64,000 nucleotides of DNA from Candidatus Zhuqueibacterota bacterium (GTDB lineage: Bacteria; Zhuqueibacterota; Zhuqueibacteria; Thermofontimicrobiales; Thiofontviventaceae), in assembly GCA_016926625.1 (NCBI GenBank), contig JAFGOE010000109.1, forward strand, positions 1 through 64,000. The letters are read 5' to 3'. Under the pieces are notes generated by a model, which was not told where the DNA came from, did no database searches, and worked only from the letters and a program-made list of their open reading frames with translations. The translations under genes and the position numbers were made by a program. How positions within the stretch are numbered: position 1 is the first letter of the stretch; every line of letters begins with the position of its first letter. Of the stretch, positions 1-64,000 are shown piece after piece.

Positions 1-1365
1 CTGTTGTACGTTATCGTAATCCGTATCATTCAGATGATACAGCAGAATTTCAATGGAGCGGGTTCCGTTTCGGGTGGCGATCGCGTTTATCGGATCTCCG
101 TAACGCGTACCTGATACGTTCACCCGTTCATCGCTGAGCCATCCGAGCGCCTCGAAACTATTGAACACGGGTCGCTTGATCACCGCATCCGCTATAGGGC
201 GCCACTCTTCCCCCAAAACCGTCGCCAGACCGAAATGTGACTTAAAATTTTTGGGTAACGGCAGTGTCCAAAAGCATAATATATCCGGAATATATCGTTC
301 CCCTCTCAGGTCCCGCATGTTAAAAATCATGTCGATCTCTTTGACCAACCAGGCTGCCACATAGCGAGTATTCAGCCATTGGTTCAGAGCTGGTGTCGGT
401 CCATTTTCCGTAATAATGATGGTCGGATCATACTCGAGCAAACCGCTACCCTGATTAATCGCCAGGTCCGCAAACGTCTCCATCCTGTTTCTGATCCAAT
501 CCGCTGTGCCATAGTTATGGCGCGACACAAAATCCACCCTGGATCCGGTCGTCCCCGTCGCGTAGTTGGTACCCGAAATACAGTGAGGATACCATTTTGT
601 GATAAATAAATCGATATCACCTGCAATGGCCGGACCGCCGATCCTGATCCTATCGTGTGCAGCTAAAGCGCCGGCTACTGTATAATCGTATAATTTGAAG
701 TACGCCAGGAAATCCGCTCTATCCTTATAAGCCACCTGGTCAGGATTCGGTATCCAGAAAAATTCATCAAGATCCGGTTCATTCCATACTTCGAAGTACC
801 ATTTTTCGATCTCCGCTGCGCCATATCGCTGCTTGAGGTGTTTCACCGTTTCGTAGACCATGTTTTTCCATAGATCATGGTCTTTAGGCGGTGAAACGGC
901 TGAATTGGTCCACGGATTGATTTTGTTCGGATCTGAGGCCAGTTTCATCGGCATGAAACTAAAGTTTACGATCGGAATCAAGCCATAACTCAATACCGCA
1001 TCAAAATGGCGGTCCACCACGTCCCAATTGTAGCTGACGACGCCGTTATCATCTTCAACATAGACGTAACCACCAATTTCTTCGTGGTTAGCGGCCTTGG
1101 TATCGGTAAACATACATTTACAGCTGAAATAATTAAAGACTTCTCGTCCGTGACTGTTCGCCTCTTTCAACATCTCAAAATAAGTGACGTTCGGCGGTGC
1201 CATTACGCCATGGTCAAATGATTCCTGACCTAATCCCCCCCAAAATTGATTGTATTTTCCCAAACTTTGTTGAGCATCCACATTCACTGCATAATGTTGA
1301 CCCGTGACAGTGGACGTGAACATCAAAAAGCACATGGAAAATAACCCGATTACATGACTGCGCAT
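1..1365 (-). CDS. Exported GH39-type glycoside hydrolase (PslG-like), 3' end outside window
   Basis: I translated this frame by hand: it is open for 455 codons from an ATG at 1365 and runs off the left edge, so the C-terminus is missing. Residues 1-22 look like a signal peptide (hydrophobic stretch ending near TVTGQ), so the enzyme is probably periplasmic or secreted. WNEPD near residue 194 (acid/base Glu about 196) and IITENGP near 317 (candidate nucleophile Glu about 320) fit a clan-A TIM barrel of GH39 type, the family of beta-xylosidases, alpha-L-iduronidases and PslG. An AGAGG ribosome-binding sequence lies 6-7 bases upstream, and the gene follows the O-antigen-ligase-like gene by 16 bases. 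From its place in the exopolysaccharide locus I infer that it trims or releases the polymer. Other clan-A families cannot be excluded. Confidence 0.82.
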   Translation of the reverse strand, partial: MRSHVIGLFSMCFLMFTSTVTGQHYAVNVDAQQSLGKYNQFWGGLGQESFDHGVMAPPNVTYFEMLKEANSHGREVFNYFSCKCMFTDTKAANHEEIGGYVYVEDDNGVVSYNWDVVDRHFDAVLSYGLIPIVNFSFMPMKLASDPNKINPWTNSAVSPPKDHDLWKNMVYETVKHLKQRYGAAEIEKWYFEVWNEPDLDEFFWIPNPDQVAYKDRADFLAYFKLYDYTVAGALAAHDRIRIGGPAIAGDIDLFITKWYPHCISGTNYATGTTGSRVDFVSRHNYGTADWIRNRMETFADLAINQGSGLLEYDPTIIITENGPTPALNQWLNTRYVAAWLVKEIDMIFNMRDLRGERYIPDILCFWTLPLPKNFKSHFGLATVLGEEWRPIADAVIKRPVFNSFEALGWLSDERVNVSGTRYGDPINAIATRNGTRSIEILLYHLNDTDYDNVQQ

Positions 1366-1381
1366 TCTTCAAACCTCTCGT

Positions 1382-2788
1382 TTACATTTTCTTTTGGGGT
1401 TCAACCGAATAGGACTCGACCTGTACTCGCATTCGTTCATCCAGTTCTATCCGCTGACTATTATTTCGTTTCATATATTTTATTTTCATATCCTGGAAGA
1501 TCCGATATGTGGCAATGACCACGCCGACCACAATCCAGAGATGACTGCTCACCTGGTCCGATATCCATAAATCAGGCCCCACATACGAGGCGAGTAAAAG
1601 TCCGGCTACAACACTGAGCAACGCGCTTCCCTGGTTCGAAATTACAAAATTGCGAACTTTCCTGATCTTCATCGATTGTCTGAGGAATCCCAATATGATC
1701 AGCATAAATAAAGCGAAACCCACAATCCCTGCCTCTGACATGACTAATAAATATAGATTATGCGTGAAAATAGGGGTCGTTTTATGAAAATTGAAGTTCT
1801 TATAACCGCATCCAAAATACGGATGCAGCTTTATTAAACGATATGCATCTCTGTCTAACTCTTTCCTGTTCTCCAGTTGTGACTTATAATCGCTCTCGTA
1901 TTGTCCGTAAAATCGATCATAGATTCGTTTCCCATATCTAACCGAAAAGACTGACGCCATGACCAGTACGACGACGATCACTCTCATGAGTACCCTTTTT
2001 GTCCTGCCACTACCGCTCCGTAATAAATCCAGAAATATGGTGAGAACCATTCCAAATAACAATCCGATCCACGACCCTCTATTGCCCGTCGTATACAGAG
2101 TGAAGGCAGACAGACAAAATACAAATACATAGAAATAAATCTTTTTGGAACCCTTGTTTTTAAATTCGATGACCATCTGCCGAAATATCAGCGGCAGCAA
2201 CAACAGTTGATACGTACCATATTGGTTCGCGTGATGAAATGTAGAACGCGTTCGCCAGAACATGAACGTCGTGAAGTCCCTGGTGACGAAACCAATGTGA
2301 AAAAATGGAATCTTATACTGAAATAATGCGATGACCGAAGTGACGATCAAGCCGATAGCAATGCTCTTCAACATATAATCGATTGTTGACATGTTTCGGC
2401 TGACGCTTAAAATCGTTATCAGGTATAAAAAATTCAACAGAACCGTGACCACGCCGCTTATCGCCAGAGCCGGATCATAAGCCTGAAATGATGATATCAG
2501 CAACCACACGATCAGCAATACGGACGGCAGTATGATCGACATCGTTATCCTGTCTTGTTTTCGTATCGTGATCTTCGGTTTCTTGCTCATCACCAGCGCT
2601 GCGATCAGGAACAGGTGCGTAAGTCTGATGTCAAGTGCAATAAATTCTACCCATACACCACCCCACCACGGAGCCGAAATCAACGCAGCCGACATCATGA
2701 TGTCCACCGGCTTCTTCAATTTCAATACCCCTGCAGCCAGCCCTAACGCCAGGCTCGTAAATATTATCGCACCAGTTAATTCACCCAT
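1382..2788 (-). CDS. O-antigen ligase / Wzy-type polymerase family membrane protein
   Basis: This 468-residue protein is hydrophobic almost throughout, with roughly 11-12 predicted membrane segments. The Wzy_C/WaaL signature is visible: TTGNRGSWIGLLFG in the middle, then a larger periplasmic stretch and FTHNLYLLVMSEAG before the last helices. Family members either polymerise lipid-linked repeat units or ligate finished chains to an acceptor on the periplasmic side. It is the only such gene in the locus and a Wzx flippase and Wzc/Wza genes are present, so polymerase is the more economical reading, but sequence alone does not separate polymerase from ligase. It lies between a GT4 gene and the GH39 gene in the same transcriptional direction. 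Confidence 0.85.
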   Translation of the reverse strand: MGELTGAIIFTSLALGLAAGVLKLKKPVDIMMSAALISAPWWGGVWVEFIALDIRLTHLFLIAALVMSKKPKITIRKQDRITMSIILPSVLLIVWLLISSFQAYDPALAISGVVTVLLNFLYLITILSVSRNMSTIDYMLKSIAIGLIVTSVIALFQYKIPFFHIGFVTRDFTTFMFWRTRSTFHHANQYGTYQLLLLPLIFRQMVIEFKNKGSKKIYFYVFVFCLSAFTLYTTGNRGSWIGLLFGMVLTIFLDLLRSGSGRTKRVLMRVIVVVLVMASVFSVRYGKRIYDRFYGQYESDYKSQLENRKELDRDAYRLIKLHPYFGCGYKNFNFHKTTPIFTHNLYLLVMSEAGIVGFALFMLIILGFLRQSMKIRKVRNFVISNQGSALLSVVAGLLLASYVGPDLWISDQVSSHLWIVVGVVIATYRIFQDMKIKYMKRNNSQRIELDERMRVQVESYSVEPQKKM

Positions 2789-2813
2789 AATTATTTACTT
2801 CATCATCTTTCGT

Positions 2814-4061
2814 TTATGAATGCAACACGCGTTGATACACCTCGTTTAATCGCTCATAATGGATTTCCGGACTGTGTTCCGTCTCCACGTAGCGCCTGGC
2901 TGCCTTTCCCATGCGCTTGACCAGATCACGTTGCCGGGCCAGCTCGTTGATCTTATCGGCGAGATCTTCCACTGAGCCGGGTTCGAACAGCAAGCCGGTC
3001 TCTCCGACGATAATCTGTTCCTTGATGCTACCCAGATTCGATCCAATCACCGGCTTTCCCATGGCGAAACTTTCATAAATACTGTTCGGATTGTTCTCAT
3101 ACCATATCGAGGGACAGATCGTAAACATGGCATCTTTGATAATCTGTTTTATCTCAGCGATCGGTTTATACCCTATAAAATCAATGCGACTTAAATCGCA
3201 ATCGGCTACCTGATCGAAAACGTTCTTCGCTTCGGGGCTCTCGTGATTTCCGATCATGATGAGTCTGAGATTCGGACTGACCTTGTTCATTGCCCTGATA
3301 AGCAGATGCACCCCTTTTTCGATCGCAATTCGCCCGATATAGACGATATAGTTTTCAGAATCGTACACGGGCTCATATTCGGCGACTGGCACAAATGTCG
3401 GGACGTGCACCAGTTGGCTTTCCGGGAAACCGTACTCGATCATCTTCTGCTTCAGAAAGGACGACGGCACGATGAAACAATTCACTCTATCAAACGTGCT
3501 CTTCAAGCGATGAAGGCATAGCGACATCATGCGTACGGTACTGACTGCGAACGAATGCTGTACACAGCGATATCTGACGCTGCAAAGCAATGAAGTCTTA
3601 CATTTTTCACAGATCGCAGAATCTCTTAAGAAATGTTCAGAAGGACACATGAGCTGATAATTGGACAAACGCGCCACCACGGGCACGCCGAATTTATGTG
3701 CCGCATCGAACAGGCTGTATGAGAGCACCGTATGAATTTGCAGCGTCTGGATCAAATCCGGCTTACATTCGCTAATTACCGTCTCCAGTCTTTTCCTGGC
3801 ATCAAACGAATAGATCGCGTTCATCGCGGCCTTCGCCTTCTGAAACAGAGTTAAATTCATCTCCTTGAAATAGACCTGATTCGATCCGCCCGGAGGGTTT
3901 ACAAAATAATGACTGTATTGACTCTCCTGATTACGCGAATAGGAAACGCTGAACGGAATGATCTCATGACCTTGCCGATTTAAGAGATCGATCAACGAAA
4001 ACATATATCGTTCGGGACCGCCGCTAACAAAATATCGATAATTACAGATTACAATTTTCAT
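2814..4061 (-). CDS. GT4 family glycosyltransferase with Cys cluster
   Basis: A 415-residue GT-B fold retaining transferase. The N-terminus (MKIVICNYRYFVSGGPERY) has the glycine-rich loop typical of GT4 acceptor domains. The C-terminal half carries YIGRIAIEKG and YENNPNSIYESFAMGKPVIG, with the E-x7-E pair that contacts the nucleotide-sugar. Around residues 130-170 there is a cysteine cluster (CPSEHFL, CEKC, LLC, YRC) seen in a subgroup of capsule GT4 enzymes, which could bind a metal. Sugar donor and acceptor cannot be predicted. The gene follows the first asparagine-synthetase-like gene by 18 bases, within the polysaccharide operon. Confidence 0.9.
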   Translation of the reverse strand: MKIVICNYRYFVSGGPERYMFSLIDLLNRQGHEIIPFSVSYSRNQESQYSHYFVNPPGGSNQVYFKEMNLTLFQKAKAAMNAIYSFDARKRLETVISECKPDLIQTLQIHTVLSYSLFDAAHKFGVPVVARLSNYQLMCPSEHFLRDSAICEKCKTSLLCSVRYRCVQHSFAVSTVRMMSLCLHRLKSTFDRVNCFIVPSSFLKQKMIEYGFPESQLVHVPTFVPVAEYEPVYDSENYIVYIGRIAIEKGVHLLIRAMNKVSPNLRLIMIGNHESPEAKNVFDQVADCDLSRIDFIGYKPIAEIKQIIKDAMFTICPSIWYENNPNSIYESFAMGKPVIGSNLGSIKEQIIVGETGLLFEPGSVEDLADKINELARQRDLVKRMGKAARRYVETEHSPEIHYERLNEVYQRVLHS

Positions 4062-4079
4062 CAGATAGATAATGCCCAG

Positions 4080-5981
<1,902 letters not shown>

Positions 5982-6027
5982 GATAAGTTTATTTTCTTTT
6001 AACGATGTTAAGCTTTTTAAATTCTAT

Positions 6028-7917
6028 TTAGCCGATATATAATCGGTGCCAGACTTCAAAGGTTAGCAGTCCCCATAAATGCTCACCTAAATTTTGTTTG
6101 CCTTCCTTGTGGATACCGATCGTCTCTTCCACTCCTTTTTTATTAAAGTAGTGTAAGACACGACTATCCGGAGCGAGCAACATTTTTTTCACGAACGGCT
6201 CGAGTTCGTCCTTGAACCATATCGCTAACGGGGGCTCGAATCCGTGTTTTTGTTTCGTGTGAATTTCCTGGGGTAATTTATCCCGCATCGCTCTGTGAAT
6301 GAGGTACTTCGTCTTAAAGCCCTTCACCTTCAGCGATGGCGGGACGGTCGCCGCAAACTCCACCAACTTATAATCCAGGTACGGGTTTCTGGCGACGAGT
6401 GAGTTCGCGATGCATGTTCGCTCAGTCTTCGCCAACACCGAATTGACAAACCGAAATCGTATATCAGTATAATTTACTCTATTTAACAGTTCTTTGCCAC
6501 TTGTTTTATCAAAAAACTCTTCGATCATTCGATGATTGTCGCTCGATATAGCGCGTTTGATATCATCGTTGTACAGCCGATCCTTCTGGTCCTGACGAGC
6601 CCACGAGATCTTATTCTTATAACGATCAATAAACGGAAGGTTGGCATCGTGTACGATTTTCTGAAACCGTTCGACAGAATACGCGTATTTGACCGGCAAC
6701 ACCTTTCCTGCTATCTGCAGCATCCCGGGGATCAGGCTTCTGGAAATAATTCCGGGAATTTTACGATAGTACTCGCTGTATAACATTCCCGGGTAGGTTG
6801 TATAACCAGCCAGCAATTCGTCTCCTCCGTCACCCGTAAATACGGCGTCGACATATTTTTTCGTCTCTCGCGCCAGATAATAACTGGGCAACGCGGATGA
6901 GTCGCCGAAGGGCTGATCGAAGAACGTGATAATTTTGGGTAATAATTCCTCCACGCTCTCCTTATCCACGACGAACTCATGATGATTCGTTTTACAATAA
7001 TTTGCCATAATGCGTTGATAATAGCTCTCATCATACCCCTTCTCCTTGAACGCGATAGAGAAGGTATTGACCGGATTGGGCGTCATTTCGCTTAACAGGG
7101 AAACGACTGAGCTGGAATCCATACCGCCACTCAGATATGAACCGTACGATAGATTCCCCATCAATCGTATTTTTATAGCTTCGTTCAATAATTCCAGCAG
7201 CCGCTCCTCATATTCTGCCACTGATTTGACATGGTTCTCCTGATAATCATAGTCCCAATACCGTTTGACTTCCACCCTGTTATTTTGAAATCTAAGATAG
7301 CAACCGGCTGGTAATTTATGCAACTCGTTGTAGATGGTCAGAGGTTCTGGTATCAACCGATAGGAGAAGAAGTGATCCATGGCGTTGAAATTGATCGATT
7401 TGACAATCGATCCCTCCTTCAAAATCGCCTTCATTTCCGAAGCAAACAGAAACGAATCGTTACACTGTGCGTAAAATAGCGGTCTGGCGCCGATGCGATC
7501 ACGATATAATAACAAAAGATTCTTGTTCGCGTCCCAAATGGCAAAGGCAAACACGCCACGCAATTTATGAACGAAATCTTCCCCGTACTCTTCGTACAGA
7601 TGAGGGATCACCTCATAATCAGCGTTCGATCGCAGCGAGTGCTTCTTGGCGTACAGATCAGCCTTTAATTCTTCATAGTTATACAGTTCACAATCGGCTA
7701 CGGCGATGATCGTCCTGTTTTGATTAGCGGGTAATTCGTTATCGTTTTGATCCTTAAATAATTTCAGCGTTCGTTGTCCGAACGCAACGGAGCCGTTGAT
7801 TCCCACTAACAGATGGTCCGGCCCTCGATGTATCATCGTCCCGGTGCAGTCAGTGATCTTTTGCTGTAAAACAGATTGATCCGCTATTTTGCTTAGTATT
7901 CCACAGATTCCGCTCAT
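6028..7917 (-). CDS. Asparagine synthetase-like protein with Cys2 replaced by Ser
   Basis: This 629-residue AsnB homologue has a full synthetase domain, including LSGGMDSSSVV and TGDGGDELLAGY. The N-terminus reads MSGICGILSK: the nucleophile at position 2 is Ser (codon AGC, one base from TGC). The substrate-binding FNGEIYN is changed to VADCELYN, with the conserved Asn replaced by Asp, while HRGPD at 30-34 and Asp100 remain. No alternative start restores Cys2. Glutaminase activity is therefore doubtful. The enzyme might use free ammonia, ammonia from a partner, or another amine, as beta-lactam synthetase does with an intramolecular amine. It lies 46 bases upstream of the intact AsnB gene at 4080-5981, suggesting linked function. 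Confidence 0.9.
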   Translation of the reverse strand: MSGICGILSKIADQSVLQQKITDCTGTMIHRGPDHLLVGINGSVAFGQRTLKLFKDQNDNELPANQNRTIIAVADCELYNYEELKADLYAKKHSLRSNADYEVIPHLYEEYGEDFVHKLRGVFAFAIWDANKNLLLLYRDRIGARPLFYAQCNDSFLFASEMKAILKEGSIVKSINFNAMDHFFSYRLIPEPLTIYNELHKLPAGCYLRFQNNRVEVKRYWDYDYQENHVKSVAEYEERLLELLNEAIKIRLMGNLSYGSYLSGGMDSSSVVSLLSEMTPNPVNTFSIAFKEKGYDESYYQRIMANYCKTNHHEFVVDKESVEELLPKIITFFDQPFGDSSALPSYYLARETKKYVDAVFTGDGGDELLAGYTTYPGMLYSEYYRKIPGIISRSLIPGMLQIAGKVLPVKYAYSVERFQKIVHDANLPFIDRYKNKISWARQDQKDRLYNDDIKRAISSDNHRMIEEFFDKTSGKELLNRVNYTDIRFRFVNSVLAKTERTCIANSLVARNPYLDYKLVEFAATVPPSLKVKGFKTKYLIHRAMRDKLPQEIHTKQKHGFEPPLAIWFKDELEPFVKKMLLAPDSRVLHYFNKKGVEETIGIHKEGKQNLGEHLWGLLTFEVWHRLYIG

Positions 7918-7942
7918 AATTTACTCTCGTATGGTTTTAGTG

Positions 7943-9334
7943 TTAGCCCAGATATCCAAGTGCTTTCAATCGTTTCTTAACAGCGTCATCAAAATTCGCC
8001 TCTTTATTTTCGATTTCGGCCGATTTAAACTCATTTTGCCAGTCTTTGATCTTGGTGCGCAGTTCCTGAGCGACATTTACCTCCTTATCAATGAGGTTTC
8101 TAAGCTCATGGGGATCATTTTTTAAATCATACAGCTCAGATTCAAATTCAGCAGATTGAATCAGTTTGTAACTCTCTGTGCGGATCGCTATCTTTCGATC
8201 CAGTTCCCACTGCTTGAGATGATCAAAATTGACATCAGGGTATGTTTCTCGTAAACCCTTCAAATCTTTATAACGCTCGGAAATTGTAAACGAGCGCCGT
8301 CCCTTACTGCTCTCCAGGGGCGGCATGGAGAACCCCTGTATCGCGGCTGAATCGATGCCGGATAAGTTCAATACCTGATTTAAGCTGGGCAAAATGTCAA
8401 GCGTCTGCACCATACCCGTCTCCCGATGGCCCGGTTTAAAAACAGATGGGTATCTTATCAATAATGGTACCCGCAGCAGGCAGTCGTATAAAACATAGTA
8501 ATGATCCATATGCCGATGTTCGCCCAGGCTTTCGCCATGATCGGACGTCAAGATAAATATCGTATTGTCCAGATCACCTTTGGTCTTTAAAAAGTCAACA
8601 AGCCGCCCCAGCTCAGAGTCCTGATATGCCAGAGCACCATCGTACAAATCGTTCGATTGACGAAAATCCTGATCGCTCATCTTGACGATACCTGCATAAT
8701 AAGCCTTCGGATCCTGATTTACTACGCTCGCCTGTTTATATGTCATTCCCTGGGGAAGGAATTTTGCGTTGAATGGGGGAGGAACCTGGTACGGCAGATG
8801 TAATTCACCGTAATGAACGAACATAAAATAGGGCACCGATTTATCGTGTGCCTTTACCCAGTCCATAATATTTCGATTGATCGCATGTGACCATGAATCT
8901 TTGCCGTGAAGGCGGATATAATTCAGCAGCCGTAGCGATTTATGTTTAAGCGTGGAGTAGTGAAAATCGTAGAACTGATCAAATCCTCTGGTCAGACCGG
9001 TAGCGTCGCTGATCCAGTCGTTCGTGCAGAATCCCACGGTATCGTAGCCATTTTTTTTCATGATTTCAGCCATTGTGGGATATTTTCCATCGTAAACGTG
9101 ATTCTCATTATGCACGCCATGCTTCGACGGGAAGGTTCCGGTGAACATCGACGTATGCGAAGGCAGGGTCCAACCCGCGGCTGAAATTGCATTCTCATAA
9201 AGTGTGCTTTCGGATGCCAGTCGATCTATATAAGGCGTCGTTTCACGCTCATACCCGTAACATGAGAAATGATCTGCTCGAGCGGCATCGATGACGATAA
9301 AAATTACATTCGGTTTATTACTACCTTTCATCAT
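7943..9334 (-). CDS. Sulfatase / alkaline phosphatase superfamily enzyme, Thr at nucleophile position
   Basis: About 463 residues, soluble, with no signal peptide or membrane anchor. NVIFIVIDAARADHFSCYG provides the first metal aspartate, and LTSDHGESLGEHRHMDHY the second metal site. The active-site loop reads AGWTLPSHTSMFTG, so the residue equal to the formylglycine Cys/Ser of true sulfatases is Thr (about residue 56). That points to a phospho- or sulfotransferase/hydrolase using an unmodified Thr rather than a classical sulfatase. The frame extends to an ATG at 9364, overlapping the upstream gene, but a GAAGAGGA sequence sits directly before the double ATG at 9334/9331, so I place the start there. 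It probably modifies the polymer or its precursor. Confidence 0.87.
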   Translation of the reverse strand: MMKGSNKPNVIFIVIDAARADHFSCYGYERETTPYIDRLASESTLYENAISAAGWTLPSHTSMFTGTFPSKHGVHNENHVYDGKYPTMAEIMKKNGYDTVGFCTNDWISDATGLTRGFDQFYDFHYSTLKHKSLRLLNYIRLHGKDSWSHAINRNIMDWVKAHDKSVPYFMFVHYGELHLPYQVPPPFNAKFLPQGMTYKQASVVNQDPKAYYAGIVKMSDQDFRQSNDLYDGALAYQDSELGRLVDFLKTKGDLDNTIFILTSDHGESLGEHRHMDHYYVLYDCLLRVPLLIRYPSVFKPGHRETGMVQTLDILPSLNQVLNLSGIDSAAIQGFSMPPLESSKGRRSFTISERYKDLKGLRETYPDVNFDHLKQWELDRKIAIRTESYKLIQSAEFESELYDLKNDPHELRNLIDKEVNVAQELRTKIKDWQNEFKSAEIENKEANFDDAVKKRLKALGYLG

Positions 9335-9341
9335 ATCCTCT

Positions 9342-11078
9342 TCAGTTTGAATTCTCCATATCATCCGATTTCACCAGATATTTTCCGATCGCCAGATACT
9401 GCAGATGTCCCTGCTTAAACGATCGTATAGCATCTCGAGGTGAGCATACAATAGGTTCCTCATGCATATTAAAACTCGTGTTCACTATGCTGGGTATGCC
9501 GGTCAACTTATGATATTCATTCAAAATCTTGTAGTAACTCGGATTTTGATGCTCGGAGATAAGCTGAGGTCGCGCCGTACCGTCCACATGAACCGTTGCC
9601 GGTGATTTTTCTTTCATAAAATCGGTGCAATCGAATGTTATCGTCATAAAACCAGCCGTATATTCAGCACCATGGATATTTTTATAACACTTATCGGCAT
9701 GTTCTGCCAGTGTTACCGGGGCAAACGGCATGAATTCGGTTCGCTTCAATCGCTTATTCAGCCAGTCATTCACCGTCGGATCTGTCGCTGGATATAGGAT
9801 GGATCGATTTCCCAGGGCTCTGGGACCGTATTCCATGCGACCGTTAAATCTCGCCACGATGCTGTTATCAGCCAATAATTGTGCAATTTTAGTCTCGATA
9901 TCCTCATAATATTCAAAAGGCACGTTTTCGGCTACCAGTGCCTGTCGGATATCCTCATCGGAATAGTCCGGACCCAGATAGACGTTGTTCAGATTGGACT
10001 TCACTGCGCCGTTCCTTCTGATATCGAAGTATAGCGCAGCTCCGGAAGGTATGCCGCCATCGGACATGTTCGGAAACACGTAAACATTTTTAATGCCATC
10101 CACCTCGAACACGCGTTGATTCAATTTTACATTGGCGAAGCTACCACCGACCAGGAGCAGGTTTTCGATCTTATATTTCTTAACGCAGTTGGTGACCAGT
10201 TCCACAAAGACTTCTTCGAAACGACGCTGCAACACAGCGGCGACATCCTCACGCGAATATTGATCCAGCAATTGCCGCATTAGATTATTTTTGAAGATCG
10301 GAATTTTATGATGCCACAGTTTACCCATCATAAAGGGCGCTTTAATCTTAAAGCCATCACATACCAGTAGATCTTTGACTTTCTCATAGGCCGGAGAGTT
10401 ATGATCACCATAGGCGGCAAGCCCGACAATCTTTCCCTCATGTCTGTTCGCTTTGAAACCGAACCATTTGGTGATGCTCGCGTAATAATGACCCGGAGAA
10501 TGCGGGTAATAACTTCTGGAAACGACCTTAATATCCTTCCCTTTTCCGATGCTCACCATGACCGAAGCAAAATCACCCCAATAATCAGCAGAGATAATCA
10601 GCGCTTCATCAAATGTGCACGTAAAAAACGCTGAAGCAGCATGGGTTACATGATGCTCAACTCGATGAAATTCGGCTTTGCGAAACATCTTTTTTAATTT
10701 TCTAATATCCTGATAATGGCTGAAACCCACTCTCAGATATGATTTTATGATGATGTAAAAAGACATTAAAAATTGTTTGATAAAATCGACCAGACCCGGA
10801 TATGGGGCACCATTTTTCGAGAACACATTTAACGGATAAAGTGGTACGACATTCGTCAATAAGTCTTTCGCCTTACTCATCTCCGGAATGATGACATGCT
10901 TGATATCTTCTGGTTTCAATCCGGATATCTTCAAGACAGCTTCGATCGAATGTTTCGGAAAGCCGGACTGGTTTTTCACACGAGTGAATCGCTCCTCGTT
11001 GACAGCGGCAATTAATTTTCCATTTTCAACGATCACCGCCCCAGCTTCATGTTCTGAACTATACGATAATACGGCCAT
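9342..11078 (-). CDS. Carbamoyltransferase, NodU/CmcH/TobZ family
   Basis: A 578-residue enzyme that transfers a carbamoyl group from carbamoyl phosphate via carbamoyl-adenylate to a hydroxyl. The N-terminal Kae1-like fold begins MAVLSYSSEHEAGA and contains HHVTHAASAFFT near residue 140, with the metal-binding histidines. The C-terminal part has NGRMEYGPRALGNRSILYP near 415, the YrdC-like/CmcH signature. Length fits the family. NodU carbamoylates Nod-factor sugars, and relatives occur in capsule loci. Here it lies between an acyltransferase and the sulfatase-like gene, so carbamoylation of a sugar hydroxyl in this polysaccharide is the natural inference. Confidence 0.92.
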   Translation of the reverse strand: MAVLSYSSEHEAGAVIVENGKLIAAVNEERFTRVKNQSGFPKHSIEAVLKISGLKPEDIKHVIIPEMSKAKDLLTNVVPLYPLNVFSKNGAPYPGLVDFIKQFLMSFYIIIKSYLRVGFSHYQDIRKLKKMFRKAEFHRVEHHVTHAASAFFTCTFDEALIISADYWGDFASVMVSIGKGKDIKVVSRSYYPHSPGHYYASITKWFGFKANRHEGKIVGLAAYGDHNSPAYEKVKDLLVCDGFKIKAPFMMGKLWHHKIPIFKNNLMRQLLDQYSREDVAAVLQRRFEEVFVELVTNCVKKYKIENLLLVGGSFANVKLNQRVFEVDGIKNVYVFPNMSDGGIPSGAALYFDIRRNGAVKSNLNNVYLGPDYSDEDIRQALVAENVPFEYYEDIETKIAQLLADNSIVARFNGRMEYGPRALGNRSILYPATDPTVNDWLNKRLKRTEFMPFAPVTLAEHADKCYKNIHGAEYTAGFMTITFDCTDFMKEKSPATVHVDGTARPQLISEHQNPSYYKILNEYHKLTGIPSIVNTSFNMHEEPIVCSPRDAIRSFKQGHLQYLAIGKYLVKSDDMENSN

Positions 11079-11119
11079 AAGAAAAGACCCCCATTTTATT
11101 TATTTCATGATGATAATGT

Positions 11120-11686
11120 TTAAACATTTCCCTGTTTACCCTGTTGATTATCTTTATTTGGATATATTTTAAACGGATAAACGCCGACTGCCGTATGATT
11201 CGACGGTATGTCTTGTATGACGACGGCGTTTGCACCGATGTTTACGTTATCTCCGATGGTCACATCACCCAATACCTTACATCCGATCCCGAAGAAAACA
11301 TTGTTTCCTATGGTCGGAAGACCATCCTTTCTGCCCGCGATGAATACGTTCGGAGCCAGCACACAAAATTCACCCATTTCAACTCTGGATATCAGCACAC
11401 CGGTAAACGAATGCACCACCAGTCCTTTGCCTATGTTAGCTTCTTTACAAATATCGATGCCTGATGTAAAATGAACAAATACATTTAAAATGAAATGGAT
11501 CAAAAGCATCAACTGCCTGATGACAGGGATCTTTGTCTCTGAGGCTAAATGCCCGATCCGATAGGTGATCACCGCATGTGTCCCGGCATCGAATATTAAC
11601 TGCAATTTTCCCATCATGCTTGATGATGTGTTCCATTTTGCTAACTCATTAATATCGGTCTTAACTGTTTCAAAAAAATTGGCCAC
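11120..11686 (-). CDS. Serine acetyltransferase-like hexapeptide O-acyltransferase
   Basis: This 188-residue protein has an alpha-helical N-terminal part (residues 1-75) followed by left-handed beta-helix hexapeptide repeats: IGKGLVVH, IGNNVFFGIGCKVLGDVTIGDNVNIGANAVVIQDIP. This is the architecture of short CysE-like acetyltransferases common in exopolysaccharide loci. The likely reaction is acetyl transfer from acetyl-CoA to a sugar hydroxyl or amine. A true CysE role in cysteine synthesis is less likely because no cysteine gene is nearby and the N-terminal domain is short. It sits between a GT4 gene (10-base gap) and the carbamoyltransferase. Confidence 0.85.
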   Translation of the reverse strand: MANFFETVKTDINELAKWNTSSSMMGKLQLIFDAGTHAVITYRIGHLASETKIPVIRQLMLLIHFILNVFVHFTSGIDICKEANIGKGLVVHSFTGVLISRVEMGEFCVLAPNVFIAGRKDGLPTIGNNVFFGIGCKVLGDVTIGDNVNIGANAVVIQDIPSNHTAVGVYPFKIYPNKDNQQGKQGNV

Positions 11687-11695
11687 TAGGTTCTC

Positions 11696-12892
11696 TCAGT
11701 CGTAATATTTCCTGCAAAGTTTATCCAGCTGCTCTCCTCGTTTATCCCAGGTATGATGGTTCAATATGGCCTCTCTGGCCTTGTTGCCCATGGCGATACG
11801 ACCAGCATTATCCCGTACCAGTTGGGACACGTAGTCTGTAATCATATCGATATCGTTCGGTGGCGTCAGGTAACCCGTAACACCATCCTCGATCACCTCG
11901 GCGATCTGACCGACATTGGTGCTGATCAAGGCCTTACCGCACGACATATATTCATAAATTTTCAGAGGAGAATAATAGAAAAAATCAAGCGCAGGATATG
12001 GAGCCAACACAACGTCCATGGCGGCTATATAACAAGGCACATCCTCGTGCAATACATATCCGGTTAAGATCACTCGATCCTGTAGCTTGTTCTCCTCGAT
12101 GAATTTTCTCAGATACAGTTCCAACGGTCCCCCGTTCCCGACCATCAGAAACTTCACCTGATCATTCTGTTGCAAGGAACGCTTAATCACAGAGACCAGG
12201 TTTTCTATTCCATGCCAGTAAATAAATGAGCCCACAAATCCAACTACCAGACTGCCGTCGAGATGGTATTGACGTTTGACCTCCGTGGCGTCGATATCGG
12301 GGCTGAATTTGATCGGATCCGCACCGTTGGGGATCACCGTGATCTTATCTTCGGCAAAACCACGCTGCACAAAATAGTCCTTTAACTGATTCGAAACGGT
12401 AAAGCCTTCTTCGCCCGCATTAATGAAGCTCTTTTCCAGATACCGAACTAAACGGCCCGTTGAACGATAGTAACTCTGAAACACCTCTTTCTCATAGGCG
12501 CTGGGACAATCGATCTCGATCAAAAACGGCAGGGAAACCTTACGCGAAATATAAGCGGGAGAAAAGATATAACTGTCCAGCCTGGAAATAATCAGATCCG
12601 GCTTCTCTTCGTTTAAAATATTGATTTCCTGCCGTATGGACGGGATGTTCTTGAGCAACTGGCTCGGTTCATGTAAATATCGTTTGAAATGCTTCTTCAG
12701 TGTATCTCGAACGGAAACCTTTTTCTGACCTGATTTGGGTCCGGCAGCACGCGAAAACTCATCGCGCCTCCAATACATCTTTATCTCATGCCCTCGCTTC
12801 TCCAGCGCATCGAACAACTGCAGCGCCTTGATGGTGGGGCCTATCGAATCTCCCCAAATATCCCAAATGTAGCTAAAATATACAATTTTCAT
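11696..12892 (-). CDS. GT4 family glycosyltransferase
   Basis: About 398 residues from the ATG at 12892 (MKIVYFSYIWDIWGDS). The frame extends upstream to 12946, but the 18 extra residues look non-coding and a GGAACCGGGAAC ribosome-binding sequence precedes 12892. The C-terminal GT-B domain has VGFVGSFIYWHGIENL, a donor-site region MVGNGGPLE and FYYSPLKIYEYMSCGKALI, the GT4 pattern with the second Glu of E-x7-E. It is the first gene after the long non-coding gap at 12893-13470 and probably starts a new transcription segment. Donor and acceptor are unknown. Confidence 0.88.
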   Translation of the reverse strand: MKIVYFSYIWDIWGDSIGPTIKALQLFDALEKRGHEIKMYWRRDEFSRAAGPKSGQKKVSVRDTLKKHFKRYLHEPSQLLKNIPSIRQEINILNEEKPDLIISRLDSYIFSPAYISRKVSLPFLIEIDCPSAYEKEVFQSYYRSTGRLVRYLEKSFINAGEEGFTVSNQLKDYFVQRGFAEDKITVIPNGADPIKFSPDIDATEVKRQYHLDGSLVVGFVGSFIYWHGIENLVSVIKRSLQQNDQVKFLMVGNGGPLELYLRKFIEENKLQDRVILTGYVLHEDVPCYIAAMDVVLAPYPALDFFYYSPLKIYEYMSCGKALISTNVGQIAEVIEDGVTGYLTPPNDIDMITDYVSQLVRDNAGRIAMGNKAREAILNHHTWDKRGEQLDKLCRKYYD

Positions 12893-13024
12893 GTTCCCGG
12901 TTCCGTTAGATAGACAATACCTGTCGCAAGATGAAACGATGGTCAACTTTGAATCATTCTTACAAAATAGTGTTTCGATTAAGTGCTTTATTTAATAAAG
13001 ACTTATAGAAAAATAAACATACTG

Positions 13025-13039
13025 ATATGATAATCATAT
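13025..13039. promoter_or_regulatory. 15-base palindrome, possible operator
   Basis: ATATGAT and ATCATAT are exact reverse complements around a single A. It lies about 133 bases upstream of the GT4 start at 12892, in AT-rich DNA. No regulator is known; chance palindromes in AT-rich sequence are common, so this is only a candidate. Confidence 0.2.
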
Positions 13040-13081
13040 GATAAATTACAAGAATTATGCCATACTAATTACCCCTAACTC

Positions 13082-13103
13082 TGCATCCGAAGATGCATTT
13101 TTT
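13082..13103 (+). terminator. Hairpin with T6 tail, plus-oriented terminator candidate
   Basis: The 6-base stem TGCATC/GATGCA closes a CGAA loop and is followed by six T on the plus strand. On the minus strand the same hairpin has the very stable C(UUCG)G tetraloop but no T tail. There is no plus-strand gene to terminate, so its role is uncertain. Confidence 0.3.
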
Positions 13104-13403
13104 ACCGGAGATACGTTTTCGTAGGCCTCCGTTACGGACGATCTGAACAAAAACGCACGCGAATACTCAACTTACCACTTCGTCAGATGGTGTCCGAGCC
13201 AGGCTGTTGAATCGTAGAAATTACTCGATGGTATTGAAAGCCCCCGCTGAAGATAGAATTGCGGTCTCCATCCTGTGGGTAATTCTGCTTATCAGTCAAT
13301 GCGAATCATCTCTATCAGCTTACTGCTCAGTTGCCAAGACATCACTGTAAATTCAATCATGACATTTGCTGATGCATCTGATTACACCATAACCTCACAT
13401 CAT

Positions 13404-13425
13404 AAAACATCAATGTCGATGTTTT
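13404..13425 (-). terminator. Inverted repeat downstream of the GT-C gene, weak terminator candidate
   Basis: AAAACATC and GATGTTTT are exact reverse complements separated by six bases. The hairpin starts about 45 bases after the stop codon at 13471 and is T-rich on its distal arm. GC content of the stem is low, so termination efficiency would be modest. Confidence 0.35.
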
Positions 13426-13470
13426 CTATGCGATAGATCACTCGTCTTTTATAGCAAACCCTTGTACAGA

Positions 13471-15183
13471 TCATTCCAACCTCGATGTGGTATGCTTTAT
13501 TTTATATATCAATGTATTGATTCCGTTTTTCATACGATCTTCATAAACAAGCTCCAGATCGTCCGGCACATCTATCTTTTCGTAAAGATGGTCGATTAAT
13601 TGATGATGATGCCGATATCGTTCATCGAGAACAATATAGTCTACTCCTCGATATCGCGCATATTCCAGCAATCGGTCAACTTTATTATATGGAATCTCCA
13701 CGGATTCTTTTATTTCATAATTCCCGGCATAGAAACTGACCGCATGATTATAGGCCATGATAATCGGAGATTCAATATCAGAATGCTCTTTTAACCAGAG
13801 CCCCGCCCTCTTTTGCTCAATCGCCGGAGCCCATTCCTCGGTCGAATGGATCGTCCCTTTCATATGTTTCCCAAATTCCGGCAGGATGGCACCGATTAAA
13901 ATAACTGCTATCGTGACTAAAATACTGATGTTCCGGATCATTCGCCTCGATAATTTAAGCTCTTTCAATTCTTTCAACAACAGTTCAAGCCATTGTTCAA
14001 ATTTAACCGATCCCTTAGCCACCCAGATCAGTCCTAACGGCAGGAGTGGGACGAAGTATCGTAATGTGATATGGAAGGCAGGGATGAGTATAAGCCAGAA
14101 AAAGATTAAATAGGAAATAAGATAAAGATTTAAAAAGGCATATTTCCGTTTCCAACTCGCTCCAAACAAACCGAGCGCAAACATGATCAGGACCGGCAGC
14201 GGAAAAACCTTTGCGAACGCATCATTGAACAACTCATAGACATTTTCGGCGATCTTTTTGATCACACCGGATAGCCTGATTTTTATCACCTGTTGGCCAT
14301 CATTATTTTGCACAAAATTACCCAGATGATAAATCTCATCCTCCATCAGTCGCTTATTATCTTCAGTCAGTGAATGGAATGGATTTATTTCATGTTGCGA
14401 CTTAGTCATCACAAAATATTCGCCCTGCTGATTGATCGTCCCCTTCGTACTTATCGTCCAGTGGCCCGTTGTATTACGCAGATAGAGCAAATATGGAAAA
14501 GATATCAGACCAAATCCAATGCCTGCCAGCAGGATGACCAGCACATATGACTTTATCGATCGCTTGTTCAGCAGCCGCACTAACAAAATCAGTATTAATA
14601 CTCCCCAGAATGTGATCAGAAAACCGATGCCTTCCGGTCTGGCCAGATAGCACATGCCAAACAGCAGTCCAACCCACAGCGCATATTTTACTCTTCGTTT
14701 ATCCAGCGTGATCCAGCCCAAGAATATTCCTGACAGGGCGGCAAGGCTGTACAGAAATTCAGCCTCGGCTTTCACACTGAAATAGACAGCAAAGCTGTAA
14801 AAAGCAGTCAGCAGCGAGCTTATATAGGCAATTCTTTTATTATAATAGGTCTTCACAAAAAAGAAAAGCGGAACGATAAGAGTAACCGAACACAGAATCG
14901 CCAGAAACCTTCCGGCCATCTCGAAGTTGGATACAATCAATGAAAATAAGGCCACCGCAATCGGGTACAGGGGTGACCAATACGCATGAAACGCATGATT
15001 CAGCCCATTGAGTCGAGCGCTGGCGGCTAACTTTAGATAATTAACCTCATCGAATCCGATAGAGTATGCCCTGGTCAGAAAAATCAAACGAAACAACAAC
15101 GCACCAACGATGATCAGACCCAGGTAAAGCCAATCTTTTTTTCTCATGTCTCTGTGTTCCATACGTAAATTAATTTTTACCAT
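13471..15183 (-). CDS. GT-C glycosyltransferase, ArnT/PMT (GT39/GT83-like) family
   Basis: A 570-residue integral membrane protein with about 10-12 helices. After the first helix comes AYSIGFDEVNYLKLA, the acidic FDE loop typical of GT-C enzymes that use polyprenyl-phosphate sugars on the periplasmic face (PMT/ArnT family). A C-terminal soluble segment of roughly 100 residues follows the last helix. The start at 15183 is supported by GGGGAG seven bases upstream. Together with the GT2 genes at 21741-24693, which look like polyprenyl-phosphate-sugar synthases, it suggests that part of the glycan is completed in the periplasm. The sugar is unknown. Confidence 0.85.
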   Translation of the reverse strand: MVKINLRMEHRDMRKKDWLYLGLIIVGALLFRLIFLTRAYSIGFDEVNYLKLAASARLNGLNHAFHAYWSPLYPIAVALFSLIVSNFEMAGRFLAILCSVTLIVPLFFFVKTYYNKRIAYISSLLTAFYSFAVYFSVKAEAEFLYSLAALSGIFLGWITLDKRRVKYALWVGLLFGMCYLARPEGIGFLITFWGVLILILLVRLLNKRSIKSYVLVILLAGIGFGLISFPYLLYLRNTTGHWTISTKGTINQQGEYFVMTKSQHEINPFHSLTEDNKRLMEDEIYHLGNFVQNNDGQQVIKIRLSGVIKKIAENVYELFNDAFAKVFPLPVLIMFALGLFGASWKRKYAFLNLYLISYLIFFWLILIPAFHITLRYFVPLLPLGLIWVAKGSVKFEQWLELLLKELKELKLSRRMIRNISILVTIAVILIGAILPEFGKHMKGTIHSTEEWAPAIEQKRAGLWLKEHSDIESPIIMAYNHAVSFYAGNYEIKESVEIPYNKVDRLLEYARYRGVDYIVLDERYRHHHQLIDHLYEKIDVPDDLELVYEDRMKNGINTLIYKIKHTTSRLE

Positions 15184-15207
15184 CCATGCACTCCCCAGGA
15201 GTTGCTC

Positions 15208-16311
15208 CTATTTTTCCCCTTTGTTCATTCTGACGAACAGTGATTCGTAATTTTCCATGATACGGTCCCAGGTGTACGCCTCCTTGATCCTCTGTACCGC
15301 TTTCGAACGATATCCTTCGACGATGTTCGGGTTATCGATTAAATATTGCATCTTGAGCTGTAAATCCTCCGCATCGCTGGTTTTAAAATAGACGCCGGCA
15401 TCTCTCAATACTTCTGTATGCTCAGGTACGTGATTCGCCAACACACAATTCCCGTATCCCATCGCCTCCAGTAAGGCCGGATGCGTACCTCCCACCTCGG
15501 TTGCCTGAACATAGAAAAAGGCGTTCGACTGAAACTCCTTGTATCCCTGCCCAAACACGTATCCGGTAAAAATAATCCGGGGGTCCCTGGTGCTCTTCAA
15601 TTTTTGAATATATTCTGTGTTATAGGGTGCTCCGCCGACGATGACCAGCGGAATATCAGATTTTACCTTCTCATAGGCCTGAACGACAAGGTGCGCATTA
15701 TTTTCCGGTTCGAGTCGGCTGACGTATAAGATGTATTTACCGCGCTTTAAATTGTATTTATTCAATACCTCGATCGTATCGACTTTCTCCGTTGGCGCTC
15801 CATAGGGAATGAAGACCGAGTCTTTTTTAAATTTTTCAAGATAATATTTTTGAATAAACAATGAATCGGTGACCACGACATTGGGCAGGATCGTTGCAAT
15901 AAACTCAGAAATACGATAATACCATTTGCCTATGATGTTCCATTTGCCCCGTTGCCATTCGAGTCCGTCCACGTTCAGGGCGACTTTCTGTCCGACAAGG
16001 CGTGGTATGATAGTAAAGATACTGTTCGCACTATTGCAGACCAGCACAACGTCGAAACGCCTGAACAATCCGTGAAACACGGAGATCCCCGTATGGGCGA
16101 CTGTATCGAAATACTTATGTTTTATGGTAGGAAGTATGACGAGTTTCACTCCTTTATAGGTGTCGTCTGAATACTGGATGGTATTGGATCTTCCGTATAC
16201 TGTAACGTCATGGCCGCGCTCGACAAGGCGCACCGAAAGCTCCTCTGCAAACGTCTCAAAGCCTCCATAATTAGCCGGTATCCCTCGAATTCCCATAATT
16301 GCAATTTTCAT
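15208..16311 (-). CDS. GT4 glycosyltransferase with DUF1972 (rhamnosyltransferase-like)
   Basis: This 367-residue enzyme begins MKIAIMGIRGIPANYGGFET, the signature of the DUF1972/GT4 subgroup, which includes many putative rhamnosyltransferases. Further supporting motifs are ALNVDGLEWQRGKWN near 115-130, YVSRLEPENN near 205 and VGGTHPALLEAMGYGNCVLA near 280. The protein is cytosolic or peripheral. It lies 24 bases upstream of the GT-C gene. The exact sugar specificity is not readable, although transfer of a deoxyhexose is often proposed for the subgroup. Confidence 0.9.
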   Translation of the reverse strand: MKIAIMGIRGIPANYGGFETFAEELSVRLVERGHDVTVYGRSNTIQYSDDTYKGVKLVILPTIKHKYFDTVAHTGISVFHGLFRRFDVVLVCNSANSIFTIIPRLVGQKVALNVDGLEWQRGKWNIIGKWYYRISEFIATILPNVVVTDSLFIQKYYLEKFKKDSVFIPYGAPTEKVDTIEVLNKYNLKRGKYILYVSRLEPENNAHLVVQAYEKVKSDIPLVIVGGAPYNTEYIQKLKSTRDPRIIFTGYVFGQGYKEFQSNAFFYVQATEVGGTHPALLEAMGYGNCVLANHVPEHTEVLRDAGVYFKTSDAEDLQLKMQYLIDNPNIVEGYRSKAVQRIKEAYTWDRIMENYESLFVRMNKGEK

Positions 16312-16378
16312 GATATTCCTTTCAGTTCATGTTGCGTCGTCCGTAAAAAACCGTATTAAATAATATATGAAGGTCGTG

Positions 16379-18301
16379 TCAATCGATATAGAAGTCGAAT
16401 AAGTACACATAGTTCTCGGGTTCATGCTCAGCCGTGATGCTCATACAGAATTGATAAAAACCATGCGGTGCATCGTCTGGAATTTCCCAGAAAACTTCAT
16501 CTCGCAGAAGTTTCCCTGTATCGAGCTGATTAAAATTGAAGCAGTTAAAAAAGGGCTCATGCTCGAATGATACCGCGTACGCGTCGTTTCTGACCTGGAC
16601 TTTAACCTTATCCATGTCAACGTTGTCTTTCGGGAGCGATTTCAGTTCGTAGAAACATGTCAGGTGTACGGCATGTTTCCAATAAATTTCACCCAGTTTG
16701 TCCGGTTGCACGTAGTGTGTCAGGATATCGTGAGTTCGATAGCCCCTCAGTTCAACATGATCGTTGATCATCTTATAACTCGACTTTTCGATTTCAGCGA
16801 CGTCCGCATGAATTAATTTTTTAAGCCCCTGCACATGGTCGGCACCTCTCTTCAACAGACATACGCCGTCCTCATATCGTTCAATTCCGTAATTTTCATC
16901 ATGAAGCACATCTCGAATGTAGTCGTTATCCGGCCATAAATAAGGCAGTTGGAAACTCTTCCTCGTGATCAGGTTGATCGTCGGAGCATAAAAATCGTAC
17001 AGAATATAATCGACTCTGTCGACATTGTCGTTGAAAGAATATAGTTCATGACGTTCTGCCGCATGGACGGCTAATTTTGTCTCAGCAGATAACGATGCCT
17101 CCTCAGGTATCGTCTCAATGATCTCCTTCAGCACCCGGTGATGATCCAGAATCTTCCACTGGGGTAAATCGAACACATTCGATTTCAAAAAGAAAAACAG
17201 CAGTGCAGCTATTAAAAGAGCCAGTGATACCTTGTTTTGATGAACTTTGCTCATTTTTATTTTCGCAGAGCGAACCAGATGATCTAATCCGAAAATGGCC
17301 GAGATGAAGATGAATGGGACTATGGTCGCACTGTAATGATGTTCCACTTCATGCGTATAGTAATAACTACTCAGCAAATTGATCGCAAACATCGGAGCGG
17401 CTATTAAAAGAGTTCTCAGGCTGAAAAGACTCAGAAAAAGTACCGGGCCGAACAGATACAGGAAATATCGGATATTATACTTTTTAGCCAGAAATTTCAC
17501 AAGATACAATGCGTCGTATTTTATCTGCGCCAGATGATCCCAGTGCGTTTCGGCTCCTTCCATAATCACAAACTCTGGCAATCCCAACATCGCGCGTAAC
17601 CACATCCGCTTGTACCAAAGGAGAAACCATGCGATGCTAAACAAGGCGATCCCGATGCCTAATTTCCTCTGCTTATTAAACAAAAACGCGTAAATTCCCA
17701 TCATAAAAAGTAACAGAGCAGAATCTTCTCTGCAGGTCAGCGCAATCAAGCCGAATATGATGAACGGAGCTATTCGTTTCTTCTGCAGGTAATAAAATGC
17801 AAACAGTAAAAATGGAGCGGCGAGTGTGACGCCGTGTATATCCTCCAGATTTGCGTTCTGCATAGCCGGATACAAGAGGTAACTTATGGGAAAGATAACA
17901 CTCAGTGCACCATGTCCAAATTTATCCCGTGCCAGCCAATAAATTGGGATGGCACCGGATGCAACGACGATAGTCTGAAAAAACAATATCGTGTACGGTG
18001 TCGAAATGATCTTGTAGAATAACGCGATCACAATATAGATAAATTCCCAATGGGCCATCCAGAAACGCATCATCGGGCGCCCCATATTGACACTGTCCTG
18101 AAGTATCCATCCTTTGCTCGTATTCCATACAACCTGGATCATGATGCCCAGATCATAGACATTGGCTGAGAAACTTTCATACCTCATGATGGAAATAATG
18201 CCTATCGCCAGTGTATATACAATACACATGATCAGAACGACCATATATTCTCTTGAAAAATTAGAACCAATGTCTCGTAGATATCGACGTGAATCGGCCA
18301 T
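16379..18301 (-). CDS. DUF2079 family membrane protein, putative GT-C transferase
   Basis: A 640-residue protein with about 10 N-terminal membrane helices. YESFSANVYDLGIMIQVVWN near residue 40 matches the conserved start of DUF2079 proteins, which resemble GT-C enzymes with an acidic residue after the first helix. From about residue 400 the sequence becomes soluble. The last 150 residues look beta-rich with many aromatic and acidic residues, suggesting a periplasmic sandwich domain. Function is unproven for the family; its place beside lipid-sugar synthases suggests a periplasmic sugar transfer step. I see no separate promoter; the upstream gap is 66 bases. Confidence 0.8.
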   Translation of the reverse strand: MADSRRYLRDIGSNFSREYMVVLIMCIVYTLAIGIISIMRYESFSANVYDLGIMIQVVWNTSKGWILQDSVNMGRPMMRFWMAHWEFIYIVIALFYKIISTPYTILFFQTIVVASGAIPIYWLARDKFGHGALSVIFPISYLLYPAMQNANLEDIHGVTLAAPFLLFAFYYLQKKRIAPFIIFGLIALTCREDSALLLFMMGIYAFLFNKQRKLGIGIALFSIAWFLLWYKRMWLRAMLGLPEFVIMEGAETHWDHLAQIKYDALYLVKFLAKKYNIRYFLYLFGPVLFLSLFSLRTLLIAAPMFAINLLSSYYYTHEVEHHYSATIVPFIFISAIFGLDHLVRSAKIKMSKVHQNKVSLALLIAALLFFFLKSNVFDLPQWKILDHHRVLKEIIETIPEEASLSAETKLAVHAAERHELYSFNDNVDRVDYILYDFYAPTINLITRKSFQLPYLWPDNDYIRDVLHDENYGIERYEDGVCLLKRGADHVQGLKKLIHADVAEIEKSSYKMINDHVELRGYRTHDILTHYVQPDKLGEIYWKHAVHLTCFYELKSLPKDNVDMDKVKVQVRNDAYAVSFEHEPFFNCFNFNQLDTGKLLRDEVFWEIPDDAPHGFYQFCMSITAEHEPENYVYLFDFYID

Positions 18302-18367
18302 CTTACCACTCGTCCTTATATCAGTTTATCTTACCATTTCTAATTATAATGAGTCCATCCCTTCCTA

Positions 18368-19402
18368 TCACGATGAAGCATTTACCCTGTTCCTTCTGGC
18401 GGAGTAGAAAAAGCTTGTCAGACCTCGTTCCAGCAGAAATGCCAGGAACAGAGAGACATACGTGATAATTCGCATAATAATGATCGCCAAAAAAGCGATC
18501 CCGCCTAATCCATAATAAAAATCGTACAATCCATAAATGGTGATCTCGCGAACCCCTATGCCTCCGGGCATCGGTGATATCAAACCCATAATGTTTGTGA
18601 TCGTCCCCGCGAAAATAACAAAGGTCACATCAATTTCCGGATGTCCCAATGTTTTAAGCAAAAACCAGAAGACATAGTAGCTGATGATCAGGTTGACGAG
18701 GGTGATCAAATAACTGCAGGACAAATAATCATATCGTCTTCGTGAGATAATAAAAGCCTCCCAAAACTTATCAAAAAAATCGATCGATCGAATCTTCTTT
18801 TTAAACACGAAAAAGGCCAGGATGATCAAACCGCAGAAGCCAAGGCCAATAGCGATATTCATTAAGGCGTTTTGATTGGACAGCAGTTGTGACACAACAT
18901 GATAAAATTTTGTCAGATGACCACCGATTATAACACAGACGACCGCCATCATAAATTCGGTTGAATGTTCGATAAAAATCTCTCCGAGAATGGAGGGTAG
19001 CGACTTACTCATCTCAATTTTTTCTTCTTTCTTTAAAAAAATCGCCTTAACAGGTACGCCCAATTTACCCGGCATGGTAAAATTAGCCACCAACGCGCTG
19101 ATGGTGACTCTTAAGATGCACAAGAAAGAAATCGTCTTTTTTATCGGTAACAAGAGATAGTACCAGCGCCAGCTCCTGAAAATATGAGACGAAATCGTGA
19201 ACGCTAAAATAATAAGTATGTTAATATAATTAATGTTCAGCAAGGTCTCTTTATATTCATCGAGCCTCGAGCGATTATTGTAAACGATACTGAATAACGC
19301 CACAAAAACAATGATAATAAACAGGACATTGATCAAACTGTTATATTTTTTAGACCCGGATGAATTCACTTTATTCTCGATATATTCAATATTATTTTCC
19401 AT
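18368..19402 (-). CDS. LPG-synthase TM / UPF0104-type flippase-like membrane protein
   Basis: A 344-residue protein of about eight membrane helices. The conserved GLISPMPGGIGVREITIYG near residue 275 is the signature of the lysylphosphatidylglycerol-synthase membrane domain family (TIGR00374-like). Stand-alone versions often neighbour polyprenyl-phosphate glycosyltransferases and are proposed to move lipid-linked substrates, but this is not established in general. The aminoacyl-transferase domain of MprF is absent. It is located between a GT4 gene and the DUF2079 gene, consistent with a membrane sugar-transfer module. Confidence 0.85.
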   Translation of the reverse strand: MENNIEYIENKVNSSGSKKYNSLINVLFIIIVFVALFSIVYNNRSRLDEYKETLLNINYINILIILAFTISSHIFRSWRWYYLLLPIKKTISFLCILRVTISALVANFTMPGKLGVPVKAIFLKKEEKIEMSKSLPSILGEIFIEHSTEFMMAVVCVIIGGHLTKFYHVVSQLLSNQNALMNIAIGLGFCGLIILAFFVFKKKIRSIDFFDKFWEAFIISRRRYDYLSCSYLITLVNLIISYYVFWFLLKTLGHPEIDVTFVIFAGTITNIMGLISPMPGGIGVREITIYGLYDFYYGLGGIAFLAIIIMRIITYVSLFLAFLLERGLTSFFYSARRNRVNASS

Positions 19403-19423
19403 TGCCGCGATTTAACTTAGCAG

Positions 19424-20512
19424 TTAATTATGTACCAATTCCTGGTACAGGGACTTGAACTGAGAGCCGATATAATCGAGATTCAGCTCCCTCTCTACTT
19501 TGTGCCGGTTATACTGTCCGAATCGTTTGGCAACCTCCTTATGGGCGAGGAGGAAGTTAACCTTCTCGACTAACTGTTCATCGTCTTTGAAAGGTATGAT
19601 ATATCCGTTGATGCCGTCCTCGATATGCTCTCCACTACCCTCCGAGGTGCATACGACAGGCAGTCCGCACGCCATCGCCTCCATGGTCACCAGGGGACTC
19701 GACTCGGTTAACGAGGGCATCACGAAAACCGACGCTCTTTGATACAATCGTGGAATTTCCGATTGGTCGATTTTCGGGATCACCTCGAAATTATCGAGAG
19801 CTGCAATTTTGTCTCGTAGCTCGGACGGAATCTGTGATGCGACGGCGATTATCTTCGATTTAATATGTTTTGCTGCCTTTACCAGCGTATCGAATCCTTT
19901 AGGCAAAGATCCTCTTCCGACGAACAATACGATGTCCTCATCATAGGTCCCATTGGATGAGGGCTGAAATTGCAGATGATCGATGCCATATTTGATGATT
20001 CTTATCTTTTCTTCCGGAATGTTCATCTGTTCCATTAAATATTTTTTATAATCCTTTCGCTGCACCGTGATCAGATCGGCTTTTTTCATGCCCATGATCT
20101 CCGATTTCAGAAAAAGGTGGTAACTGAGCGAATTGAAAAACAGCTTATATCGGTCGGGCAAATGTTTTCCAAGCATTAATACCTGTCTGGAGATCAGATA
20201 CTGTACGGTAGTGACGATCGGTTTCTTCTTATTATGCAACGCCAGCGTATGAGGTGATACCACATGAATCAAGTCATACTCGTTTTCTATCCGCGACAGT
20301 AACTTTTTCCCGAGATACGGGTAGATGAATACCTCTCTAAAATTCGGGTATTTCTTCATCGTATCAGGTATTCTGGATGCAATATCAGAGAATGAATATT
20401 TGTCCGCTTGTATACCATTGCTATTCAGGTAATGCACCAGACGATTTGCCCATACGGCCATTCCACCGTTCGGAACCAGATTCAGTAATTCTTCAAAATA
20501 TGCAATCTTCAT
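19424..20512 (-). CDS. GT4 family glycosyltransferase
   Basis: This 362-residue GT-B enzyme starts MKIAYFEELLNLVPNGGMAVW. The C-terminal domain shows LFVGRGSLPKGFDTLVKAAK near 185 and MPSLTESSPLVTMEAMACGLPVV near 270, with an intact E-x7-E motif and GSGEHIEDGINGYI after it. Its start overlaps the end of the upstream GT4 gene by four bases (ATGA), which implies translational coupling and perhaps successive transfer steps. Specificity is unknown. Confidence 0.9.
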   Translation of the reverse strand: MKIAYFEELLNLVPNGGMAVWANRLVHYLNSNGIQADKYSFSDIASRIPDTMKKYPNFREVFIYPYLGKKLLSRIENEYDLIHVVSPHTLALHNKKKPIVTTVQYLISRQVLMLGKHLPDRYKLFFNSLSYHLFLKSEIMGMKKADLITVQRKDYKKYLMEQMNIPEEKIRIIKYGIDHLQFQPSSNGTYDEDIVLFVGRGSLPKGFDTLVKAAKHIKSKIIAVASQIPSELRDKIAALDNFEVIPKIDQSEIPRLYQRASVFVMPSLTESSPLVTMEAMACGLPVVCTSEGSGEHIEDGINGYIIPFKDDEQLVEKVNFLLAHKEVAKRFGQYNRHKVERELNLDYIGSQFKSLYQELVHN

Positions 20513-21729
20513 GATGTCGTTCCTTCTTTTTCACTGACTAGTTCTGTGTATATCTGTTCGATTCTGCTGCAGGTCACCTTCCAATCGAATTCTGTCTGCA
20601 TAAATTGACGTGCAATGGCTCCCATCTCTCGTCCCTGGACGGGATGTTCCACTACCCATCGGATAGCCTCTCTGAGCGCTTCGACATCGTTCGGTTCGAT
20701 GAGCAATCCCCCGCCATCGGTTATTAATTCTTCTACACCCGGTATTCGGGTCGTTATCGTCGGCACCTCCAGGGATAAGGCTTCCATGATACAATTGGGT
20801 GTTTTATCGACTAACGTAGGCAGTGCAAATACATCGGCTGATCTGACATATTTTATGTTTTCCTCCCAACTGATATTTCCCAGGAACAGTATCTTTGGAT
20901 GACCGTTGGCCATACGCTTAAGATGCTGTTCCTCAGGACCATCACCAGCGATCACAAGGTGCAGGTGTAATTCCTCCAGAAGAGGTTTGCAGGCCTCAAT
21001 CAACACATGCAACGCCTTATACTTTACAAAGCGCACTCCAACGTAAATCAACCGATCAAATCCATATTTCTCTTTTATATCTTCGATATGGGCTCGGTTC
21101 AAATACCCGGTATCGATCCCATTGTAAATCAACCGCACCTTCGGATAGCCAAGGTTTAAGTGTTCTGCCAGCATATCGGATAGATATTGCGCATTGGTAT
21201 AGACTCTGTCGTTTCTGAGGAAGAATTGTTTCTCAACGAACAGCAACAACTTCAATACACCCCTGGCATTTCTCCAGACGTAGTTTTCACCCTTCGCCGG
21301 ATCCCAGGTTGAATTTGTATAAGCATTGCACATATATTCGTACGTTATGCTTCCGCCAAACAGGTAGATACTGGGTATGTTCGGAATCATAAATTTAGTG
21401 AACAAACCTGCAATACCGGTCGCCGCATCGAACAGATGTAAAATATCCGGTTTCTCGCGTTTGATCAACCTGATTCCCTTGAACGCGACGGCCAGACATA
21501 ACAACAGAAAGTAGACCCCAGATCCCCTGTTTTTAATTACCGGGACCGATACTCGATGAACAAAGTAATTTTGATTAATCTGTTCCTCTTTCTTCAGACC
21601 GGGGATATGTTCACACACCACATGGACCTGATGTCCCTTGTTGCTCAGGTACTTCGCCATGTAATGCGCATTGGTTCCGGCACCTCCGGCAAGCGGAGGA
21701 AATTTACTGCAATAAAAGATTAATTTCAT
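20509..21729 (-). CDS. GT4 family glycosyltransferase, D-x7-E variant
   Basis: A 406-residue GT-B enzyme beginning MKLIFYCSKFPPLAGGAGTNAH, with the glycine-rich N-terminal loop. IYVGVRFVKYKALHVLIEA and VIAGDGPEEQHLKRMA mark the donor domain. The nucleotide-sugar motif reads DKTPNCIMEALSLEVPTI, so the first Glu of E-x7-E is replaced by Asp, a conservative change. Coupled through ATGA to the next GT4 gene downstream and 11 bases from the GT2 gene upstream. Donor and acceptor cannot be inferred. Confidence 0.9.
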   Translation of the reverse strand: MKLIFYCSKFPPLAGGAGTNAHYMAKYLSNKGHQVHVVCEHIPGLKKEEQINQNYFVHRVSVPVIKNRGSGVYFLLLCLAVAFKGIRLIKREKPDILHLFDAATGIAGLFTKFMIPNIPSIYLFGGSITYEYMCNAYTNSTWDPAKGENYVWRNARGVLKLLLFVEKQFFLRNDRVYTNAQYLSDMLAEHLNLGYPKVRLIYNGIDTGYLNRAHIEDIKEKYGFDRLIYVGVRFVKYKALHVLIEACKPLLEELHLHLVIAGDGPEEQHLKRMANGHPKILFLGNISWEENIKYVRSADVFALPTLVDKTPNCIMEALSLEVPTITTRIPGVEELITDGGGLLIEPNDVEALREAIRWVVEHPVQGREMGAIARQFMQTEFDWKVTCSRIEQIYTELVSEKEGTTS

Positions 21730-21740
21730 GATCTATCGTA

Positions 21741-22694
21741 TCAGTCGTGTTTTTCAATTATTTTTCTCATCAGCATGTAATTTCGTTTCATGCTCTCCTG
21801 CGTCAGACGCCAGCTGTTATTGAACGAATCAAGAAGCAATCCCATCATAAAAATGATTCCCGACAGCAAAATACTCAATGCAGTAAATATGGCGAGACCG
21901 ATGTGGTACATCATACCTGTCTTCAAGTAGATGATAAAAATATAGATTCCGCTCATCAGACCAGCCGATAAGAAGATCATGGATAAAAGGACAAAGAATA
22001 TCATGGGATTATAGTCCCTAAATAAAGTTACAATGGTGTATAGGATTAAAAAACCATCACCCCAGGTGCTCAGTTTCGATTCAGAACCATCAGGTCTGTT
22101 GCGGTAATCGATCGGAATCTCGACGATTCTGAAGCGTTCTTGCAGCGAACGTATCGTTAACTCCGTCTCAATCTCAAATCCTTCCGCCAGAAGGATCAGA
22201 TTGTCGACTAAACGTTTGCTGATGACACGGTAGCCGGACAAAATATCGACCAGTTTTACGTTAAATATACGGTTCAAAAGCGTGGTCAAAATCTTGTTGC
22301 CGATCCGGTGAGAGAATGAAAAAGCCTTTTTCGTCGTCTGTTTTCTCGAACCGACAACCATATCCGCCTTTTTATCAAGCACCGGTTTTAAAAGGTCATG
22401 TACATTCTCTGCACTATACGTTTCATCGGCATCGATCATCAGGTATATGTCTGCTGAAACGCTTTCTAGCATCTTTCTGACAGCATTTCCTTTTCCCTGC
22501 TGCTCACATTCGATGACGATCGCGCCGGCCTGTCTGGCAAGCTCGGCAGTCCTGTCGATACTGTTATTGTCACCTACATAAATTTTCGCTTGAGGTAGTG
22601 CCTGGTGATATTCGTTGATGACATTGACGATCGTTTTTTCCTCGTTATAGGCCGGAATAATGATCGCAATTTCTTTTCCAGAATAATCCATCAA
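21741..22694 (-). CDS. GT2 polyprenyl-phosphate sugar synthase-like protein
   Basis: This 317-residue protein has an N-terminal GT-A domain and two C-terminal membrane helices (residues about 230-300). IAIIIPAYNEEKTIVNVINEY is the donor loop, and YLMIDADETYSAEN contains the DAD metal-binding motif. It resembles dolichol-phosphate mannose/glucose synthases, which load a sugar onto a polyprenyl phosphate on the cytosolic face. The second ATG (22691) is also possible as start. It is the last of three tandem GT2 genes, each separated by 3-4 bases, and probably supplies a lipid-linked sugar to the GT-C proteins nearby. Confidence 0.9.
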   Translation of the reverse strand: MMDYSGKEIAIIIPAYNEEKTIVNVINEYHQALPQAKIYVGDNNSIDRTAELARQAGAIVIECEQQGKGNAVRKMLESVSADIYLMIDADETYSAENVHDLLKPVLDKKADMVVGSRKQTTKKAFSFSHRIGNKILTTLLNRIFNVKLVDILSGYRVISKRLVDNLILLAEGFEIETELTIRSLQERFRIVEIPIDYRNRPDGSESKLSTWGDGFLILYTIVTLFRDYNPMIFFVLLSMIFLSAGLMSGIYIFIIYLKTGMMYHIGLAIFTALSILLSGIIFMMGLLLDSFNNSWRLTQESMKRNYMLMRKIIEKHD

Positions 22695-22697
22695 TTT

Positions 22698-23702
22698 TCA
22701 CTCCAATATTTCTTCAATATTATAATCTTTAATATCACCTGCATGTGTGAAGATTATCATCTCCCCGATCAGTCCCATGGCCACCATCTGTATACCGATA
22801 ACCAGTAATAAAGCGCCCAATAATAACAGCGGTCTACCGGCGATAGGACCAAAACCCAGGATCCGATAAAAGAACAGATACAGATCGATTATACCGCCGA
22901 CCACCATACATATTCCGCCCATAAATCCGAGGAAATGAATGGGTTTCTTCGAATATTTAGTAAGGAAGATAACGGTCAGGATATCCAACAACCGGTTCAG
23001 GTATTCGCTCACAAACCATGATTTTCTAAAACTTCCGCTCAGTTGTGCGATCTTTTCTTCGGTTATTTTATAACCCTGTTTCTGTGCGATCACCGGAATA
23101 AAACGGTTCAATCCGCCATAGATTTGAAGATTATCAAGCACATCTCTGCGGGTCACCAATATCCCGCTGTTGACATCGTGTAATCGGAGGTTGGACATGC
23201 GATCGACGATGAAATTAAAAGCCCGGGATATGATCTGATTGATGGCATAATCACGCCTTGGGTATCGCCAGCCCACTACCAGATCGAAACCTTCATCGAG
23301 TTTTGCTAACAGAGCGGGCAGCTGAGTTGCATCGGGTCTTACTCTGGCTGTATAAAAAATGATCTTCTCCCCGCGAGATAGCTTGAATCCGGCTTCGAAC
23401 GCAGAGCTCTCCCCAAAAGGAGATCTCATCTTAATGAGTCGAAGTCGTGCATCCGAATGGGACAGAGCGATCATCTGTGCGTACGTCTGGTCATCACTCG
23501 CGTCATCGATGAAAATGATTTCATAGCTGCTCGTTACCTGATCAAGCGTCGATTTTAAAGAACGATAGTACTCTTGAATATCGTTTTCCATATTACGCAC
23601 CGCAATGATAGCAGAGAGATCTAATAGCTTATCGGACTGAACTGCACCGGGAATGCCGACTTTTTCCTGAGTTACTGATTTTAAATCCATGATGTTCACC
23701 AT
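22698..23702 (-). CDS. GT2 membrane protein lacking the DXD motif
   Basis: A 334-residue GtrB/ArnC-like protein with an N-terminal GT-A domain and two C-terminal helices. LDLSAIIAVRNMENDIQEYY and IIFIDDASDDQTY align with the GT2 start, and VVGWRYPRRD with the usual SGWRxxR motif. Between them the metal site, normally MDADLQNDP, reads FYTARVRPDATQ, so the catalytic DXD is gone while the flanks are conserved. The intact paralogue at 23707-24693 is adjacent. This could be a pseudoenzyme partner, a metal-independent transferase or an enzyme of altered chemistry. The frame shows no disruption, so it is not a decayed gene. Confidence 0.87.
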   Translation of the reverse strand: MVNIMDLKSVTQEKVGIPGAVQSDKLLDLSAIIAVRNMENDIQEYYRSLKSTLDQVTSSYEIIFIDDASDDQTYAQMIALSHSDARLRLIKMRSPFGESSAFEAGFKLSRGEKIIFYTARVRPDATQLPALLAKLDEGFDLVVGWRYPRRDYAINQIISRAFNFIVDRMSNLRLHDVNSGILVTRRDVLDNLQIYGGLNRFIPVIAQKQGYKITEEKIAQLSGSFRKSWFVSEYLNRLLDILTVIFLTKYSKKPIHFLGFMGGICMVVGGIIDLYLFFYRILGFGPIAGRPLLLLGALLLVIGIQMVAMGLIGEMIIFTHAGDIKDYNIEEILE

Positions 23703-23706
23703 ATAT

Positions 23707-24693
23707 TTATTTTGATTTCATGAATGATTTACCGTTTATGGGTATCTTTTCTGTCAAATAGATGCTCTTTCGCTTACCAGTTTTCACGATCAAATCTGCT
23801 AATAATCCCCACACAATGAATTGAAAACCAGTGGCGATGAATAAAAACACAGACGTCAATAGGATGTTGATATCGGTTAAAGGTTTGTTGAATAAATAGA
23901 CTCTATATAATATCCACAACGACGAAATTATGCCGAAAACAATAAACATGACTCCGATCTTTCCGAAGAAACGTAACGGATTTCTTAAATATTTCATAAA
24001 CAGATTCATGGCCATTAAATCCACGATCACACGAAAGGTACGCGTAATATTATATTTCGATTTTCCGAACTTCCTGGGATGATGCGTGACCACCATCTCA
24101 GAGATCCTGGCCCCTTCGATTTTTGCCAGCGCCGGTATGAATCGGTGAAGTTCACCATATAAGTTAATCCGTTTGATGATCTCCGAACGAAACGCCTTCA
24201 GGGAACAACCCGTGTCGTGCAATTTGACTCTCGTCACGGAACAGATTATCTTATTGGCAATTTTTGATGGTACCTTCCGAATGATCAGCTTATCCTTTCT
24301 GTTCTTACGCCAACCGCTCACCAAATCGTAGCCTTCCTCCAATTTATCCAGTAACCTTGGCATATCGATCGGATCGTTTTGTAAATCGCCATCCATCGCG
24401 ATGACGACATCTCCCCGGGCTGCATCGAAACCCGCTGACATGGCAGCCGATTGTCCAAAATTACCGCGGAATTTGACAACCTTCACATGTTTGTTCTGCT
24501 GGTGTATCTGTTTGAGCAGCGGATAGGTCTGATCCCTACTACCGTCATCCACATAGATAATCTCATAGGTCTTATCAATTGTCTCCAGAACAGTCTGAAT
24601 ACGCGTGTGCAGAAGATTCACATTTTCCTCTTCGTTGTACAGCGGTACGACAATCGAAAGATCGAGTCGATCCTGTTCTCTGATTTTTCTCAT
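23707..24693 (-). CDS. GT2 polyprenyl-phosphate sugar synthase (ArnC/GtrB-like)
   Basis: This 328-residue enzyme has all family landmarks: LSIVVPLYNEEENVNLLH near 12, YEIIYVDDGSRDQTY near 45, VVIAMDGDLQNDPIDMP near 90 with the DGD metal motif, and LVSGWRKNRKD. GELHRFIPALAKIEG follows, and two membrane helices end the protein (about 225-310). The expected reaction is transfer of a sugar or sugar derivative from a nucleotide to undecaprenyl phosphate. The start overlaps the end of the upstream YdjM-like gene by four bases (ATGA). Confidence 0.92.
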   Translation of the reverse strand: MRKIREQDRLDLSIVVPLYNEEENVNLLHTRIQTVLETIDKTYEIIYVDDGSRDQTYPLLKQIHQQNKHVKVVKFRGNFGQSAAMSAGFDAARGDVVIAMDGDLQNDPIDMPRLLDKLEEGYDLVSGWRKNRKDKLIIRKVPSKIANKIICSVTRVKLHDTGCSLKAFRSEIIKRINLYGELHRFIPALAKIEGARISEMVVTHHPRKFGKSKYNITRTFRVIVDLMAMNLFMKYLRNPLRFFGKIGVMFIVFGIISSLWILYRVYLFNKPLTDINILLTSVFLFIATGFQFIVWGLLADLIVKTGKRKSIYLTEKIPINGKSFMKSK

Positions 24694-25244
24694 AATGACC
24701 TTCGTCTATTTTTCCTTATGTACTCGGTTAAAATCAATATAGGCAACAAGATAACAACCTCCTGAGCGATCGTCATAAGATTGTGCCAATTGAATAAGCT
24801 CTGTATAAAAATCTCACTCGATGATGCCTTGTGCACATCATTGAAAATATAAAATGAAGATAAGAAATAGTCATCACTTAACGGCCAGAACAGTTGTTCT
24901 CCAAAAGGATAACGCGTATCCTTGCCCAGAAAATCCATAACCAAATGACTGACGTAAACAGCAAACATCAACAGCATCGCCCTGATGAAATCTTTACGAC
25001 GGATCAAGCGGTAAATCAGGGCAACGACGACACTGACCAGCAAGGCGAAAAAGAAGCTGTGTGTCATCCCGTGATGATAAAGATTAGGATTTCCTGCAAT
25101 ATAACCCGGAACATAATCCAGATCCGCAAAATTAGCGATCATGACGAACAATATCAATTCGTACCATAAAATAGTGGCACCCATTTTTCTGGACGAATTA
25201 TACAGTATCGCTCCCATTAATGTATGACCTACAGGCGTTGGCAT
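24690..25244 (-). CDS. YdjM-like membrane metal-dependent hydrolase family protein
   Basis: A 184-residue protein with four or five membrane helices. MPTPVGHTLMGAIL, DLDYVPGY, YHHGMTHSFFFALLVS and SHLVMDFLGKDTRYPFG give the His/Asp pattern of the YdjM/PF04307 family of putative membrane-bound metal-dependent hydrolases. No substrate is established for the family. It is translationally coupled (ATGA) to the GT2 gene downstream and 32 bases from the GT2 gene upstream, so a role in handling a lipid-linked intermediate is possible but speculative. Confidence 0.85.
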   Translation of the reverse strand: MPTPVGHTLMGAILYNSSRKMGATILWYELILFVMIANFADLDYVPGYIAGNPNLYHHGMTHSFFFALLVSVVVALIYRLIRRKDFIRAMLLMFAVYVSHLVMDFLGKDTRYPFGEQLFWPLSDDYFLSSFYIFNDVHKASSSEIFIQSLFNWHNLMTIAQEVVILLPILILTEYIRKNRRRSL

Positions 25245-25276
25245 ATCGCTATTCTACTCTTTATGAGCTTCATCCT

Positions 25277-26224
25277 TTATTTCTTGAAATTCGAATTGAG
25301 TACTCGTTCGATCGCACGTTGTCTATTGAAAAGTCCGTCGAAAAGTCCTTTTGCCTTGCCCCAAACGCCGCGCACATCACGACACACGACCAGGTCTCGT
25401 ATAAACGCGAAAGGCAAGCCTCCGATCGCGTAACCCAGATACTTGATCCATTGTCGCTTGTTCGCATGCTTTTTCATGAAACGAATGGCGTTCCGTGTGG
25501 CCAGGTATTTCTTACGGAATGAAAATTGTTCTATTACGGCATGAGGCCGGTGCCACACTTTCGAATGAGGATTAAATAATACCTTATAGCCCGCTTTGTG
25601 GACACGTACACTCAAATCGGTGTCCTCGAACCAGTATCCCACAAACTTCTCATCAAATAGACCGACCTTGGCGAGCACCTCTTTTCTCACCAATAATGCG
25701 CCACCCCATAGATAATCGACCTCTTCGACGTTCTGAAACCTTCCGATGTCCTTTTCTCCGTCACCACGCCCCCGTGATACGTTTTGAGTATAGTCGATGA
25801 TACCGCCGGCTGAGAGGATGATATCCGGTTTGCTGTGATCGTACATCATCGAGCCCACCATGCCTGCGTCAGGATCCTCATCAGCGATCGATACGAGCTT
25901 CGACAATGCATCTACAGAACATACGATATCATTATCGACCATAAAGATGTAATCGACTGCCGTATTGATCGCATAACGCAGTCCGATGTTCTTCCCACCG
26001 ATCGCACCATAATTCTTGTCATTTTCGATCACCGTCACATCCGGACAAGTCGCTTTCACGGCCGCAGCGGAACCATCGGTAGAGGCATTATCGACGACGA
26101 CTATCTCTGTAGTCGGGTAGTCCATTGCCTTGACCGAGGCAATACACTCCAATAGATAATCTTTTCTATTCCAATTCAATATAACGGTAGAAACCCTTGA
26201 TCCATGCTTCATAACTATCTCCAT
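25277..26224 (-). CDS. GT2 family glycosyltransferase (rhamnosyltransferase-like)
   Basis: This 315-residue GT-A enzyme contains VSTVILNWNRKDYLLECI at the start, IVVVDNASTDGS near 45, YIFMVDNDIVC with the DND metal motif near 105, and WGGALLVRKEVLAKVGLFDEKF near 195, followed by YWFEDTDLSVRVHKAGYKV. This last pattern is the ED-containing acceptor motif of WcaA/RfbF-like transferases. There are no clear membrane helices, so it acts at the cytosolic membrane face on the lipid-linked unit. It starts 3 bases after the deacetylase gene, as part of the same operon. Confidence 0.9.
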   Translation of the reverse strand: MEIVMKHGSRVSTVILNWNRKDYLLECIASVKAMDYPTTEIVVVDNASTDGSAAAVKATCPDVTVIENDKNYGAIGGKNIGLRYAINTAVDYIFMVDNDIVCSVDALSKLVSIADEDPDAGMVGSMMYDHSKPDIILSAGGIIDYTQNVSRGRGDGEKDIGRFQNVEEVDYLWGGALLVRKEVLAKVGLFDEKFVGYWFEDTDLSVRVHKAGYKVLFNPHSKVWHRPHAVIEQFSFRKKYLATRNAIRFMKKHANKRQWIKYLGYAIGGLPFAFIRDLVVCRDVRGVWGKAKGLFDGLFNRQRAIERVLNSNFKK

Positions 26225-26227
26225 TGA

Positions 26228-27325
26228 TCAATACATCACACCTTTGAAAAGCCTGCGCCACATCTTGTAGAGCAGCACGCCCCAAAATGAACGACGTCCT
26301 TTCCCGGGCAAACAGCGAATGAAATCGCCCGTGACCCTCCTGATCACCTTTAGATCAGGTAATTCCATTAATTCCGACGACAATTTGCTCATACCTATAT
26401 AGGCTGTACTGAATCCCAGGATCGGTAAAATCTTGAGTGTCTCCTGGCCTGCCTCGTTCCATGGAAATGCAAAATGTTTAACCTGTTTATTTTGTAAACG
26501 TTCTTCAATGACATTCTTCGATCGGAGCAGCTCGTCCTGAATCTGCGTTCTTCTTTCCTCATCGCTCTCGTAAGCATCATGTTCAGGTTGTGCGGCTCGA
26601 TATTGGTTCACCTGTTCGGTTAACTTTTGCTTCCAGTGAGGCTGTTTGAAAAAATCCTCTCCCCCATGCCCGTTAACATAGTCGATACACATTTGCGTAA
26701 GTGCTTCATCGGGGATTAGTCGGTAATGATCAGAAAACCGAGAAGCGTATTCATAAATGGGCATCCCAAATCGATGGTTTAGCTCATCGTTCTCCTGATA
26801 ACGCCCCTCCCAGATGGGCAGATTCCAGGGTTTATCCTTATCCACATGTGGTCCCAGAAAATCGGCGATATGATCCGAAATACATATCGCCTGATGCGAA
26901 TAGGAATGCGATTGAAAATCGATCACTCCGCTGTCATGCATTTCCATGACCTGATCCCACGTTAACATACCGCTCGTACCGATCCAGCGCGGAATAATAA
27001 ATACAACAGCCTTGTGACCATATTGCTTGAGCAGCGGAAACACAATCTCATACACATCAGACGTACCATCATCGAACGTGATGACCACCTCATCGTGATC
27101 CATATCGTTAGCCTTCAGCCTGTTTTCACACTCATCAGCGCTCAGGGTCTTGTAATTATTCCGTTTCAAGTGGTCCAGGCAATCACGAAATTCATCATGA
27201 TGAACATGATGATACACAAACGCGGGTATGTCATCATCCACGCTCTTGTTAAAAATAAATTTCGGATATTCTTTTCTCAAATATCCGGATATGAATGAGA
27301 TCCAATCCTGTAATAACGCTTTCAT
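26228..27325 (-). CDS. Polysaccharide deacetylase (NodB/CE4 domain)
   Basis: About 365 residues from the ATG at 27325 (MKALLQDWISF), which overlaps the stop of the upstream AsnB-like gene as ATGA; a longer frame to 27370 would overlap it further and looks unlikely. The CE4 domain shows VVITFDDGTSDVYE (catalytic and metal Asp), VDFQ-type region VIDFQSHSYSHQ (metal His pair) and HFAFPWNEAGQ. Between the second and third motif there is an insertion of roughly 110 polar residues. No signal peptide is visible, so it may act on a cytosolic lipid-linked sugar, removing an N- or O-acetyl group. Confidence 0.88.
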   Translation of the reverse strand: MKALLQDWISFISGYLRKEYPKFIFNKSVDDDIPAFVYHHVHHDEFRDCLDHLKRNNYKTLSADECENRLKANDMDHDEVVITFDDGTSDVYEIVFPLLKQYGHKAVVFIIPRWIGTSGMLTWDQVMEMHDSGVIDFQSHSYSHQAICISDHIADFLGPHVDKDKPWNLPIWEGRYQENDELNHRFGMPIYEYASRFSDHYRLIPDEALTQMCIDYVNGHGGEDFFKQPHWKQKLTEQVNQYRAAQPEHDAYESDEERRTQIQDELLRSKNVIEERLQNKQVKHFAFPWNEAGQETLKILPILGFSTAYIGMSKLSSELMELPDLKVIRRVTGDFIRCLPGKGRRSFWGVLLYKMWRRLFKGVMY

Positions 27326-29187
27326 ATCAAATTCTCTCGCAGCCATAGTTCCAAAACAATCATGGCCCACAGACGGTGTGAATTATTCCGCTTCTTCGAC
27401 AAATGATCATCGAGCATGGTCTTTACATGATCATAATTAAAAAATCCTCTCTTGCGAATCACCGATTCCGATAACCAATCCATAAAAAATGTTCTGACGG
27501 TTTCATTATCGCGAATCCAATTTTTCAGAGGAACGCTATGACCCAGTTTATCCTTACGATATATGATATCATGGGGTAAAACTGGCTCCATCGCTCGTTT
27601 AAATATGTATTTTGAGTCTGAAAATCCTTTTATCTTCAAATTAGATGGTATACCTGCGACGAATTCGACCAGCCGATGATCCAGCATCGGAAATCGAGCC
27701 TCTATACCGAAATGCTTCAGCATGCCGATTCTCCGCAGATAAAATCCCATCACCGTCTGATAATCGCTGTAGATAGATCGACTCAATAAATCCTGACCAT
27801 CGGCTTCTTTATTGAATCTCAATATTACCTGATACGGATCGAACGAATTGAAATTTGGGTACAGATCGTGTACGATCAAGTTACTGATCTCTTTTTCGGT
27901 ATAATAGATTCGCCATCGATGTGACAGCAGTCCCTTCGGATATCTGTAACTCTCTGAAAATCGTTTTATCTTGACGATCAAATTCTTCTTCTTCTCCGAA
28001 TCCGGCAGCAATCGTCCAACACTAAACGCTGGATTCAGTATGAAGGATGGGAGGAAATTAAAGAACTGGGCTGTTTTGTCTGCCAGATACACGGGATGCC
28101 CTCCGAACAGCTCATCCCCACCGTCTCCCGTGTAAATGCAGTTCACGACATCGGCTGCGTTCCTGGCTAAAATGTACGAGGCAATATTGATCCCTACATC
28201 ACAAAACGGTTCATCGATCAATTTAACGAAATCCTGAATTGAAGGGACATCGTTAGCCGTGTATTCGCTGACATGATGAATAGTGCGATAATGATTAGAG
28301 ACGATTTGAGCGTAATGGGACTCGTCAAAACTCTCTCCGCGGCATCTGAATGAAAAAGTGTGCAGATCACCATCAAGATACGATCGTGATAGAGCCGTCA
28401 TTGTACTCGAATCCATGCCTCCGCTGAGGAATATACCGGGTGTAAGATGATCGTCCACTCGTATGCGGACTGCTTCCTGCAATAGATTCAATAAGGTCTC
28501 TTCAATCTCCGGCTCTGAGGTTTTTTGATTCCCCGTTTTGAACGATAGATACCAATACGGTTCGATTTTCGTATTTCCTTTTTCATAAATCAACGTGTGT
28601 CCTGGTCTTAATTTATGTACATTTTTATAAAATGTATATAACGCCGGATTATAACAGAAGAGTAAATATTGATGAATGGCATGAAAATTCAGTTCTTTTT
28701 TAATCAATCCACTATTAACGATGGAAGCCAACGTCGAGCTGAATAGTAATTTATTACCATCCACATAATAGAACATGGGTTCGATTCCGAATCGATCGCG
28801 TGATAGGATGACGCGTTCGTTTTTTCTATCGATAATGGCAAATGAAAACTTCCCATTCAACTTATTAACAAAATCAACTCCGTACGATTCATACAACTTT
28901 AAGATAATGCAGGCACCCGATTTCTCTTTAGCAACATGAGTGTCGGATTTATCCTCTACGGAATAAATCATACCTTGAAACAGCACTGCAACCGAATGAT
29001 CTGCATTTTCCACCGGTGTCGCATTTTCATCCCTTACATGAGGTAATGAGCTCACCCCAACGCCGAAATGATCTCTGCTCAGACTATTCATGTGTCCGCT
29101 TTTCCCGTCACCGTATGTACTCATCCTATTTAACGAATCGACATCGACATGCTCGGACGGATCATTGTTATATATACCCCAAATCAT
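27322..29187 (-). CDS. Asparagine synthetase-like protein with degenerate glutaminase domain
   Basis: A 621-residue AsnB homologue. The synthetase domain is complete, with GIFLSGGMDSSTMTALS and YTGDGGDELFGGHP. The N-terminal domain is present in length but has lost its catalytic residues: the start is MIWGIYNND (Trp in place of the nucleophile Cys, with one extra residue), HRGPD is absent, and FNGEIYN has become FQGMIYS. The start at 29187 is secure because AGGAG precedes it by five bases. Glutamine hydrolysis is therefore not expected. A ligase using ammonia or another amine is the likely alternative. The downstream deacetylase is coupled by ATGA, hinting that a freed amino group could be its co-substrate (inference). 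Confidence 0.9.
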   Translation of the reverse strand: MIWGIYNNDPSEHVDVDSLNRMSTYGDGKSGHMNSLSRDHFGVGVSSLPHVRDENATPVENADHSVAVLFQGMIYSVEDKSDTHVAKEKSGACIILKLYESYGVDFVNKLNGKFSFAIIDRKNERVILSRDRFGIEPMFYYVDGNKLLFSSTLASIVNSGLIKKELNFHAIHQYLLFCYNPALYTFYKNVHKLRPGHTLIYEKGNTKIEPYWYLSFKTGNQKTSEPEIEETLLNLLQEAVRIRVDDHLTPGIFLSGGMDSSTMTALSRSYLDGDLHTFSFRCRGESFDESHYAQIVSNHYRTIHHVSEYTANDVPSIQDFVKLIDEPFCDVGINIASYILARNAADVVNCIYTGDGGDELFGGHPVYLADKTAQFFNFLPSFILNPAFSVGRLLPDSEKKKNLIVKIKRFSESYRYPKGLLSHRWRIYYTEKEISNLIVHDLYPNFNSFDPYQVILRFNKEADGQDLLSRSIYSDYQTVMGFYLRRIGMLKHFGIEARFPMLDHRLVEFVAGIPSNLKIKGFSDSKYIFKRAMEPVLPHDIIYRKDKLGHSVPLKNWIRDNETVRTFFMDWLSESVIRKRGFFNYDHVKTMLDDHLSKKRNNSHRLWAMIVLELWLRENLI

Positions 29188-29210
29188 AGTAGCTCCTGAA
29201 TCAAAACATT

Positions 29211-30677
29211 CTATTTTTCTGCAGGCTGCTTAATGAGACCTGTACGTTTACCTAAAATCTGAATATTCTTGATGACCGTATCGATTTCATCAGGATAAAA
29301 TCCTTTCATCACAAGCAGTAGCAATAAATACAGGGCAGCCGTGATGAGTATCATAAGTATGTCCGGTACCATCGGAAATACTCTAAATAACATATAGATG
29401 GTGGCTGAGGCCACGAGCGGTCGCACCGTAAGCTCCAACATAGGCAATTTAATACGATGCCAATAGAGATAGATTGATAATCCGGCAAAGAGCAATAACT
29501 CCGAGATGACCGTAGCTACCGCTGAACCGTTGTACCCGTAACTCGAGATGAGAATGAGGTTCAATGCGATTTTAATGACCAAACTGACCAGACCTAACAC
29601 CATCATCACTCTCTGTTTATTGATCGATATCAGCGTTGCGTTGAGCATCCAATTAGGATATTGAAACGCTATACCGAAAAACAATATCTGCAACGTCAAG
29701 ATCGCGCCTTCGAATTCCTGATGGAAAAAGAAACGAATCAGAAAGCTCGAAAAGATAATTCCATACGTCAGCGTCGGCAAACCGGCAAAAAACATATATC
29801 GCACGCCGCGTATGGCCAGGCCGCGATGATGATCCCGATTGACCGCATACAACTCGGACAAACGAGGCAGAAAGACGAGCCAAAATATGGTCGGCACGAT
29901 CGTGATCCCCTCATATATTTTAAACGCCGCATTGTATAGCCCAACCTCGGCGTATGTCCTCATCAAGGATAGCATGACCGTATCGATATACGAAAACAAC
30001 GTCAAAATAACAAAAAACAGACCCAGGGGAAACGCCTCGATTTGAAGATTCTTCATAAATTTCAAATTGAAATGAATCTTGATCGGGGATATCTTGAATC
30101 GAAGCACGATCAGAGTGATAAGGAAGTCGATAAATCTGACCGATACGAAGCACAGCGTAAACGGCATGAGCGACTTCCATCGGAAAAGTGCCGCCAGGCC
30201 GAAGCCCAGTAAACTTAAGCGTTCGATGATGACGAGTATGGTATCCCAACCGAACTGATCGTGTGCCTGGAAGAAGATACGAAAGGTATATTTCATATTC
30301 TTTAAAAAGGATGACACAGTAAGAATATATATGATGGTCTTGATTCTTCCTTCATATCCCAGCGCATTCACGATAACGAGCATCAGTACGTAAATGACCA
30401 AACAAAGGAGTATTTTCCAAACCAGCAAATTTCCTATGTATTTTTCAGTCTCATTCTTATCACGTGATACATTTCGGATACTGATGTCGCGGAGTCCAAA
30501 ATCGGTGAACATCTCGAAAATCGTGGCAATCGACAGGGCGGTCGTAAAGATGCCATATTCTGAACTCCCCAAAACTCGTCCGAGGAACGTGAGCAGAATA
30601 AACAGAAAGAACGTCGTCAGAGTAGAGATGCTTGAAAAAAATAAATTTTTGACTATGTTATATTCTTTATTTTTCAC
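29211..30677 (-). CDS. wzx: Wzx-type polysaccharide flippase (MVF/MATE-like superfamily)
   Basis: This 488-residue protein has about 12-14 membrane helices. The N-terminus FFLFILLTFLGRVLGSSEYG and TALSIATIFEMFTDFGLRD match polysaccharide_synt (PF01943-like) flippases, which carry undecaprenyl-diphosphate-linked repeat units to the periplasm. It is the only clear Wzx in the locus and pairs with the Wzy/WaaL-like protein at 1382-2788 and Wzc/Wza at 42671-45714, so Wzx/Wzy-dependent assembly is likely. Intergenic gaps are 13-23 bases on either side. Confidence 0.9.
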   Translation of the reverse strand: MKNKEYNIVKNLFFSSISTLTTFFLFILLTFLGRVLGSSEYGIFTTALSIATIFEMFTDFGLRDISIRNVSRDKNETEKYIGNLLVWKILLCLVIYVLMLVIVNALGYEGRIKTIIYILTVSSFLKNMKYTFRIFFQAHDQFGWDTILVIIERLSLLGFGLAALFRWKSLMPFTLCFVSVRFIDFLITLIVLRFKISPIKIHFNLKFMKNLQIEAFPLGLFFVILTLFSYIDTVMLSLMRTYAEVGLYNAAFKIYEGITIVPTIFWLVFLPRLSELYAVNRDHHRGLAIRGVRYMFFAGLPTLTYGIIFSSFLIRFFFHQEFEGAILTLQILFFGIAFQYPNWMLNATLISINKQRVMMVLGLVSLVIKIALNLILISSYGYNGSAVATVISELLLFAGLSIYLYWHRIKLPMLELTVRPLVASATIYMLFRVFPMVPDILMILITAALYLLLLLVMKGFYPDEIDTVIKNIQILGKRTGLIKQPAEK

Positions 30678-30689
30678 TCGTCCTACTTA

Positions 30690-31811
30690 TTAAATGATTT
30701 GTTCAATTCTCTCAGCCAATTTGGTCAGAGCACCTGACCACGTGAACTCTTGCTTCAGCAGTTCGAAGTCGCTTGCATCAACGGGATTGTTTTCTTTAAG
30801 CAATTTGACGATTGTATCGGCGAATTCCGAGACAGATACGATGTGTAATGTTCTATATTTTTTAGGAACGGCCCTGGCTGCTGCCTCCGTCGCTACGATC
30901 GGTTTACCGCAGGCCAGTGATTCGATAATTTTTGTCGGCATGCCCCATCCCGCTAATATGGGTGATATCATCACATCGCAACCCTTGAGATATTCCTCCA
31001 GATGTTCTACAAATCCCAGAAACTCCACATTGGGATGCTTGATGTCATTCGGCGGATTGGCACCGATAAACTGAAATTTGACATCAGGATAATGCGCCAC
31101 CACCTGATCGACGACCTGATCGCATGCTGCATATACCGCATCTCGATTGGTGGAAATATTGTAATTCCCGAAGAACAGGATCTTCTTTGCCTCATTGTTC
31201 GGCGCCTCATAGTATGGATTATAGATGGACTCATTGAAGCACTGCGGAACGACGTGCATGAGCAATTTATCCTTCCATTTGCTGTAAAATTCCGCATCAG
31301 CATCAGAAATAGGCACAAGCAATGAGCACTTTTTAACACCCTTCTTCTCGATATGATAGACCCGCGGTACGAACAGGTACCTTCTTTTATCTTGCTTCGC
31401 CTTGCCCAGATATTGTCTGTATTCTATGTTATGAGAGCAATAGATGAACGGAACCTGATATTTCTGCCTCAGTTTGAGCCCGTACATAGCGCTGATGCCA
31501 TAATCCGTCAATACGATATCAAAGTGGTGTTTCGAAATGAGCTTCTCCGCTTCCTGATATAGGCGATCACTAAAGATAAAATAATCCTTCTGAGAAAAAG
31601 GAATTTTCCTTTTCGACTGTGTACCCGTGACGCGCCATTCAAATTTTTCTTCCAGGTCAGGATCACCAGGGTGACCGGATCCTTCGAGATAGACGAGATC
31701 GATATCGAAAACACGTGCCAGATTCGTCACAAATTCCCCTCCGCGAACACCGGCTCCGGTATACGGGACATGGGGATCGTAAACACTGAGATATAACATT
31801 CGTTTCTTCAT
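30690..31811 (-). CDS. GT4 family glycosyltransferase
   Basis: A 373-residue GT-B enzyme. The acceptor domain begins MLYLSVYDPHVPYTGAGVRGGEF; the donor domain has ILFFGNYNISTNRDAV near 215, FIGANPPNDI and ISPILAGWGMPTKIIESLACGKPIV near 295. This last pattern is that of the GT4/GT1 PLP-like branch, with the second conserved Glu present. The gene start overlaps the upstream acyltransferase by four bases (ATGA). Specificity is unknown. Confidence 0.9.
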   Translation of the reverse strand: MKKRMLYLSVYDPHVPYTGAGVRGGEFVTNLARVFDIDLVYLEGSGHPGDPDLEEKFEWRVTGTQSKRKIPFSQKDYFIFSDRLYQEAEKLISKHHFDIVLTDYGISAMYGLKLRQKYQVPFIYCSHNIEYRQYLGKAKQDKRRYLFVPRVYHIEKKGVKKCSLLVPISDADAEFYSKWKDKLLMHVVPQCFNESIYNPYYEAPNNEAKKILFFGNYNISTNRDAVYAACDQVVDQVVAHYPDVKFQFIGANPPNDIKHPNVEFLGFVEHLEEYLKGCDVMISPILAGWGMPTKIIESLACGKPIVATEAAARAVPKKYRTLHIVSVSEFADTIVKLLKENNPVDASDFELLKQEFTWSGALTKLAERIEQII

Positions 31812-32557
31812 GATACATTCTCTTCTTTTCTGTTCTTAAGCACTTTGGCAGGAATGCCAACGGCGATCGAATAATCGGGTATATCATTGTTGACCACAGC
31901 GCTGGTACCGATGATACAGTCGCGTCCGATGGTAACGCCATCCATGACCTGCACATTGGAACCCAACCAGATATTCTCCTTTAGCAGGATCCCTTTCGAT
32001 TCTCGTTCCTGTTCCAGGGGTGCTTTGTCGAGATCCTTAAACGTATGGGTACCACCGATGAGATAACAATAGGCCGCTATCAATGCATTTTTCGACAATT
32101 TGACCGAACTGGCCGAAAATATTTGGCAATTGAAGCCCATATTTACATGGTCTTCCAGGATGATATCACCATTCTTACAGTTTAATATCGTGTTTCTGCC
32201 GATGAAGACACCATCACCTATTTCAATTCCCATGTTATTCTGTCCTTTTGCATCAAGGACCACATTGTCGTCTATGACCACGTTATGACCGATAGTGATC
32301 TTATGGGGATGACGCAGCACCACGTTCTGACCAAACGAAACATTATTACCAACGCTCTTAAGCAACATCGGATAGAGCAGTTTTCGCAAGACTAATCCCA
32401 ATGCACCTGGTACCCAACTTGCAATTAACATGATAAATTCATACTTCACGAGTTGCATCAATCCACTTCGCCCCACAATCAGTTGCTGATATTTCTTGAG
32501 AGCAGAGCTCTTTTCGGTAAACAACTCTTTTTGAATTTCGACGGTTTCTTTTTTCAT
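31808..32557 (-). CDS. Hexapeptide-repeat O-acyltransferase (WcaF/LpxA-fold)
   Basis: This 249-residue protein has a helical N-terminal part of about 75 residues followed by a long left-handed beta-helix with repeats such as IGHNVVIDDNVVLDAKG, IGDGVFIGRNTIL and IWLGSNVQVMDGVTIGRD. It ends SIAVGIPAKVLKNRKEE, the usual tail of sugar O-acetyltransferases. The probable reaction is acetyl (or other acyl) transfer to the glycan. The N-terminal extension is longer than in maltose acetyltransferases. Coupled by ATGA to the GT4 gene downstream. Confidence 0.88.
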   Translation of the reverse strand: MKKETVEIQKELFTEKSSALKKYQQLIVGRSGLMQLVKYEFIMLIASWVPGALGLVLRKLLYPMLLKSVGNNVSFGQNVVLRHPHKITIGHNVVIDDNVVLDAKGQNNMGIEIGDGVFIGRNTILNCKNGDIILEDHVNMGFNCQIFSASSVKLSKNALIAAYCYLIGGTHTFKDLDKAPLEQERESKGILLKENIWLGSNVQVMDGVTIGRDCIIGTSAVVNNDIPDYSIAVGIPAKVLKNRKEENVS

Positions 32558-32566
32558 TCTATGTCC

Positions 32567-33553
32567 TTATAACAAATTCTCCTGTCGATACCAATCAGCG
32601 GTCATTTTCAAACCAGTGACTAAATCGACTTTAGGATTATATCCCAGGAGTCGTTTGGCCTTCGAAATATCGAAAGCCCTGTCCTTGATAAAAAAATCGA
32701 CCCTGCGGCGATAGATCGGTGGATTGATTCGAAAAGGATAGCAAGCGATTTCGCAGAGTAATCCACCTAACCATACGGGCCACACGGGAATACTGGCCTT
32801 CGGCTCCGGCACGCCCAGGATGCTGGCGAGTAATTTGACGAATTCACTCAATTTCAAATATTGATTACCCCCAAGGGTAAAAATTTCACCAATGGCCTCA
32901 TTCTTCTCTCCGCAAAGGATGATTCCATCGACTAAATCCCTGACAAACGTCAAATGATACAGGACGTCCCCTTTTCCGATCATACGAAATTTGCCACTGT
33001 TAACCCACCTGAATATTTTCAGAAAGCGGAGATCACCTGGTCCATAAATACCGACGGGTCGGAACACGACCCCTTCGATGGCGTTCTCTTTAAAGAATTT
33101 CAAAGCCAGTTTTTCACCTTCGACTTTGGACCGTTGGTATACGTCGCCAGGGTCATAAGGGTCGCTCTCTTTCGCCGGAGGATTTTTTATCTCGCCCTGA
33201 ACACCAACCGTACTACAATGCACGAAACGCCTGACGTTAGCGGCTAGAGATGCTTCCAACAAATTTTTCGTTCCTCCCACATTCACATCAAAAAAATACT
33301 GATTGGGGACATTTTGCTCTCTGAAGATAGCGGCTATATGAAATACAATCTCCACATCTTCTACAGCCGGTATCAATGTCTCCTTGTTTGTTAAGTCGCC
33401 GATGACAACGTCTACACCTAACTCTTTTAATTTGTCGACGTTTTGGTTGGCCAGGGAGAGAGCTCTCACCTCATAACCTCGTTTTGCCAACTCTTCCGTC
33501 AGATAGCCACCCGTAAACCCGGTGGCGCCGGTAACTAGAACTTTTTTCTTCAT
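32567..33553 (-). CDS. NAD(P)-dependent SDR, epimerase/dehydratase family
   Basis: A 328-residue extended short-chain dehydrogenase. The nucleotide loop is VLVTGATGFTGGYL at the N-terminus, HIAAIF follows near 75, and YQRSKVEGE near 140 is the catalytic YxxxK with the upstream CSTVGV supplying Ser/Thr. Sequence flavour resembles dihydroflavonol-reductase or 3-beta-HSD-like members (HRF-type GDLTN, VVFRPVGIYGPGD) rather than GalE. Likely it forms or reduces a sugar nucleotide or a lipid-linked intermediate; the exact reaction cannot be read. Confidence 0.88.
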   Translation of the reverse strand: MKKKVLVTGATGFTGGYLTEELAKRGYEVRALSLANQNVDKLKELGVDVVIGDLTNKETLIPAVEDVEIVFHIAAIFREQNVPNQYFFDVNVGGTKNLLEASLAANVRRFVHCSTVGVQGEIKNPPAKESDPYDPGDVYQRSKVEGEKLALKFFKENAIEGVVFRPVGIYGPGDLRFLKIFRWVNSGKFRMIGKGDVLYHLTFVRDLVDGIILCGEKNEAIGEIFTLGGNQYLKLSEFVKLLASILGVPEPKASIPVWPVWLGGLLCEIACYPFRINPPIYRRRVDFFIKDRAFDISKAKRLLGYNPKVDLVTGLKMTADWYRQENLL

Positions 33554-33600
33554 ATCGAATTCCTGTCTTGATTTATTCGCGTCATAAACATTCGATGAAT

Positions 33601-35277
33601 CTAAGCCGGGACGTACAACTGTTTGACCTCTTCGATCTCTGCTTTCGCTCTTTCATCCGTCCATACCAGCTCGTGACCCATGATATTTGCTATCTCAACA
33701 AGCGTGGTGTCTCCTGGTTTCTCGCCCGATCCTATATCTGTTCTCCGCAATACGACATCCGAAAGCTTCATCGCCATCTCTTCACGTACCGCGTGCAACA
33801 CCTCGGCTCTGACGACTTCATTCGTTCCTGGTAAAAACCTCATCCATGATGGATCAGACTGGCCGTAACAATAAATATCATTGATAGCAGAACCGTAATT
33901 ATACGTCAGATGACTTATCGCTGATTCTCCAAGTTTGTACGGATCATCACCGATATTATGATTTAAAAATTCCTCGAATCGATCAATATCGCCCCCGTAT
34001 AGACGCGTGGTATCCGTATTCGATTTTTTCATTGGGATGGATAATCGTTTACATATTAAATTAATCGTCTTCTGGGCAACGTCTCGAGCGGTGGTATATT
34101 TAACGCCTACCACACTTACGATGCCATCGACGTTGTCTGTTTTCTGATGATCATAAATTTTATAATGCTTAACGAGATTTACTTCCCCTGTTTTTGGATT
34201 CGTCCCGGTCATCGGTAGAAAACCTGAATAGAAGTAAGATACCTCCGCTCTCTTAATATTTGCACCCGGATGTGCATTATTCACTGCGTCGAGGAATTCT
34301 TCAATTTCAGCCTCTGTCACCTTAAATCCATCTTGCTTACCCGAATAAGGCAAATGGTTCGTACCGATAATCGTTTTATCTCGCCATGGAGCAAAAAATA
34401 GGATACGATACCCATTGTATTCGCGTCCATCCTCGAAGACATGTCGGTACGGACCGGAAAGTCCGGCTGCATATTGGCCCGTGATATTGCGATTAACAAC
34501 CAGATTCATGGCCGTGGACAGGTTGAATTTTTTAGTAGTCGATGCACCATTGATTGACGCCAGGATATCATCGACCCACGGCCCTGCATTGTTCACGATC
34601 ATTTTAGCACGAATATCAAAGTGTTCACCCGTCAACGTATCTTCCACTCGCACGCCAATGGCTTTACCATTTTTTTGCAGTAAGTCCACGGCCTTCACAT
34701 AATTTGCCACGTCTGCACCGCGCTGAGTAGCCGAGAGGATAAACGAAAGCAACAGACGTTCGGTGTTATAACATTGACAATCATACCATAACGCGCCACC
34801 ATTTAAATTATATTTATCATATCCGGGAATCAATTCCCTTAGTTTTTTAGACGACATGGTGTAACCGTTGGGTATGTATTTATGAGGGTCTTCCGATCGG
34901 TTTCTGTCCACACTCAAAACATCGTTCGCCAACAGAGCAGACGACATAGCGGGTCTGCTTTTCAACTTATAGCTGTAAGTCGGCATGATGACCGGCATCG
35001 GATAGACCAGGTTTGGAGCGATGTGCATCAAAATCCGACGCTCCCTGATTGATTCTCTCACTCTCTTCAGATCTAACGTCTGTAAATAGCGTAACCCTCC
35101 GTGCATGATCTTCAGACTATTTGCCGAAGTCGCATGTCCAAAATCTTGTTTTTCAATGAGTGCAACCTTCAGCCCTCTCAACGCTGCATCCCAGGTCGCA
35201 GACGCTCCGTAAATACCTGCACCAATGATTAGAACGTCGTATTCTTCATTCGCCAGTTTCTTTAAATCTCTTTTCAT
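33601..35277 (-). CDS. glpD: FAD-dependent glycerol-3-phosphate dehydrogenase (GlpD/GlpA family)
   Basis: This 558-residue flavoprotein begins with the FAD loop DVLIIGAGIYGASATWDAAL and HATSANSLKIMHGGLRYLQ, the family signature. IVNNAGPWVDD near 225 and the G3P-binding region FFAPWRDKTIIGTNH near 290 follow, with a C-terminal helical cap. The standard reaction oxidises sn-glycerol-3-phosphate to dihydroxyacetone phosphate with transfer to quinone. It has no glycerol kinase or transporter beside it and lies inside a polysaccharide locus, which is unusual. Possible links are glycerol-phosphate decoration or oxidation of a related polyol phosphate; these are guesses. Confidence 0.9.
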   Translation of the reverse strand: MKRDLKKLANEEYDVLIIGAGIYGASATWDAALRGLKVALIEKQDFGHATSANSLKIMHGGLRYLQTLDLKRVRESIRERRILMHIAPNLVYPMPVIMPTYSYKLKSRPAMSSALLANDVLSVDRNRSEDPHKYIPNGYTMSSKKLRELIPGYDKYNLNGGALWYDCQCYNTERLLLSFILSATQRGADVANYVKAVDLLQKNGKAIGVRVEDTLTGEHFDIRAKMIVNNAGPWVDDILASINGASTTKKFNLSTAMNLVVNRNITGQYAAGLSGPYRHVFEDGREYNGYRILFFAPWRDKTIIGTNHLPYSGKQDGFKVTEAEIEEFLDAVNNAHPGANIKRAEVSYFYSGFLPMTGTNPKTGEVNLVKHYKIYDHQKTDNVDGIVSVVGVKYTTARDVAQKTINLICKRLSIPMKKSNTDTTRLYGGDIDRFEEFLNHNIGDDPYKLGESAISHLTYNYGSAINDIYCYGQSDPSWMRFLPGTNEVVRAEVLHAVREEMAMKLSDVVLRRTDIGSGEKPGDTTLVEIANIMGHELVWTDERAKAEIEEVKQLYVPA

Positions 35278-35410
35278 AATTTTACCTTCTCAATTTATTA
35301 AAAAATTGTAACTATATCCATAAACTAAACGGACGTCGATAATTTACCCCTCAACGATCACCATTCCTCCCCTTCATCCTGATAAATTAGACGTCTCGCG
35401 TATATACTAA

Positions 35411-37297
35411 TTAACGCATATACAGATCAAACCACATCCCAAACATCATCAGAGCCCACAGTCGGTGACTATGATTTTTAATTCCTTTCAGATGTTCTGT
35501 CTTCAATTGCTCTACATATGAAGGATCAAAGAACCCTTCTCGCGAAATCTTTTCAGTCGCCAGGACATCGGTCATCATCGGTTTCAGGTCCTGGCGCAAC
35601 CAATTTTTAATCGGAATACTAAACCCCTGTTTCCCTCGGTAGAGGATATCATGCGGCAGGATGTCGTCCATGGCCTTTTTCAAGATGTATTTCGTCTGAT
35701 GATGACGTAATTTCATATTGCTGGGTATACTCGCCGCCAGTTCTACAAAACGATAATCCAGGAAGGGGACACGTGCCTCGAGTGAGGTGGCCATGCTCAT
35801 CCTGTCGACCTTTACGAGGATATCATCCACTAAATAGGTCTTGATATCGACATAGAGTTGCTGACTCGTCGCATCGTGCTTTAAATAATCGATATTCGCA
35901 AAATAGGTTCGAATAAACTTATAAGGATCCTTTTCTAAAATACCATACTTCATATCGTTATTGTAAAGCTTCGATTTCTCCTGCTCTAGCAGAAAAATCA
36001 TCCATCGAACATGCCGGAGATCCTCGGGCAAGGTTGATCCCTCGACGAAACGTTTGATTTTATTGATGATCCCTTTTTTCTGCGAAGACGGCGGAACCCT
36101 GTCTAAAATCCCGGGTATGAACTTCGATCGAATCGATGCAGGAATCATGGAATATTTCCGGTAATAGCGGTCGGCGATGTAGGTATCATAACCGGCAAAC
36201 AGCTCATCGCCTCCGTCACCCGATAGTACGACCGTCACATATTCCCTGGCCATTTTCGAGACCAAATAAGTCGGAAATATTGAAAAATCTCCAAAAGGTT
36301 CATCGAGAAAATAGATTAAATTCTCAGTCAGCTCCACAGCATTGGGCTTGATGATGAATTCGTGATGATCAGTCTTAAACGTCCTGGCGATCAGTCGTGC
36401 GTAATCTAACTCGTTGTAAGTCGAATCTTCAAATCCGATCGAAAACGTCTTGACTGGTTGTTTCATCACCTGCGACATCAAAGCCACGATGGTGCTGGAG
36501 TCGATCCCTCCGCTTAAAAACGCACCGAGCGGAACATCGCTCATTAACCTGATCTTTACGGCATCGGATAGTAATTCCCGGATACGATACTTGAATTCAG
36601 CCTCTGACGCTTCGTTGAGATTGAATTCAACTTCCCAATATTTTTTAATTTTCAATTGACGGTTTGATAATGAAATCGAATGACCGGGCATCAACTTTTT
36701 AACATCCTGTAGAATGCTCAGCGGAGCAGGTATGTACTCAAATGTCAGGAAATTATCGAGTGCCTGTAAATCGATTCGCCGTGGAATCTCCTCCGTCTGC
36801 AAAATCGCTTTTATTTCGGAACCAAATATGAATCGTTCATGGTCATAGAAATAGTATAGTGGCTTTATCCCAATCCGATCTCGCGCGATGAACAACTTTT
36901 TCAGCTTCTGATCCCAAATAGCGAAGGCAAACATGCCGTTTAATTTAGCCGGACAATCCTCACCATACTCTTCGTAAGCATGCAAAATGGCTTCCGTGTC
37001 CGTTTTGGTCTTAAACTTATGTCCCTTCGCTTGTAACTGTCGACGCAGTTCATCGTGGTTATATATTTCGCCGTTGAATACAATCCATGTCGTATCATCT
37101 TCATTGCTGATCGGTTGTTTACCGGTTACCAGATCGATGATGCTCAACCGCCTCATACCCAGCCCCACATTGCCCTCCACCCATGTACCCACGTCATCAG
37201 GGCCTCGGTGTGTTATGGTATCACACATACGACCGATCATCGACGGATCGACACTTTTACTGACATCGTTATATATTAATCCACAAATTCCGCACAT
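35411..37297 (-). CDS. asnB: Asparagine synthetase-like amidotransferase, intact glutaminase
   Basis: A 628-residue AsnB-type protein with nucleophile Cys2 (MCGICGLIYN), HRGPD at 30-34, RRLSIIDLVTGKQPISNED, FNGEIYN at 74-80 and TDTEA near 100. The synthetase domain has GAFLSGGIDSSTIVALMSQ near 250 and SGDGGDELFAGYD. It resembles the protein at 4080-5981 closely throughout. It could make asparagine, but four homologues in one glycan locus argue for amidation of sugar carboxylates. It starts 16 bases after a GT4 gene; 133 bases separate its stop from glpD. Confidence 0.92.
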   Translation of the reverse strand: MCGICGLIYNDVSKSVDPSMIGRMCDTITHRGPDDVGTWVEGNVGLGMRRLSIIDLVTGKQPISNEDDTTWIVFNGEIYNHDELRRQLQAKGHKFKTKTDTEAILHAYEEYGEDCPAKLNGMFAFAIWDQKLKKLFIARDRIGIKPLYYFYDHERFIFGSEIKAILQTEEIPRRIDLQALDNFLTFEYIPAPLSILQDVKKLMPGHSISLSNRQLKIKKYWEVEFNLNEASEAEFKYRIRELLSDAVKIRLMSDVPLGAFLSGGIDSSTIVALMSQVMKQPVKTFSIGFEDSTYNELDYARLIARTFKTDHHEFIIKPNAVELTENLIYFLDEPFGDFSIFPTYLVSKMAREYVTVVLSGDGGDELFAGYDTYIADRYYRKYSMIPASIRSKFIPGILDRVPPSSQKKGIINKIKRFVEGSTLPEDLRHVRWMIFLLEQEKSKLYNNDMKYGILEKDPYKFIRTYFANIDYLKHDATSQQLYVDIKTYLVDDILVKVDRMSMATSLEARVPFLDYRFVELAASIPSNMKLRHHQTKYILKKAMDDILPHDILYRGKQGFSIPIKNWLRQDLKPMMTDVLATEKISREGFFDPSYVEQLKTEHLKGIKNHSHRLWALMMFGMWFDLYMR

Positions 37298-37313
37298 TCA
37301 TCTTGCTCCGTTC

Positions 37314-38492
37314 CTAATACTTTCTATTGCTCAGAACTTCATAGATCGCCATCGTCTTCTTTACATAGGCGTCATAGCTGTATTTTTCTTGCGATAATTT
37401 AAGTGCGTTGACTACGATGTTATCTTTTAACTTCGTATCAGTTAATATCTTGATTATACCGCTTGCAAACGCCTTCGCATCGATATCGGTGAGCACAGAA
37501 ACGTCATCGTTGAGCACCTGGGTATGTGTGATGTGATTGGTCGCGACCACAGGTTTACCTGACCTTAAATATTCATATATTTTTAAGGGCGTATTATTCC
37601 CTTCAATACGCGGAGTTACCAAAATATCTGCCGCATCGAGATAATACTTCACCTCATCGGGTTTGACCTGTCCGATAAAGACAAATGACGGAGCGATTCC
37701 CTTTTGGCGCACCATGTCCTGATATTTCTCTATTTGCTCCGTATGTCCCCCCACCACCATGAATGTAACTTCCTGATGTTGTTGCAGGACGATATTGCTC
37801 GCTTCGATCAGCAAATCGATCCCTTGATAGGGCTCGAGAGTACCGGAATAAAGAATGATCGTTTTATCCTTTAAATTACGACTGCCACGGATATCCGAGA
37901 TTTGTTTTTTATTCGTATCGAAGACCATGCTGTTATCAGCCACGTTTTCGATCAGCATCTGCGGTTTCGAGGGGAATTTTGCATGAACGTAGTTGTAGAG
38001 TTCAGGACAGATAGTGATCACCGCATGCGAGTTTGTTATCGTACTGTTCTCAAGAAATTCGAATAGTTTAATCAATGGTTTGAATTTTGAAAATTTAAAA
38101 TTTGTTAGCTGCTGCGGTAGGCTGGAGTGCATGTCGTAAAGGTGTTTGACATGAAATAATTTTGCCAGCAAGGTACCGAAGAAGCCGGCTTCCTCGTGAG
38201 AATGTACTACGTCATATCGATTCACGATGAGTAATCGCAGTGTCTTCAAAAAGAGAAACACGTCCAGAAACAACTTGGTGGGCGAGGGACCTATTTTGAT
38301 CTTCTTCACAAAGGGGATTTTCAACATCCGGTGATAGACTACATTCTGAATCGGGACATCCTCACCCAGATGATAGGTCACCAGATCGATGGTATGACCT
38401 AATCGTGAAAGCGTATTCAAGCGATGTAACACACTGATGGGAGTTCCCCTTGGCTGAAAAAACGGCTGCGGTGCTATCATCAATATTTTCAT
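37314..38492 (-). CDS. GT4 family glycosyltransferase
   Basis: This 392-residue GT-B enzyme starts MKILMIAPQPFFQPRGTPISV, a common start of exopolysaccharide GT4 enzymes, with VVHSHEEAGFFGTLLA near 95 and LYDMHSSLPQQL near 120. The donor domain has ILYSGTLEPYQGIDLLIEA near 215 and TPRIEGNNTPLKIYEYLRSGKPVVA near 305. An AAAGGA sequence lies about ten bases before the ATG. The 282-base gap upstream makes it the first gene of its segment. Specificity is unknown. Confidence 0.9.
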   Translation of the reverse strand: MKILMIAPQPFFQPRGTPISVLHRLNTLSRLGHTIDLVTYHLGEDVPIQNVVYHRMLKIPFVKKIKIGPSPTKLFLDVFLFLKTLRLLIVNRYDVVHSHEEAGFFGTLLAKLFHVKHLYDMHSSLPQQLTNFKFSKFKPLIKLFEFLENSTITNSHAVITICPELYNYVHAKFPSKPQMLIENVADNSMVFDTNKKQISDIRGSRNLKDKTIILYSGTLEPYQGIDLLIEASNIVLQQHQEVTFMVVGGHTEQIEKYQDMVRQKGIAPSFVFIGQVKPDEVKYYLDAADILVTPRIEGNNTPLKIYEYLRSGKPVVATNHITHTQVLNDDVSVLTDIDAKAFASGIIKILTDTKLKDNIVVNALKLSQEKYSYDAYVKKTMAIYEVLSNRKY

Positions 38493-38774
38493 AGTTTATC
38501 ATCCTTTCATGTAGTGCTGGTTGCTTTATCCACTATGCATCGCGTCTGATGATCCTGACCGAACGTTATTTGTGAGGAAACGATCATCTGACGCTACATT
38601 CCACGCAGCGAAGCGCAGCGGGAGGGGGGCTTGTATCATCAGTAGTTAAAACGGTCATTGTACACCAATAAACAGGCTCATACGACTATTTATTTTGCCT
38701 GTCATGATGTAACCAGATGGGACTTTTGATACAGCTTCCGCGTTACATCGATCCTATTTCGATTTCTATCTACT
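38493..38774. other. 282-base intergenic region between ugd and a GT4 gene
   Basis: No ORF is visible. It contains a GC-rich patch at 38604-38630 with the near-direct repeat CGCAGCG-AA-GCGCAGCG followed by a G run, unlike the surrounding AT-richer DNA. An inverted repeat ACAGGC/GCCTGT with a 19-base loop lies at 38672-38702 and may be a weak terminator for ugd. I find no convincing promoter. Confidence 0.4.
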
Positions 38775-40073
38775 TTAACGGCCCACGCTGTGGTAATCGA
38801 AACCCATCTCCTTCATTTTGATTGGTTCATAGATATTTCTTAAATCGATAATGACCGGTTTTTTCAATAGTTTTTTAATTTTTTGCAAATCCAGACTTCT
38901 AAATTGGTTCCATTCCGTTAGAAACACTAAAGCATCCGCATCGGTGGCTGCTTCGAACGTGTCTTTACAATAAGTGATATCCGGAAGCACCTTGCGTGCT
39001 TCGTCCATGGCGACAGGATCGAACGCTCTAATTTTAGCGCCCTGCGCCGTAAGTCCGTTCAAAACAGTAATTGCCGCGGCTTCCCTCATATCATCGGTAT
39101 TCGGTTTAAACGATAATCCAAGCACCGCGATCGTCTTCCCGACGACTGACCCTATGGCCGTGCTTATTTTCTCGATCATGAGAATTTTCTGCTCTTCGTT
39201 GACTTCAATAGCCGACTGGACGATTTTAAAATCGTAATTTTTCTCTTTAGCTGTCTGAACGATGGCACGTGTGTCTTTGGGAAAGCATGAACCGCCATAG
39301 CCGGGTCCGGGATGTAAAAATTTGCGTCCAATGCGATTATCCAGGCCCATGCCTTTGGCTACATCGTGTACGTCCGCACCAACCCGCTCACAGAGTCGCG
39401 CTATTTCATTAATATATGAGATCTTGACTGCTAAAAAAGCATTGGAGGCATATTTAATTAACTCTGCCGATTCTATATTCGTCAGTACGAATGGCGTTTC
39501 GATCAAATATAAGGGACTGTAAAGGTCTTGCATAATAGCGCTGGCCTGTTCATCATCTGATCCGATGACGACGCGATTGGGTCTCATGAAGTCTTCGATG
39601 GCTGAACCTTCGCGTAAAAATTCAGGATTCGAAACAACGCTGAAACTGACCGGGGACTTAATATTTTCCTCGATGACACGTTTGATCCACCTGCCAGAAC
39701 CAACGGGCACTGTACTCTTGTTGACTATTACTTTATATCCGTTGATATGCTGCGCGACATCTTTTGCCACCCGTTCCACATATTTGAGATCTGCTGATCC
39801 ATCCTCCTTGGGTGGGGTTCCTACGGCGATGAAAATCACGAGCGATTTTTTAATCGCCTCTTCGATGTCCGTCGAAAACATCAAGCGACCCTCATCCACA
39901 TTTTTTTTCACCAGTAGATCCAGGCCTGGTTCATATATGGGTAATTTACCGTTCTGCAGCATTAAAATTTTTTCTTTATTAATATCCACGCAATGCACCG
40001 TATTCCCAAAATCTGCAAGACAAGTTCCTGTAACCAATCCAACATAGCCTGTCCCGACAATCGTAATTTGCAT
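38775..40073 (-). CDS. ugd: UDP-glucose 6-dehydrogenase
   Basis: A 432-residue UDP-glucose/GDP-mannose dehydrogenase. The NAD loop is ITIVGTGYVGLVTGTCLADFG, the substrate region NPEFLREGSAIEDFMRPNRVV, and the catalytic Cys is in GPGYGGSCFPKDTRA near 260; AVLGLSFKPNTDDMREA follows in the C-terminal domain. It oxidises UDP-glucose twice to UDP-glucuronate. A strong GGAGG lies five bases upstream of the ATG. In this locus it provides uronic acid for the polymer, consistent with the 4-epimerase at 41703-42650, and gives the AsnB-like enzymes a carboxylate to amidate. Confidence 0.95.
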   Translation of the reverse strand: MQITIVGTGYVGLVTGTCLADFGNTVHCVDINKEKILMLQNGKLPIYEPGLDLLVKKNVDEGRLMFSTDIEEAIKKSLVIFIAVGTPPKEDGSADLKYVERVAKDVAQHINGYKVIVNKSTVPVGSGRWIKRVIEENIKSPVSFSVVSNPEFLREGSAIEDFMRPNRVVIGSDDEQASAIMQDLYSPLYLIETPFVLTNIESAELIKYASNAFLAVKISYINEIARLCERVGADVHDVAKGMGLDNRIGRKFLHPGPGYGGSCFPKDTRAIVQTAKEKNYDFKIVQSAIEVNEEQKILMIEKISTAIGSVVGKTIAVLGLSFKPNTDDMREAAAITVLNGLTAQGAKIRAFDPVAMDEARKVLPDITYCKDTFEAATDADALVFLTEWNQFRSLDLQKIKKLLKKPVIIDLRNIYEPIKMKEMGFDYHSVGR

Positions 40074-40224
40074 AAAACCTCCATAAAAAATATGACCCGA
40101 TTATTTATTCCCTGATTTTATATTTCTACGACGGAGTATTGAATACAGAACATGAAACTAATTTCTGGAGAAGATGAAGAGTTTAAAGAGTCTGATCCAT
40201 CCATTTAGCTCCAATTCTGACAAC

Positions 40225-41682
40225 TTATTGCGCACCATAGCCAAAGAGGACAACGAAAAATGTCTTAAACAATATTTTTGCGTCCAACCATAGTGACCAA
40301 TTATCGATATACTCCAAATCCATTTCCATCCAACGTTCAAATTTTATTTTATTTCTTCCGCTCACCTGCCATATGCAAGTCAATCCCGGCTTCAGACTTA
40401 GTCGTCGTCGCTGCCATAATTGGTACATCTCCACCTCGATCGGCAGAGGGGGACGTGGTCCCACAATACTTAGATCACCCTTTAAAACGTTAATAAATTG
40501 CGGTAATTCATCGATGCTGAATTTACGAATAAACTTTCCGACTTTCGTGATGCGCGGATCGTGCTTAATCTTGAACACGGGTCCATCCATTTCATTCATC
40601 ACTTCTAATTGTTTCTTTTTAACGTCGGCACCAGAAATCATCGATCGGAACTTGTAAAGCGTAAATTTACGTCCGTTAATTCCGGACCGTACCTGTTTGA
40701 AAAGCACCGGACCTCGAGATTCAAGCTTGATCGCGATGCCTGTGATTAAGAAAATAGGCGATAATAACATTAACATGATCAATGAGAAGACAATGTCGAA
40801 CGCTCTCTTGATGAACAATTCATATTCTTTTGCATGAAATGTCTCAAATTCCAACAAAGGGAAACCGTTAAAATTGGTCTGACGGATATGAGCAATACGC
40901 AAATCATATAGGTCCATGGAGATCGATGTGGCGATGCCCTCTCGTTCACACGCCATGATCACTTCATCCAGCCGATGCAGCCAGAGACGCGGTACCACAA
41001 ATATCACACGATCGATCACCTTGCGATGTAATATGAAAGGAATATCCTGAATTCTCCCTAATACACGATAACCCTCGATCTCCTTGCCATACAAACCGTG
41101 TTCATCATCGATCAACCCGACAATACTCAAGCCCCAGTTCGCGTGCATTTTTACTACACGAATAAATTCCTGTGCTCTTCTCCCGGTACCAACGATCAAC
41201 AGATTGATCCGATTGAACCCTTTCTCATGAATGCTATTCAAGATACTGTAAGTCACTTTCTTATCGAGGAGAAGGAGGATCATGGTTGTAATCGTAAAAA
41301 TACCAATGAACAGACGACTCGTCAGCTTCATCTGCAGGATAAAGAAAATACTACTGAGTACCAGTACAGAGAATATGCCGACTTTAATGATGACGCGAAA
41401 GATCTTATCAAATGTTTTGGTTCTAACATCTTTATAAAATCCGAAAATTGATAACAACGATAACCAAATGGGAACGATCCCCAGGGTCATCGGCCAATTT
41501 CGTTGAGAGAAATAGATTAATCCTTCTAAATTCGGAGCGATGGCGTATGCCATGGATCTAAAATTATATATTGATCGTATGTAATCATCAACGAAATATG
41601 CGAGTATAAATGATAAAATGATCACTAAGGCATCCATCATCTTCATGATGTTGGTGATAAATGCTTCTTTCTCTTTAAACAT
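40225..41682 (-). CDS. Polyprenyl-phosphate hexose-1-phosphate transferase (WbaP/WcaJ family)
   Basis: This 485-residue protein has four or five N-terminal membrane helices, a central Rossmann-like domain (INLLIVGTGRRAQEFIR near 165) and the C-terminal bacterial sugar transferase domain. That domain has KRAFDIVFSLIMLMLLSPIF near 290, GPVLFKQVRSGINGRKFTLYKFRSM, DELPQFINVLKGDLSIVGPRPPLP and GLTCIWQVSGRN. It transfers a hexose-1-phosphate from a UDP-sugar to undecaprenyl phosphate, the first committed step of repeat-unit synthesis. Glucose or galactose is the usual substrate of such long-form enzymes. Confidence 0.93.
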   Translation of the reverse strand: MFKEKEAFITNIMKMMDALVIILSFILAYFVDDYIRSIYNFRSMAYAIAPNLEGLIYFSQRNWPMTLGIVPIWLSLLSIFGFYKDVRTKTFDKIFRVIIKVGIFSVLVLSSIFFILQMKLTSRLFIGIFTITTMILLLLDKKVTYSILNSIHEKGFNRINLLIVGTGRRAQEFIRVVKMHANWGLSIVGLIDDEHGLYGKEIEGYRVLGRIQDIPFILHRKVIDRVIFVVPRLWLHRLDEVIMACEREGIATSISMDLYDLRIAHIRQTNFNGFPLLEFETFHAKEYELFIKRAFDIVFSLIMLMLLSPIFLITGIAIKLESRGPVLFKQVRSGINGRKFTLYKFRSMISGADVKKKQLEVMNEMDGPVFKIKHDPRITKVGKFIRKFSIDELPQFINVLKGDLSIVGPRPPLPIEVEMYQLWQRRRLSLKPGLTCIWQVSGRNKIKFERWMEMDLEYIDNWSLWLDAKILFKTFFVVLFGYGAQ

Positions 41683-41702
41683 GGATTAACCTTCTTAGCC
41701 AA

Positions 41703-42650
41703 TCACTTGTTATTTTTGTACCACTCAATAAATTTTTCGATTCCCCGTTCAATCGCAACAGAGGGACTATAATCCAATTCGCTCTTTGCTTTGCTAATAT
41801 CCGCATACGTAATGGCTACATCACCAGGTTGCGGATCGGTCTTGATTATCTTAGCCCGCTTGCCCAGGCCCTGTTCGATCAGTTGCACCAGGTACATTAA
41901 TTCGACGACTCTCGATTCCCCCAGATTATAGACATTATATCCGTCACATCTCTCTATCGACGCCACAATGCCATCGATAATATCCGTGATGAAAGTGAAA
42001 TCTCTTTTGGCACTCCCATCACCGTAGATGTATATCGGGCGATCCTGGTCTATTTGCACGGTGAACTTATGAATGGCCATATCGGGGCGCTGTCTGGGGC
42101 CGTAGACGGTAAAAAATCGCAGACAGGAGACCGACATATCGTACAGGGCATGATAGGTGTATCCTATCAATTCGCACGCTTTTTTTGTGGCTGCATATGG
42201 GGAAATCGGATTATCGACGAAATCAAGTTCACTAAACGGAACCTTTTTATTATTTCCATACACAGAGGACGATGAGGCCATAACGAATTTTTTAATGCCA
42301 TGTTCTTTAGCCAGATCGAGCAAGTTCATCGTGCCGCGGATGTTCACCTCCTGATACAGCTTGGGTTGCTCGACGGATGGCCTGACTCCTGCTCTCGCAG
42401 CCAGGTGTACGATCGCGTCAAATTTATTTTCACAGAAAATAGCATCTAATAGCGGTTCATCAAGAATATCACCATCGATGAGTCGAAATGCTTTATCCGG
42501 CTCGATGGTAGAAAGATTACGTCTTTTTATCTTCGGATCGTAGTAATCGTTAAAATTATCGATGCATACGATGTCATGACCGTCTGCCAATAAACGTTCA
42601 ATCAGATGCGATCCAATGAATCCTGCTCCGCCTGTGATTAAAAATTTCAT
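41703..42650 (-). CDS. UDP-glucuronate 4-epimerase-like SDR
   Basis: A 315-residue extended SDR with the loop FLITGGAGFIGSHLIERLL, HLAARAGVRPS near 85, SSSVYG near 128 and the catalytic YxxxK in SPYAATKKACE near 150. FFTVYGPRQRPDMAIHKF near 180 is characteristic of UDP-GlcA 4-epimerases (CapI/GlaE group). The expected product is UDP-galacturonate from the UDP-glucuronate made by Ugd two genes downstream. Other UDP-sugar epimerases of this family remain possible. Confidence 0.9.
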   Translation of the reverse strand: MKFLITGGAGFIGSHLIERLLADGHDIVCIDNFNDYYDPKIKRRNLSTIEPDKAFRLIDGDILDEPLLDAIFCENKFDAIVHLAARAGVRPSVEQPKLYQEVNIRGTMNLLDLAKEHGIKKFVMASSSSVYGNNKKVPFSELDFVDNPISPYAATKKACELIGYTYHALYDMSVSCLRFFTVYGPRQRPDMAIHKFTVQIDQDRPIYIYGDGSAKRDFTFITDIIDGIVASIERCDGYNVYNLGESRVVELMYLVQLIEQGLGKRAKIIKTDPQPGDVAITYADISKAKSELDYSPSVAIERGIEKFIEWYKNNK

Positions 42651-42670
42651 TCTAAGATTCTCTGCTTTAA

Positions 42671-44998
42671 TTAATAGTGATAATAACTGTAACCATCATG
42701 TCCGAATTCTGCTGTTGTTCCGTTCAGAATGACACCCAACACGCGGGCAGGGACATTTTTGAATAATTCTAATTTCTGACGTGCGATGTTCCTATTCGTC
42801 ACACCGGAGCGGACCACGGTTACCACCGCATCCACCTGGGTACCGATGACGATCGCATCGGTCGCTGCATTGAGCGGAGGACTGTCGAAAATGATGAAAT
42901 CAAACTTTCTCTTCGCTTCATCAAGGAAACGTTTCATTTGATGTGATCCCAATAACTCTGATGGATTGGGTAATAACGATCCGCAGCTGATGAGCGACAG
43001 GTTCGGAATCAATGTCTCGTTGATAATATGGGCAAGAGAGGCCATATTCGTCAGGTAATTCGTAAATCCGGGTTCCTTGGGCACGCCAAAAGTATTGTGC
43101 AACACACCTCGTCGTAGATCAGCATCGATGAGCAATGTATTGCTTCTATGCTGTGCCATCGAGATAGCGAGGTTAGCGGCAGTAAATGATTTGCCGTCAC
43201 CTGGTGACGTGCTGGTTAAGACAAGGCTCTGTATCCGACCTGCGTTCTTTGAGAATACCAGGTTCGTCCTCAACGACCGATAAGCTTCACCGATGGGCGT
43301 CGGAGAGTAATCGTATGTCACGAGCTGCTGATCGATCTGTTTCATCTTCTCATTATCCTGATATTCACCGATATCTTCAAAATTAACATTGGGGATGGTA
43401 CCTAATACCTGAAGTTTCAGATACTTTTTCACGTCCTCCACGGTCTTAATGCTTTTATCCAGAAATTCCAGACCAAAAGCCACACCAAATCCGAGAGCCA
43501 GAGCAAACATAGCGCCCAGTAAACCTTTCTTCTGTTTATCCCTGTTCACTGGATAATCCGGCACGATCGCCGGATCCAGGATATCGATCGATTCTGTTTC
43601 CACGGCTTCTGATATAGCAGCGAGTTGTGATTGCGATTTCAATTGACGATATATCTCCTCGTCCGACCTGCGTTCGCGCTCTAACACCATGAGAGTGGCC
43701 TGATCCTCAGGCAGTTTTTGTTTTAATTTGTACCTTAAATCGTTGATCTCACGTTCTGCTGAATTTTTTTCACGAATTATCTCTTCTCTATGATTTCTTG
43801 CTTCAGTTTCTATCTCTAAATAAAGCAATGCAATATCATTTTCGATGTCGATCGCTCGTTTATGCCGTTCCGTTAGAACACCTCTGGTGAGATTGTTATA
43901 GTCGTCCTCTAAATCCTGCAATTGCTTCTTAAGTGCGCCCATTTTATAGTTCGTGCTGAAAGTAGGTAATTCTGTCAATTGATTGAATTCATATTTTAAC
44001 TTACCTTGCTCCTGGTCAGAACTCCGTGTCAAATCGATCTTTCTCAACAGTGCATCCAGGTCCGCCAATTGCTTAATGTACGCCTCTAATCTGTTTTCCG
44101 CTTCATTCAATTCAGTGACTCGGGTCTCCGTCTCTGCGTCCAGGCTCACCAGGTGTGTCGTTTTAAATTCTTTAAGTTTTCGTTCTGATTCAGATAAACT
44201 CTGTTCTGCGATTGTCAATTTATCTTCGATAATTTTCTTTTGATCCTCGATACTGGTCCTTTTCAATGACATACTTTCATTGACGTAGATTTGAGCAAGA
44301 CGATTGACCATTTTGGCCACCAATACCGGATCGCGATCAGACATCGTCAATCTTAGAATATTCATCCCTCTAAAATTTACGTTGGTACGTTCTCGGAAAG
44401 CCTGTACTGCATATTTAAACGGCATAATGAAAAATTCGATCTTGCGTGGCAGGTTAACAATATATTGATTAAGCTTGAAATTAAAACCAAACGTCGTCTG
44501 AATTTCGTTCTGAATCGCTTCAGCGATCGTCCCCTTGTAGACGATTTGCCGTGCATCGTTCTCCACCCAAAGGATAGTAAACGTCGTTTCATCATCCCGT
44601 TGGAACAGATATTCACCGACTCGCGGATCCATGGTCGTACTGAACTCTTCAAACAACTGATGGCGATTCAAATCCTGCTCTTTTTCTTTCACGTCCAATG
44701 TCAGACCGAGCTGTGCCACCACTTTTTCAGCAAAGGATCGGCTCCGCAGTTTGATAATGCGACTCTCACTGATGATGTTTTCAGTACTACCTTCAAGACT
44801 CCTGAACTCGATGTCGCAGAACGCCTCGTAGGTAGGTGGTAAACTCTTTAAATAAAAATACCAGGGGATCGTTATCAAAATGAAAATAGACGCGATAATC
44901 CATTTTCTCTTAAAAATAATATGTATATATTTGCTTATATCAAAGCCTTCTTCTTCTTGCTGCCCATTATCCTCATAGAAAAGATCTTCCATTGTCAT
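42671..44998 (-). CDS. wzc: Wzc-type polysaccharide co-polymerase and tyrosine autokinase
   Basis: This 775-residue protein has a Wzz domain between two membrane helices (near residues 32-52 and 500-520) with a long coiled-coil periplasmic region between them. The cytosolic BY-kinase domain has Walker A TSPGDGKSFTAANLAISMA near 600, Walker A-prime TLLIDADLRRG and Walker B FIIFDSPP. The tail ends YSYYHY, a short tyrosine cluster with four Tyr for autophosphorylation. Wzc controls chain length and export together with Wza, which is the adjacent gene upstream (20 bases). It is consistent with a Wzx/Wzy pathway. Confidence 0.94.
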   Translation of the reverse strand: MTMEDLFYEDNGQQEEEGFDISKYIHIIFKRKWIIASIFILITIPWYFYLKSLPPTYEAFCDIEFRSLEGSTENIISESRIIKLRSRSFAEKVVAQLGLTLDVKEKEQDLNRHQLFEEFSTTMDPRVGEYLFQRDDETTFTILWVENDARQIVYKGTIAEAIQNEIQTTFGFNFKLNQYIVNLPRKIEFFIMPFKYAVQAFRERTNVNFRGMNILRLTMSDRDPVLVAKMVNRLAQIYVNESMSLKRTSIEDQKKIIEDKLTIAEQSLSESERKLKEFKTTHLVSLDAETETRVTELNEAENRLEAYIKQLADLDALLRKIDLTRSSDQEQGKLKYEFNQLTELPTFSTNYKMGALKKQLQDLEDDYNNLTRGVLTERHKRAIDIENDIALLYLEIETEARNHREEIIREKNSAEREINDLRYKLKQKLPEDQATLMVLERERRSDEEIYRQLKSQSQLAAISEAVETESIDILDPAIVPDYPVNRDKQKKGLLGAMFALALGFGVAFGLEFLDKSIKTVEDVKKYLKLQVLGTIPNVNFEDIGEYQDNEKMKQIDQQLVTYDYSPTPIGEAYRSLRTNLVFSKNAGRIQSLVLTSTSPGDGKSFTAANLAISMAQHRSNTLLIDADLRRGVLHNTFGVPKEPGFTNYLTNMASLAHIINETLIPNLSLISCGSLLPNPSELLGSHQMKRFLDEAKRKFDFIIFDSPPLNAATDAIVIGTQVDAVVTVVRSGVTNRNIARQKLELFKNVPARVLGVILNGTTAEFGHDGYSYYHY

Positions 44999-45018
44999 TG
45001 CTCCCGATAAACGATAAT

Positions 45019-45714
45019 TTAATCAGAATATTGCTGAATTTGCAAGTACAGTACGACTAATGTGATTCCAAATTTTGCCCAATCCAGGATTTCCCTGAGC
45101 CCAAAGTGACTCTGATACTCAGCGATTATTTGATCACCTGATCGAACGCCTATTTCTTCCAGCGAATATCCCTTTTCAAAACTCGTTAATAAATTCTCAA
45201 TCACCAATTCACCGCCTCGTTTCACGGAAATGGATTCAAGATCACAGTCGGAATCCGGACCATCGGCCATATCGATCAATTCCCATAACGATTCATTGGG
45301 ATCGATCCGGTATGAGCCCGGTTTGTTGAACGCCCCCATCAACGTAACTCGTATCATCGGTATGACGGTGATAAAGGGTTCTTTAAAATAGGGACTAAAC
45401 TTTTCGGCTAATTCCTCGGTCAAACTTTGTTCATTATGTCCTACGACTTTGACTTCACCGACCAGGGGCATAAAGATGACGCCCTTACGGCTTATCGAAT
45501 ACGTATCATTTATTGCTAAGCTGGATCCCCCTCTCGCAGTTTGATAATCCATGATCTCCATGATACTGATCTGTATGGCATCACCCGGATGGAATATATT
45601 GTAACGGGATCGGGTTGCCGTCTGCATCGCAAACGCAGTCTGGGTGCTAATGAAGGAGATCAGTATGAGCAGGGAGATGATCTTCACGAGTCTAATTTTG
45701 TTCAACAACTTCAT
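45019..45714 (-). CDS. wza: Wza-type polysaccharide export protein (SLBB domains)
   Basis: About 231 residues from the ATG at 45714, chosen because AGGAAATAAC precedes it and it begins a good signal peptide (MKLLNKIRLVKI, cleavage near AFAMQ). An in-frame ATG at 45783 exists but lies in the terminator hairpin. The mature part has the Poly_export region FHPGDAIQISIMEI near 40-55, then GVIFMPLVGEVKVVG and an SLBB-like segment VTLMGAFNKPGSYRIDP. No lipobox Cys is seen, unlike Wza of Escherichia coli, and a hydrophobic stretch (ITLVVLYLQI) is at the C-terminus. It forms or gates the outer-membrane exit of the polymer and is the first gene of the locus. Confidence 0.9.
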   Translation of the reverse strand: MKLLNKIRLVKIISLLILISFISTQTAFAMQTATRSRYNIFHPGDAIQISIMEIMDYQTARGGSSLAINDTYSISRKGVIFMPLVGEVKVVGHNEQSLTEELAEKFSPYFKEPFITVIPMIRVTLMGAFNKPGSYRIDPNESLWELIDMADGPDSDCDLESISVKRGGELVIENLLTSFEKGYSLEEIGVRSGDQIIAEYQSHFGLREILDWAKFGITLVVLYLQIQQYSD

Positions 45715-45753
45715 GTTATTTCCTATGATTAGTTTGTGATTGATTTTACGCTT

Positions 45754-45805
45754 AAAAAAAAGCCCCATCTTCCTATAGAACATACACGTACATTGGTGGG
45801 GCTTT
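45754..45805 (-). terminator. Rho-independent terminator or leader attenuator before the polysaccharide locus
   Basis: On the minus strand AAAGCCCCA (45805-45797) pairs exactly with TGGGGCTTT (45767-45759), followed by a run of T. The loop is 29 bases, unusually long for a simple terminator. It lies 30 bases after the stop of the STAS gene and 40 bases before the wza start, so it either ends the STAS transcript or attenuates read-through into the polysaccharide genes. Confidence 0.75.
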
Positions 45806-45834
45806 GGGGGAAAAATTGAACATATGTTATGCTA

Positions 45835-46557
45835 TTAACGTGATCGATAAAAACGGTATCTCAACTCTTTCGTTTCCAAATTGTACTCTTTTAGAATGCT
45901 TCTTAATTTCAGGTAGCCGACTTTCTGATTGCCAAATCGTTGGGTATTAAGCGTGCGTTTGATGTCCAGAATCGATCTATTAGGATCATCGACAATGATG
46001 GTTTTTATTTTTTCTACGAGCGGTAGTTGCGCCTCATTGATTTTTGGCTTTACCGAATTGGACCATTTCTTTAGTCGTCTATCTTTCTCTTTATCCGTCT
46101 TGCGATCAATATTTTTTAAATGCGGCGAAGCTATCGTAACGTCGTCTCTCTTGATCTGAATCGGCTTTCGCTCGCTACTTCGTGTAATATCAAGCCCCAA
46201 ACTAATATCAAAATCATTGATCGCTTCCTCGACAGTTTCATAATATTCCAGGATCTTGTTAAATTCCAGCATGGCAAACACTTCATAGACATCGGGGGTC
46301 ATCTGAACGATCTTTAAATCACCACCTTGTTCGCGAATTCCTCTTATCTCACCTACAAATACTCCCCAACCTGCACTGCTGATATAATTGACACCTCCCA
46401 TATCAACGACGAATTGGTACATCCCTGAATTTAGAAGATTTGCCAATACTCCATATAATTCACTGGATGTCGTCGTATCAACGTATCCCTTAACTTTTAC
46501 AAAAGCGATAGTCCCCTTCGCTCCAACCTTGTTAACAGTAACTTCTATTCCTTGCAT
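45835..46557 (-). CDS. STAS-domain protein (anti-sigma factor antagonist-like) with C-terminal extension
   Basis: A 240-residue protein. Residues 1-115 form a STAS domain: VKVKGYVDTTTSSELYGVLANLL and VDMGGVNYISSAGWGVF, where the Ser pair at 60-61 matches the phosphorylatable Ser of SpoIIAA/RsbV. Residues 120-240 are a basic extension not typical of RsbV; its end (DDPNRSILDIKRTLNTQRFG) resembles a small helical or winged-helix domain that could bind DNA or a partner. No anti-sigma kinase or phosphatase is in the window. Its position just ahead of the wza-wzc genes suggests control of the polysaccharide locus, which is inference. Confidence 0.82.
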   Translation of the reverse strand: MQGIEVTVNKVGAKGTIAFVKVKGYVDTTTSSELYGVLANLLNSGMYQFVVDMGGVNYISSAGWGVFVGEIRGIREQGGDLKIVQMTPDVYEVFAMLEFNKILEYYETVEEAINDFDISLGLDITRSSERKPIQIKRDDVTIASPHLKNIDRKTDKEKDRRLKKWSNSVKPKINEAQLPLVEKIKTIIVDDPNRSILDIKRTLNTQRFGNQKVGYLKLRSILKEYNLETKELRYRFYRSR

Positions 46558-46579
46558 CGATTTTATTTACCTCTGCTTG

Positions 46580-46607
46580 ACTGTATCACATGAACGGTTT
46601 TGGGCAA
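46580..46607 (-). promoter_or_regulatory. Weak sigma70-like promoter candidate for the STAS gene
   Basis: TTGCCC (46607-46602) and TACAGT (46585-46580) are spaced 16 bases apart, about 23 bases upstream of the ATG at 46557. Match to consensus is partial. Confidence 0.3.
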
Positions 46608-46781
46608 GGAGTATCGTTTAACACCAACCAAATTGCAAATTCAGTGCCATACCGCTCATACCCTTGTAACCCGTTTATTAATTATATTCTTGGTGTTATC
46701 TGCTCGCCGCTCAAATTTACAGATCGATGTACTGATTCGAAACAATGTTGCATCATGAAACAAGCAAACTCAACATTTTAT

Positions 46782-48263
46782 TTAACTTACTTCCAACATT
46801 TTATTGTAAAGTTTTATATATTCAATGGCCGATCTATTCCAGGAAAAATCTGTTGACATCCCGTTTTCCATGATAATCTTCCATACGTCGGGCTTTTGAA
46901 AATAACGAATCGCTCGCTTGACGGTAGATAGTAATTCCTTCGAGTCATACTGACTGAAAACAAAACCGTTCCCTTTTTTCGTTATCGGGTCGAAATCCTT
47001 GACCGTATCCGCCAGGCCTCCTGTCTCCCGCACGATGGGCACCGTTCCGTACCTCAGGCTATACATTTGATTGAGACCACAGGGTTCATATTTCGATGGC
47101 ATGAGAAACATATCACTTCCCGCTTCGATCTGATGCGCCAGTTTATTATTAAACTCCAGAAATACAGCTACCTTATCTGGATATGTCTGTTGTACTTTTT
47201 GAAAAAATCGATGATATTTTTCTTCACCCGTACCCAGAATGATCATTTTGATGTTCAATTCAAGAAGTTCATTGATTCTGTCCTGGATCAGATCGATCCC
47301 CTTCTGATCGACGAGCCTGGAAATTAACCCGATAAGCGGGTAATGATCATTATCATTCATGTTAATCGTTTTCAGAAGATACCTCTTGTTCTCTTTCTTA
47401 CGCTCGATGGATGAAACATCATAATTAACATGAATGTGCTCATCGATACGCGGATCCCATTCGCTGTTATCCATCCCGTTGAGGATTCCGTATAAATCAT
47501 TCTTCCGTTCGGCCAGAATTCCCTCGAGACCATACCCAAACTCCTCGCTCTTTTGAATTTCCTGGGCGTACGTCTTACTTACCGTGTTCAGTAAATCCGC
47601 GTAAACTATACCGGCCTTGAGAAAATTCAACCTTCCCCAGAATTCAAGACCGCTGCCGAATTTCAAATAGATCGCGGGTAAACCTAATTGCTCGAACTTT
47701 TCGATTTCGAAGATCCCCTGGTATGCTATATTATGAATGCTCATGAGTGTTTTAATGTGTGTATAAGGCGCCTGTTGCTTATAGTGTTCACTCAAGTATA
47801 AAGGCAATAAGCCTGTCTGCCAGTCGTTCACATGAATGATGTCAGGCACAAATTCGATGTGTTGGATGATCTCTAAAGCTGCTTTGCTCAGGAGGACAAA
47901 TCTCTCCACATTATCTTCCCAATCTCTACCGTTTTCAGGATTAACATATATCGATTCTCGATGATAATACGCATCGTTCCTGATAAAATAGATACGAATC
48001 GCATCGTCGGTAAGTAAACCCTGATACAATTGAAATTCTATGGGTGTATTTCCGATGTGGACGCTCAACTTTAGGATCGGCAATGGATCTATGTTATATT
48101 TTTCTTGATCAATAAAGCCGTAATAAGGCATCATTAAACGAATATTCACACCTTCCTTAGCTAAGTAATAGGGTAAGGTACCGCAAACATCGGCGAGTCC
48201 ACCGGTTTTTGCAAAAGGCGCTATTTCCGATGAGATAAATAAAACGTTTATTTTCTCTTTCAC
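46782..48263 (-). CDS. glgA: Glycogen (starch) synthase
   Basis: A 493-residue GT5 enzyme. The ADP-glucose binding motif KTGGLADVCGTLP is near residue 20, VHVNDW-type IIHVNDWQTGLLPLYLSEHY near 145, and MPSKYEPCGLNQMYSLRYG near 390 with GGLADTVKDFDP after it. Length and motif order fit bacterial GlgA, which elongates alpha-1,4-glucan from a nucleotide-glucose. No glgB, glgC or glgP is present in the window. It is 24 bases downstream of galT, probably co-transcribed. The 224-base region after it holds only the candidate promoter for the STAS gene. Confidence 0.94.
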   Translation of the reverse strand: MKEKINVLFISSEIAPFAKTGGLADVCGTLPYYLAKEGVNIRLMMPYYGFIDQEKYNIDPLPILKLSVHIGNTPIEFQLYQGLLTDDAIRIYFIRNDAYYHRESIYVNPENGRDWEDNVERFVLLSKAALEIIQHIEFVPDIIHVNDWQTGLLPLYLSEHYKQQAPYTHIKTLMSIHNIAYQGIFEIEKFEQLGLPAIYLKFGSGLEFWGRLNFLKAGIVYADLLNTVSKTYAQEIQKSEEFGYGLEGILAERKNDLYGILNGMDNSEWDPRIDEHIHVNYDVSSIERKKENKRYLLKTINMNDNDHYPLIGLISRLVDQKGIDLIQDRINELLELNIKMIILGTGEEKYHRFFQKVQQTYPDKVAVFLEFNNKLAHQIEAGSDMFLMPSKYEPCGLNQMYSLRYGTVPIVRETGGLADTVKDFDPITKKGNGFVFSQYDSKELLSTVKRAIRYFQKPDVWKIIMENGMSTDFSWNRSAIEYIKLYNKMLEVS

Positions 48264-48287
48264 AGAGACCTCTTTTTTTAATCTATA

Positions 48288-49319
48288 TTAAAAGCTATGC
48301 TGATGAACTGCCTCTCGAAGCTTTGCCGCAGCTTCTTCCGGCGGAATCGGATTGATGTGATAGCCAGTTCCTATTTCAAAACCAGCAAAGTTCATCAATT
48401 TAGGAATAATTTCTAAATGCCAGTGATATTCAGGGTAATCTGGTTTTATCAGAGGCGATGTATGCAGTACGAGATTAAATGCAGGTTTTCCTATTGATTG
48501 ATTCATCGCATGCAGTGTTATTTTCACGATATCAGCTAGATCCGATGTCAATTCATACGATATCTCCTGGAAACGACACTGATGGCTTCGTGGAACGATC
48601 CACGTCTCATAGGGTGATCGCGCCGCATAGGGCTCGATCGCTATAAAATGCCTGGTCTGCGTTACGAGGCGGCTGGAGATCATCAGCTCCTGGTCGATGA
48701 TATCACAAAAAATACAATGAGAATTTTTTAAATAATATTGCCTGGCACCATCCAACTCCTCCTCTACCTGCTTTGGAATCAATGGGATAGCGATGATTTG
48801 AAAATGTGGATGATCGATCGAAGCTCCAGCCAGCTTGCCGTGATTCTTAAAAGCAATGATGAACTGAAACCGCTTGTCCCTGCTCAAATCCAGAAAACGC
48901 TCCCGGATGACCCAGAAAATATTCGCCACATGCTTTCGCGACATCGACGTAAGGTCAAGATCATGGTGTGAAGTCTCTATCAACACCTCATGCGCACCAA
49001 CTCCCCCCATTTTCTCATAGAGTCGATTACTGATTGGATTGATTTCTCCTTCAATGATTAGAGCCGGATACTTATTTGAGATAACTCGTATACTCCAGCC
49101 AGGTTTATTGGGTTTAGTATCAGGTTTTCTTATCGCGTAAACTTCGGGCGGAGTTTCGGATTCATTGCCGGGACAAAATGGGCAGATGAGATCAGCCGAC
49201 TTATGCCGTGTGGTAATCCATGCGTTGGGGCGCATCGACCTAACTTTTGATATAATGATCCATCGATTGCTCAAAGGATCTTTTCTAATTTCCGGACGCA
49301 TATTACGATTATCATGCAT
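48288..49319 (-). CDS. galT: Hexose-1-phosphate uridylyltransferase
   Basis: A GalT of about 343 residues. HPHFQIIAIP near residue 170 carries the active-site His of the HxHxQ-type motif; zinc-ligand pairs are visible in CPFCPGNE and HCIFCDII. The C-terminal domain ends with EYHWHLEIIPKL. It exchanges UMP between UDP-glucose and galactose-1-phosphate, linking galactose to UDP-sugar pools used in the neighbouring locus. The frame extends to an ATG at 49361, but that ATG directly abuts the predicted -10 box, so translation more likely starts at 49319 (preceded by GGATGAATAGA) or another internal ATG. Confidence 0.92.
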   Translation of the reverse strand: MHDNRNMRPEIRKDPLSNRWIIISKVRSMRPNAWITTRHKSADLICPFCPGNESETPPEVYAIRKPDTKPNKPGWSIRVISNKYPALIIEGEINPISNRLYEKMGGVGAHEVLIETSHHDLDLTSMSRKHVANIFWVIRERFLDLSRDKRFQFIIAFKNHGKLAGASIDHPHFQIIAIPLIPKQVEEELDGARQYYLKNSHCIFCDIIDQELMISSRLVTQTRHFIAIEPYAARSPYETWIVPRSHQCRFQEISYELTSDLADIVKITLHAMNQSIGKPAFNLVLHTSPLIKPDYPEYHWHLEIIPKLMNFAGFEIGTGYHINPIPPEEAAAKLREAVHQHSF

Positions 49320-49361
49320 TCTATTCATCCAAGCTGGTTCGGATTGCTGGACAGAAAGCAT

Positions 49362-49390
49362 AATATATGATTTTTATATATCATAATCAA
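49362..49390 (-). promoter_or_regulatory. Sigma70-like promoter for galT-glgA
   Basis: TTGATT (49390-49385) and TATATT (49367-49362) are separated by exactly 17 bases in AT-rich DNA, directly after the terminator at 49401-49430. The predicted transcript would begin near 49355, which rules out the first in-frame ATG of galT. Confidence 0.6.
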
Positions 49391-49400
49391 TATAAAAATA

Positions 49401-49430
49401 AAGCTGGAAAGGATTTAATCCCTCCAGCTT
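49401..49430 (-). terminator. Rho-independent terminator after the YbgF-like gene
   Basis: AAGCTGGA and TCCAGCTT pair exactly, with further GGATT/AATCC pairing inside, and the minus-strand sequence continues TATTTTTATATT. It separates the beta-barrel/YbgF-like unit from galT-glgA. Confidence 0.85.
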
Positions 49431-49500
49431 CGACCCATATTATGATATAACCCATCATCATGACGATGTGAATCATCTGAATCGCAACGCTCTCCTGATA

Positions 49501-50295
49501 TCACAAATTCGATAAATAATTCTGCGCTTTGGATACATACTCACTATCAGGGAAATTGGATATTAAGCGTTGAAATTCTTCACGTGCTTTCACCCGATCC
49601 CCCTCTTTCATGTAGGAAATACCTAATTTAAGCTGCGCATCATCCTTTTTATTGGAATCTTCATAGGATAAAACCTTTTCAAATTCAACGATAGCTTGTT
49701 TATAATTTCCCAGCCCGTAATAGGATTCCCCAATCCAATAACGACAGTTATCGGCCAGAGAATTATTGCTATCACGCATCAACAGCGATTCGAAAATATC
49801 GATGGCGCCCTTATAGTTTCTGTTATTATATTCACTTAGAGCGACTTGATAATCCTGGGTGAAATCGCCTGATGGTGTATACTGCGTCGCCTTAGCGGAT
49901 GATGTCGATACCGAAGGCTGTTGCTCTAATTTCTTATCCTTCTCCGCTAACTCGGTTTGAAGTCGATCGATCTCCATCTCCTTTTCCGAAATCTGTCTCT
50001 CTAATTCCGTCGATTTATTCTTCCAATAGGTCAGGTCCTCTTGTGGCAAACTGGTTGTGTCCTCTGTGATGTTACTTTCTTCCTTCTTTATGCCGAGCAA
50101 TTTCAAAACTTCATCTTCATCACTATCCAGGGCGCTTGATTCTTCATCGTTGGATACACCGTAAAAATCATCAAGGCTCTCCGTACCGGTATCGCCTGTA
50201 TCATCAATATCAGCCACTCTCTTACCAGAAGCACATCCGAACACAACGATGTATACGAAAACAACATAGACAAATTTTAAAGTTAATGATTTCAT
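49501..50295 (-). CDS. YbgF/CpoB-like TPR lipoprotein with coiled coil
   Basis: This 264-residue protein begins with a lipoprotein signal (lipobox VFGC near residue 21). An acidic stretch follows (25-75), then a coiled coil near 88-125 (LERQISEKEMEIDRLQTEL) and C-terminal TPR repeats (DYQVALSEYNNRNYKGAID, YWIGESYYGLGNYKQAIVEF, YMKEGDRVKAREEFQRLI). This is the layout of YbgF/CpoB, which in proteobacteria links the Tol-Pal system with peptidoglycan synthesis. There are no tol or pal genes in the window. It is 13 bases after the beta-barrel gene and shares its promoter. Confidence 0.87.
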   Translation of the reverse strand: MKSLTLKFVYVVFVYIVVFGCASGKRVADIDDTGDTGTESLDDFYGVSNDEESSALDSDEDEVLKLLGIKKEESNITEDTTSLPQEDLTYWKNKSTELERQISEKEMEIDRLQTELAEKDKKLEQQPSVSTSSAKATQYTPSGDFTQDYQVALSEYNNRNYKGAIDIFESLLMRDSNNSLADNCRYWIGESYYGLGNYKQAIVEFEKVLSYEDSNKKDDAQLKLGISYMKEGDRVKAREEFQRLISNFPDSEYVSKAQNYLSNL

Positions 50296-50308
50296 TTATC
50301 CACCCTCG

Positions 50309-51481
50309 CTAATTTTGTTCTTTCGAAATTAAGTATCCGGCTGTCCCCCACGTTGTTAACGCAGCGACTCCATTGACAATTCGCCAGAAAGTTGTATTAC
50401 CAATTACCTTGACACGATTAGGCCTCTTGGGGAGGCCACTATACCCGATGCCGCTTACAGCTCTGTCGACAGCAATCACGCAATATTCGATTCCCTGCTC
50501 CCGTACTTCGTCTTTAGGAATGATACCCTCATATAGAACTCCTTCGATATTGTTTAATCGGATGACGTTCCACCGATAGAAATTCTGAGGGCGATAGAGC
50601 AAAGCCGCGATTTTAAGATCATTATTCTCATATATTTCAGCATTGATCTTAATATTTCGATCGCTCTCGACGACCCGTAACGGGGTATGAATAACAACCG
50701 GTGGGCTGTTGTCTTCTGAAGTTTCGATAAAATTCTCGCTCTTCTGTACACTGGCTAATGGTGGTATCCCCTCCGGTTTGCCATCATGATCAAGATATCC
50801 ATCATGATCCTCACGCTGAGTCGGCGATAGATCCAACTCATCCGGAATACCATCATTATCACGGTCGCCCGCCCTGTTCGTTCTGAAATAATAGGTCAAA
50901 CCCGCATGAAAATCGTAAACCGCATCGTTTAAATTGCCGGAATAATCCTGGTCTAACATGTCCGTCAATGAATAGCGGTACGTCGCTCCAATATCAAGAT
51001 AAAGATTTCTTGAGTTATTCAAGAGAACCTCGAGACCTGCTCCAAATTTAAAAAACGAATCATATTTCTCTTGAAGTTCGTTAGAAAAGTCATCCCGGAT
51101 CGTCTTCCCATCATATGTTGCGTTCCAATAAACACCACCTCCGCCGAAAAGCGCATATGGATTAACTCGGCCCAGTGGAAAGAAACTGAAGGTTGCATGC
51201 ACTTCATAGGGCACAATGGCTGTCTGAAATTTATCATCATCTTCATTTTCGAGTATGCCGTAACCACTCTCAAATCCGAAGGAGATAAACTCGTTGGCAT
51301 TGTAACTGATAGTCCCCATTACCATGGGTCCGAAAGCGGGATTTTCTAAATCACTTTTAAATCGAATCACACCCAGACGCAATCCTAACCCGATGTTCCC
51401 TCTGTTACCACCCGCGTTGACTTCAAGAGAGAAAATTGAAACAAGCAGCAGGACGATACATATCCTTAATATATATTTCAA
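50309..51481 (-). CDS. Outer-membrane beta-barrel protein with calcium-binding repeat, TTG start
   Basis: A 390-residue protein. Residues 1-23 are a signal peptide ending VNAGG. Residues about 25-205 alternate hydrophobic and polar residues with terminal aromatics, typical of an eight-strand OmpA-like barrel. DRDNDGIPDELDLSPT and EDHDGYLDHDGKPEG (about 205-240) are thrombospondin type 3-like calcium loops. The rest is a beta-rich domain of unclear family, ending with a short hydrophobic segment. The start codon is TTG, supported by AGGGAGGAAGAA directly upstream and no other suitable start. No peptidoglycan-binding OmpA C-domain is recognisable. Function unknown. Confidence 0.85.
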   Translation of the reverse strand: MKYILRICIVLLLVSIFSLEVNAGGNRGNIGLGLRLGVIRFKSDLENPAFGPMVMGTISYNANEFISFGFESGYGILENEDDDKFQTAIVPYEVHATFSFFPLGRVNPYALFGGGGVYWNATYDGKTIRDDFSNELQEKYDSFFKFGAGLEVLLNNSRNLYLDIGATYRYSLTDMLDQDYSGNLNDAVYDFHAGLTYYFRTNRAGDRDNDGIPDELDLSPTQREDHDGYLDHDGKPEGIPPLASVQKSENFIETSEDNSPPVVIHTPLRVVESDRNIKINAEIYENNDLKIAALLYRPQNFYRWNVIRLNNIEGVLYEGIIPKDEVREQGIEYCVIAVDRAVSGIGYSGLPKRPNRVKVIGNTTFWRIVNGVAALTTWGTAGYLISKEQN

Positions 51482-51532
51482 TTCTTCCTCCCTTTCTTGC
51501 TAATTTAAAGTGATTACTTAAGTTATTACTAA

Positions 51533-51561
51533 AATTTATCAAAGTTTATCACAAAAGTCAA
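51533..51561 (-). promoter_or_regulatory. Strong sigma70-like promoter for the beta-barrel/YbgF-like unit
   Basis: TTGACT (51561-51556) and TAAATT (51538-51533) are exactly 17 bases apart, about 50 bases upstream of the TTG start at 51481. It is the best promoter match I see in the window. Confidence 0.7.
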
Positions 51562-51581
51562 GGTTTTTTTTGAGTTACACC

Positions 51582-52409
51582 TTAATCAAGATCCTGTGCG
51601 ACTTTTTTTCTGTTTATTCTAATCAGATGATACACGATCATCGCCACACCAGCGATGATCATAATGAAACTAATCCCCTGATTAAGCGATATCGGATTGT
51701 CACCGATCGTAAACAGGACCATACTGTCCTCATAATAACGGAAAAAATCGACCGTCAACCTGGAAATGCCATATAAAATCAGGAACCAGGAAAGCAAATA
51801 ACCATCAAATTTCTTCTTGCGATCTAATAAAAGGGTTGCAACGAAGATCACCAGACCATAAAAAGATGAGTAGAGTTGTGCCGGATGAATAGAGATCCCT
51901 GTAAAATGATAGCCGGCTGCACATTCGGGTGGAAAAATCATTCCCCATGGCACATTCGTCGGCACCCCGTAACAGCACCCATTCAGGAAACATCCGATCC
52001 GCGTGATAAAAATTCCTAAGCCCACCGATGGTACGAGAATATCACATATTTTCAATATCGGCAGTTTTTTAATATACAAATACAATATTCCAAACAACAA
52101 AGAAGCAATAAACCCGCCCAACATCGTCAATCCAGCAATTCCTATCTGCCCATTACTCTGAAACGGATTTATCGTATCCAGCCAATGTCCTCTGAATTCC
52201 TCCAGATGTGCGATCACATATAGAAATCGTGATCCCAGGATCGCACTGATCACGATAATTATCGATAAATCCATGATTTTATCCGGATTCACTCCCTGCT
52301 TTTTCGCACGGTATGTCGCTAATATAATTCCGAACAAAAAGGATAACGCTAACAATAAACCGTAGCTGTGAATCTCCAATGAACCAATTTTAAATAGAGT
52401 CGGGTACAC
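51582..52409 (-). CDS. lgt: Prolipoprotein diacylglyceryl transferase
   Basis: This 275-residue inner-membrane enzyme has seven helices. It transfers diacylglycerol from phosphatidylglycerol to the lipobox Cys of prolipoproteins. The Lgt signature appears as FITRIGCFLNGCCYGVPTNV near residue 130, and IHPAQLYSSFYGLVIF and the late YGISRLTVDFFRYYED match further conserved blocks. The start is MYPTLFKIGSLEIHSYG. It is the last gene of the rod-shape cluster, 35 bases after rodA. Its product would process the YbgF-like lipoprotein nearby. Confidence 0.95.
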   Translation of the reverse strand: MYPTLFKIGSLEIHSYGLLLALSFLFGIILATYRAKKQGVNPDKIMDLSIIIVISAILGSRFLYVIAHLEEFRGHWLDTINPFQSNGQIGIAGLTMLGGFIASLLFGILYLYIKKLPILKICDILVPSVGLGIFITRIGCFLNGCCYGVPTNVPWGMIFPPECAAGYHFTGISIHPAQLYSSFYGLVIFVATLLLDRKKKFDGYLLSWFLILYGISRLTVDFFRYYEDSMVLFTIGDNPISLNQGISFIMIIAGVAMIVYHLIRINRKKVAQDLD

Positions 52410-52444
52410 TTTTCTCCCTCGCTTTTAAATTAAAATACAGAAAG

Positions 52445-53674
52445 TTAATATCTATACCGTCGTATAGAAGTATTAATTATCAGACCAATTAGCAGCATCG
52501 ATGTCATGAGTGATGAGCCGCCGTAACTGATCAACGGTAAGGGTATTCCGGTTACAGGCATGATCCCAACTGTCATCCCAACATTAATCATCACATGAAG
52601 GCCAATGATCGTGGTCGCTCCGATGGAAATAAGACTGCTGAATTTCGATCGTGCTTTTGATGCTATAAATATACCTCGTAATATAATGAAAATAAACAGC
52701 AACAGAATAAATGAAATACCAATAAATCCAAACTCCTCAGCGATCACCGAGAAGATAAAATCAGTGTGCTGTGCGGGTAAAAAGCGTAATTGAGTCTGCG
52801 TCCCTTCGAGAAAACCCTTCCCCCATAATCCTCCGGAACCGACCGCGACCTTCGATTGAATTACCTGGTAGCCAGTACCCTGAATATCAAGCTCGATTCC
52901 TAAGTAGGTTAGAATCCTGTGACGCTGATATTGATGCAGCTTACTCCAGATGATCGGAGTTATCAAACCCACTCCAATATTCAACAGCATATTGAAAATA
53001 ACAAATTGAAGGCCTCGCCGAAACATATAAAATATAAACATAAAAATAATCATTGCAACAAAAAAAGTATAAAAATTAAACGCGGATATCAAACTGATGA
53101 ACGGCGCTAAAATGGCAACAAGAAGAAACGTCGGTAGACCTGCCCAGTATAACACGGGTAAGATGAAGCCTACAAATACGAGTGAGGTCCCCAGATCAGG
53201 TTGTCTGACAATGAGTAAAAATGGTATCAACACAATCAGGAAAGCCATGACGATGTCTTTGAATGCATTCAGATTTCGTCTCTCCTCAGAGAGATATTTC
53301 GCTAACGCCAGCAAAGCACCTATTTTAGCAAACTCAGATGGTTGAAATTGGAAAGACCCGATACTGATCCACCGTTGTACACCAGCTGAGGGTGGAAACA
53401 GGTAGGTAAGGAGCAGCAAAAATATCGTAATCCCGTAAATCGTGTAGGAAAACATGCGTAAATATTTTGGATCAATAAATATGATAGCGATCATAAAGAT
53501 CAGAGAAATCGAAATCCAGATCAGCTGTTTTGAAAAATTTGATTTTAATACAGAGCCTTCATCAATGTGGTAGGTACTGCTGTATATAGCTACCATCCCA
53601 ATCAATACGAGGATTAATACCACTATCAAGGTCAAGTAATCAAACGATGTGATCTTTAAGCGTCTGAATTCCAT
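52445..53674 (-). CDS. rodA: Rod-shape peptidoglycan glycosyltransferase RodA
   Basis: A 409-residue SEDS-family protein with about ten membrane helices. Conserved blocks are QPSEFAKIGALLALAKYLS near 112, RQPDLGTSLVFVGF near 160, and GSGGLWGKGFLEGTQTQLRFLPAQHTDFIFS near 280, followed by GIPLPLISYGGSS near 380. RodA polymerises glycan strands during elongation together with PBP2, encoded by the gene directly upstream (8-base gap). The order mreB-mreC-mreD-mrdA-rodA is the classic arrangement. Confidence 0.95.
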   Translation of the reverse strand: MEFRRLKITSFDYLTLIVVLILVLIGMVAIYSSTYHIDEGSVLKSNFSKQLIWISISLIFMIAIIFIDPKYLRMFSYTIYGITIFLLLLTYLFPPSAGVQRWISIGSFQFQPSEFAKIGALLALAKYLSEERRNLNAFKDIVMAFLIVLIPFLLIVRQPDLGTSLVFVGFILPVLYWAGLPTFLLVAILAPFISLISAFNFYTFFVAMIIFMFIFYMFRRGLQFVIFNMLLNIGVGLITPIIWSKLHQYQRHRILTYLGIELDIQGTGYQVIQSKVAVGSGGLWGKGFLEGTQTQLRFLPAQHTDFIFSVIAEEFGFIGISFILLLFIFIILRGIFIASKARSKFSSLISIGATTIIGLHVMINVGMTVGIMPVTGIPLPLISYGGSSLMTSMLLIGLIINTSIRRYRY

Positions 53675-53682
53675 TTACATGT

Positions 53683-55443
53683 TCACTTCGTATAAAAAGT
53701 TCTAATGATGTCTCTGGCAATCGGGGCAGCATCAGCACTTCCGCTGCCTCCGTTCTCTACAAGCACACAGAATGCGATCTTTGGATTACGGTTAAGAACG
53801 AATCCGATGAACCATGCATGAGGCTCTCCATGTGGATTCTGTGCAGTACCTGTCTTTCCTGCTACCTCTATATCGGTAAACCGACACACCCGCGCCGTGC
53901 CATTCGCACCATTAACCACGCCGTACATCCCCTGTCGTACGATATCATAAGTCGGTTTTGATATACCACTGATCTGTATCGAATCGATTGCTGTGTAATG
54001 CCTGCTCATATCGATCGGATCTTCAATGTATCGGACCAGGTGAAACGGATGATAGACACCTTTGTTCGCCATAATCATTGCCAGCGCAGCAAGCTGCAGC
54101 GGTGTGATCAACATATCACCCTGTCCCACCGCAAGATTGAGTACCAATCCCTTCGACCATTTTCCCTGTCCGTATTTCATATCAAAATAGGATGTGGATG
54201 GTATGATTCCGCTGTTCTCTTCGTACAGATCGATATCAGTCTTTATGCCCATGCGAAGCCTCGTCGAAAATTCTGACCAATAATCCAGACCCAGTCGTAA
54301 TCCTAATTTGTAGAAATAGACATTACAGGACTGTTCGATAGCACCGAGCAGGTCCAATTCACCATGACCTTCTAATTTCCAGCAGTCAAAATTTCGTCGT
54401 CCGAAACGATAAGTACCGAAACAGGTGCTACGCCAATGTTGATCAATGGTTCCTGTTTCCAGCGCAGCGGTAGCTAAAACCAGTTTGTACGTAGACCCCG
54501 GCGGATAAATACTCTGTACCATTCTGTCATAGAGAGGTTTATCCGGATCGTTCAGGAGTCTATCCCACAAATCCTGTGTTATGGGTTTCGTAAACATCTC
54601 CGGATCATAATCCGGTTTACTGACCAGGGCCAAAATTTCACCATTATCACAATCAACAACAACAGCACCTCCTCTCAGTGAATCCATCCTGCTTTCGAGG
54701 AAGCTTTGTAATTTCTTATCGATCGAAAGATGTAAATTCTTCCCCGGTATCGGTAGAATTTCCGGCCTCGAATTCAACGATCTTACCTCACGTCCCAGCG
54801 CATCCACCTCGATATAACGATAACCTCGAACTCCCTTCAGTTGCTCATCATATACTCGTTCAAGACCTTTTTTCCCGATGATATCACCTGGTTGATATTT
54901 TCTGCCTGCATCGTCCTCTAATTCCTTCGTGCTGATCTCTCCCAGATAGCCGAATAGATGAGGAGCGCGAACGACTGAAGGGTAAAACCGCCTCGGCTCG
55001 ATATCGTATATGATCCCGGGTAATTCCAACCTGCTCTCTTCGATCTTCGACAACATATCAAAATTAATCATGCGTTTCAACTTGACCGGAGAAAAGAGAG
55101 ATCCCTTGTGTTTAGCAATTATTGACTTCATTTCAATCATCGGGATATCGATGATCTCACTCAATAATTCCAGGACGGTGTCGGCATTTTGTACTTCAAA
55201 AGGAATGGCATACACAGAATAAGATGGAATGTTATCTACCAGAATCTCACCGTCGCAATCGTAAATGAGTCCACGCGTCGGCTGTAACATGACCTCTCTG
55301 ATTCTGTTTTTCTCTGATTCACGAATATACTTATCCTGTTTGTAAATCTGCAGATAAAAGAATCGTGTCATCAAGATAAAAAATGATAGACTGAATGCAA
55401 CAGTGAAAATTAGCCTTCTTTTAATCAGAGTATCATATTCCAT
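53683..55443 (-). CDS. mrdA: Penicillin-binding protein 2, elongation transpeptidase
   Basis: This 586-residue class B PBP has one N-terminal membrane helix (residues about 11-30), a PBP dimer domain and the transpeptidase domain. The three active-site motifs are present: SxxK in YPPGSTYKLVLAT, SxN in EQSCNVYFYKLG and KTG in VAGKTGTAQNPHGEPHAW. It cross-links peptidoglycan side chains in the elongasome with RodA and MreBCD. Length is typical of PBP2. It follows mreD by 24 bases. Confidence 0.95.
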   Translation of the reverse strand: MEYDTLIKRRLIFTVAFSLSFFILMTRFFYLQIYKQDKYIRESEKNRIREVMLQPTRGLIYDCDGEILVDNIPSYSVYAIPFEVQNADTVLELLSEIIDIPMIEMKSIIAKHKGSLFSPVKLKRMINFDMLSKIEESRLELPGIIYDIEPRRFYPSVVRAPHLFGYLGEISTKELEDDAGRKYQPGDIIGKKGLERVYDEQLKGVRGYRYIEVDALGREVRSLNSRPEILPIPGKNLHLSIDKKLQSFLESRMDSLRGGAVVVDCDNGEILALVSKPDYDPEMFTKPITQDLWDRLLNDPDKPLYDRMVQSIYPPGSTYKLVLATAALETGTIDQHWRSTCFGTYRFGRRNFDCWKLEGHGELDLLGAIEQSCNVYFYKLGLRLGLDYWSEFSTRLRMGIKTDIDLYEENSGIIPSTSYFDMKYGQGKWSKGLVLNLAVGQGDMLITPLQLAALAMIMANKGVYHPFHLVRYIEDPIDMSRHYTAIDSIQISGISKPTYDIVRQGMYGVVNGANGTARVCRFTDIEVAGKTGTAQNPHGEPHAWFIGFVLNRNPKIAFCVLVENGGSGSADAAPIARDIIRTFYTK

Positions 55444-55467
55444 TAAAACGATGTCCGATCGGATAGA

Positions 55468-55950
55468 TTAAGGTTGACGTGACCAAATCATTCTATATAA
55501 CATCAAGTTGACTATTACTGCGAAAACAGCAGTGTATATTGCCCCAGGAAGCGAAGTATGAAATATTATTTTTTCGATCCTGAAATGAGTCCCTACGGAG
55601 ATGATGATTTGGTAAAGAATGTTGTGAACCAGGGAAGTGACGAACACGATCAGGGCAATACGAGACGTGGTATATCTCTGCTCTGTACGCTTAAAATAAG
55701 ATGCGATGAACCCTGTAATCGACTTGCAAAGTGAAGATAAACCGATCAAATCAAAAGAAAAAATATCCTGAATCAGACCGATTAAAAATCCAGCAACAGT
55801 CGACTTGATCTGACTTTCTTTAAGACTGAAAAAAATTAAGAAAATAATTGAAAGATCAGGTACTACCCCGTTAATCGATATTAAATGAATTAAACTATTT
55901 TCAAAAACCAATACGACGAAATAGACAATAATATACATTAAATAGTTCAT
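55468..55950 (-). CDS. mreD: Rod shape-determining protein MreD
   Basis: A 160-residue membrane protein with about five helices, small and poorly conserved as is normal for MreD. The pattern VVPDLSIIFLIFFSLKESQIKS and IGLIQDIFSFDLIGLSSLCKSI (the conserved GLxxDxxS region) identifies it, supported strongly by its place between mreC and mrdA. Its start overlaps mreC by four bases (ATGA). It is part of the elongasome membrane core. Confidence 0.9.
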   Translation of the reverse strand: MNYLMYIIVYFVVLVFENSLIHLISINGVVPDLSIIFLIFFSLKESQIKSTVAGFLIGLIQDIFSFDLIGLSSLCKSITGFIASYFKRTEQRYTTSRIALIVFVTSLVHNILYQIIISVGTHFRIEKIIFHTSLPGAIYTAVFAVIVNLMLYRMIWSRQP

Positions 55951-56765
55951 TCGGCGACTTGATTCTTTCTGTCATGACTTGTTAAGATCAGTACTTCCTC
56001 TAATTGAGAGACATCAACGTCAGGTTTCACTCTTATATCCATGAACAAACTGCGCCTGGAGTTCTCTGCTGCGGTCACGCGTCCGACATATATCCCCTCA
56101 GGAAATATTCTGCTGAATCCTGATGTGACCACTGAATCTGCAACCAGTATATCAGCGCGATTGGCAACTTGAGTCATCAACATGGTGTTTCCTTCCTCCC
56201 ATGTTAATATGCCTTTCACATTGTTACGTAAAATTTTTACACTGATTCTAAAATTTTTATCGAATAAGAGTTGGCCGATTGAGTAATCATCCGTCACCTC
56301 GTATATTCTTCCGATCATCCCCTCAGGCAACACGATGGGCATACCCTTCTCCATACTCTGATCTTTGCCGACATCCAATATGAGTTGATTCATAAATCCC
56401 ATCTTATCGACACTAAGCACCCTTGCGACAGTAAAGGAATAATCGCTCTCACGTATGAACGATATAAGCTGCCTTAGGCGCTGATTTTCTACGATCGCAT
56501 TACGCATACCACTGGTCTCGAGCGCCAGCCGTGTATTCTGAATTCTTAAAAATTGAACCTGCTCCTCTAATTTTCTCTTCTCTGAAAATTCAGGAGTAAT
56601 AAACAGATGCTGCCTTAAGAATCCCCGACCCTGCAAAGCAGTTACTTTGATCGAATTAATATAATCGTTATCGTTCGAGTAGATTAATAGCAGGGATATA
56701 AAAATGCATAGAAATAACACAAGAAATTCTTTTAGATCGTAAAGATATTGTGAATAGTATCTCAT
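55947..56765 (-). CDS. mreC: Rod shape-determining protein MreC
   Basis: This 272-residue protein has one N-terminal membrane helix (residues about 13-30), a coiled coil near 60-95 and two beta-barrel lobes in the periplasm. MGFMNQLILDVGKDQSMEKGMPIV and VTSGFSRIFPEGIYVGRV are typical MreC blocks. MreC scaffolds PBP2 activation. It starts one base after mreB ends and overlaps mreD. Confidence 0.93.
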   Translation of the reverse strand: MRYYSQYLYDLKEFLVLFLCIFISLLLIYSNDNDYINSIKVTALQGRGFLRQHLFITPEFSEKRKLEEQVQFLRIQNTRLALETSGMRNAIVENQRLRQLISFIRESDYSFTVARVLSVDKMGFMNQLILDVGKDQSMEKGMPIVLPEGMIGRIYEVTDDYSIGQLLFDKNFRISVKILRNNVKGILTWEEGNTMLMTQVANRADILVADSVVTSGFSRIFPEGIYVGRVTAAENSRRSLFMDIRVKPDVDVSQLEEVLILTSHDRKNQVAE

Positions 56766-56766
56766 T

Positions 56767-57810
56767 TTATGTAAAATATTCTTTTCTGGTCTTTACAAGC
56801 ACTTTCTGAAAACTGGTCAGATCATCTAAAATTTTTCCTGCGCCGCGGACAACGCACGTTAACGGATCTTCGCTGAGGACAATAGGCAGATTCGTTTCCT
56901 GTCGCAATCTCTCGTCAAGACCTTTGAGTAACGCTCCGCCACCGGTTAAAATGATACCTCTATCGAGTATATCGGCTGCAAGTTCTGGCGGTGTCTGTTC
57001 CAGACAGAGTTTAACCGCTTCAACAATGGCATTAACACTCTCTGATAAGGCTTCTCTTACTTCTTCGGACGTAATTTCAATGGTCTTGGGTACACCTGCA
57101 ACAAGGTCACGACCCTTAACGGTCATAGACGCTTTTTCTACCTTGGATCCCGCTGAACCGATAGTGCATTTGATGATTTCAGCGGTGTTCAGACCAATCA
57201 ACAGATTATATTTTCGTTTAAAATATTGTACGATCGCATCCGTCATCTCATCGCCTGCAATTCGAATGGATGTATCATTGACGATACCAGATAATGCGAT
57301 GACGGCGATTTCAGTCGTGCCACCTCCGATGTCAATGATCATGCTACCAACAGGTTCATTAATCGGCAGACCCACTCCGATAGCAGCAGCCATCGGTTCT
57401 GCTACCAGATACACCTCTCGGGCACCAACATGCTCCGCCGTATCGCGCACCGCGCGTTTTTCCACATCGGTTATACCCGAAGGAATGGCAATGACAATTC
57501 TGGGCCGGAACATTCTGTTCATTTTGACCCGATTAATAAAATAGCGAATCATCCTTTCGGCTAATTCAAAATCGGCAATCACTCCATCCATTAATGGTCT
57601 GACAGTCAGGATCTCACCCGGAGTTCTTCCAAGCATCTCCTTGGCTTGTTTCCCATAGGCTACGATCTCTTGATTCGTTTTTTTAATCGCCACCACCGAA
57701 GGTTCGTTTACCAGGATACCCTTATTTTTAACGTAAATCAACGTGTTCGCAGTACCTAAATCGATCGCTATATCACTGGAGACAAAATTCTTTAAAAATG
57801 AAATGCCCAT
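56767..57810 (-). CDS. mreB: Rod shape-determining actin homologue MreB
   Basis: A 347-residue actin-fold ATPase. DLGTANTLIYVKNKGILVNEPSVVA at the start is the phosphate 1 region (residues about 17-41), PLMDGVIADFELAE near 70, MIIDIGGGTTEIAVIALSG near 160 is phosphate 2, and IILTGGGALLKGLDERL near 285 the adenosine motif. MreB filaments organise elongation synthesis under the inner membrane. It indicates a rod-shaped or elongated cell. The VanX-like gene ends nothing here but lies 12 bases upstream. Confidence 0.97.
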   Translation of the reverse strand: MGISFLKNFVSSDIAIDLGTANTLIYVKNKGILVNEPSVVAIKKTNQEIVAYGKQAKEMLGRTPGEILTVRPLMDGVIADFELAERMIRYFINRVKMNRMFRPRIVIAIPSGITDVEKRAVRDTAEHVGAREVYLVAEPMAAAIGVGLPINEPVGSMIIDIGGGTTEIAVIALSGIVNDTSIRIAGDEMTDAIVQYFKRKYNLLIGLNTAEIIKCTIGSAGSKVEKASMTVKGRDLVAGVPKTIEITSEEVREALSESVNAIVEAVKLCLEQTPPELAADILDRGIILTGGGALLKGLDERLRQETNLPIVLSEDPLTCVVRGAGKILDDLTSFQKVLVKTRKEYFT

Positions 57811-57822
57811 CTGAGTCCTCGC

Positions 57823-58473
57823 TTATTTTACAAACTCTCTCAAAGGAACGTCCATTACCGGATAACTTTTAACATCCCTATCATTAAAATGCCACCATTC
57901 TGACTTAATCGTGGTGAAACCATAGTAACGCATAGCATCTTGCAATATTTTCCTGTGCTTCAACGCCTGGGGTGACACAGACGGATAGTTGCTCCCTGCT
58001 CGTGCGCTGAATTCATCGAATTTTGTGGGCATTTCAACCTCATTCCCCAGAGAATCAACCAACGTGACATCGACAGCAGCCCCTCTGTTATGATTCGAGC
58101 CATATTTCGGATTTGCGACAAACCCCTTATAGGGCTGCTTTACCCACATCCTTTTCTGAACTGCTAACGGACGATAGGCATCCCATATCTTCAGCCCATA
58201 TCCGATAGATCGTAATTTGCGGTGTACTGCTACTAACCGATTCGCGACATCGCGTCTAAGCAAACAGATGTTGGCAGAGTACAGAGTATCCCCTAAAAAA
58301 TTGTCCGCTGTTGCATATTTCATGTCGATAAAAATAGTAGAATCCAGGGTCGTAATGTCCACCATGTCTAATCTGTTTTCCTGTGCAATTATCGGGCCTG
58401 TCGACCATGTCATTAAAAAAATGAGCAAAATGTAACACTTTTGCCTGCACATTTCCATCCCTCTGCGTTCCAT
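57823..58473 (-). CDS. ddpX: D-Ala-D-Ala dipeptidase (VanX/DdpX, peptidase M15D)
   Basis: About 216 residues. HNRGAAVDVTLVD carries the SxHxxGxAxD-type zinc ligands and KSEWWHFNDRD the catalytic Glu and third His; KIWDAYRPLAVQKRMW contains the transition-state Arg. The frame begins with GTG at 58482, but AGGTGG five bases before the ATG at 58473 favours that start; the ATG at 58452, with AGAGGG, would also give a clean signal peptide ending near IIAQ. An exported form would recycle D-Ala-D-Ala from peptidoglycan rather than confer glycopeptide resistance: no vanH or vanA is nearby. Confidence 0.9.
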   Translation of the reverse strand: MERRGMEMCRQKCYILLIFLMTWSTGPIIAQENRLDMVDITTLDSTIFIDMKYATADNFLGDTLYSANICLLRRDVANRLVAVHRKLRSIGYGLKIWDAYRPLAVQKRMWVKQPYKGFVANPKYGSNHNRGAAVDVTLVDSLGNEVEMPTKFDEFSARAGSNYPSVSPQALKHRKILQDAMRYYGFTTIKSEWWHFNDRDVKSYPVMDVPLREFVK

Positions 58474-58509
58474 CAGGTCCACCTAAACCTCAAAATAAAC
58501 GTTGCCGCC

Positions 58510-59460
58510 TCAACAGGATAACACCGGTTCCAATAACTCCAATCGCCGCTCGTACGTATTAACCCTCGCTTGGACGCCGATCGGTAATGTATGTTTGACT
58601 TCTCCATGTCCGTATGCGAATTTTGCCATGATCGGTATCGACAAATCCTTCACATAATCCCACACAACATCCTCCAGTGAAAGTGATGGCTTGGATTCAT
58701 CTTTGGGATGACAATCGATAAACTGGCCCAGCACCAGTCCGTTTATCGCGTTGAAAACACCCGACAACTTCATTTGAGCAAAATAGCGATCGATACGATA
58801 CGGATCTTCATCTATATCTTCAATTACCAGAATAGCACCTTTCAGATCCGGCATATAGCGTGTTCCGAAAAGCCCCATCATCACGGACAAACAGCCGACG
58901 ATCAATCTTCCCTCGCCAACACCCTCTTTCAATATGTCGATCGGTCGATCATCCGGATTGTAAAGAATTATCGTGTCTTTGGGGGATAACACCTGGTTCC
59001 AGAGACTCATTTCAGTAAACGGGTGTATCCCTTTTCCCATCTCAACGGCCACCATGGGGCCAGAAAAGGTCACCAATCCCGTTCGCGCAAAAATACCTAA
59101 TCCAAGCGTCGTGATATCGCTGTAACCGATAAATATCTTCGGATTTCTCTTGATGCTCCTGAAATCGAGCTGATCCAAAATCCTCGGGGCACCGTACCCA
59201 CCCCGTGAACAGATGATGGCTTTTATGTCTTTGGATCGAAACATATCGTTCAGATCGGTTATCCGATCCTCGTCTTTACCCGCTAAATATCCCCGCTGCT
59301 CAAAGACGTATTTCCCCGAAAGCGGTTCAAAATTTCTACTTCTTAAATAGTCCATCCCCTTCACGACTAATTCCATATCCGAGGGCTTGCTCGCCGGTGA
59401 GATAATTCCTATTTTATCCCCTGCTTTTAATTCACACGGCTTAATTATGTTTTTTATCAT
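58510..59460 (-). CDS. ldcA: LD-carboxypeptidase (peptidase S66)
   Basis: A 316-residue enzyme that removes the terminal D-Ala from tetrapeptides during murein recycling. The N-terminal domain has ICSRGGYGAPRILDQLD near 90, and the nucleophile Ser lies in FIGYSDITTLG near 117. AILVIEDIDEDPYRIDRYF near 210 holds the catalytic Glu and FAYGHGEVKHTLPIG near 285 the His, so the Ser-Glu-His triad is complete. No signal peptide is visible, consistent with a cytosolic enzyme. It sits beside the VanX-like gene, forming a small murein-recycling pair ahead of mreB. Confidence 0.93.
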   Translation of the reverse strand: MIKNIIKPCELKAGDKIGIISPASKPSDMELVVKGMDYLRSRNFEPLSGKYVFEQRGYLAGKDEDRITDLNDMFRSKDIKAIICSRGGYGAPRILDQLDFRSIKRNPKIFIGYSDITTLGLGIFARTGLVTFSGPMVAVEMGKGIHPFTEMSLWNQVLSPKDTIILYNPDDRPIDILKEGVGEGRLIVGCLSVMMGLFGTRYMPDLKGAILVIEDIDEDPYRIDRYFAQMKLSGVFNAINGLVLGQFIDCHPKDESKPSLSLEDVVWDYVKDLSIPIMAKFAYGHGEVKHTLPIGVQARVNTYERRLELLEPVLSC

Positions 59461-59509
59461 GGTAAGTCCTTACAATAGTGTGTCGATGCGATGTCCGAAT
59501 CAAAACATG

Positions 59510-60796
59510 TTAATAATAGATACCGTCTTTAGGCATATTTCGCCAGTCAGGATTTACCAACAGGTACTCCCCAAAACCTGTCTCATCATAAAAGTAAAAG
59601 TATCGATTGAGATTATAATAATACCATATTTCAGATGGTTTATCTCCGCGTTCGAAAGGATGCCGTTCAATATCGTTCGGAGGACCAAAAATAATATAGA
59701 TCATCCCCATATCCGATTTCCAGCCCTCTCTAAAACCACCAAAATTCTTATTTGAATAGTCGATACGTCCATAATATACATCCATCAATTCGTTGCGTGC
59801 CGTTCCGGGAGTGGGATCTTTTTTATTCCAAAACTTCTCAAACTCCTTCAATCGATCTGATTTCGCTGCCTTCTTTATGATATCAATTTCCTTCTTTGTC
59901 GCGATATATTTTAATTGCTCCGTGGCTTTTTTTATGTCCACAATCGATGCAGGCATTCCAGCCCACCTCAGGGCAAAACTCTTCCTTATCTCGTCCTTAT
60001 TGGAACCATATTGGGCATTGATGACGATGCTGTATACTCCGTGTCCCAGTTTATTCTTATCGATTTTAAAATATTCCAGCGTACGCTTCAAATTCAGACG
60101 CCGTTCGTAAACGTTCTTTTCCACGACTTTCCTATCAGAATTGATTATTTTATACTCATACTTAAGCATCTTATCCAGAACAGTATCCGTATAAACTTCA
60201 AAATAGGCAAACAACTCGTTTCCTACGGTTCGTACGAAGCTGGAAATGATGGGTTTGATGCTTTTCACGCCTAATGAATCAACCTCAACATTATTGGTAA
60301 GTGTGATATCACTCAAACTAAATGTACGCTCGCTAAAATCCTTCAAAAGCACTTTTTGCCGTATCGCATACGACTGCTTCGTGTTCGCATCCGTTAAACT
60401 GATAACGACTTCATACTCGCCGGGTTCAAGATGAAAATTGCTGTGATCAAAAATGTAGTCTTGCTGAGAGTTGGTGGCATCATAACTGGTCACTGTTACC
60501 TGCCGCTGCCAAATTTTACCATCGACCTGGTCGCCGTCAGCATCGTAAATAACGACCGACAGTTCATAATTTGCTTCAAAGATCTCATTCGTCTTGATAA
60601 ACTGTAAATCATCATAAGAAATTTCTAAATAGATATTTAAACGACTCATGCCGGGTTCACTCGATGAGACATTCACCAGGTCATATGCGATCTCGACCAG
60701 ATCATACGATCGTGCAGGTTTTAATTCCACCTGCGGATACGAATGATCGTGGATCAGACAACATAGCACAAAAAAATATAAAAATTTTCTCATCAT
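59510..60796 (-). CDS. GWxTD domain-containing exported protein
   Basis: This 428-residue protein has a signal peptide (residues 1-20, cleavage near DHSYPQ) and two beta-rich domains in the first 270 residues. The C-terminal GWxTD domain includes KEFEKFWNKKDPTPGTARNE, then FREGWKSDMGMIYIIFGPPNDIERHP with the name-giving GW-S-D form, and EIWYYYN. The domain is known from Bacteroidota/Chlorobiota relatives and some other phyla, often in proteins of unknown function. Its presence is the main phylogenetic hint in the window. It follows rimO by 27 bases. Confidence 0.9.
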   Translation of the reverse strand: MMRKFLYFFVLCCLIHDHSYPQVELKPARSYDLVEIAYDLVNVSSSEPGMSRLNIYLEISYDDLQFIKTNEIFEANYELSVVIYDADGDQVDGKIWQRQVTVTSYDATNSQQDYIFDHSNFHLEPGEYEVVISLTDANTKQSYAIRQKVLLKDFSERTFSLSDITLTNNVEVDSLGVKSIKPIISSFVRTVGNELFAYFEVYTDTVLDKMLKYEYKIINSDRKVVEKNVYERRLNLKRTLEYFKIDKNKLGHGVYSIVINAQYGSNKDEIRKSFALRWAGMPASIVDIKKATEQLKYIATKKEIDIIKKAAKSDRLKEFEKFWNKKDPTPGTARNELMDVYYGRIDYSNKNFGGFREGWKSDMGMIYIIFGPPNDIERHPFERGDKPSEIWYYYNLNRYFYFYDETGFGEYLLVNPDWRNMPKDGIYY

Positions 60797-60823
60797 TCCT
60801 CCTCTCGGAAAGGGGGATAAATA

Positions 60824-62113
60824 TTATCTAATATCAACCGGACTACCCACGATATCATATTCCATCGCCTCCTGAACCTCTATATTGATATACGATCCCA
60901 CCGTTGTATCACCCTTAACGATCACACGATTATCTATTTCAGGGCAGTCCCATTGCGTTCTTCCAATATACCTGTTCTCTTCCGGATCGAACTCATCGAT
61001 AACGACTTCCAGCACTCTACCAATTAATCGTTGGTTATTTTCCAGAGAGATCGATTCCTGAAGGTACATTAATTCTTCAACCCGTTCATCCTTCACATGT
61101 TCCGGTACCTGATCGTCTAAATCCGCTGCGGGAGTATCCTCCTCTCTCGAATATTTGAAAACACCGAGTCGCTCAAACCGCATATCTGCTAAAAAATCCC
61201 GCAACTCGATGTATTCTTTATCCGATTCACCCGGATAACCGACGATGACCGATGTCCTGATTGCAATATCAGGAATCATCGACCTGATTGTAGACAACAG
61301 ATCCTTTAGATCAGCACTACGAATCCGGCGGTTCATGCTTCTTAAAATTGAATCCGAAATGTGTTGTATAGGCAGATCGATATATTTACATAGTTTATCG
61401 TTAGTTCGTATTTCCTGCAGCACATCGTGATCCAAATGTGCAGGATGTGTATACATCAATCGCAACCACTTTAAATCATCTATCGCACCTACTCCTCTTA
61501 TCAGATCGGCGAGCAAAGCACCTTTCTCGTCTCTGCCATATGATGTGGTGTCCTGGGCAATCAAAATCAGTTCTCTCACTCCGGAATCGACGAGCTGATC
61601 GGCTTCGTTTATGATGGACTGGCGTGAGCGACTGCGGTAACGTCCCTTGATGGATGGTATGGTGCAGTAGGAGCAACGATTATCACAGCCTTCTGCGATC
61701 TTTAAATACGCATAATGTTTGGGTGTTATCAAATACCGATTGTAACGGGCACCGCCGGATAGCCTAAGAAAATTCTTCAATCGCCTACCGATCTGTACGA
61801 AATCGAGTTCATCAAAAAAAAAGTCGATTTCCGGTAATTCTTGTTCCAGTTCCTTTTTATACTTCTGAGGTAAACAGCCCACGACGACTATATGTTTGCA
61901 GGAACCTGCTTGCTTCAACCTCAACGCATCGAATATTGTTTCAATCGCCTCTTCTCTGGCGCTCAACAAAAACGCACATGTGTTGATAATGATGCACTCA
62001 GCCTGCTTTGCATCGGTCGTCAATGTAACATCGTCGACATCTAAAGTACTGAGCAAGATCTCGGAGTCCACCACATTTTTGGGACAACCCAGGGTTTGCA
62101 GATAGATTTTCAT
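60824..62113 (-). CDS. rimO: Ribosomal protein S12 methylthiotransferase RimO
   Basis: A 429-residue radical SAM enzyme. The N-terminal UPF0004 domain starts YLQTLGCPKNVVDSE, where the CPKNxVDSE form distinguishes RimO from MiaB; Cys residues near 47 and 80 complete the auxiliary cluster. The radical SAM motif CDNRCSYCTIP is near residue 145, and a TRAM domain ends the protein (RVLEVVIDEFDPEENRYIGRT). RimO adds a methylthio group to an aspartate of S12. Its ATG overlaps the ftsY stop as ATGA, implying coupled translation. Confidence 0.95.
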   Translation of the reverse strand: MKIYLQTLGCPKNVVDSEILLSTLDVDDVTLTTDAKQAECIIINTCAFLLSAREEAIETIFDALRLKQAGSCKHIVVVGCLPQKYKKELEQELPEIDFFFDELDFVQIGRRLKNFLRLSGGARYNRYLITPKHYAYLKIAEGCDNRCSYCTIPSIKGRYRSRSRQSIINEADQLVDSGVRELILIAQDTTSYGRDEKGALLADLIRGVGAIDDLKWLRLMYTHPAHLDHDVLQEIRTNDKLCKYIDLPIQHISDSILRSMNRRIRSADLKDLLSTIRSMIPDIAIRTSVIVGYPGESDKEYIELRDFLADMRFERLGVFKYSREEDTPAADLDDQVPEHVKDERVEELMYLQESISLENNQRLIGRVLEVVIDEFDPEENRYIGRTQWDCPEIDNRVIVKGDTTVGSYINIEVQEAMEYDIVGSPVDIR

Positions 62114-63039
62114 TGGAAAAGCGCCTCGACGAATTCTTGCGCATCGAAAGGCTGCAGATCGTCCAATTGTTCTCCGATTCCGATGAATTTTACCGGCACA
62201 CCCAATTCATCGTTGATGGAGAGAATCACCCCACCTTTTGCGGTGCCATCGAGTTTGGTCAATATGATTCCGTCCACACCAATAGACTGGGTAAATTGCT
62301 TCGCCTGATTCAAGCCGTTTTGACCCGTCGTCGCATCGAGTACCAGAAGTGTGACATGGGGCGAGGTCTCATCCAATTTTTTTAAAACACGCTTAATTTT
62401 CTTCAGCTCCTCCATTAGATTGACCTTCGTGTGCAATCTGCCCGCCGTATCGACGATCAATACATCGATGTCTCTCTTTATTGCAGCCTGAAGAGAATCA
62501 TAAGCGACCGATGCCGGATCCGCACCGGGTTGATTTCGAACAACATCAACCCCGGCGCGATCTGACCAAATTTCTAATTGTTCAGAAGCCGCGGCCCTGA
62601 ATGTATCCGCAGCCGACAGCAGCACCTTTTTATTCATCTTCTTATAATGATACGCAAGCTTTCCTATCGAGGTGGTTTTACCCGTACCATTGACACCGAC
62701 AATCATGATCACCAAAGGTTTTACATCAAATTCAAAGAGTCTAACGGCAGCTTCTCTGGAACTGTTACTCTCTATTAGTCCTTTTACTGCATATTTTAGG
62801 AAATTGATGATGTTCTCCGACTTTCGAATGCCAAGTTCATCAATTTTTTTCTTTAGATTCTCGATTAATTTCGAAGACGTTCCCACCCCTACATCGGCTT
62901 CGATTAAAATTTCCTCTAATTCATCATAAACATCGTCATCGATATCTGGTGAAGCCTTGATTACGTCAACAATTTTACCAACTAAATTATTTCGTGTCTT
63001 GAAAAGTCCAAAATTTAATCTTCCAACCATCGATTTCAA
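62110..63039 (-). CDS. ftsY: Signal recognition particle receptor FtsY
   Basis: This 309-residue SRP GTPase comprises the N and G domains with no long acidic A domain, as in many non-proteobacterial FtsY. G motifs are GVNGTGKTTSIGKLAYHY near 115 (P-loop), DTFRAAASEQLEIW, VDTAGRLHTKVNLMEEL and ILTKLDGTAKGG near 250. It docks ribosome-SRP complexes at the inner membrane for co-translational insertion, which is relevant for the many membrane proteins here. The start at 63039 is the first of two in-frame ATGs (residue 4 is also Met). Confidence 0.95.
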   Translation of the reverse strand: MKSMVGRLNFGLFKTRNNLVGKIVDVIKASPDIDDDVYDELEEILIEADVGVGTSSKLIENLKKKIDELGIRKSENIINFLKYAVKGLIESNSSREAAVRLFEFDVKPLVIMIVGVNGTGKTTSIGKLAYHYKKMNKKVLLSAADTFRAAASEQLEIWSDRAGVDVVRNQPGADPASVAYDSLQAAIKRDIDVLIVDTAGRLHTKVNLMEELKKIKRVLKKLDETSPHVTLLVLDATTGQNGLNQAKQFTQSIGVDGIILTKLDGTAKGGVILSINDELGVPVKFIGIGEQLDDLQPFDAQEFVEALFQ

Positions 63040-63080
63040 AATATGCCTCTCATGTGTTTGTTCGACAAGTAACGATTAAT

Positions 63081-64000
63081 TTAACTCAGAAATACCTTGA
63101 TAATATCCGATATCAATTTCGGATTATGAAGTAACGCCGTTTTGAAAATAGAAACAAGAGTTCGATTTTCAGGTGCCAATTTATTTATTTTGTGTGCTGT
63201 GCGATTTAATTCGTCATCGGTTAATCTGTAAACCGCTTCTTTGAGTCGATAGGATCGAATGTGAACCTTGCCACCTGCATCATACCAGAGTTTCTCATAC
63301 TGGCGCAGCCGTTTTTGGGATGTATCGTTGCCATCGATAGCATCCGCCGCGACCTCACCACATATCTGTCCGGCCCAGATAGCAAGCACTATGCCCCCGC
63401 CAGTCATCGGATTTGCCTGATGAGCTGCATCACCGACGACCATAAAATGATCAGTGACCATTCTATCCATATAGGGCGCACAAGGAACACCACCGGCTAC
63501 AGTCGTCAATATCGATGCATCGGGATAATGCGATTGAATGAACTCTTTCAGGTAGTCGATCGCTGCTCTAGGAGCGTTGTGTTCTCCTGATATCCCCAGG
63601 CCGATGTTCGCGAGGTGGTCATTTTTAGGAAATACCCACACGTAACCTCCGGGTGCCAGTCGCGATGAAAAATAAAAATCACAATATTGTCGATCGAGTC
63701 GTACGTTCGCGACGGTCATCTGGACACATGTTTCTATATCCTGCAGTCTTAATACGGTATCTATCCCCGCCAGGCGACTCAAGCGGGATTCCACTCCATC
63801 GGCCGCTATTACGATTCTCGACTCAACTTCGCAAGGTTTCCCCAGATAAAGATACTTCACCCCGTTAATCTTTCCATCGGCGTCGCGTTTTAAGTCGTAC
63901 ACATGTGTTTTGGTCATGATGTTCGCACCGTGTTGTGCGGCCATCTGAGCTAAATCAAAATCGAACACCTTCCGGTTGAGAATGTATCCACCCACATGGT
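63081..64000 (-). CDS. Geranylgeranyl reductase family flavoprotein, 5' end outside window
   Basis: The visible part is about 306 residues; a GTG at 63995 could be read as a start, but the frame stays open to the edge and YILNRKVFDFDLAQMAAQHGA is normally near residue 95 of this family, so the FAD loop lies beyond 64000. Visible family blocks are VIAADGVESRLSRLAGI, GGYVWVFPKNDHLANIGLG and VVGDAAHQANPMTGGGI (the second FAD motif). Such enzymes reduce isoprenoid chains of chlorophyll, quinone or lipid side chains; bacteria without photosynthesis also have them. Substrate cannot be read. It precedes ftsY by 41 bases. Confidence 0.9.
   Translation of the reverse strand, partial: HVGGYILNRKVFDFDLAQMAAQHGANIMTKTHVYDLKRDADGKINGVKYLYLGKPCEVESRIVIAADGVESRLSRLAGIDTVLRLQDIETCVQMTVANVRLDRQYCDFYFSSRLAPGGYVWVFPKNDHLANIGLGISGEHNAPRAAIDYLKEFIQSHYPDASILTTVAGGVPCAPYMDRMVTDHFMVVGDAAHQANPMTGGGIVLAIWAGQICGEVAADAIDGNDTSQKRLRQYEKLWYDAGGKVHIRSYRLKEAVYRLTDDELNRTAHKINKLAPENRTLVSIFKTALLHNPKLISDIIKVFLS

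Follow-up and report, generated by a model that had tools for sequence, protein, structure and literature searches.

A conserved clade of AsnB homologues with a lost glutaminase site and an altered synthetase site in surface-polysaccharide loci

Introduction

What can an AsnB homologue make once its glutaminase domain is dead? The question is raised by a gene at 27322..29187 on the minus strand of the window, the 64,000-nucleotide stretch of DNA from a Candidatus Zhuqueibacterota bacterium that was analysed here. The product of this open reading frame, which we call AsnX, is an AsnB/PF00733 homologue of 621 aa whose glutaminase domain is dead. To our knowledge, studies of AsnB-family proteins that have lost the glutaminase have dealt mainly with antibiotic and lasso-peptide pathways. 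The loss described here defines a conserved clade that occurs in at least three lineages, lies in surface-polysaccharide loci, and carries signature changes in the synthetase site.

The AsnX gene and its domains

The degenerate glutaminase domain covers residues 1-160 (28708..29187, minus strand, as for every segment of AsnX given below), and its glutamine-site residues are gone. The highly conserved ATP-pyrophosphatase (synthetase) domain covers residues 225-621 (27325..28515). Pfam gave AsnX 247 bits for Asn_synthase (residues 232-617) and 78 bits for GATase_7, compared to 366 and 171 bits, respectively, for AsnB1, an intact homologue in the same window. An AlphaFold2 model of AsnX (pLDDT 89, pTM 0.90) has the two-domain AsnB shape, and residues 1-160 keep their fold in it. 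The initial annotation held that this domain had lost its active site but not its length.

The motifs reported in that annotation were all found in the ORF: an N-terminus of MIWGIYNND, no HRGPD, FQGMIYS in place of FNGEIYN, and an open frame with SGGMDSS and GDGGDE intact. The PP-loop SGGMDSS (255-261) lies at 28405..28425, and TGDGGDE (353-359) opens the segment TGDGGDELFGGHPVY (353-367; 28087..28131), which includes H364 (28096-28098). RKDKLGH (544-550; 27538..27558) includes the catalytic Lys, K547, and H550. R281-C282 (28342..28347), a pair invariant in AsnX, adjoins the position of Val272 in E. coli AsnB. The reported replacement of the nucleophile Cys by Trp was refined: the Cys is indeed gone, but M-I-W-G compared to M-C-G also contains an extra inserted residue. 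An alternative upstream start exposing a Cys was ruled out, since the nearest upstream in-frame stop lies about 14 codons 5' of the start and there is no Met-Cys among those codons.

AsnX relatives form a single clade

A contig search with the single AsnX protein gave no matches, and an alignment-based search did find relatives. The 34 AsnX sequences analysed are about 36-62% identical to the window protein. Relatives occur in many genomes of the same class, and named records among the matches listed belong to candidate division KSB1, Zixibacteria and Desulfobulbaceae, including Desulforhopalus sp. IMCC35007. The genomes sampled were mostly MAGs, and the distribution over at least three lineages is a lower bound. 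The ten best plasmid matches are 27-30% identical to AsnX and are annotated as canonical asnB or XrtA amidotransferase. No paper describing the family was found among open-licence papers. Further members could be sought with the motif FRC...GDGGDE...GHPVY...K-L-G-H-S.

A tree was built from the 34 AsnX sequences, 40 AsnB1-type proteins and 70 other AsnBs; beta-lactam synthetase (BLS) and carbapenam synthetase (CPS) were outside this sample. AsnX was monophyletic with support of 1.0, whether all columns or just the synthetase domain were used. The clade branches among polysaccharide AsnBs, near AsnB1, with a weakly supported sister group. Separately, a Planctomycetota AsnB-like protein (L095:12068-13978) adjoins AsnX in one of the two trees; its sequence starts with MPGIC, the dyad position is occupied by His, and several synthetase residues are altered.

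The glutaminase site is lost across the clade

Compared to E. coli AsnB, the window protein has lost nine out of nine glutamine-site residues (C1, R30, G31, P32, D33, R49, N74, E76 and D98), and G75 alone remains. The same alignment found Cys1, Arg49 and Asn74 in none of the 34 AsnX sequences, Glu76 in two, Asp98 in four, and the RGPD residues in three to five. Of the nine residues, 18 sequences have none, 11 have one and five have two, against all nine in each of the 40 AsnB1 sequences. Judged from these sequences, the loss exceeds chance. A pseudogene or a sequencing error local to the window was rejected as an explanation because the loss is clade-wide.

AsnX members begin with M-x-x-G rather than M-C-G, most commonly MI[F/W/Y/A]G. 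Three relatives have a Cys at position 3 (L071 and L072, MWCG; L073, MICG), and the residue inserted near the start means that an N-terminal Cys could not be exposed even in these. Recruitment of another Cys within the N-domain, which the initial annotation had named as a finding that would refute it, was rejected as well: at any N-domain column Cys occurs in at most five of the 34 sequences, and in seven of them the first 160 residues contain no Cys at all.

In the 22 loci holding both genes, mean pairwise identity in AsnX is 0.296 for the N-domain and 0.548 for the C-domain, whereas AsnB1 from the same loci gives 0.641 and 0.638. This difference means that constraint has been lifted from the glutaminase only. 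The N-domain, freed from its former constraint and still folded in the structural model, may now be a scaffold.

A second glutaminase loss, less advanced and separate from that of AsnX, is apparently present elsewhere in the window. AsnB3 (6028-7917, minus strand) starts with MSGICG, with Ser for the Cys nucleophile, and has R49 changed to Thr, N74 to Asp and G75 to Cys; HRGPD, E76 and D98 are kept. This contig carries all four PF00733 genes of the genome: AsnB1, AsnB2 (4080-5981), AsnB3 and AsnX.

The synthetase site is retained and altered

The active site of AsnX was mapped by sequence alignment to E. coli AsnB. In E. coli numbering, S234, G235, G236, D238, S239, G347, D351, E352, K429 and K449 are present in all 34 AsnX sequences, so that each element of the PF00733 signature (PP-loop SGGxDS, Asp351, Glu352, Lys429, Lys449) is universal in the clade. 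In AsnX numbering, the PP-loop S, G, G, D and S are residues 255-257, 259 and 260, and residue 258 is Met in 30/34.

Several residues, among them R281, C282, G332, H364, R486 and H550, are invariant throughout AsnX and almost never seen in 109 other AsnBs. R281 and C282, which come right after the strand bearing the Val272 position in the alignment, are found in 34/34 AsnX compared to at most 3% of the others. H364 stands in place of Tyr357 of E. coli AsnB (His in 34/34 AsnX; Tyr in 109/109 others, L095 excluded). H550 stands in place of Phe452 (His in 34/34; Phe in 107/109) and lies three residues beyond the catalytic Lys, K547, which is itself present in 34/34. Tyr357 appears to align with the dyad Tyr of the AS-like enzyme PesC, in which the Glu-Tyr dyad is needed and a change of Tyr to Phe abolishes activity (PMC13060819). 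Since these AsnX-only residues fall in active-site segments, they suggest an altered substrate or nucleophile rather than mere loss of the ammonia supply.

AsnX lies in surface-polysaccharide loci with an intact AsnB

The window contains a surface-polysaccharide cluster with a flippase, glycosyltransferases, a polyprenyl glycosylphosphotransferase, a Wzc-type kinase, an export protein, a UDP-glucose dehydrogenase, an acetyltransferase and epimerases. The flippase gene (Polysacc_synt; 29211..30677) is immediately upstream of AsnX, and all the genes given coordinates in this paragraph and the next are on the minus strand. The ATGA coupling of AsnX to a polysaccharide deacetylase (PF01522; 26228..27325), noted in the initial annotation, is borne out by the coordinates of the AsnX stop TGA (27324-27322) and the deacetylase ATG (27325-27323). 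The UDP-glucose 6-dehydrogenase type enzyme (38775..40073) scores 494 bits with TIGR03026, over the cut-off, and 610 bits with the TuaD model, under the cut-off of 700; it might supply a uronate carboxylate.

Companion genes were counted in the 28 AsnX loci whose upstream flank measures 7 kb or more and were assigned to families by best BLAST hit to the window. Because of this assignment and of near-duplicate loci from related genomes, the counts are neither independent nor exact: AsnB1 (35411..37297), an NAD-dependent epimerase/dehydratase (32567..33553) and a GT4 glycosyltransferase (37314..38492) were each present in 28/28, a hexapeptide acetyltransferase (31808..32557) in 26/28, the deacetylase in 16/28, and a GlpD-like FAD oxidoreductase (33601..35277) in 12/28. 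AsnB1 is a glutamine-dependent AsnB homologue (MCGICG..HRGPD) that keeps every glutamine-site residue. It is on the same strand as AsnX in 29/29 loci, usually 2.6-7.4 kb away, and 9/11 further AsnX genomes have an AsnB1 match of at least 49% identity. Some related loci have AsnB1 but no AsnX. The minimal cassette in Desulfobulbales is GT-AsnB1-epimerase-GlpD-AsnX, with GlpD as part of the core and unrelated genes outside.

Other genes recur in these neighborhoods. A YdjM-family membrane protein (24690-25244, minus strand) is found near AsnX in 19/28 loci. Pyrroline-5-carboxylate reductase family genes lie near AsnX in two loci (L048:6757-7575 and L049:2680-3531), where other AsnX loci have unannotated ORFs of similar length. 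Several related loci have radical SAM/SPASM and methyltransferase genes that adjoin AsnB1, GlpD or the epimerase (for example, L034:5369-7276 and L043:14186-15199).

Two wider associations were considered and rejected. An exosortase/PEP-CTERM link showed no association with AsnX; no exosortase was found in the genome of the window (85% complete), and few were found in AsnX genomes. A link to the linking sugar of the type IX secretion system (T9SS) was rejected since T9SS tails occur in all the class genomes tested, with or without AsnX, and they are absent from four Desulfobulbales genomes with AsnX. What made this link attractive was a linking sugar with a uronamide made with the help of an AsnB homologue (PMC7468200), along with the 132 matches to TIGR04183, the T9SS C-terminal sorting signal, in the genome of the window. 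This is a very large cargo set for a KSB1-related bacterium, and contig C126 has a PorU-like protein that scores under the model cut-off.

What AsnX may make

The dead glutaminase, the constrained synthetase and the polysaccharide cluster together predict a carboxylate-activating ligase that is fed otherwise than by its own glutaminase. On balance, AsnX probably serves a cell-surface polysaccharide pathway as an ATP-dependent amide ligase, using an amine that is not derived from glutamine. The PP-loop site would adenylate a carboxylate as in AsnB (carboxylate + ATP to acyl-adenylate + PPi). Conversion of glutamine to ammonia would be impossible, with the glutaminase domain serving merely as a scaffold, and another amine, reaching the rebuilt synthetase pocket directly, would attack the acyl-adenylate and leave an amide on the glycan precursor. 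AsnB1 would form the usual glutamine-dependent amide alongside. Adenylation, the placement of the carboxylate on a sugar, and a nucleophile other than ammonia are each predicted from sequence. Our guess for the carboxylate is a sugar precursor such as a uronate, prompted by the cluster's UDP-glucose dehydrogenase and by the AsnB homologue of P. gingivalis that makes the uronamide of a linking sugar (PMC7468200). If the amine is found, AsnX would be a new enzyme that places amides on glycans, and the locus would hold a paired live and dead AsnB system.

Three points count against this explanation. No single gene for amine production is adjacent to AsnX in all loci, AsnB-type enzymes can use free ammonia, and the GDG loop seems to have an Asp of the AsnB type where lactam-forming BLS and CPS have Tyr. 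Another possible explanation, which we regard as unlikely, is that AsnX is an ammonia-dependent amidotransferase that forms a simple amide on a second carboxylate with ammonia that is free or delivered by AsnB1. This would fit the constant presence of AsnB1, on the same strand, in the AsnX loci and its match in most of the further genomes, and PesC is active with free ammonia (PMC13060819). However, the synthetase residues H364, H550, R281, C282 and R486, peculiar to AsnX, are left unexplained if all that was lost is the ammonia supply, and a changed nucleophile or substrate is favored over an ammonia-fed AsnB, though not strongly.

The initial annotation proposed that the coupled deacetylase liberates a sugar amine, which AsnX then links to a carboxylate. 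The site loss and the constrained synthetase uphold the ligase part of this proposal over a glutaminase, but the source of the amine does not hold in general. The ATGA coupling in the window and the presence of the deacetylase in 16/28 loci are in its favor, as is the proposal that the linking sugar of P. gingivalis is acted on first by a putative CE4 deacetylase and afterwards by an amino-acid transferase (PMC7468200). Within the loci, though, the deacetylase is absent near AsnX in 12/28, among them the Desulfobulbales cassette. It was therefore rejected as a universal partner, and the deacetylase explanation is improbable and local at best.

It is very improbable that AsnX makes no amide and that Cys282 instead helps to transfer sulfur or an acyl group once adenylation has occurred, in the manner of PP-loop thiolases: Cys282 is found throughout the clade, is essentially missing from the 109 other AsnBs and lies just past the strand of the Val272 position, but no sulfur-relay gene was noticed among the neighbors, the AsnB catalytic Lys and Asp/Glu are retained, and the thiolase matches in Foldseek are weak and common to the whole fold. 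An equally small probability is given to a pseudoenzyme or regulatory subunit for AsnB1, which the tight co-occurrence of the two genes would suit, because over 80 columns are invariant in an alignment of 27 AsnX sequences; most of them belong to the synthetase domain, and all the ATP-site residues checked are among them.

Returning to the amide ligase, a bolder and rather doubtful version is that AsnX stands at the head of a new class of intermolecular amide ligases, derived from AsnB and active in polysaccharide assembly, with a Glu-His dyad in place of Glu-Tyr and an Arg-Cys/Arg/His pocket. These would link the carboxylate of a sugar to an amino sugar or other amino compound. If true, amino-acylated or amide-bridged glycans would occur beside the simple uronamides of AsnB1.

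Comparison with known systems

AsnX scores 268.7 bits with TIGR01536 (glutamine-hydrolysing asparagine synthetase), barely over the cut-off of 267.1, and automatic annotation would thus name the window protein glutamine-hydrolysing. Its best-scoring NCBIfam model is TIGR03108 (eps_aminotran_1, the amidotransferase of XrtA/PEP-CTERM systems), at 355.6 bits and below the cut-off of 816.9. AsnB1 scores 672 bits with this model. TIGR03108 proteins and the uronamide-forming AsnBs of the WbpS/PGN_1234 type come from polysaccharide loci of a similar kind, but both the glutaminase and the Glu-Tyr dyad are intact in AsnB1-type proteins and not in AsnX.

Lasso peptide cyclases are amide-forming ligases of the AsnB family that do not use glutamine. 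AsnX scores 203.1 bits with the cyclase model NF033535, below the cut-off of 525, and no leader peptidase or precursor was noticed near AsnX.

BLS and CPS have lost glutaminase function and share with AsnX the AsnB fold, a full-length glutaminase-like domain and the ATP-pyrophosphatase. The likeness to BLS and CPS drawn in the initial annotation stands at the sequence level for the dead glutaminase and retained synthetase, but a specific kinship found no support in the tree of AsnX, AsnB1-type and other AsnB sequences, where AsnX falls among the polysaccharide AsnBs. Identity to them is 13-17% in structural alignment, and they belong to antibiotic clusters rather than polysaccharide loci. Y348 of BLS and Y345 of CPS, within the G-x-G loop, are presumably the Tyr of the Tyr-Glu dyad. 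When the position is mapped via Glu348 of E. coli AsnB, the GDG loop of AsnX seems to have the AsnB-type Asp355 where these enzymes have Tyr.

The top Foldseek matches of the AsnX model were TsnB9, E. coli AsnB, BLS, human ASNS and CPS. E. coli AsnB has the same two-domain architecture, and all the ATP-site residues checked are common to both, but it has a glutaminase site and has Tyr357 and Phe452 where AsnX has His. The best PDB match by both sequence and fold is TsnB9 (7ylz), a hydroxyamidotransferase of trichostatin biosynthesis. In the alignment, TsnB9 lacks the Arg-Cys pair but, like AsnX, has His at the dyad Tyr position (ADEIFAGH), suggesting that His at this position may suit an unusual nitrogen nucleophile.
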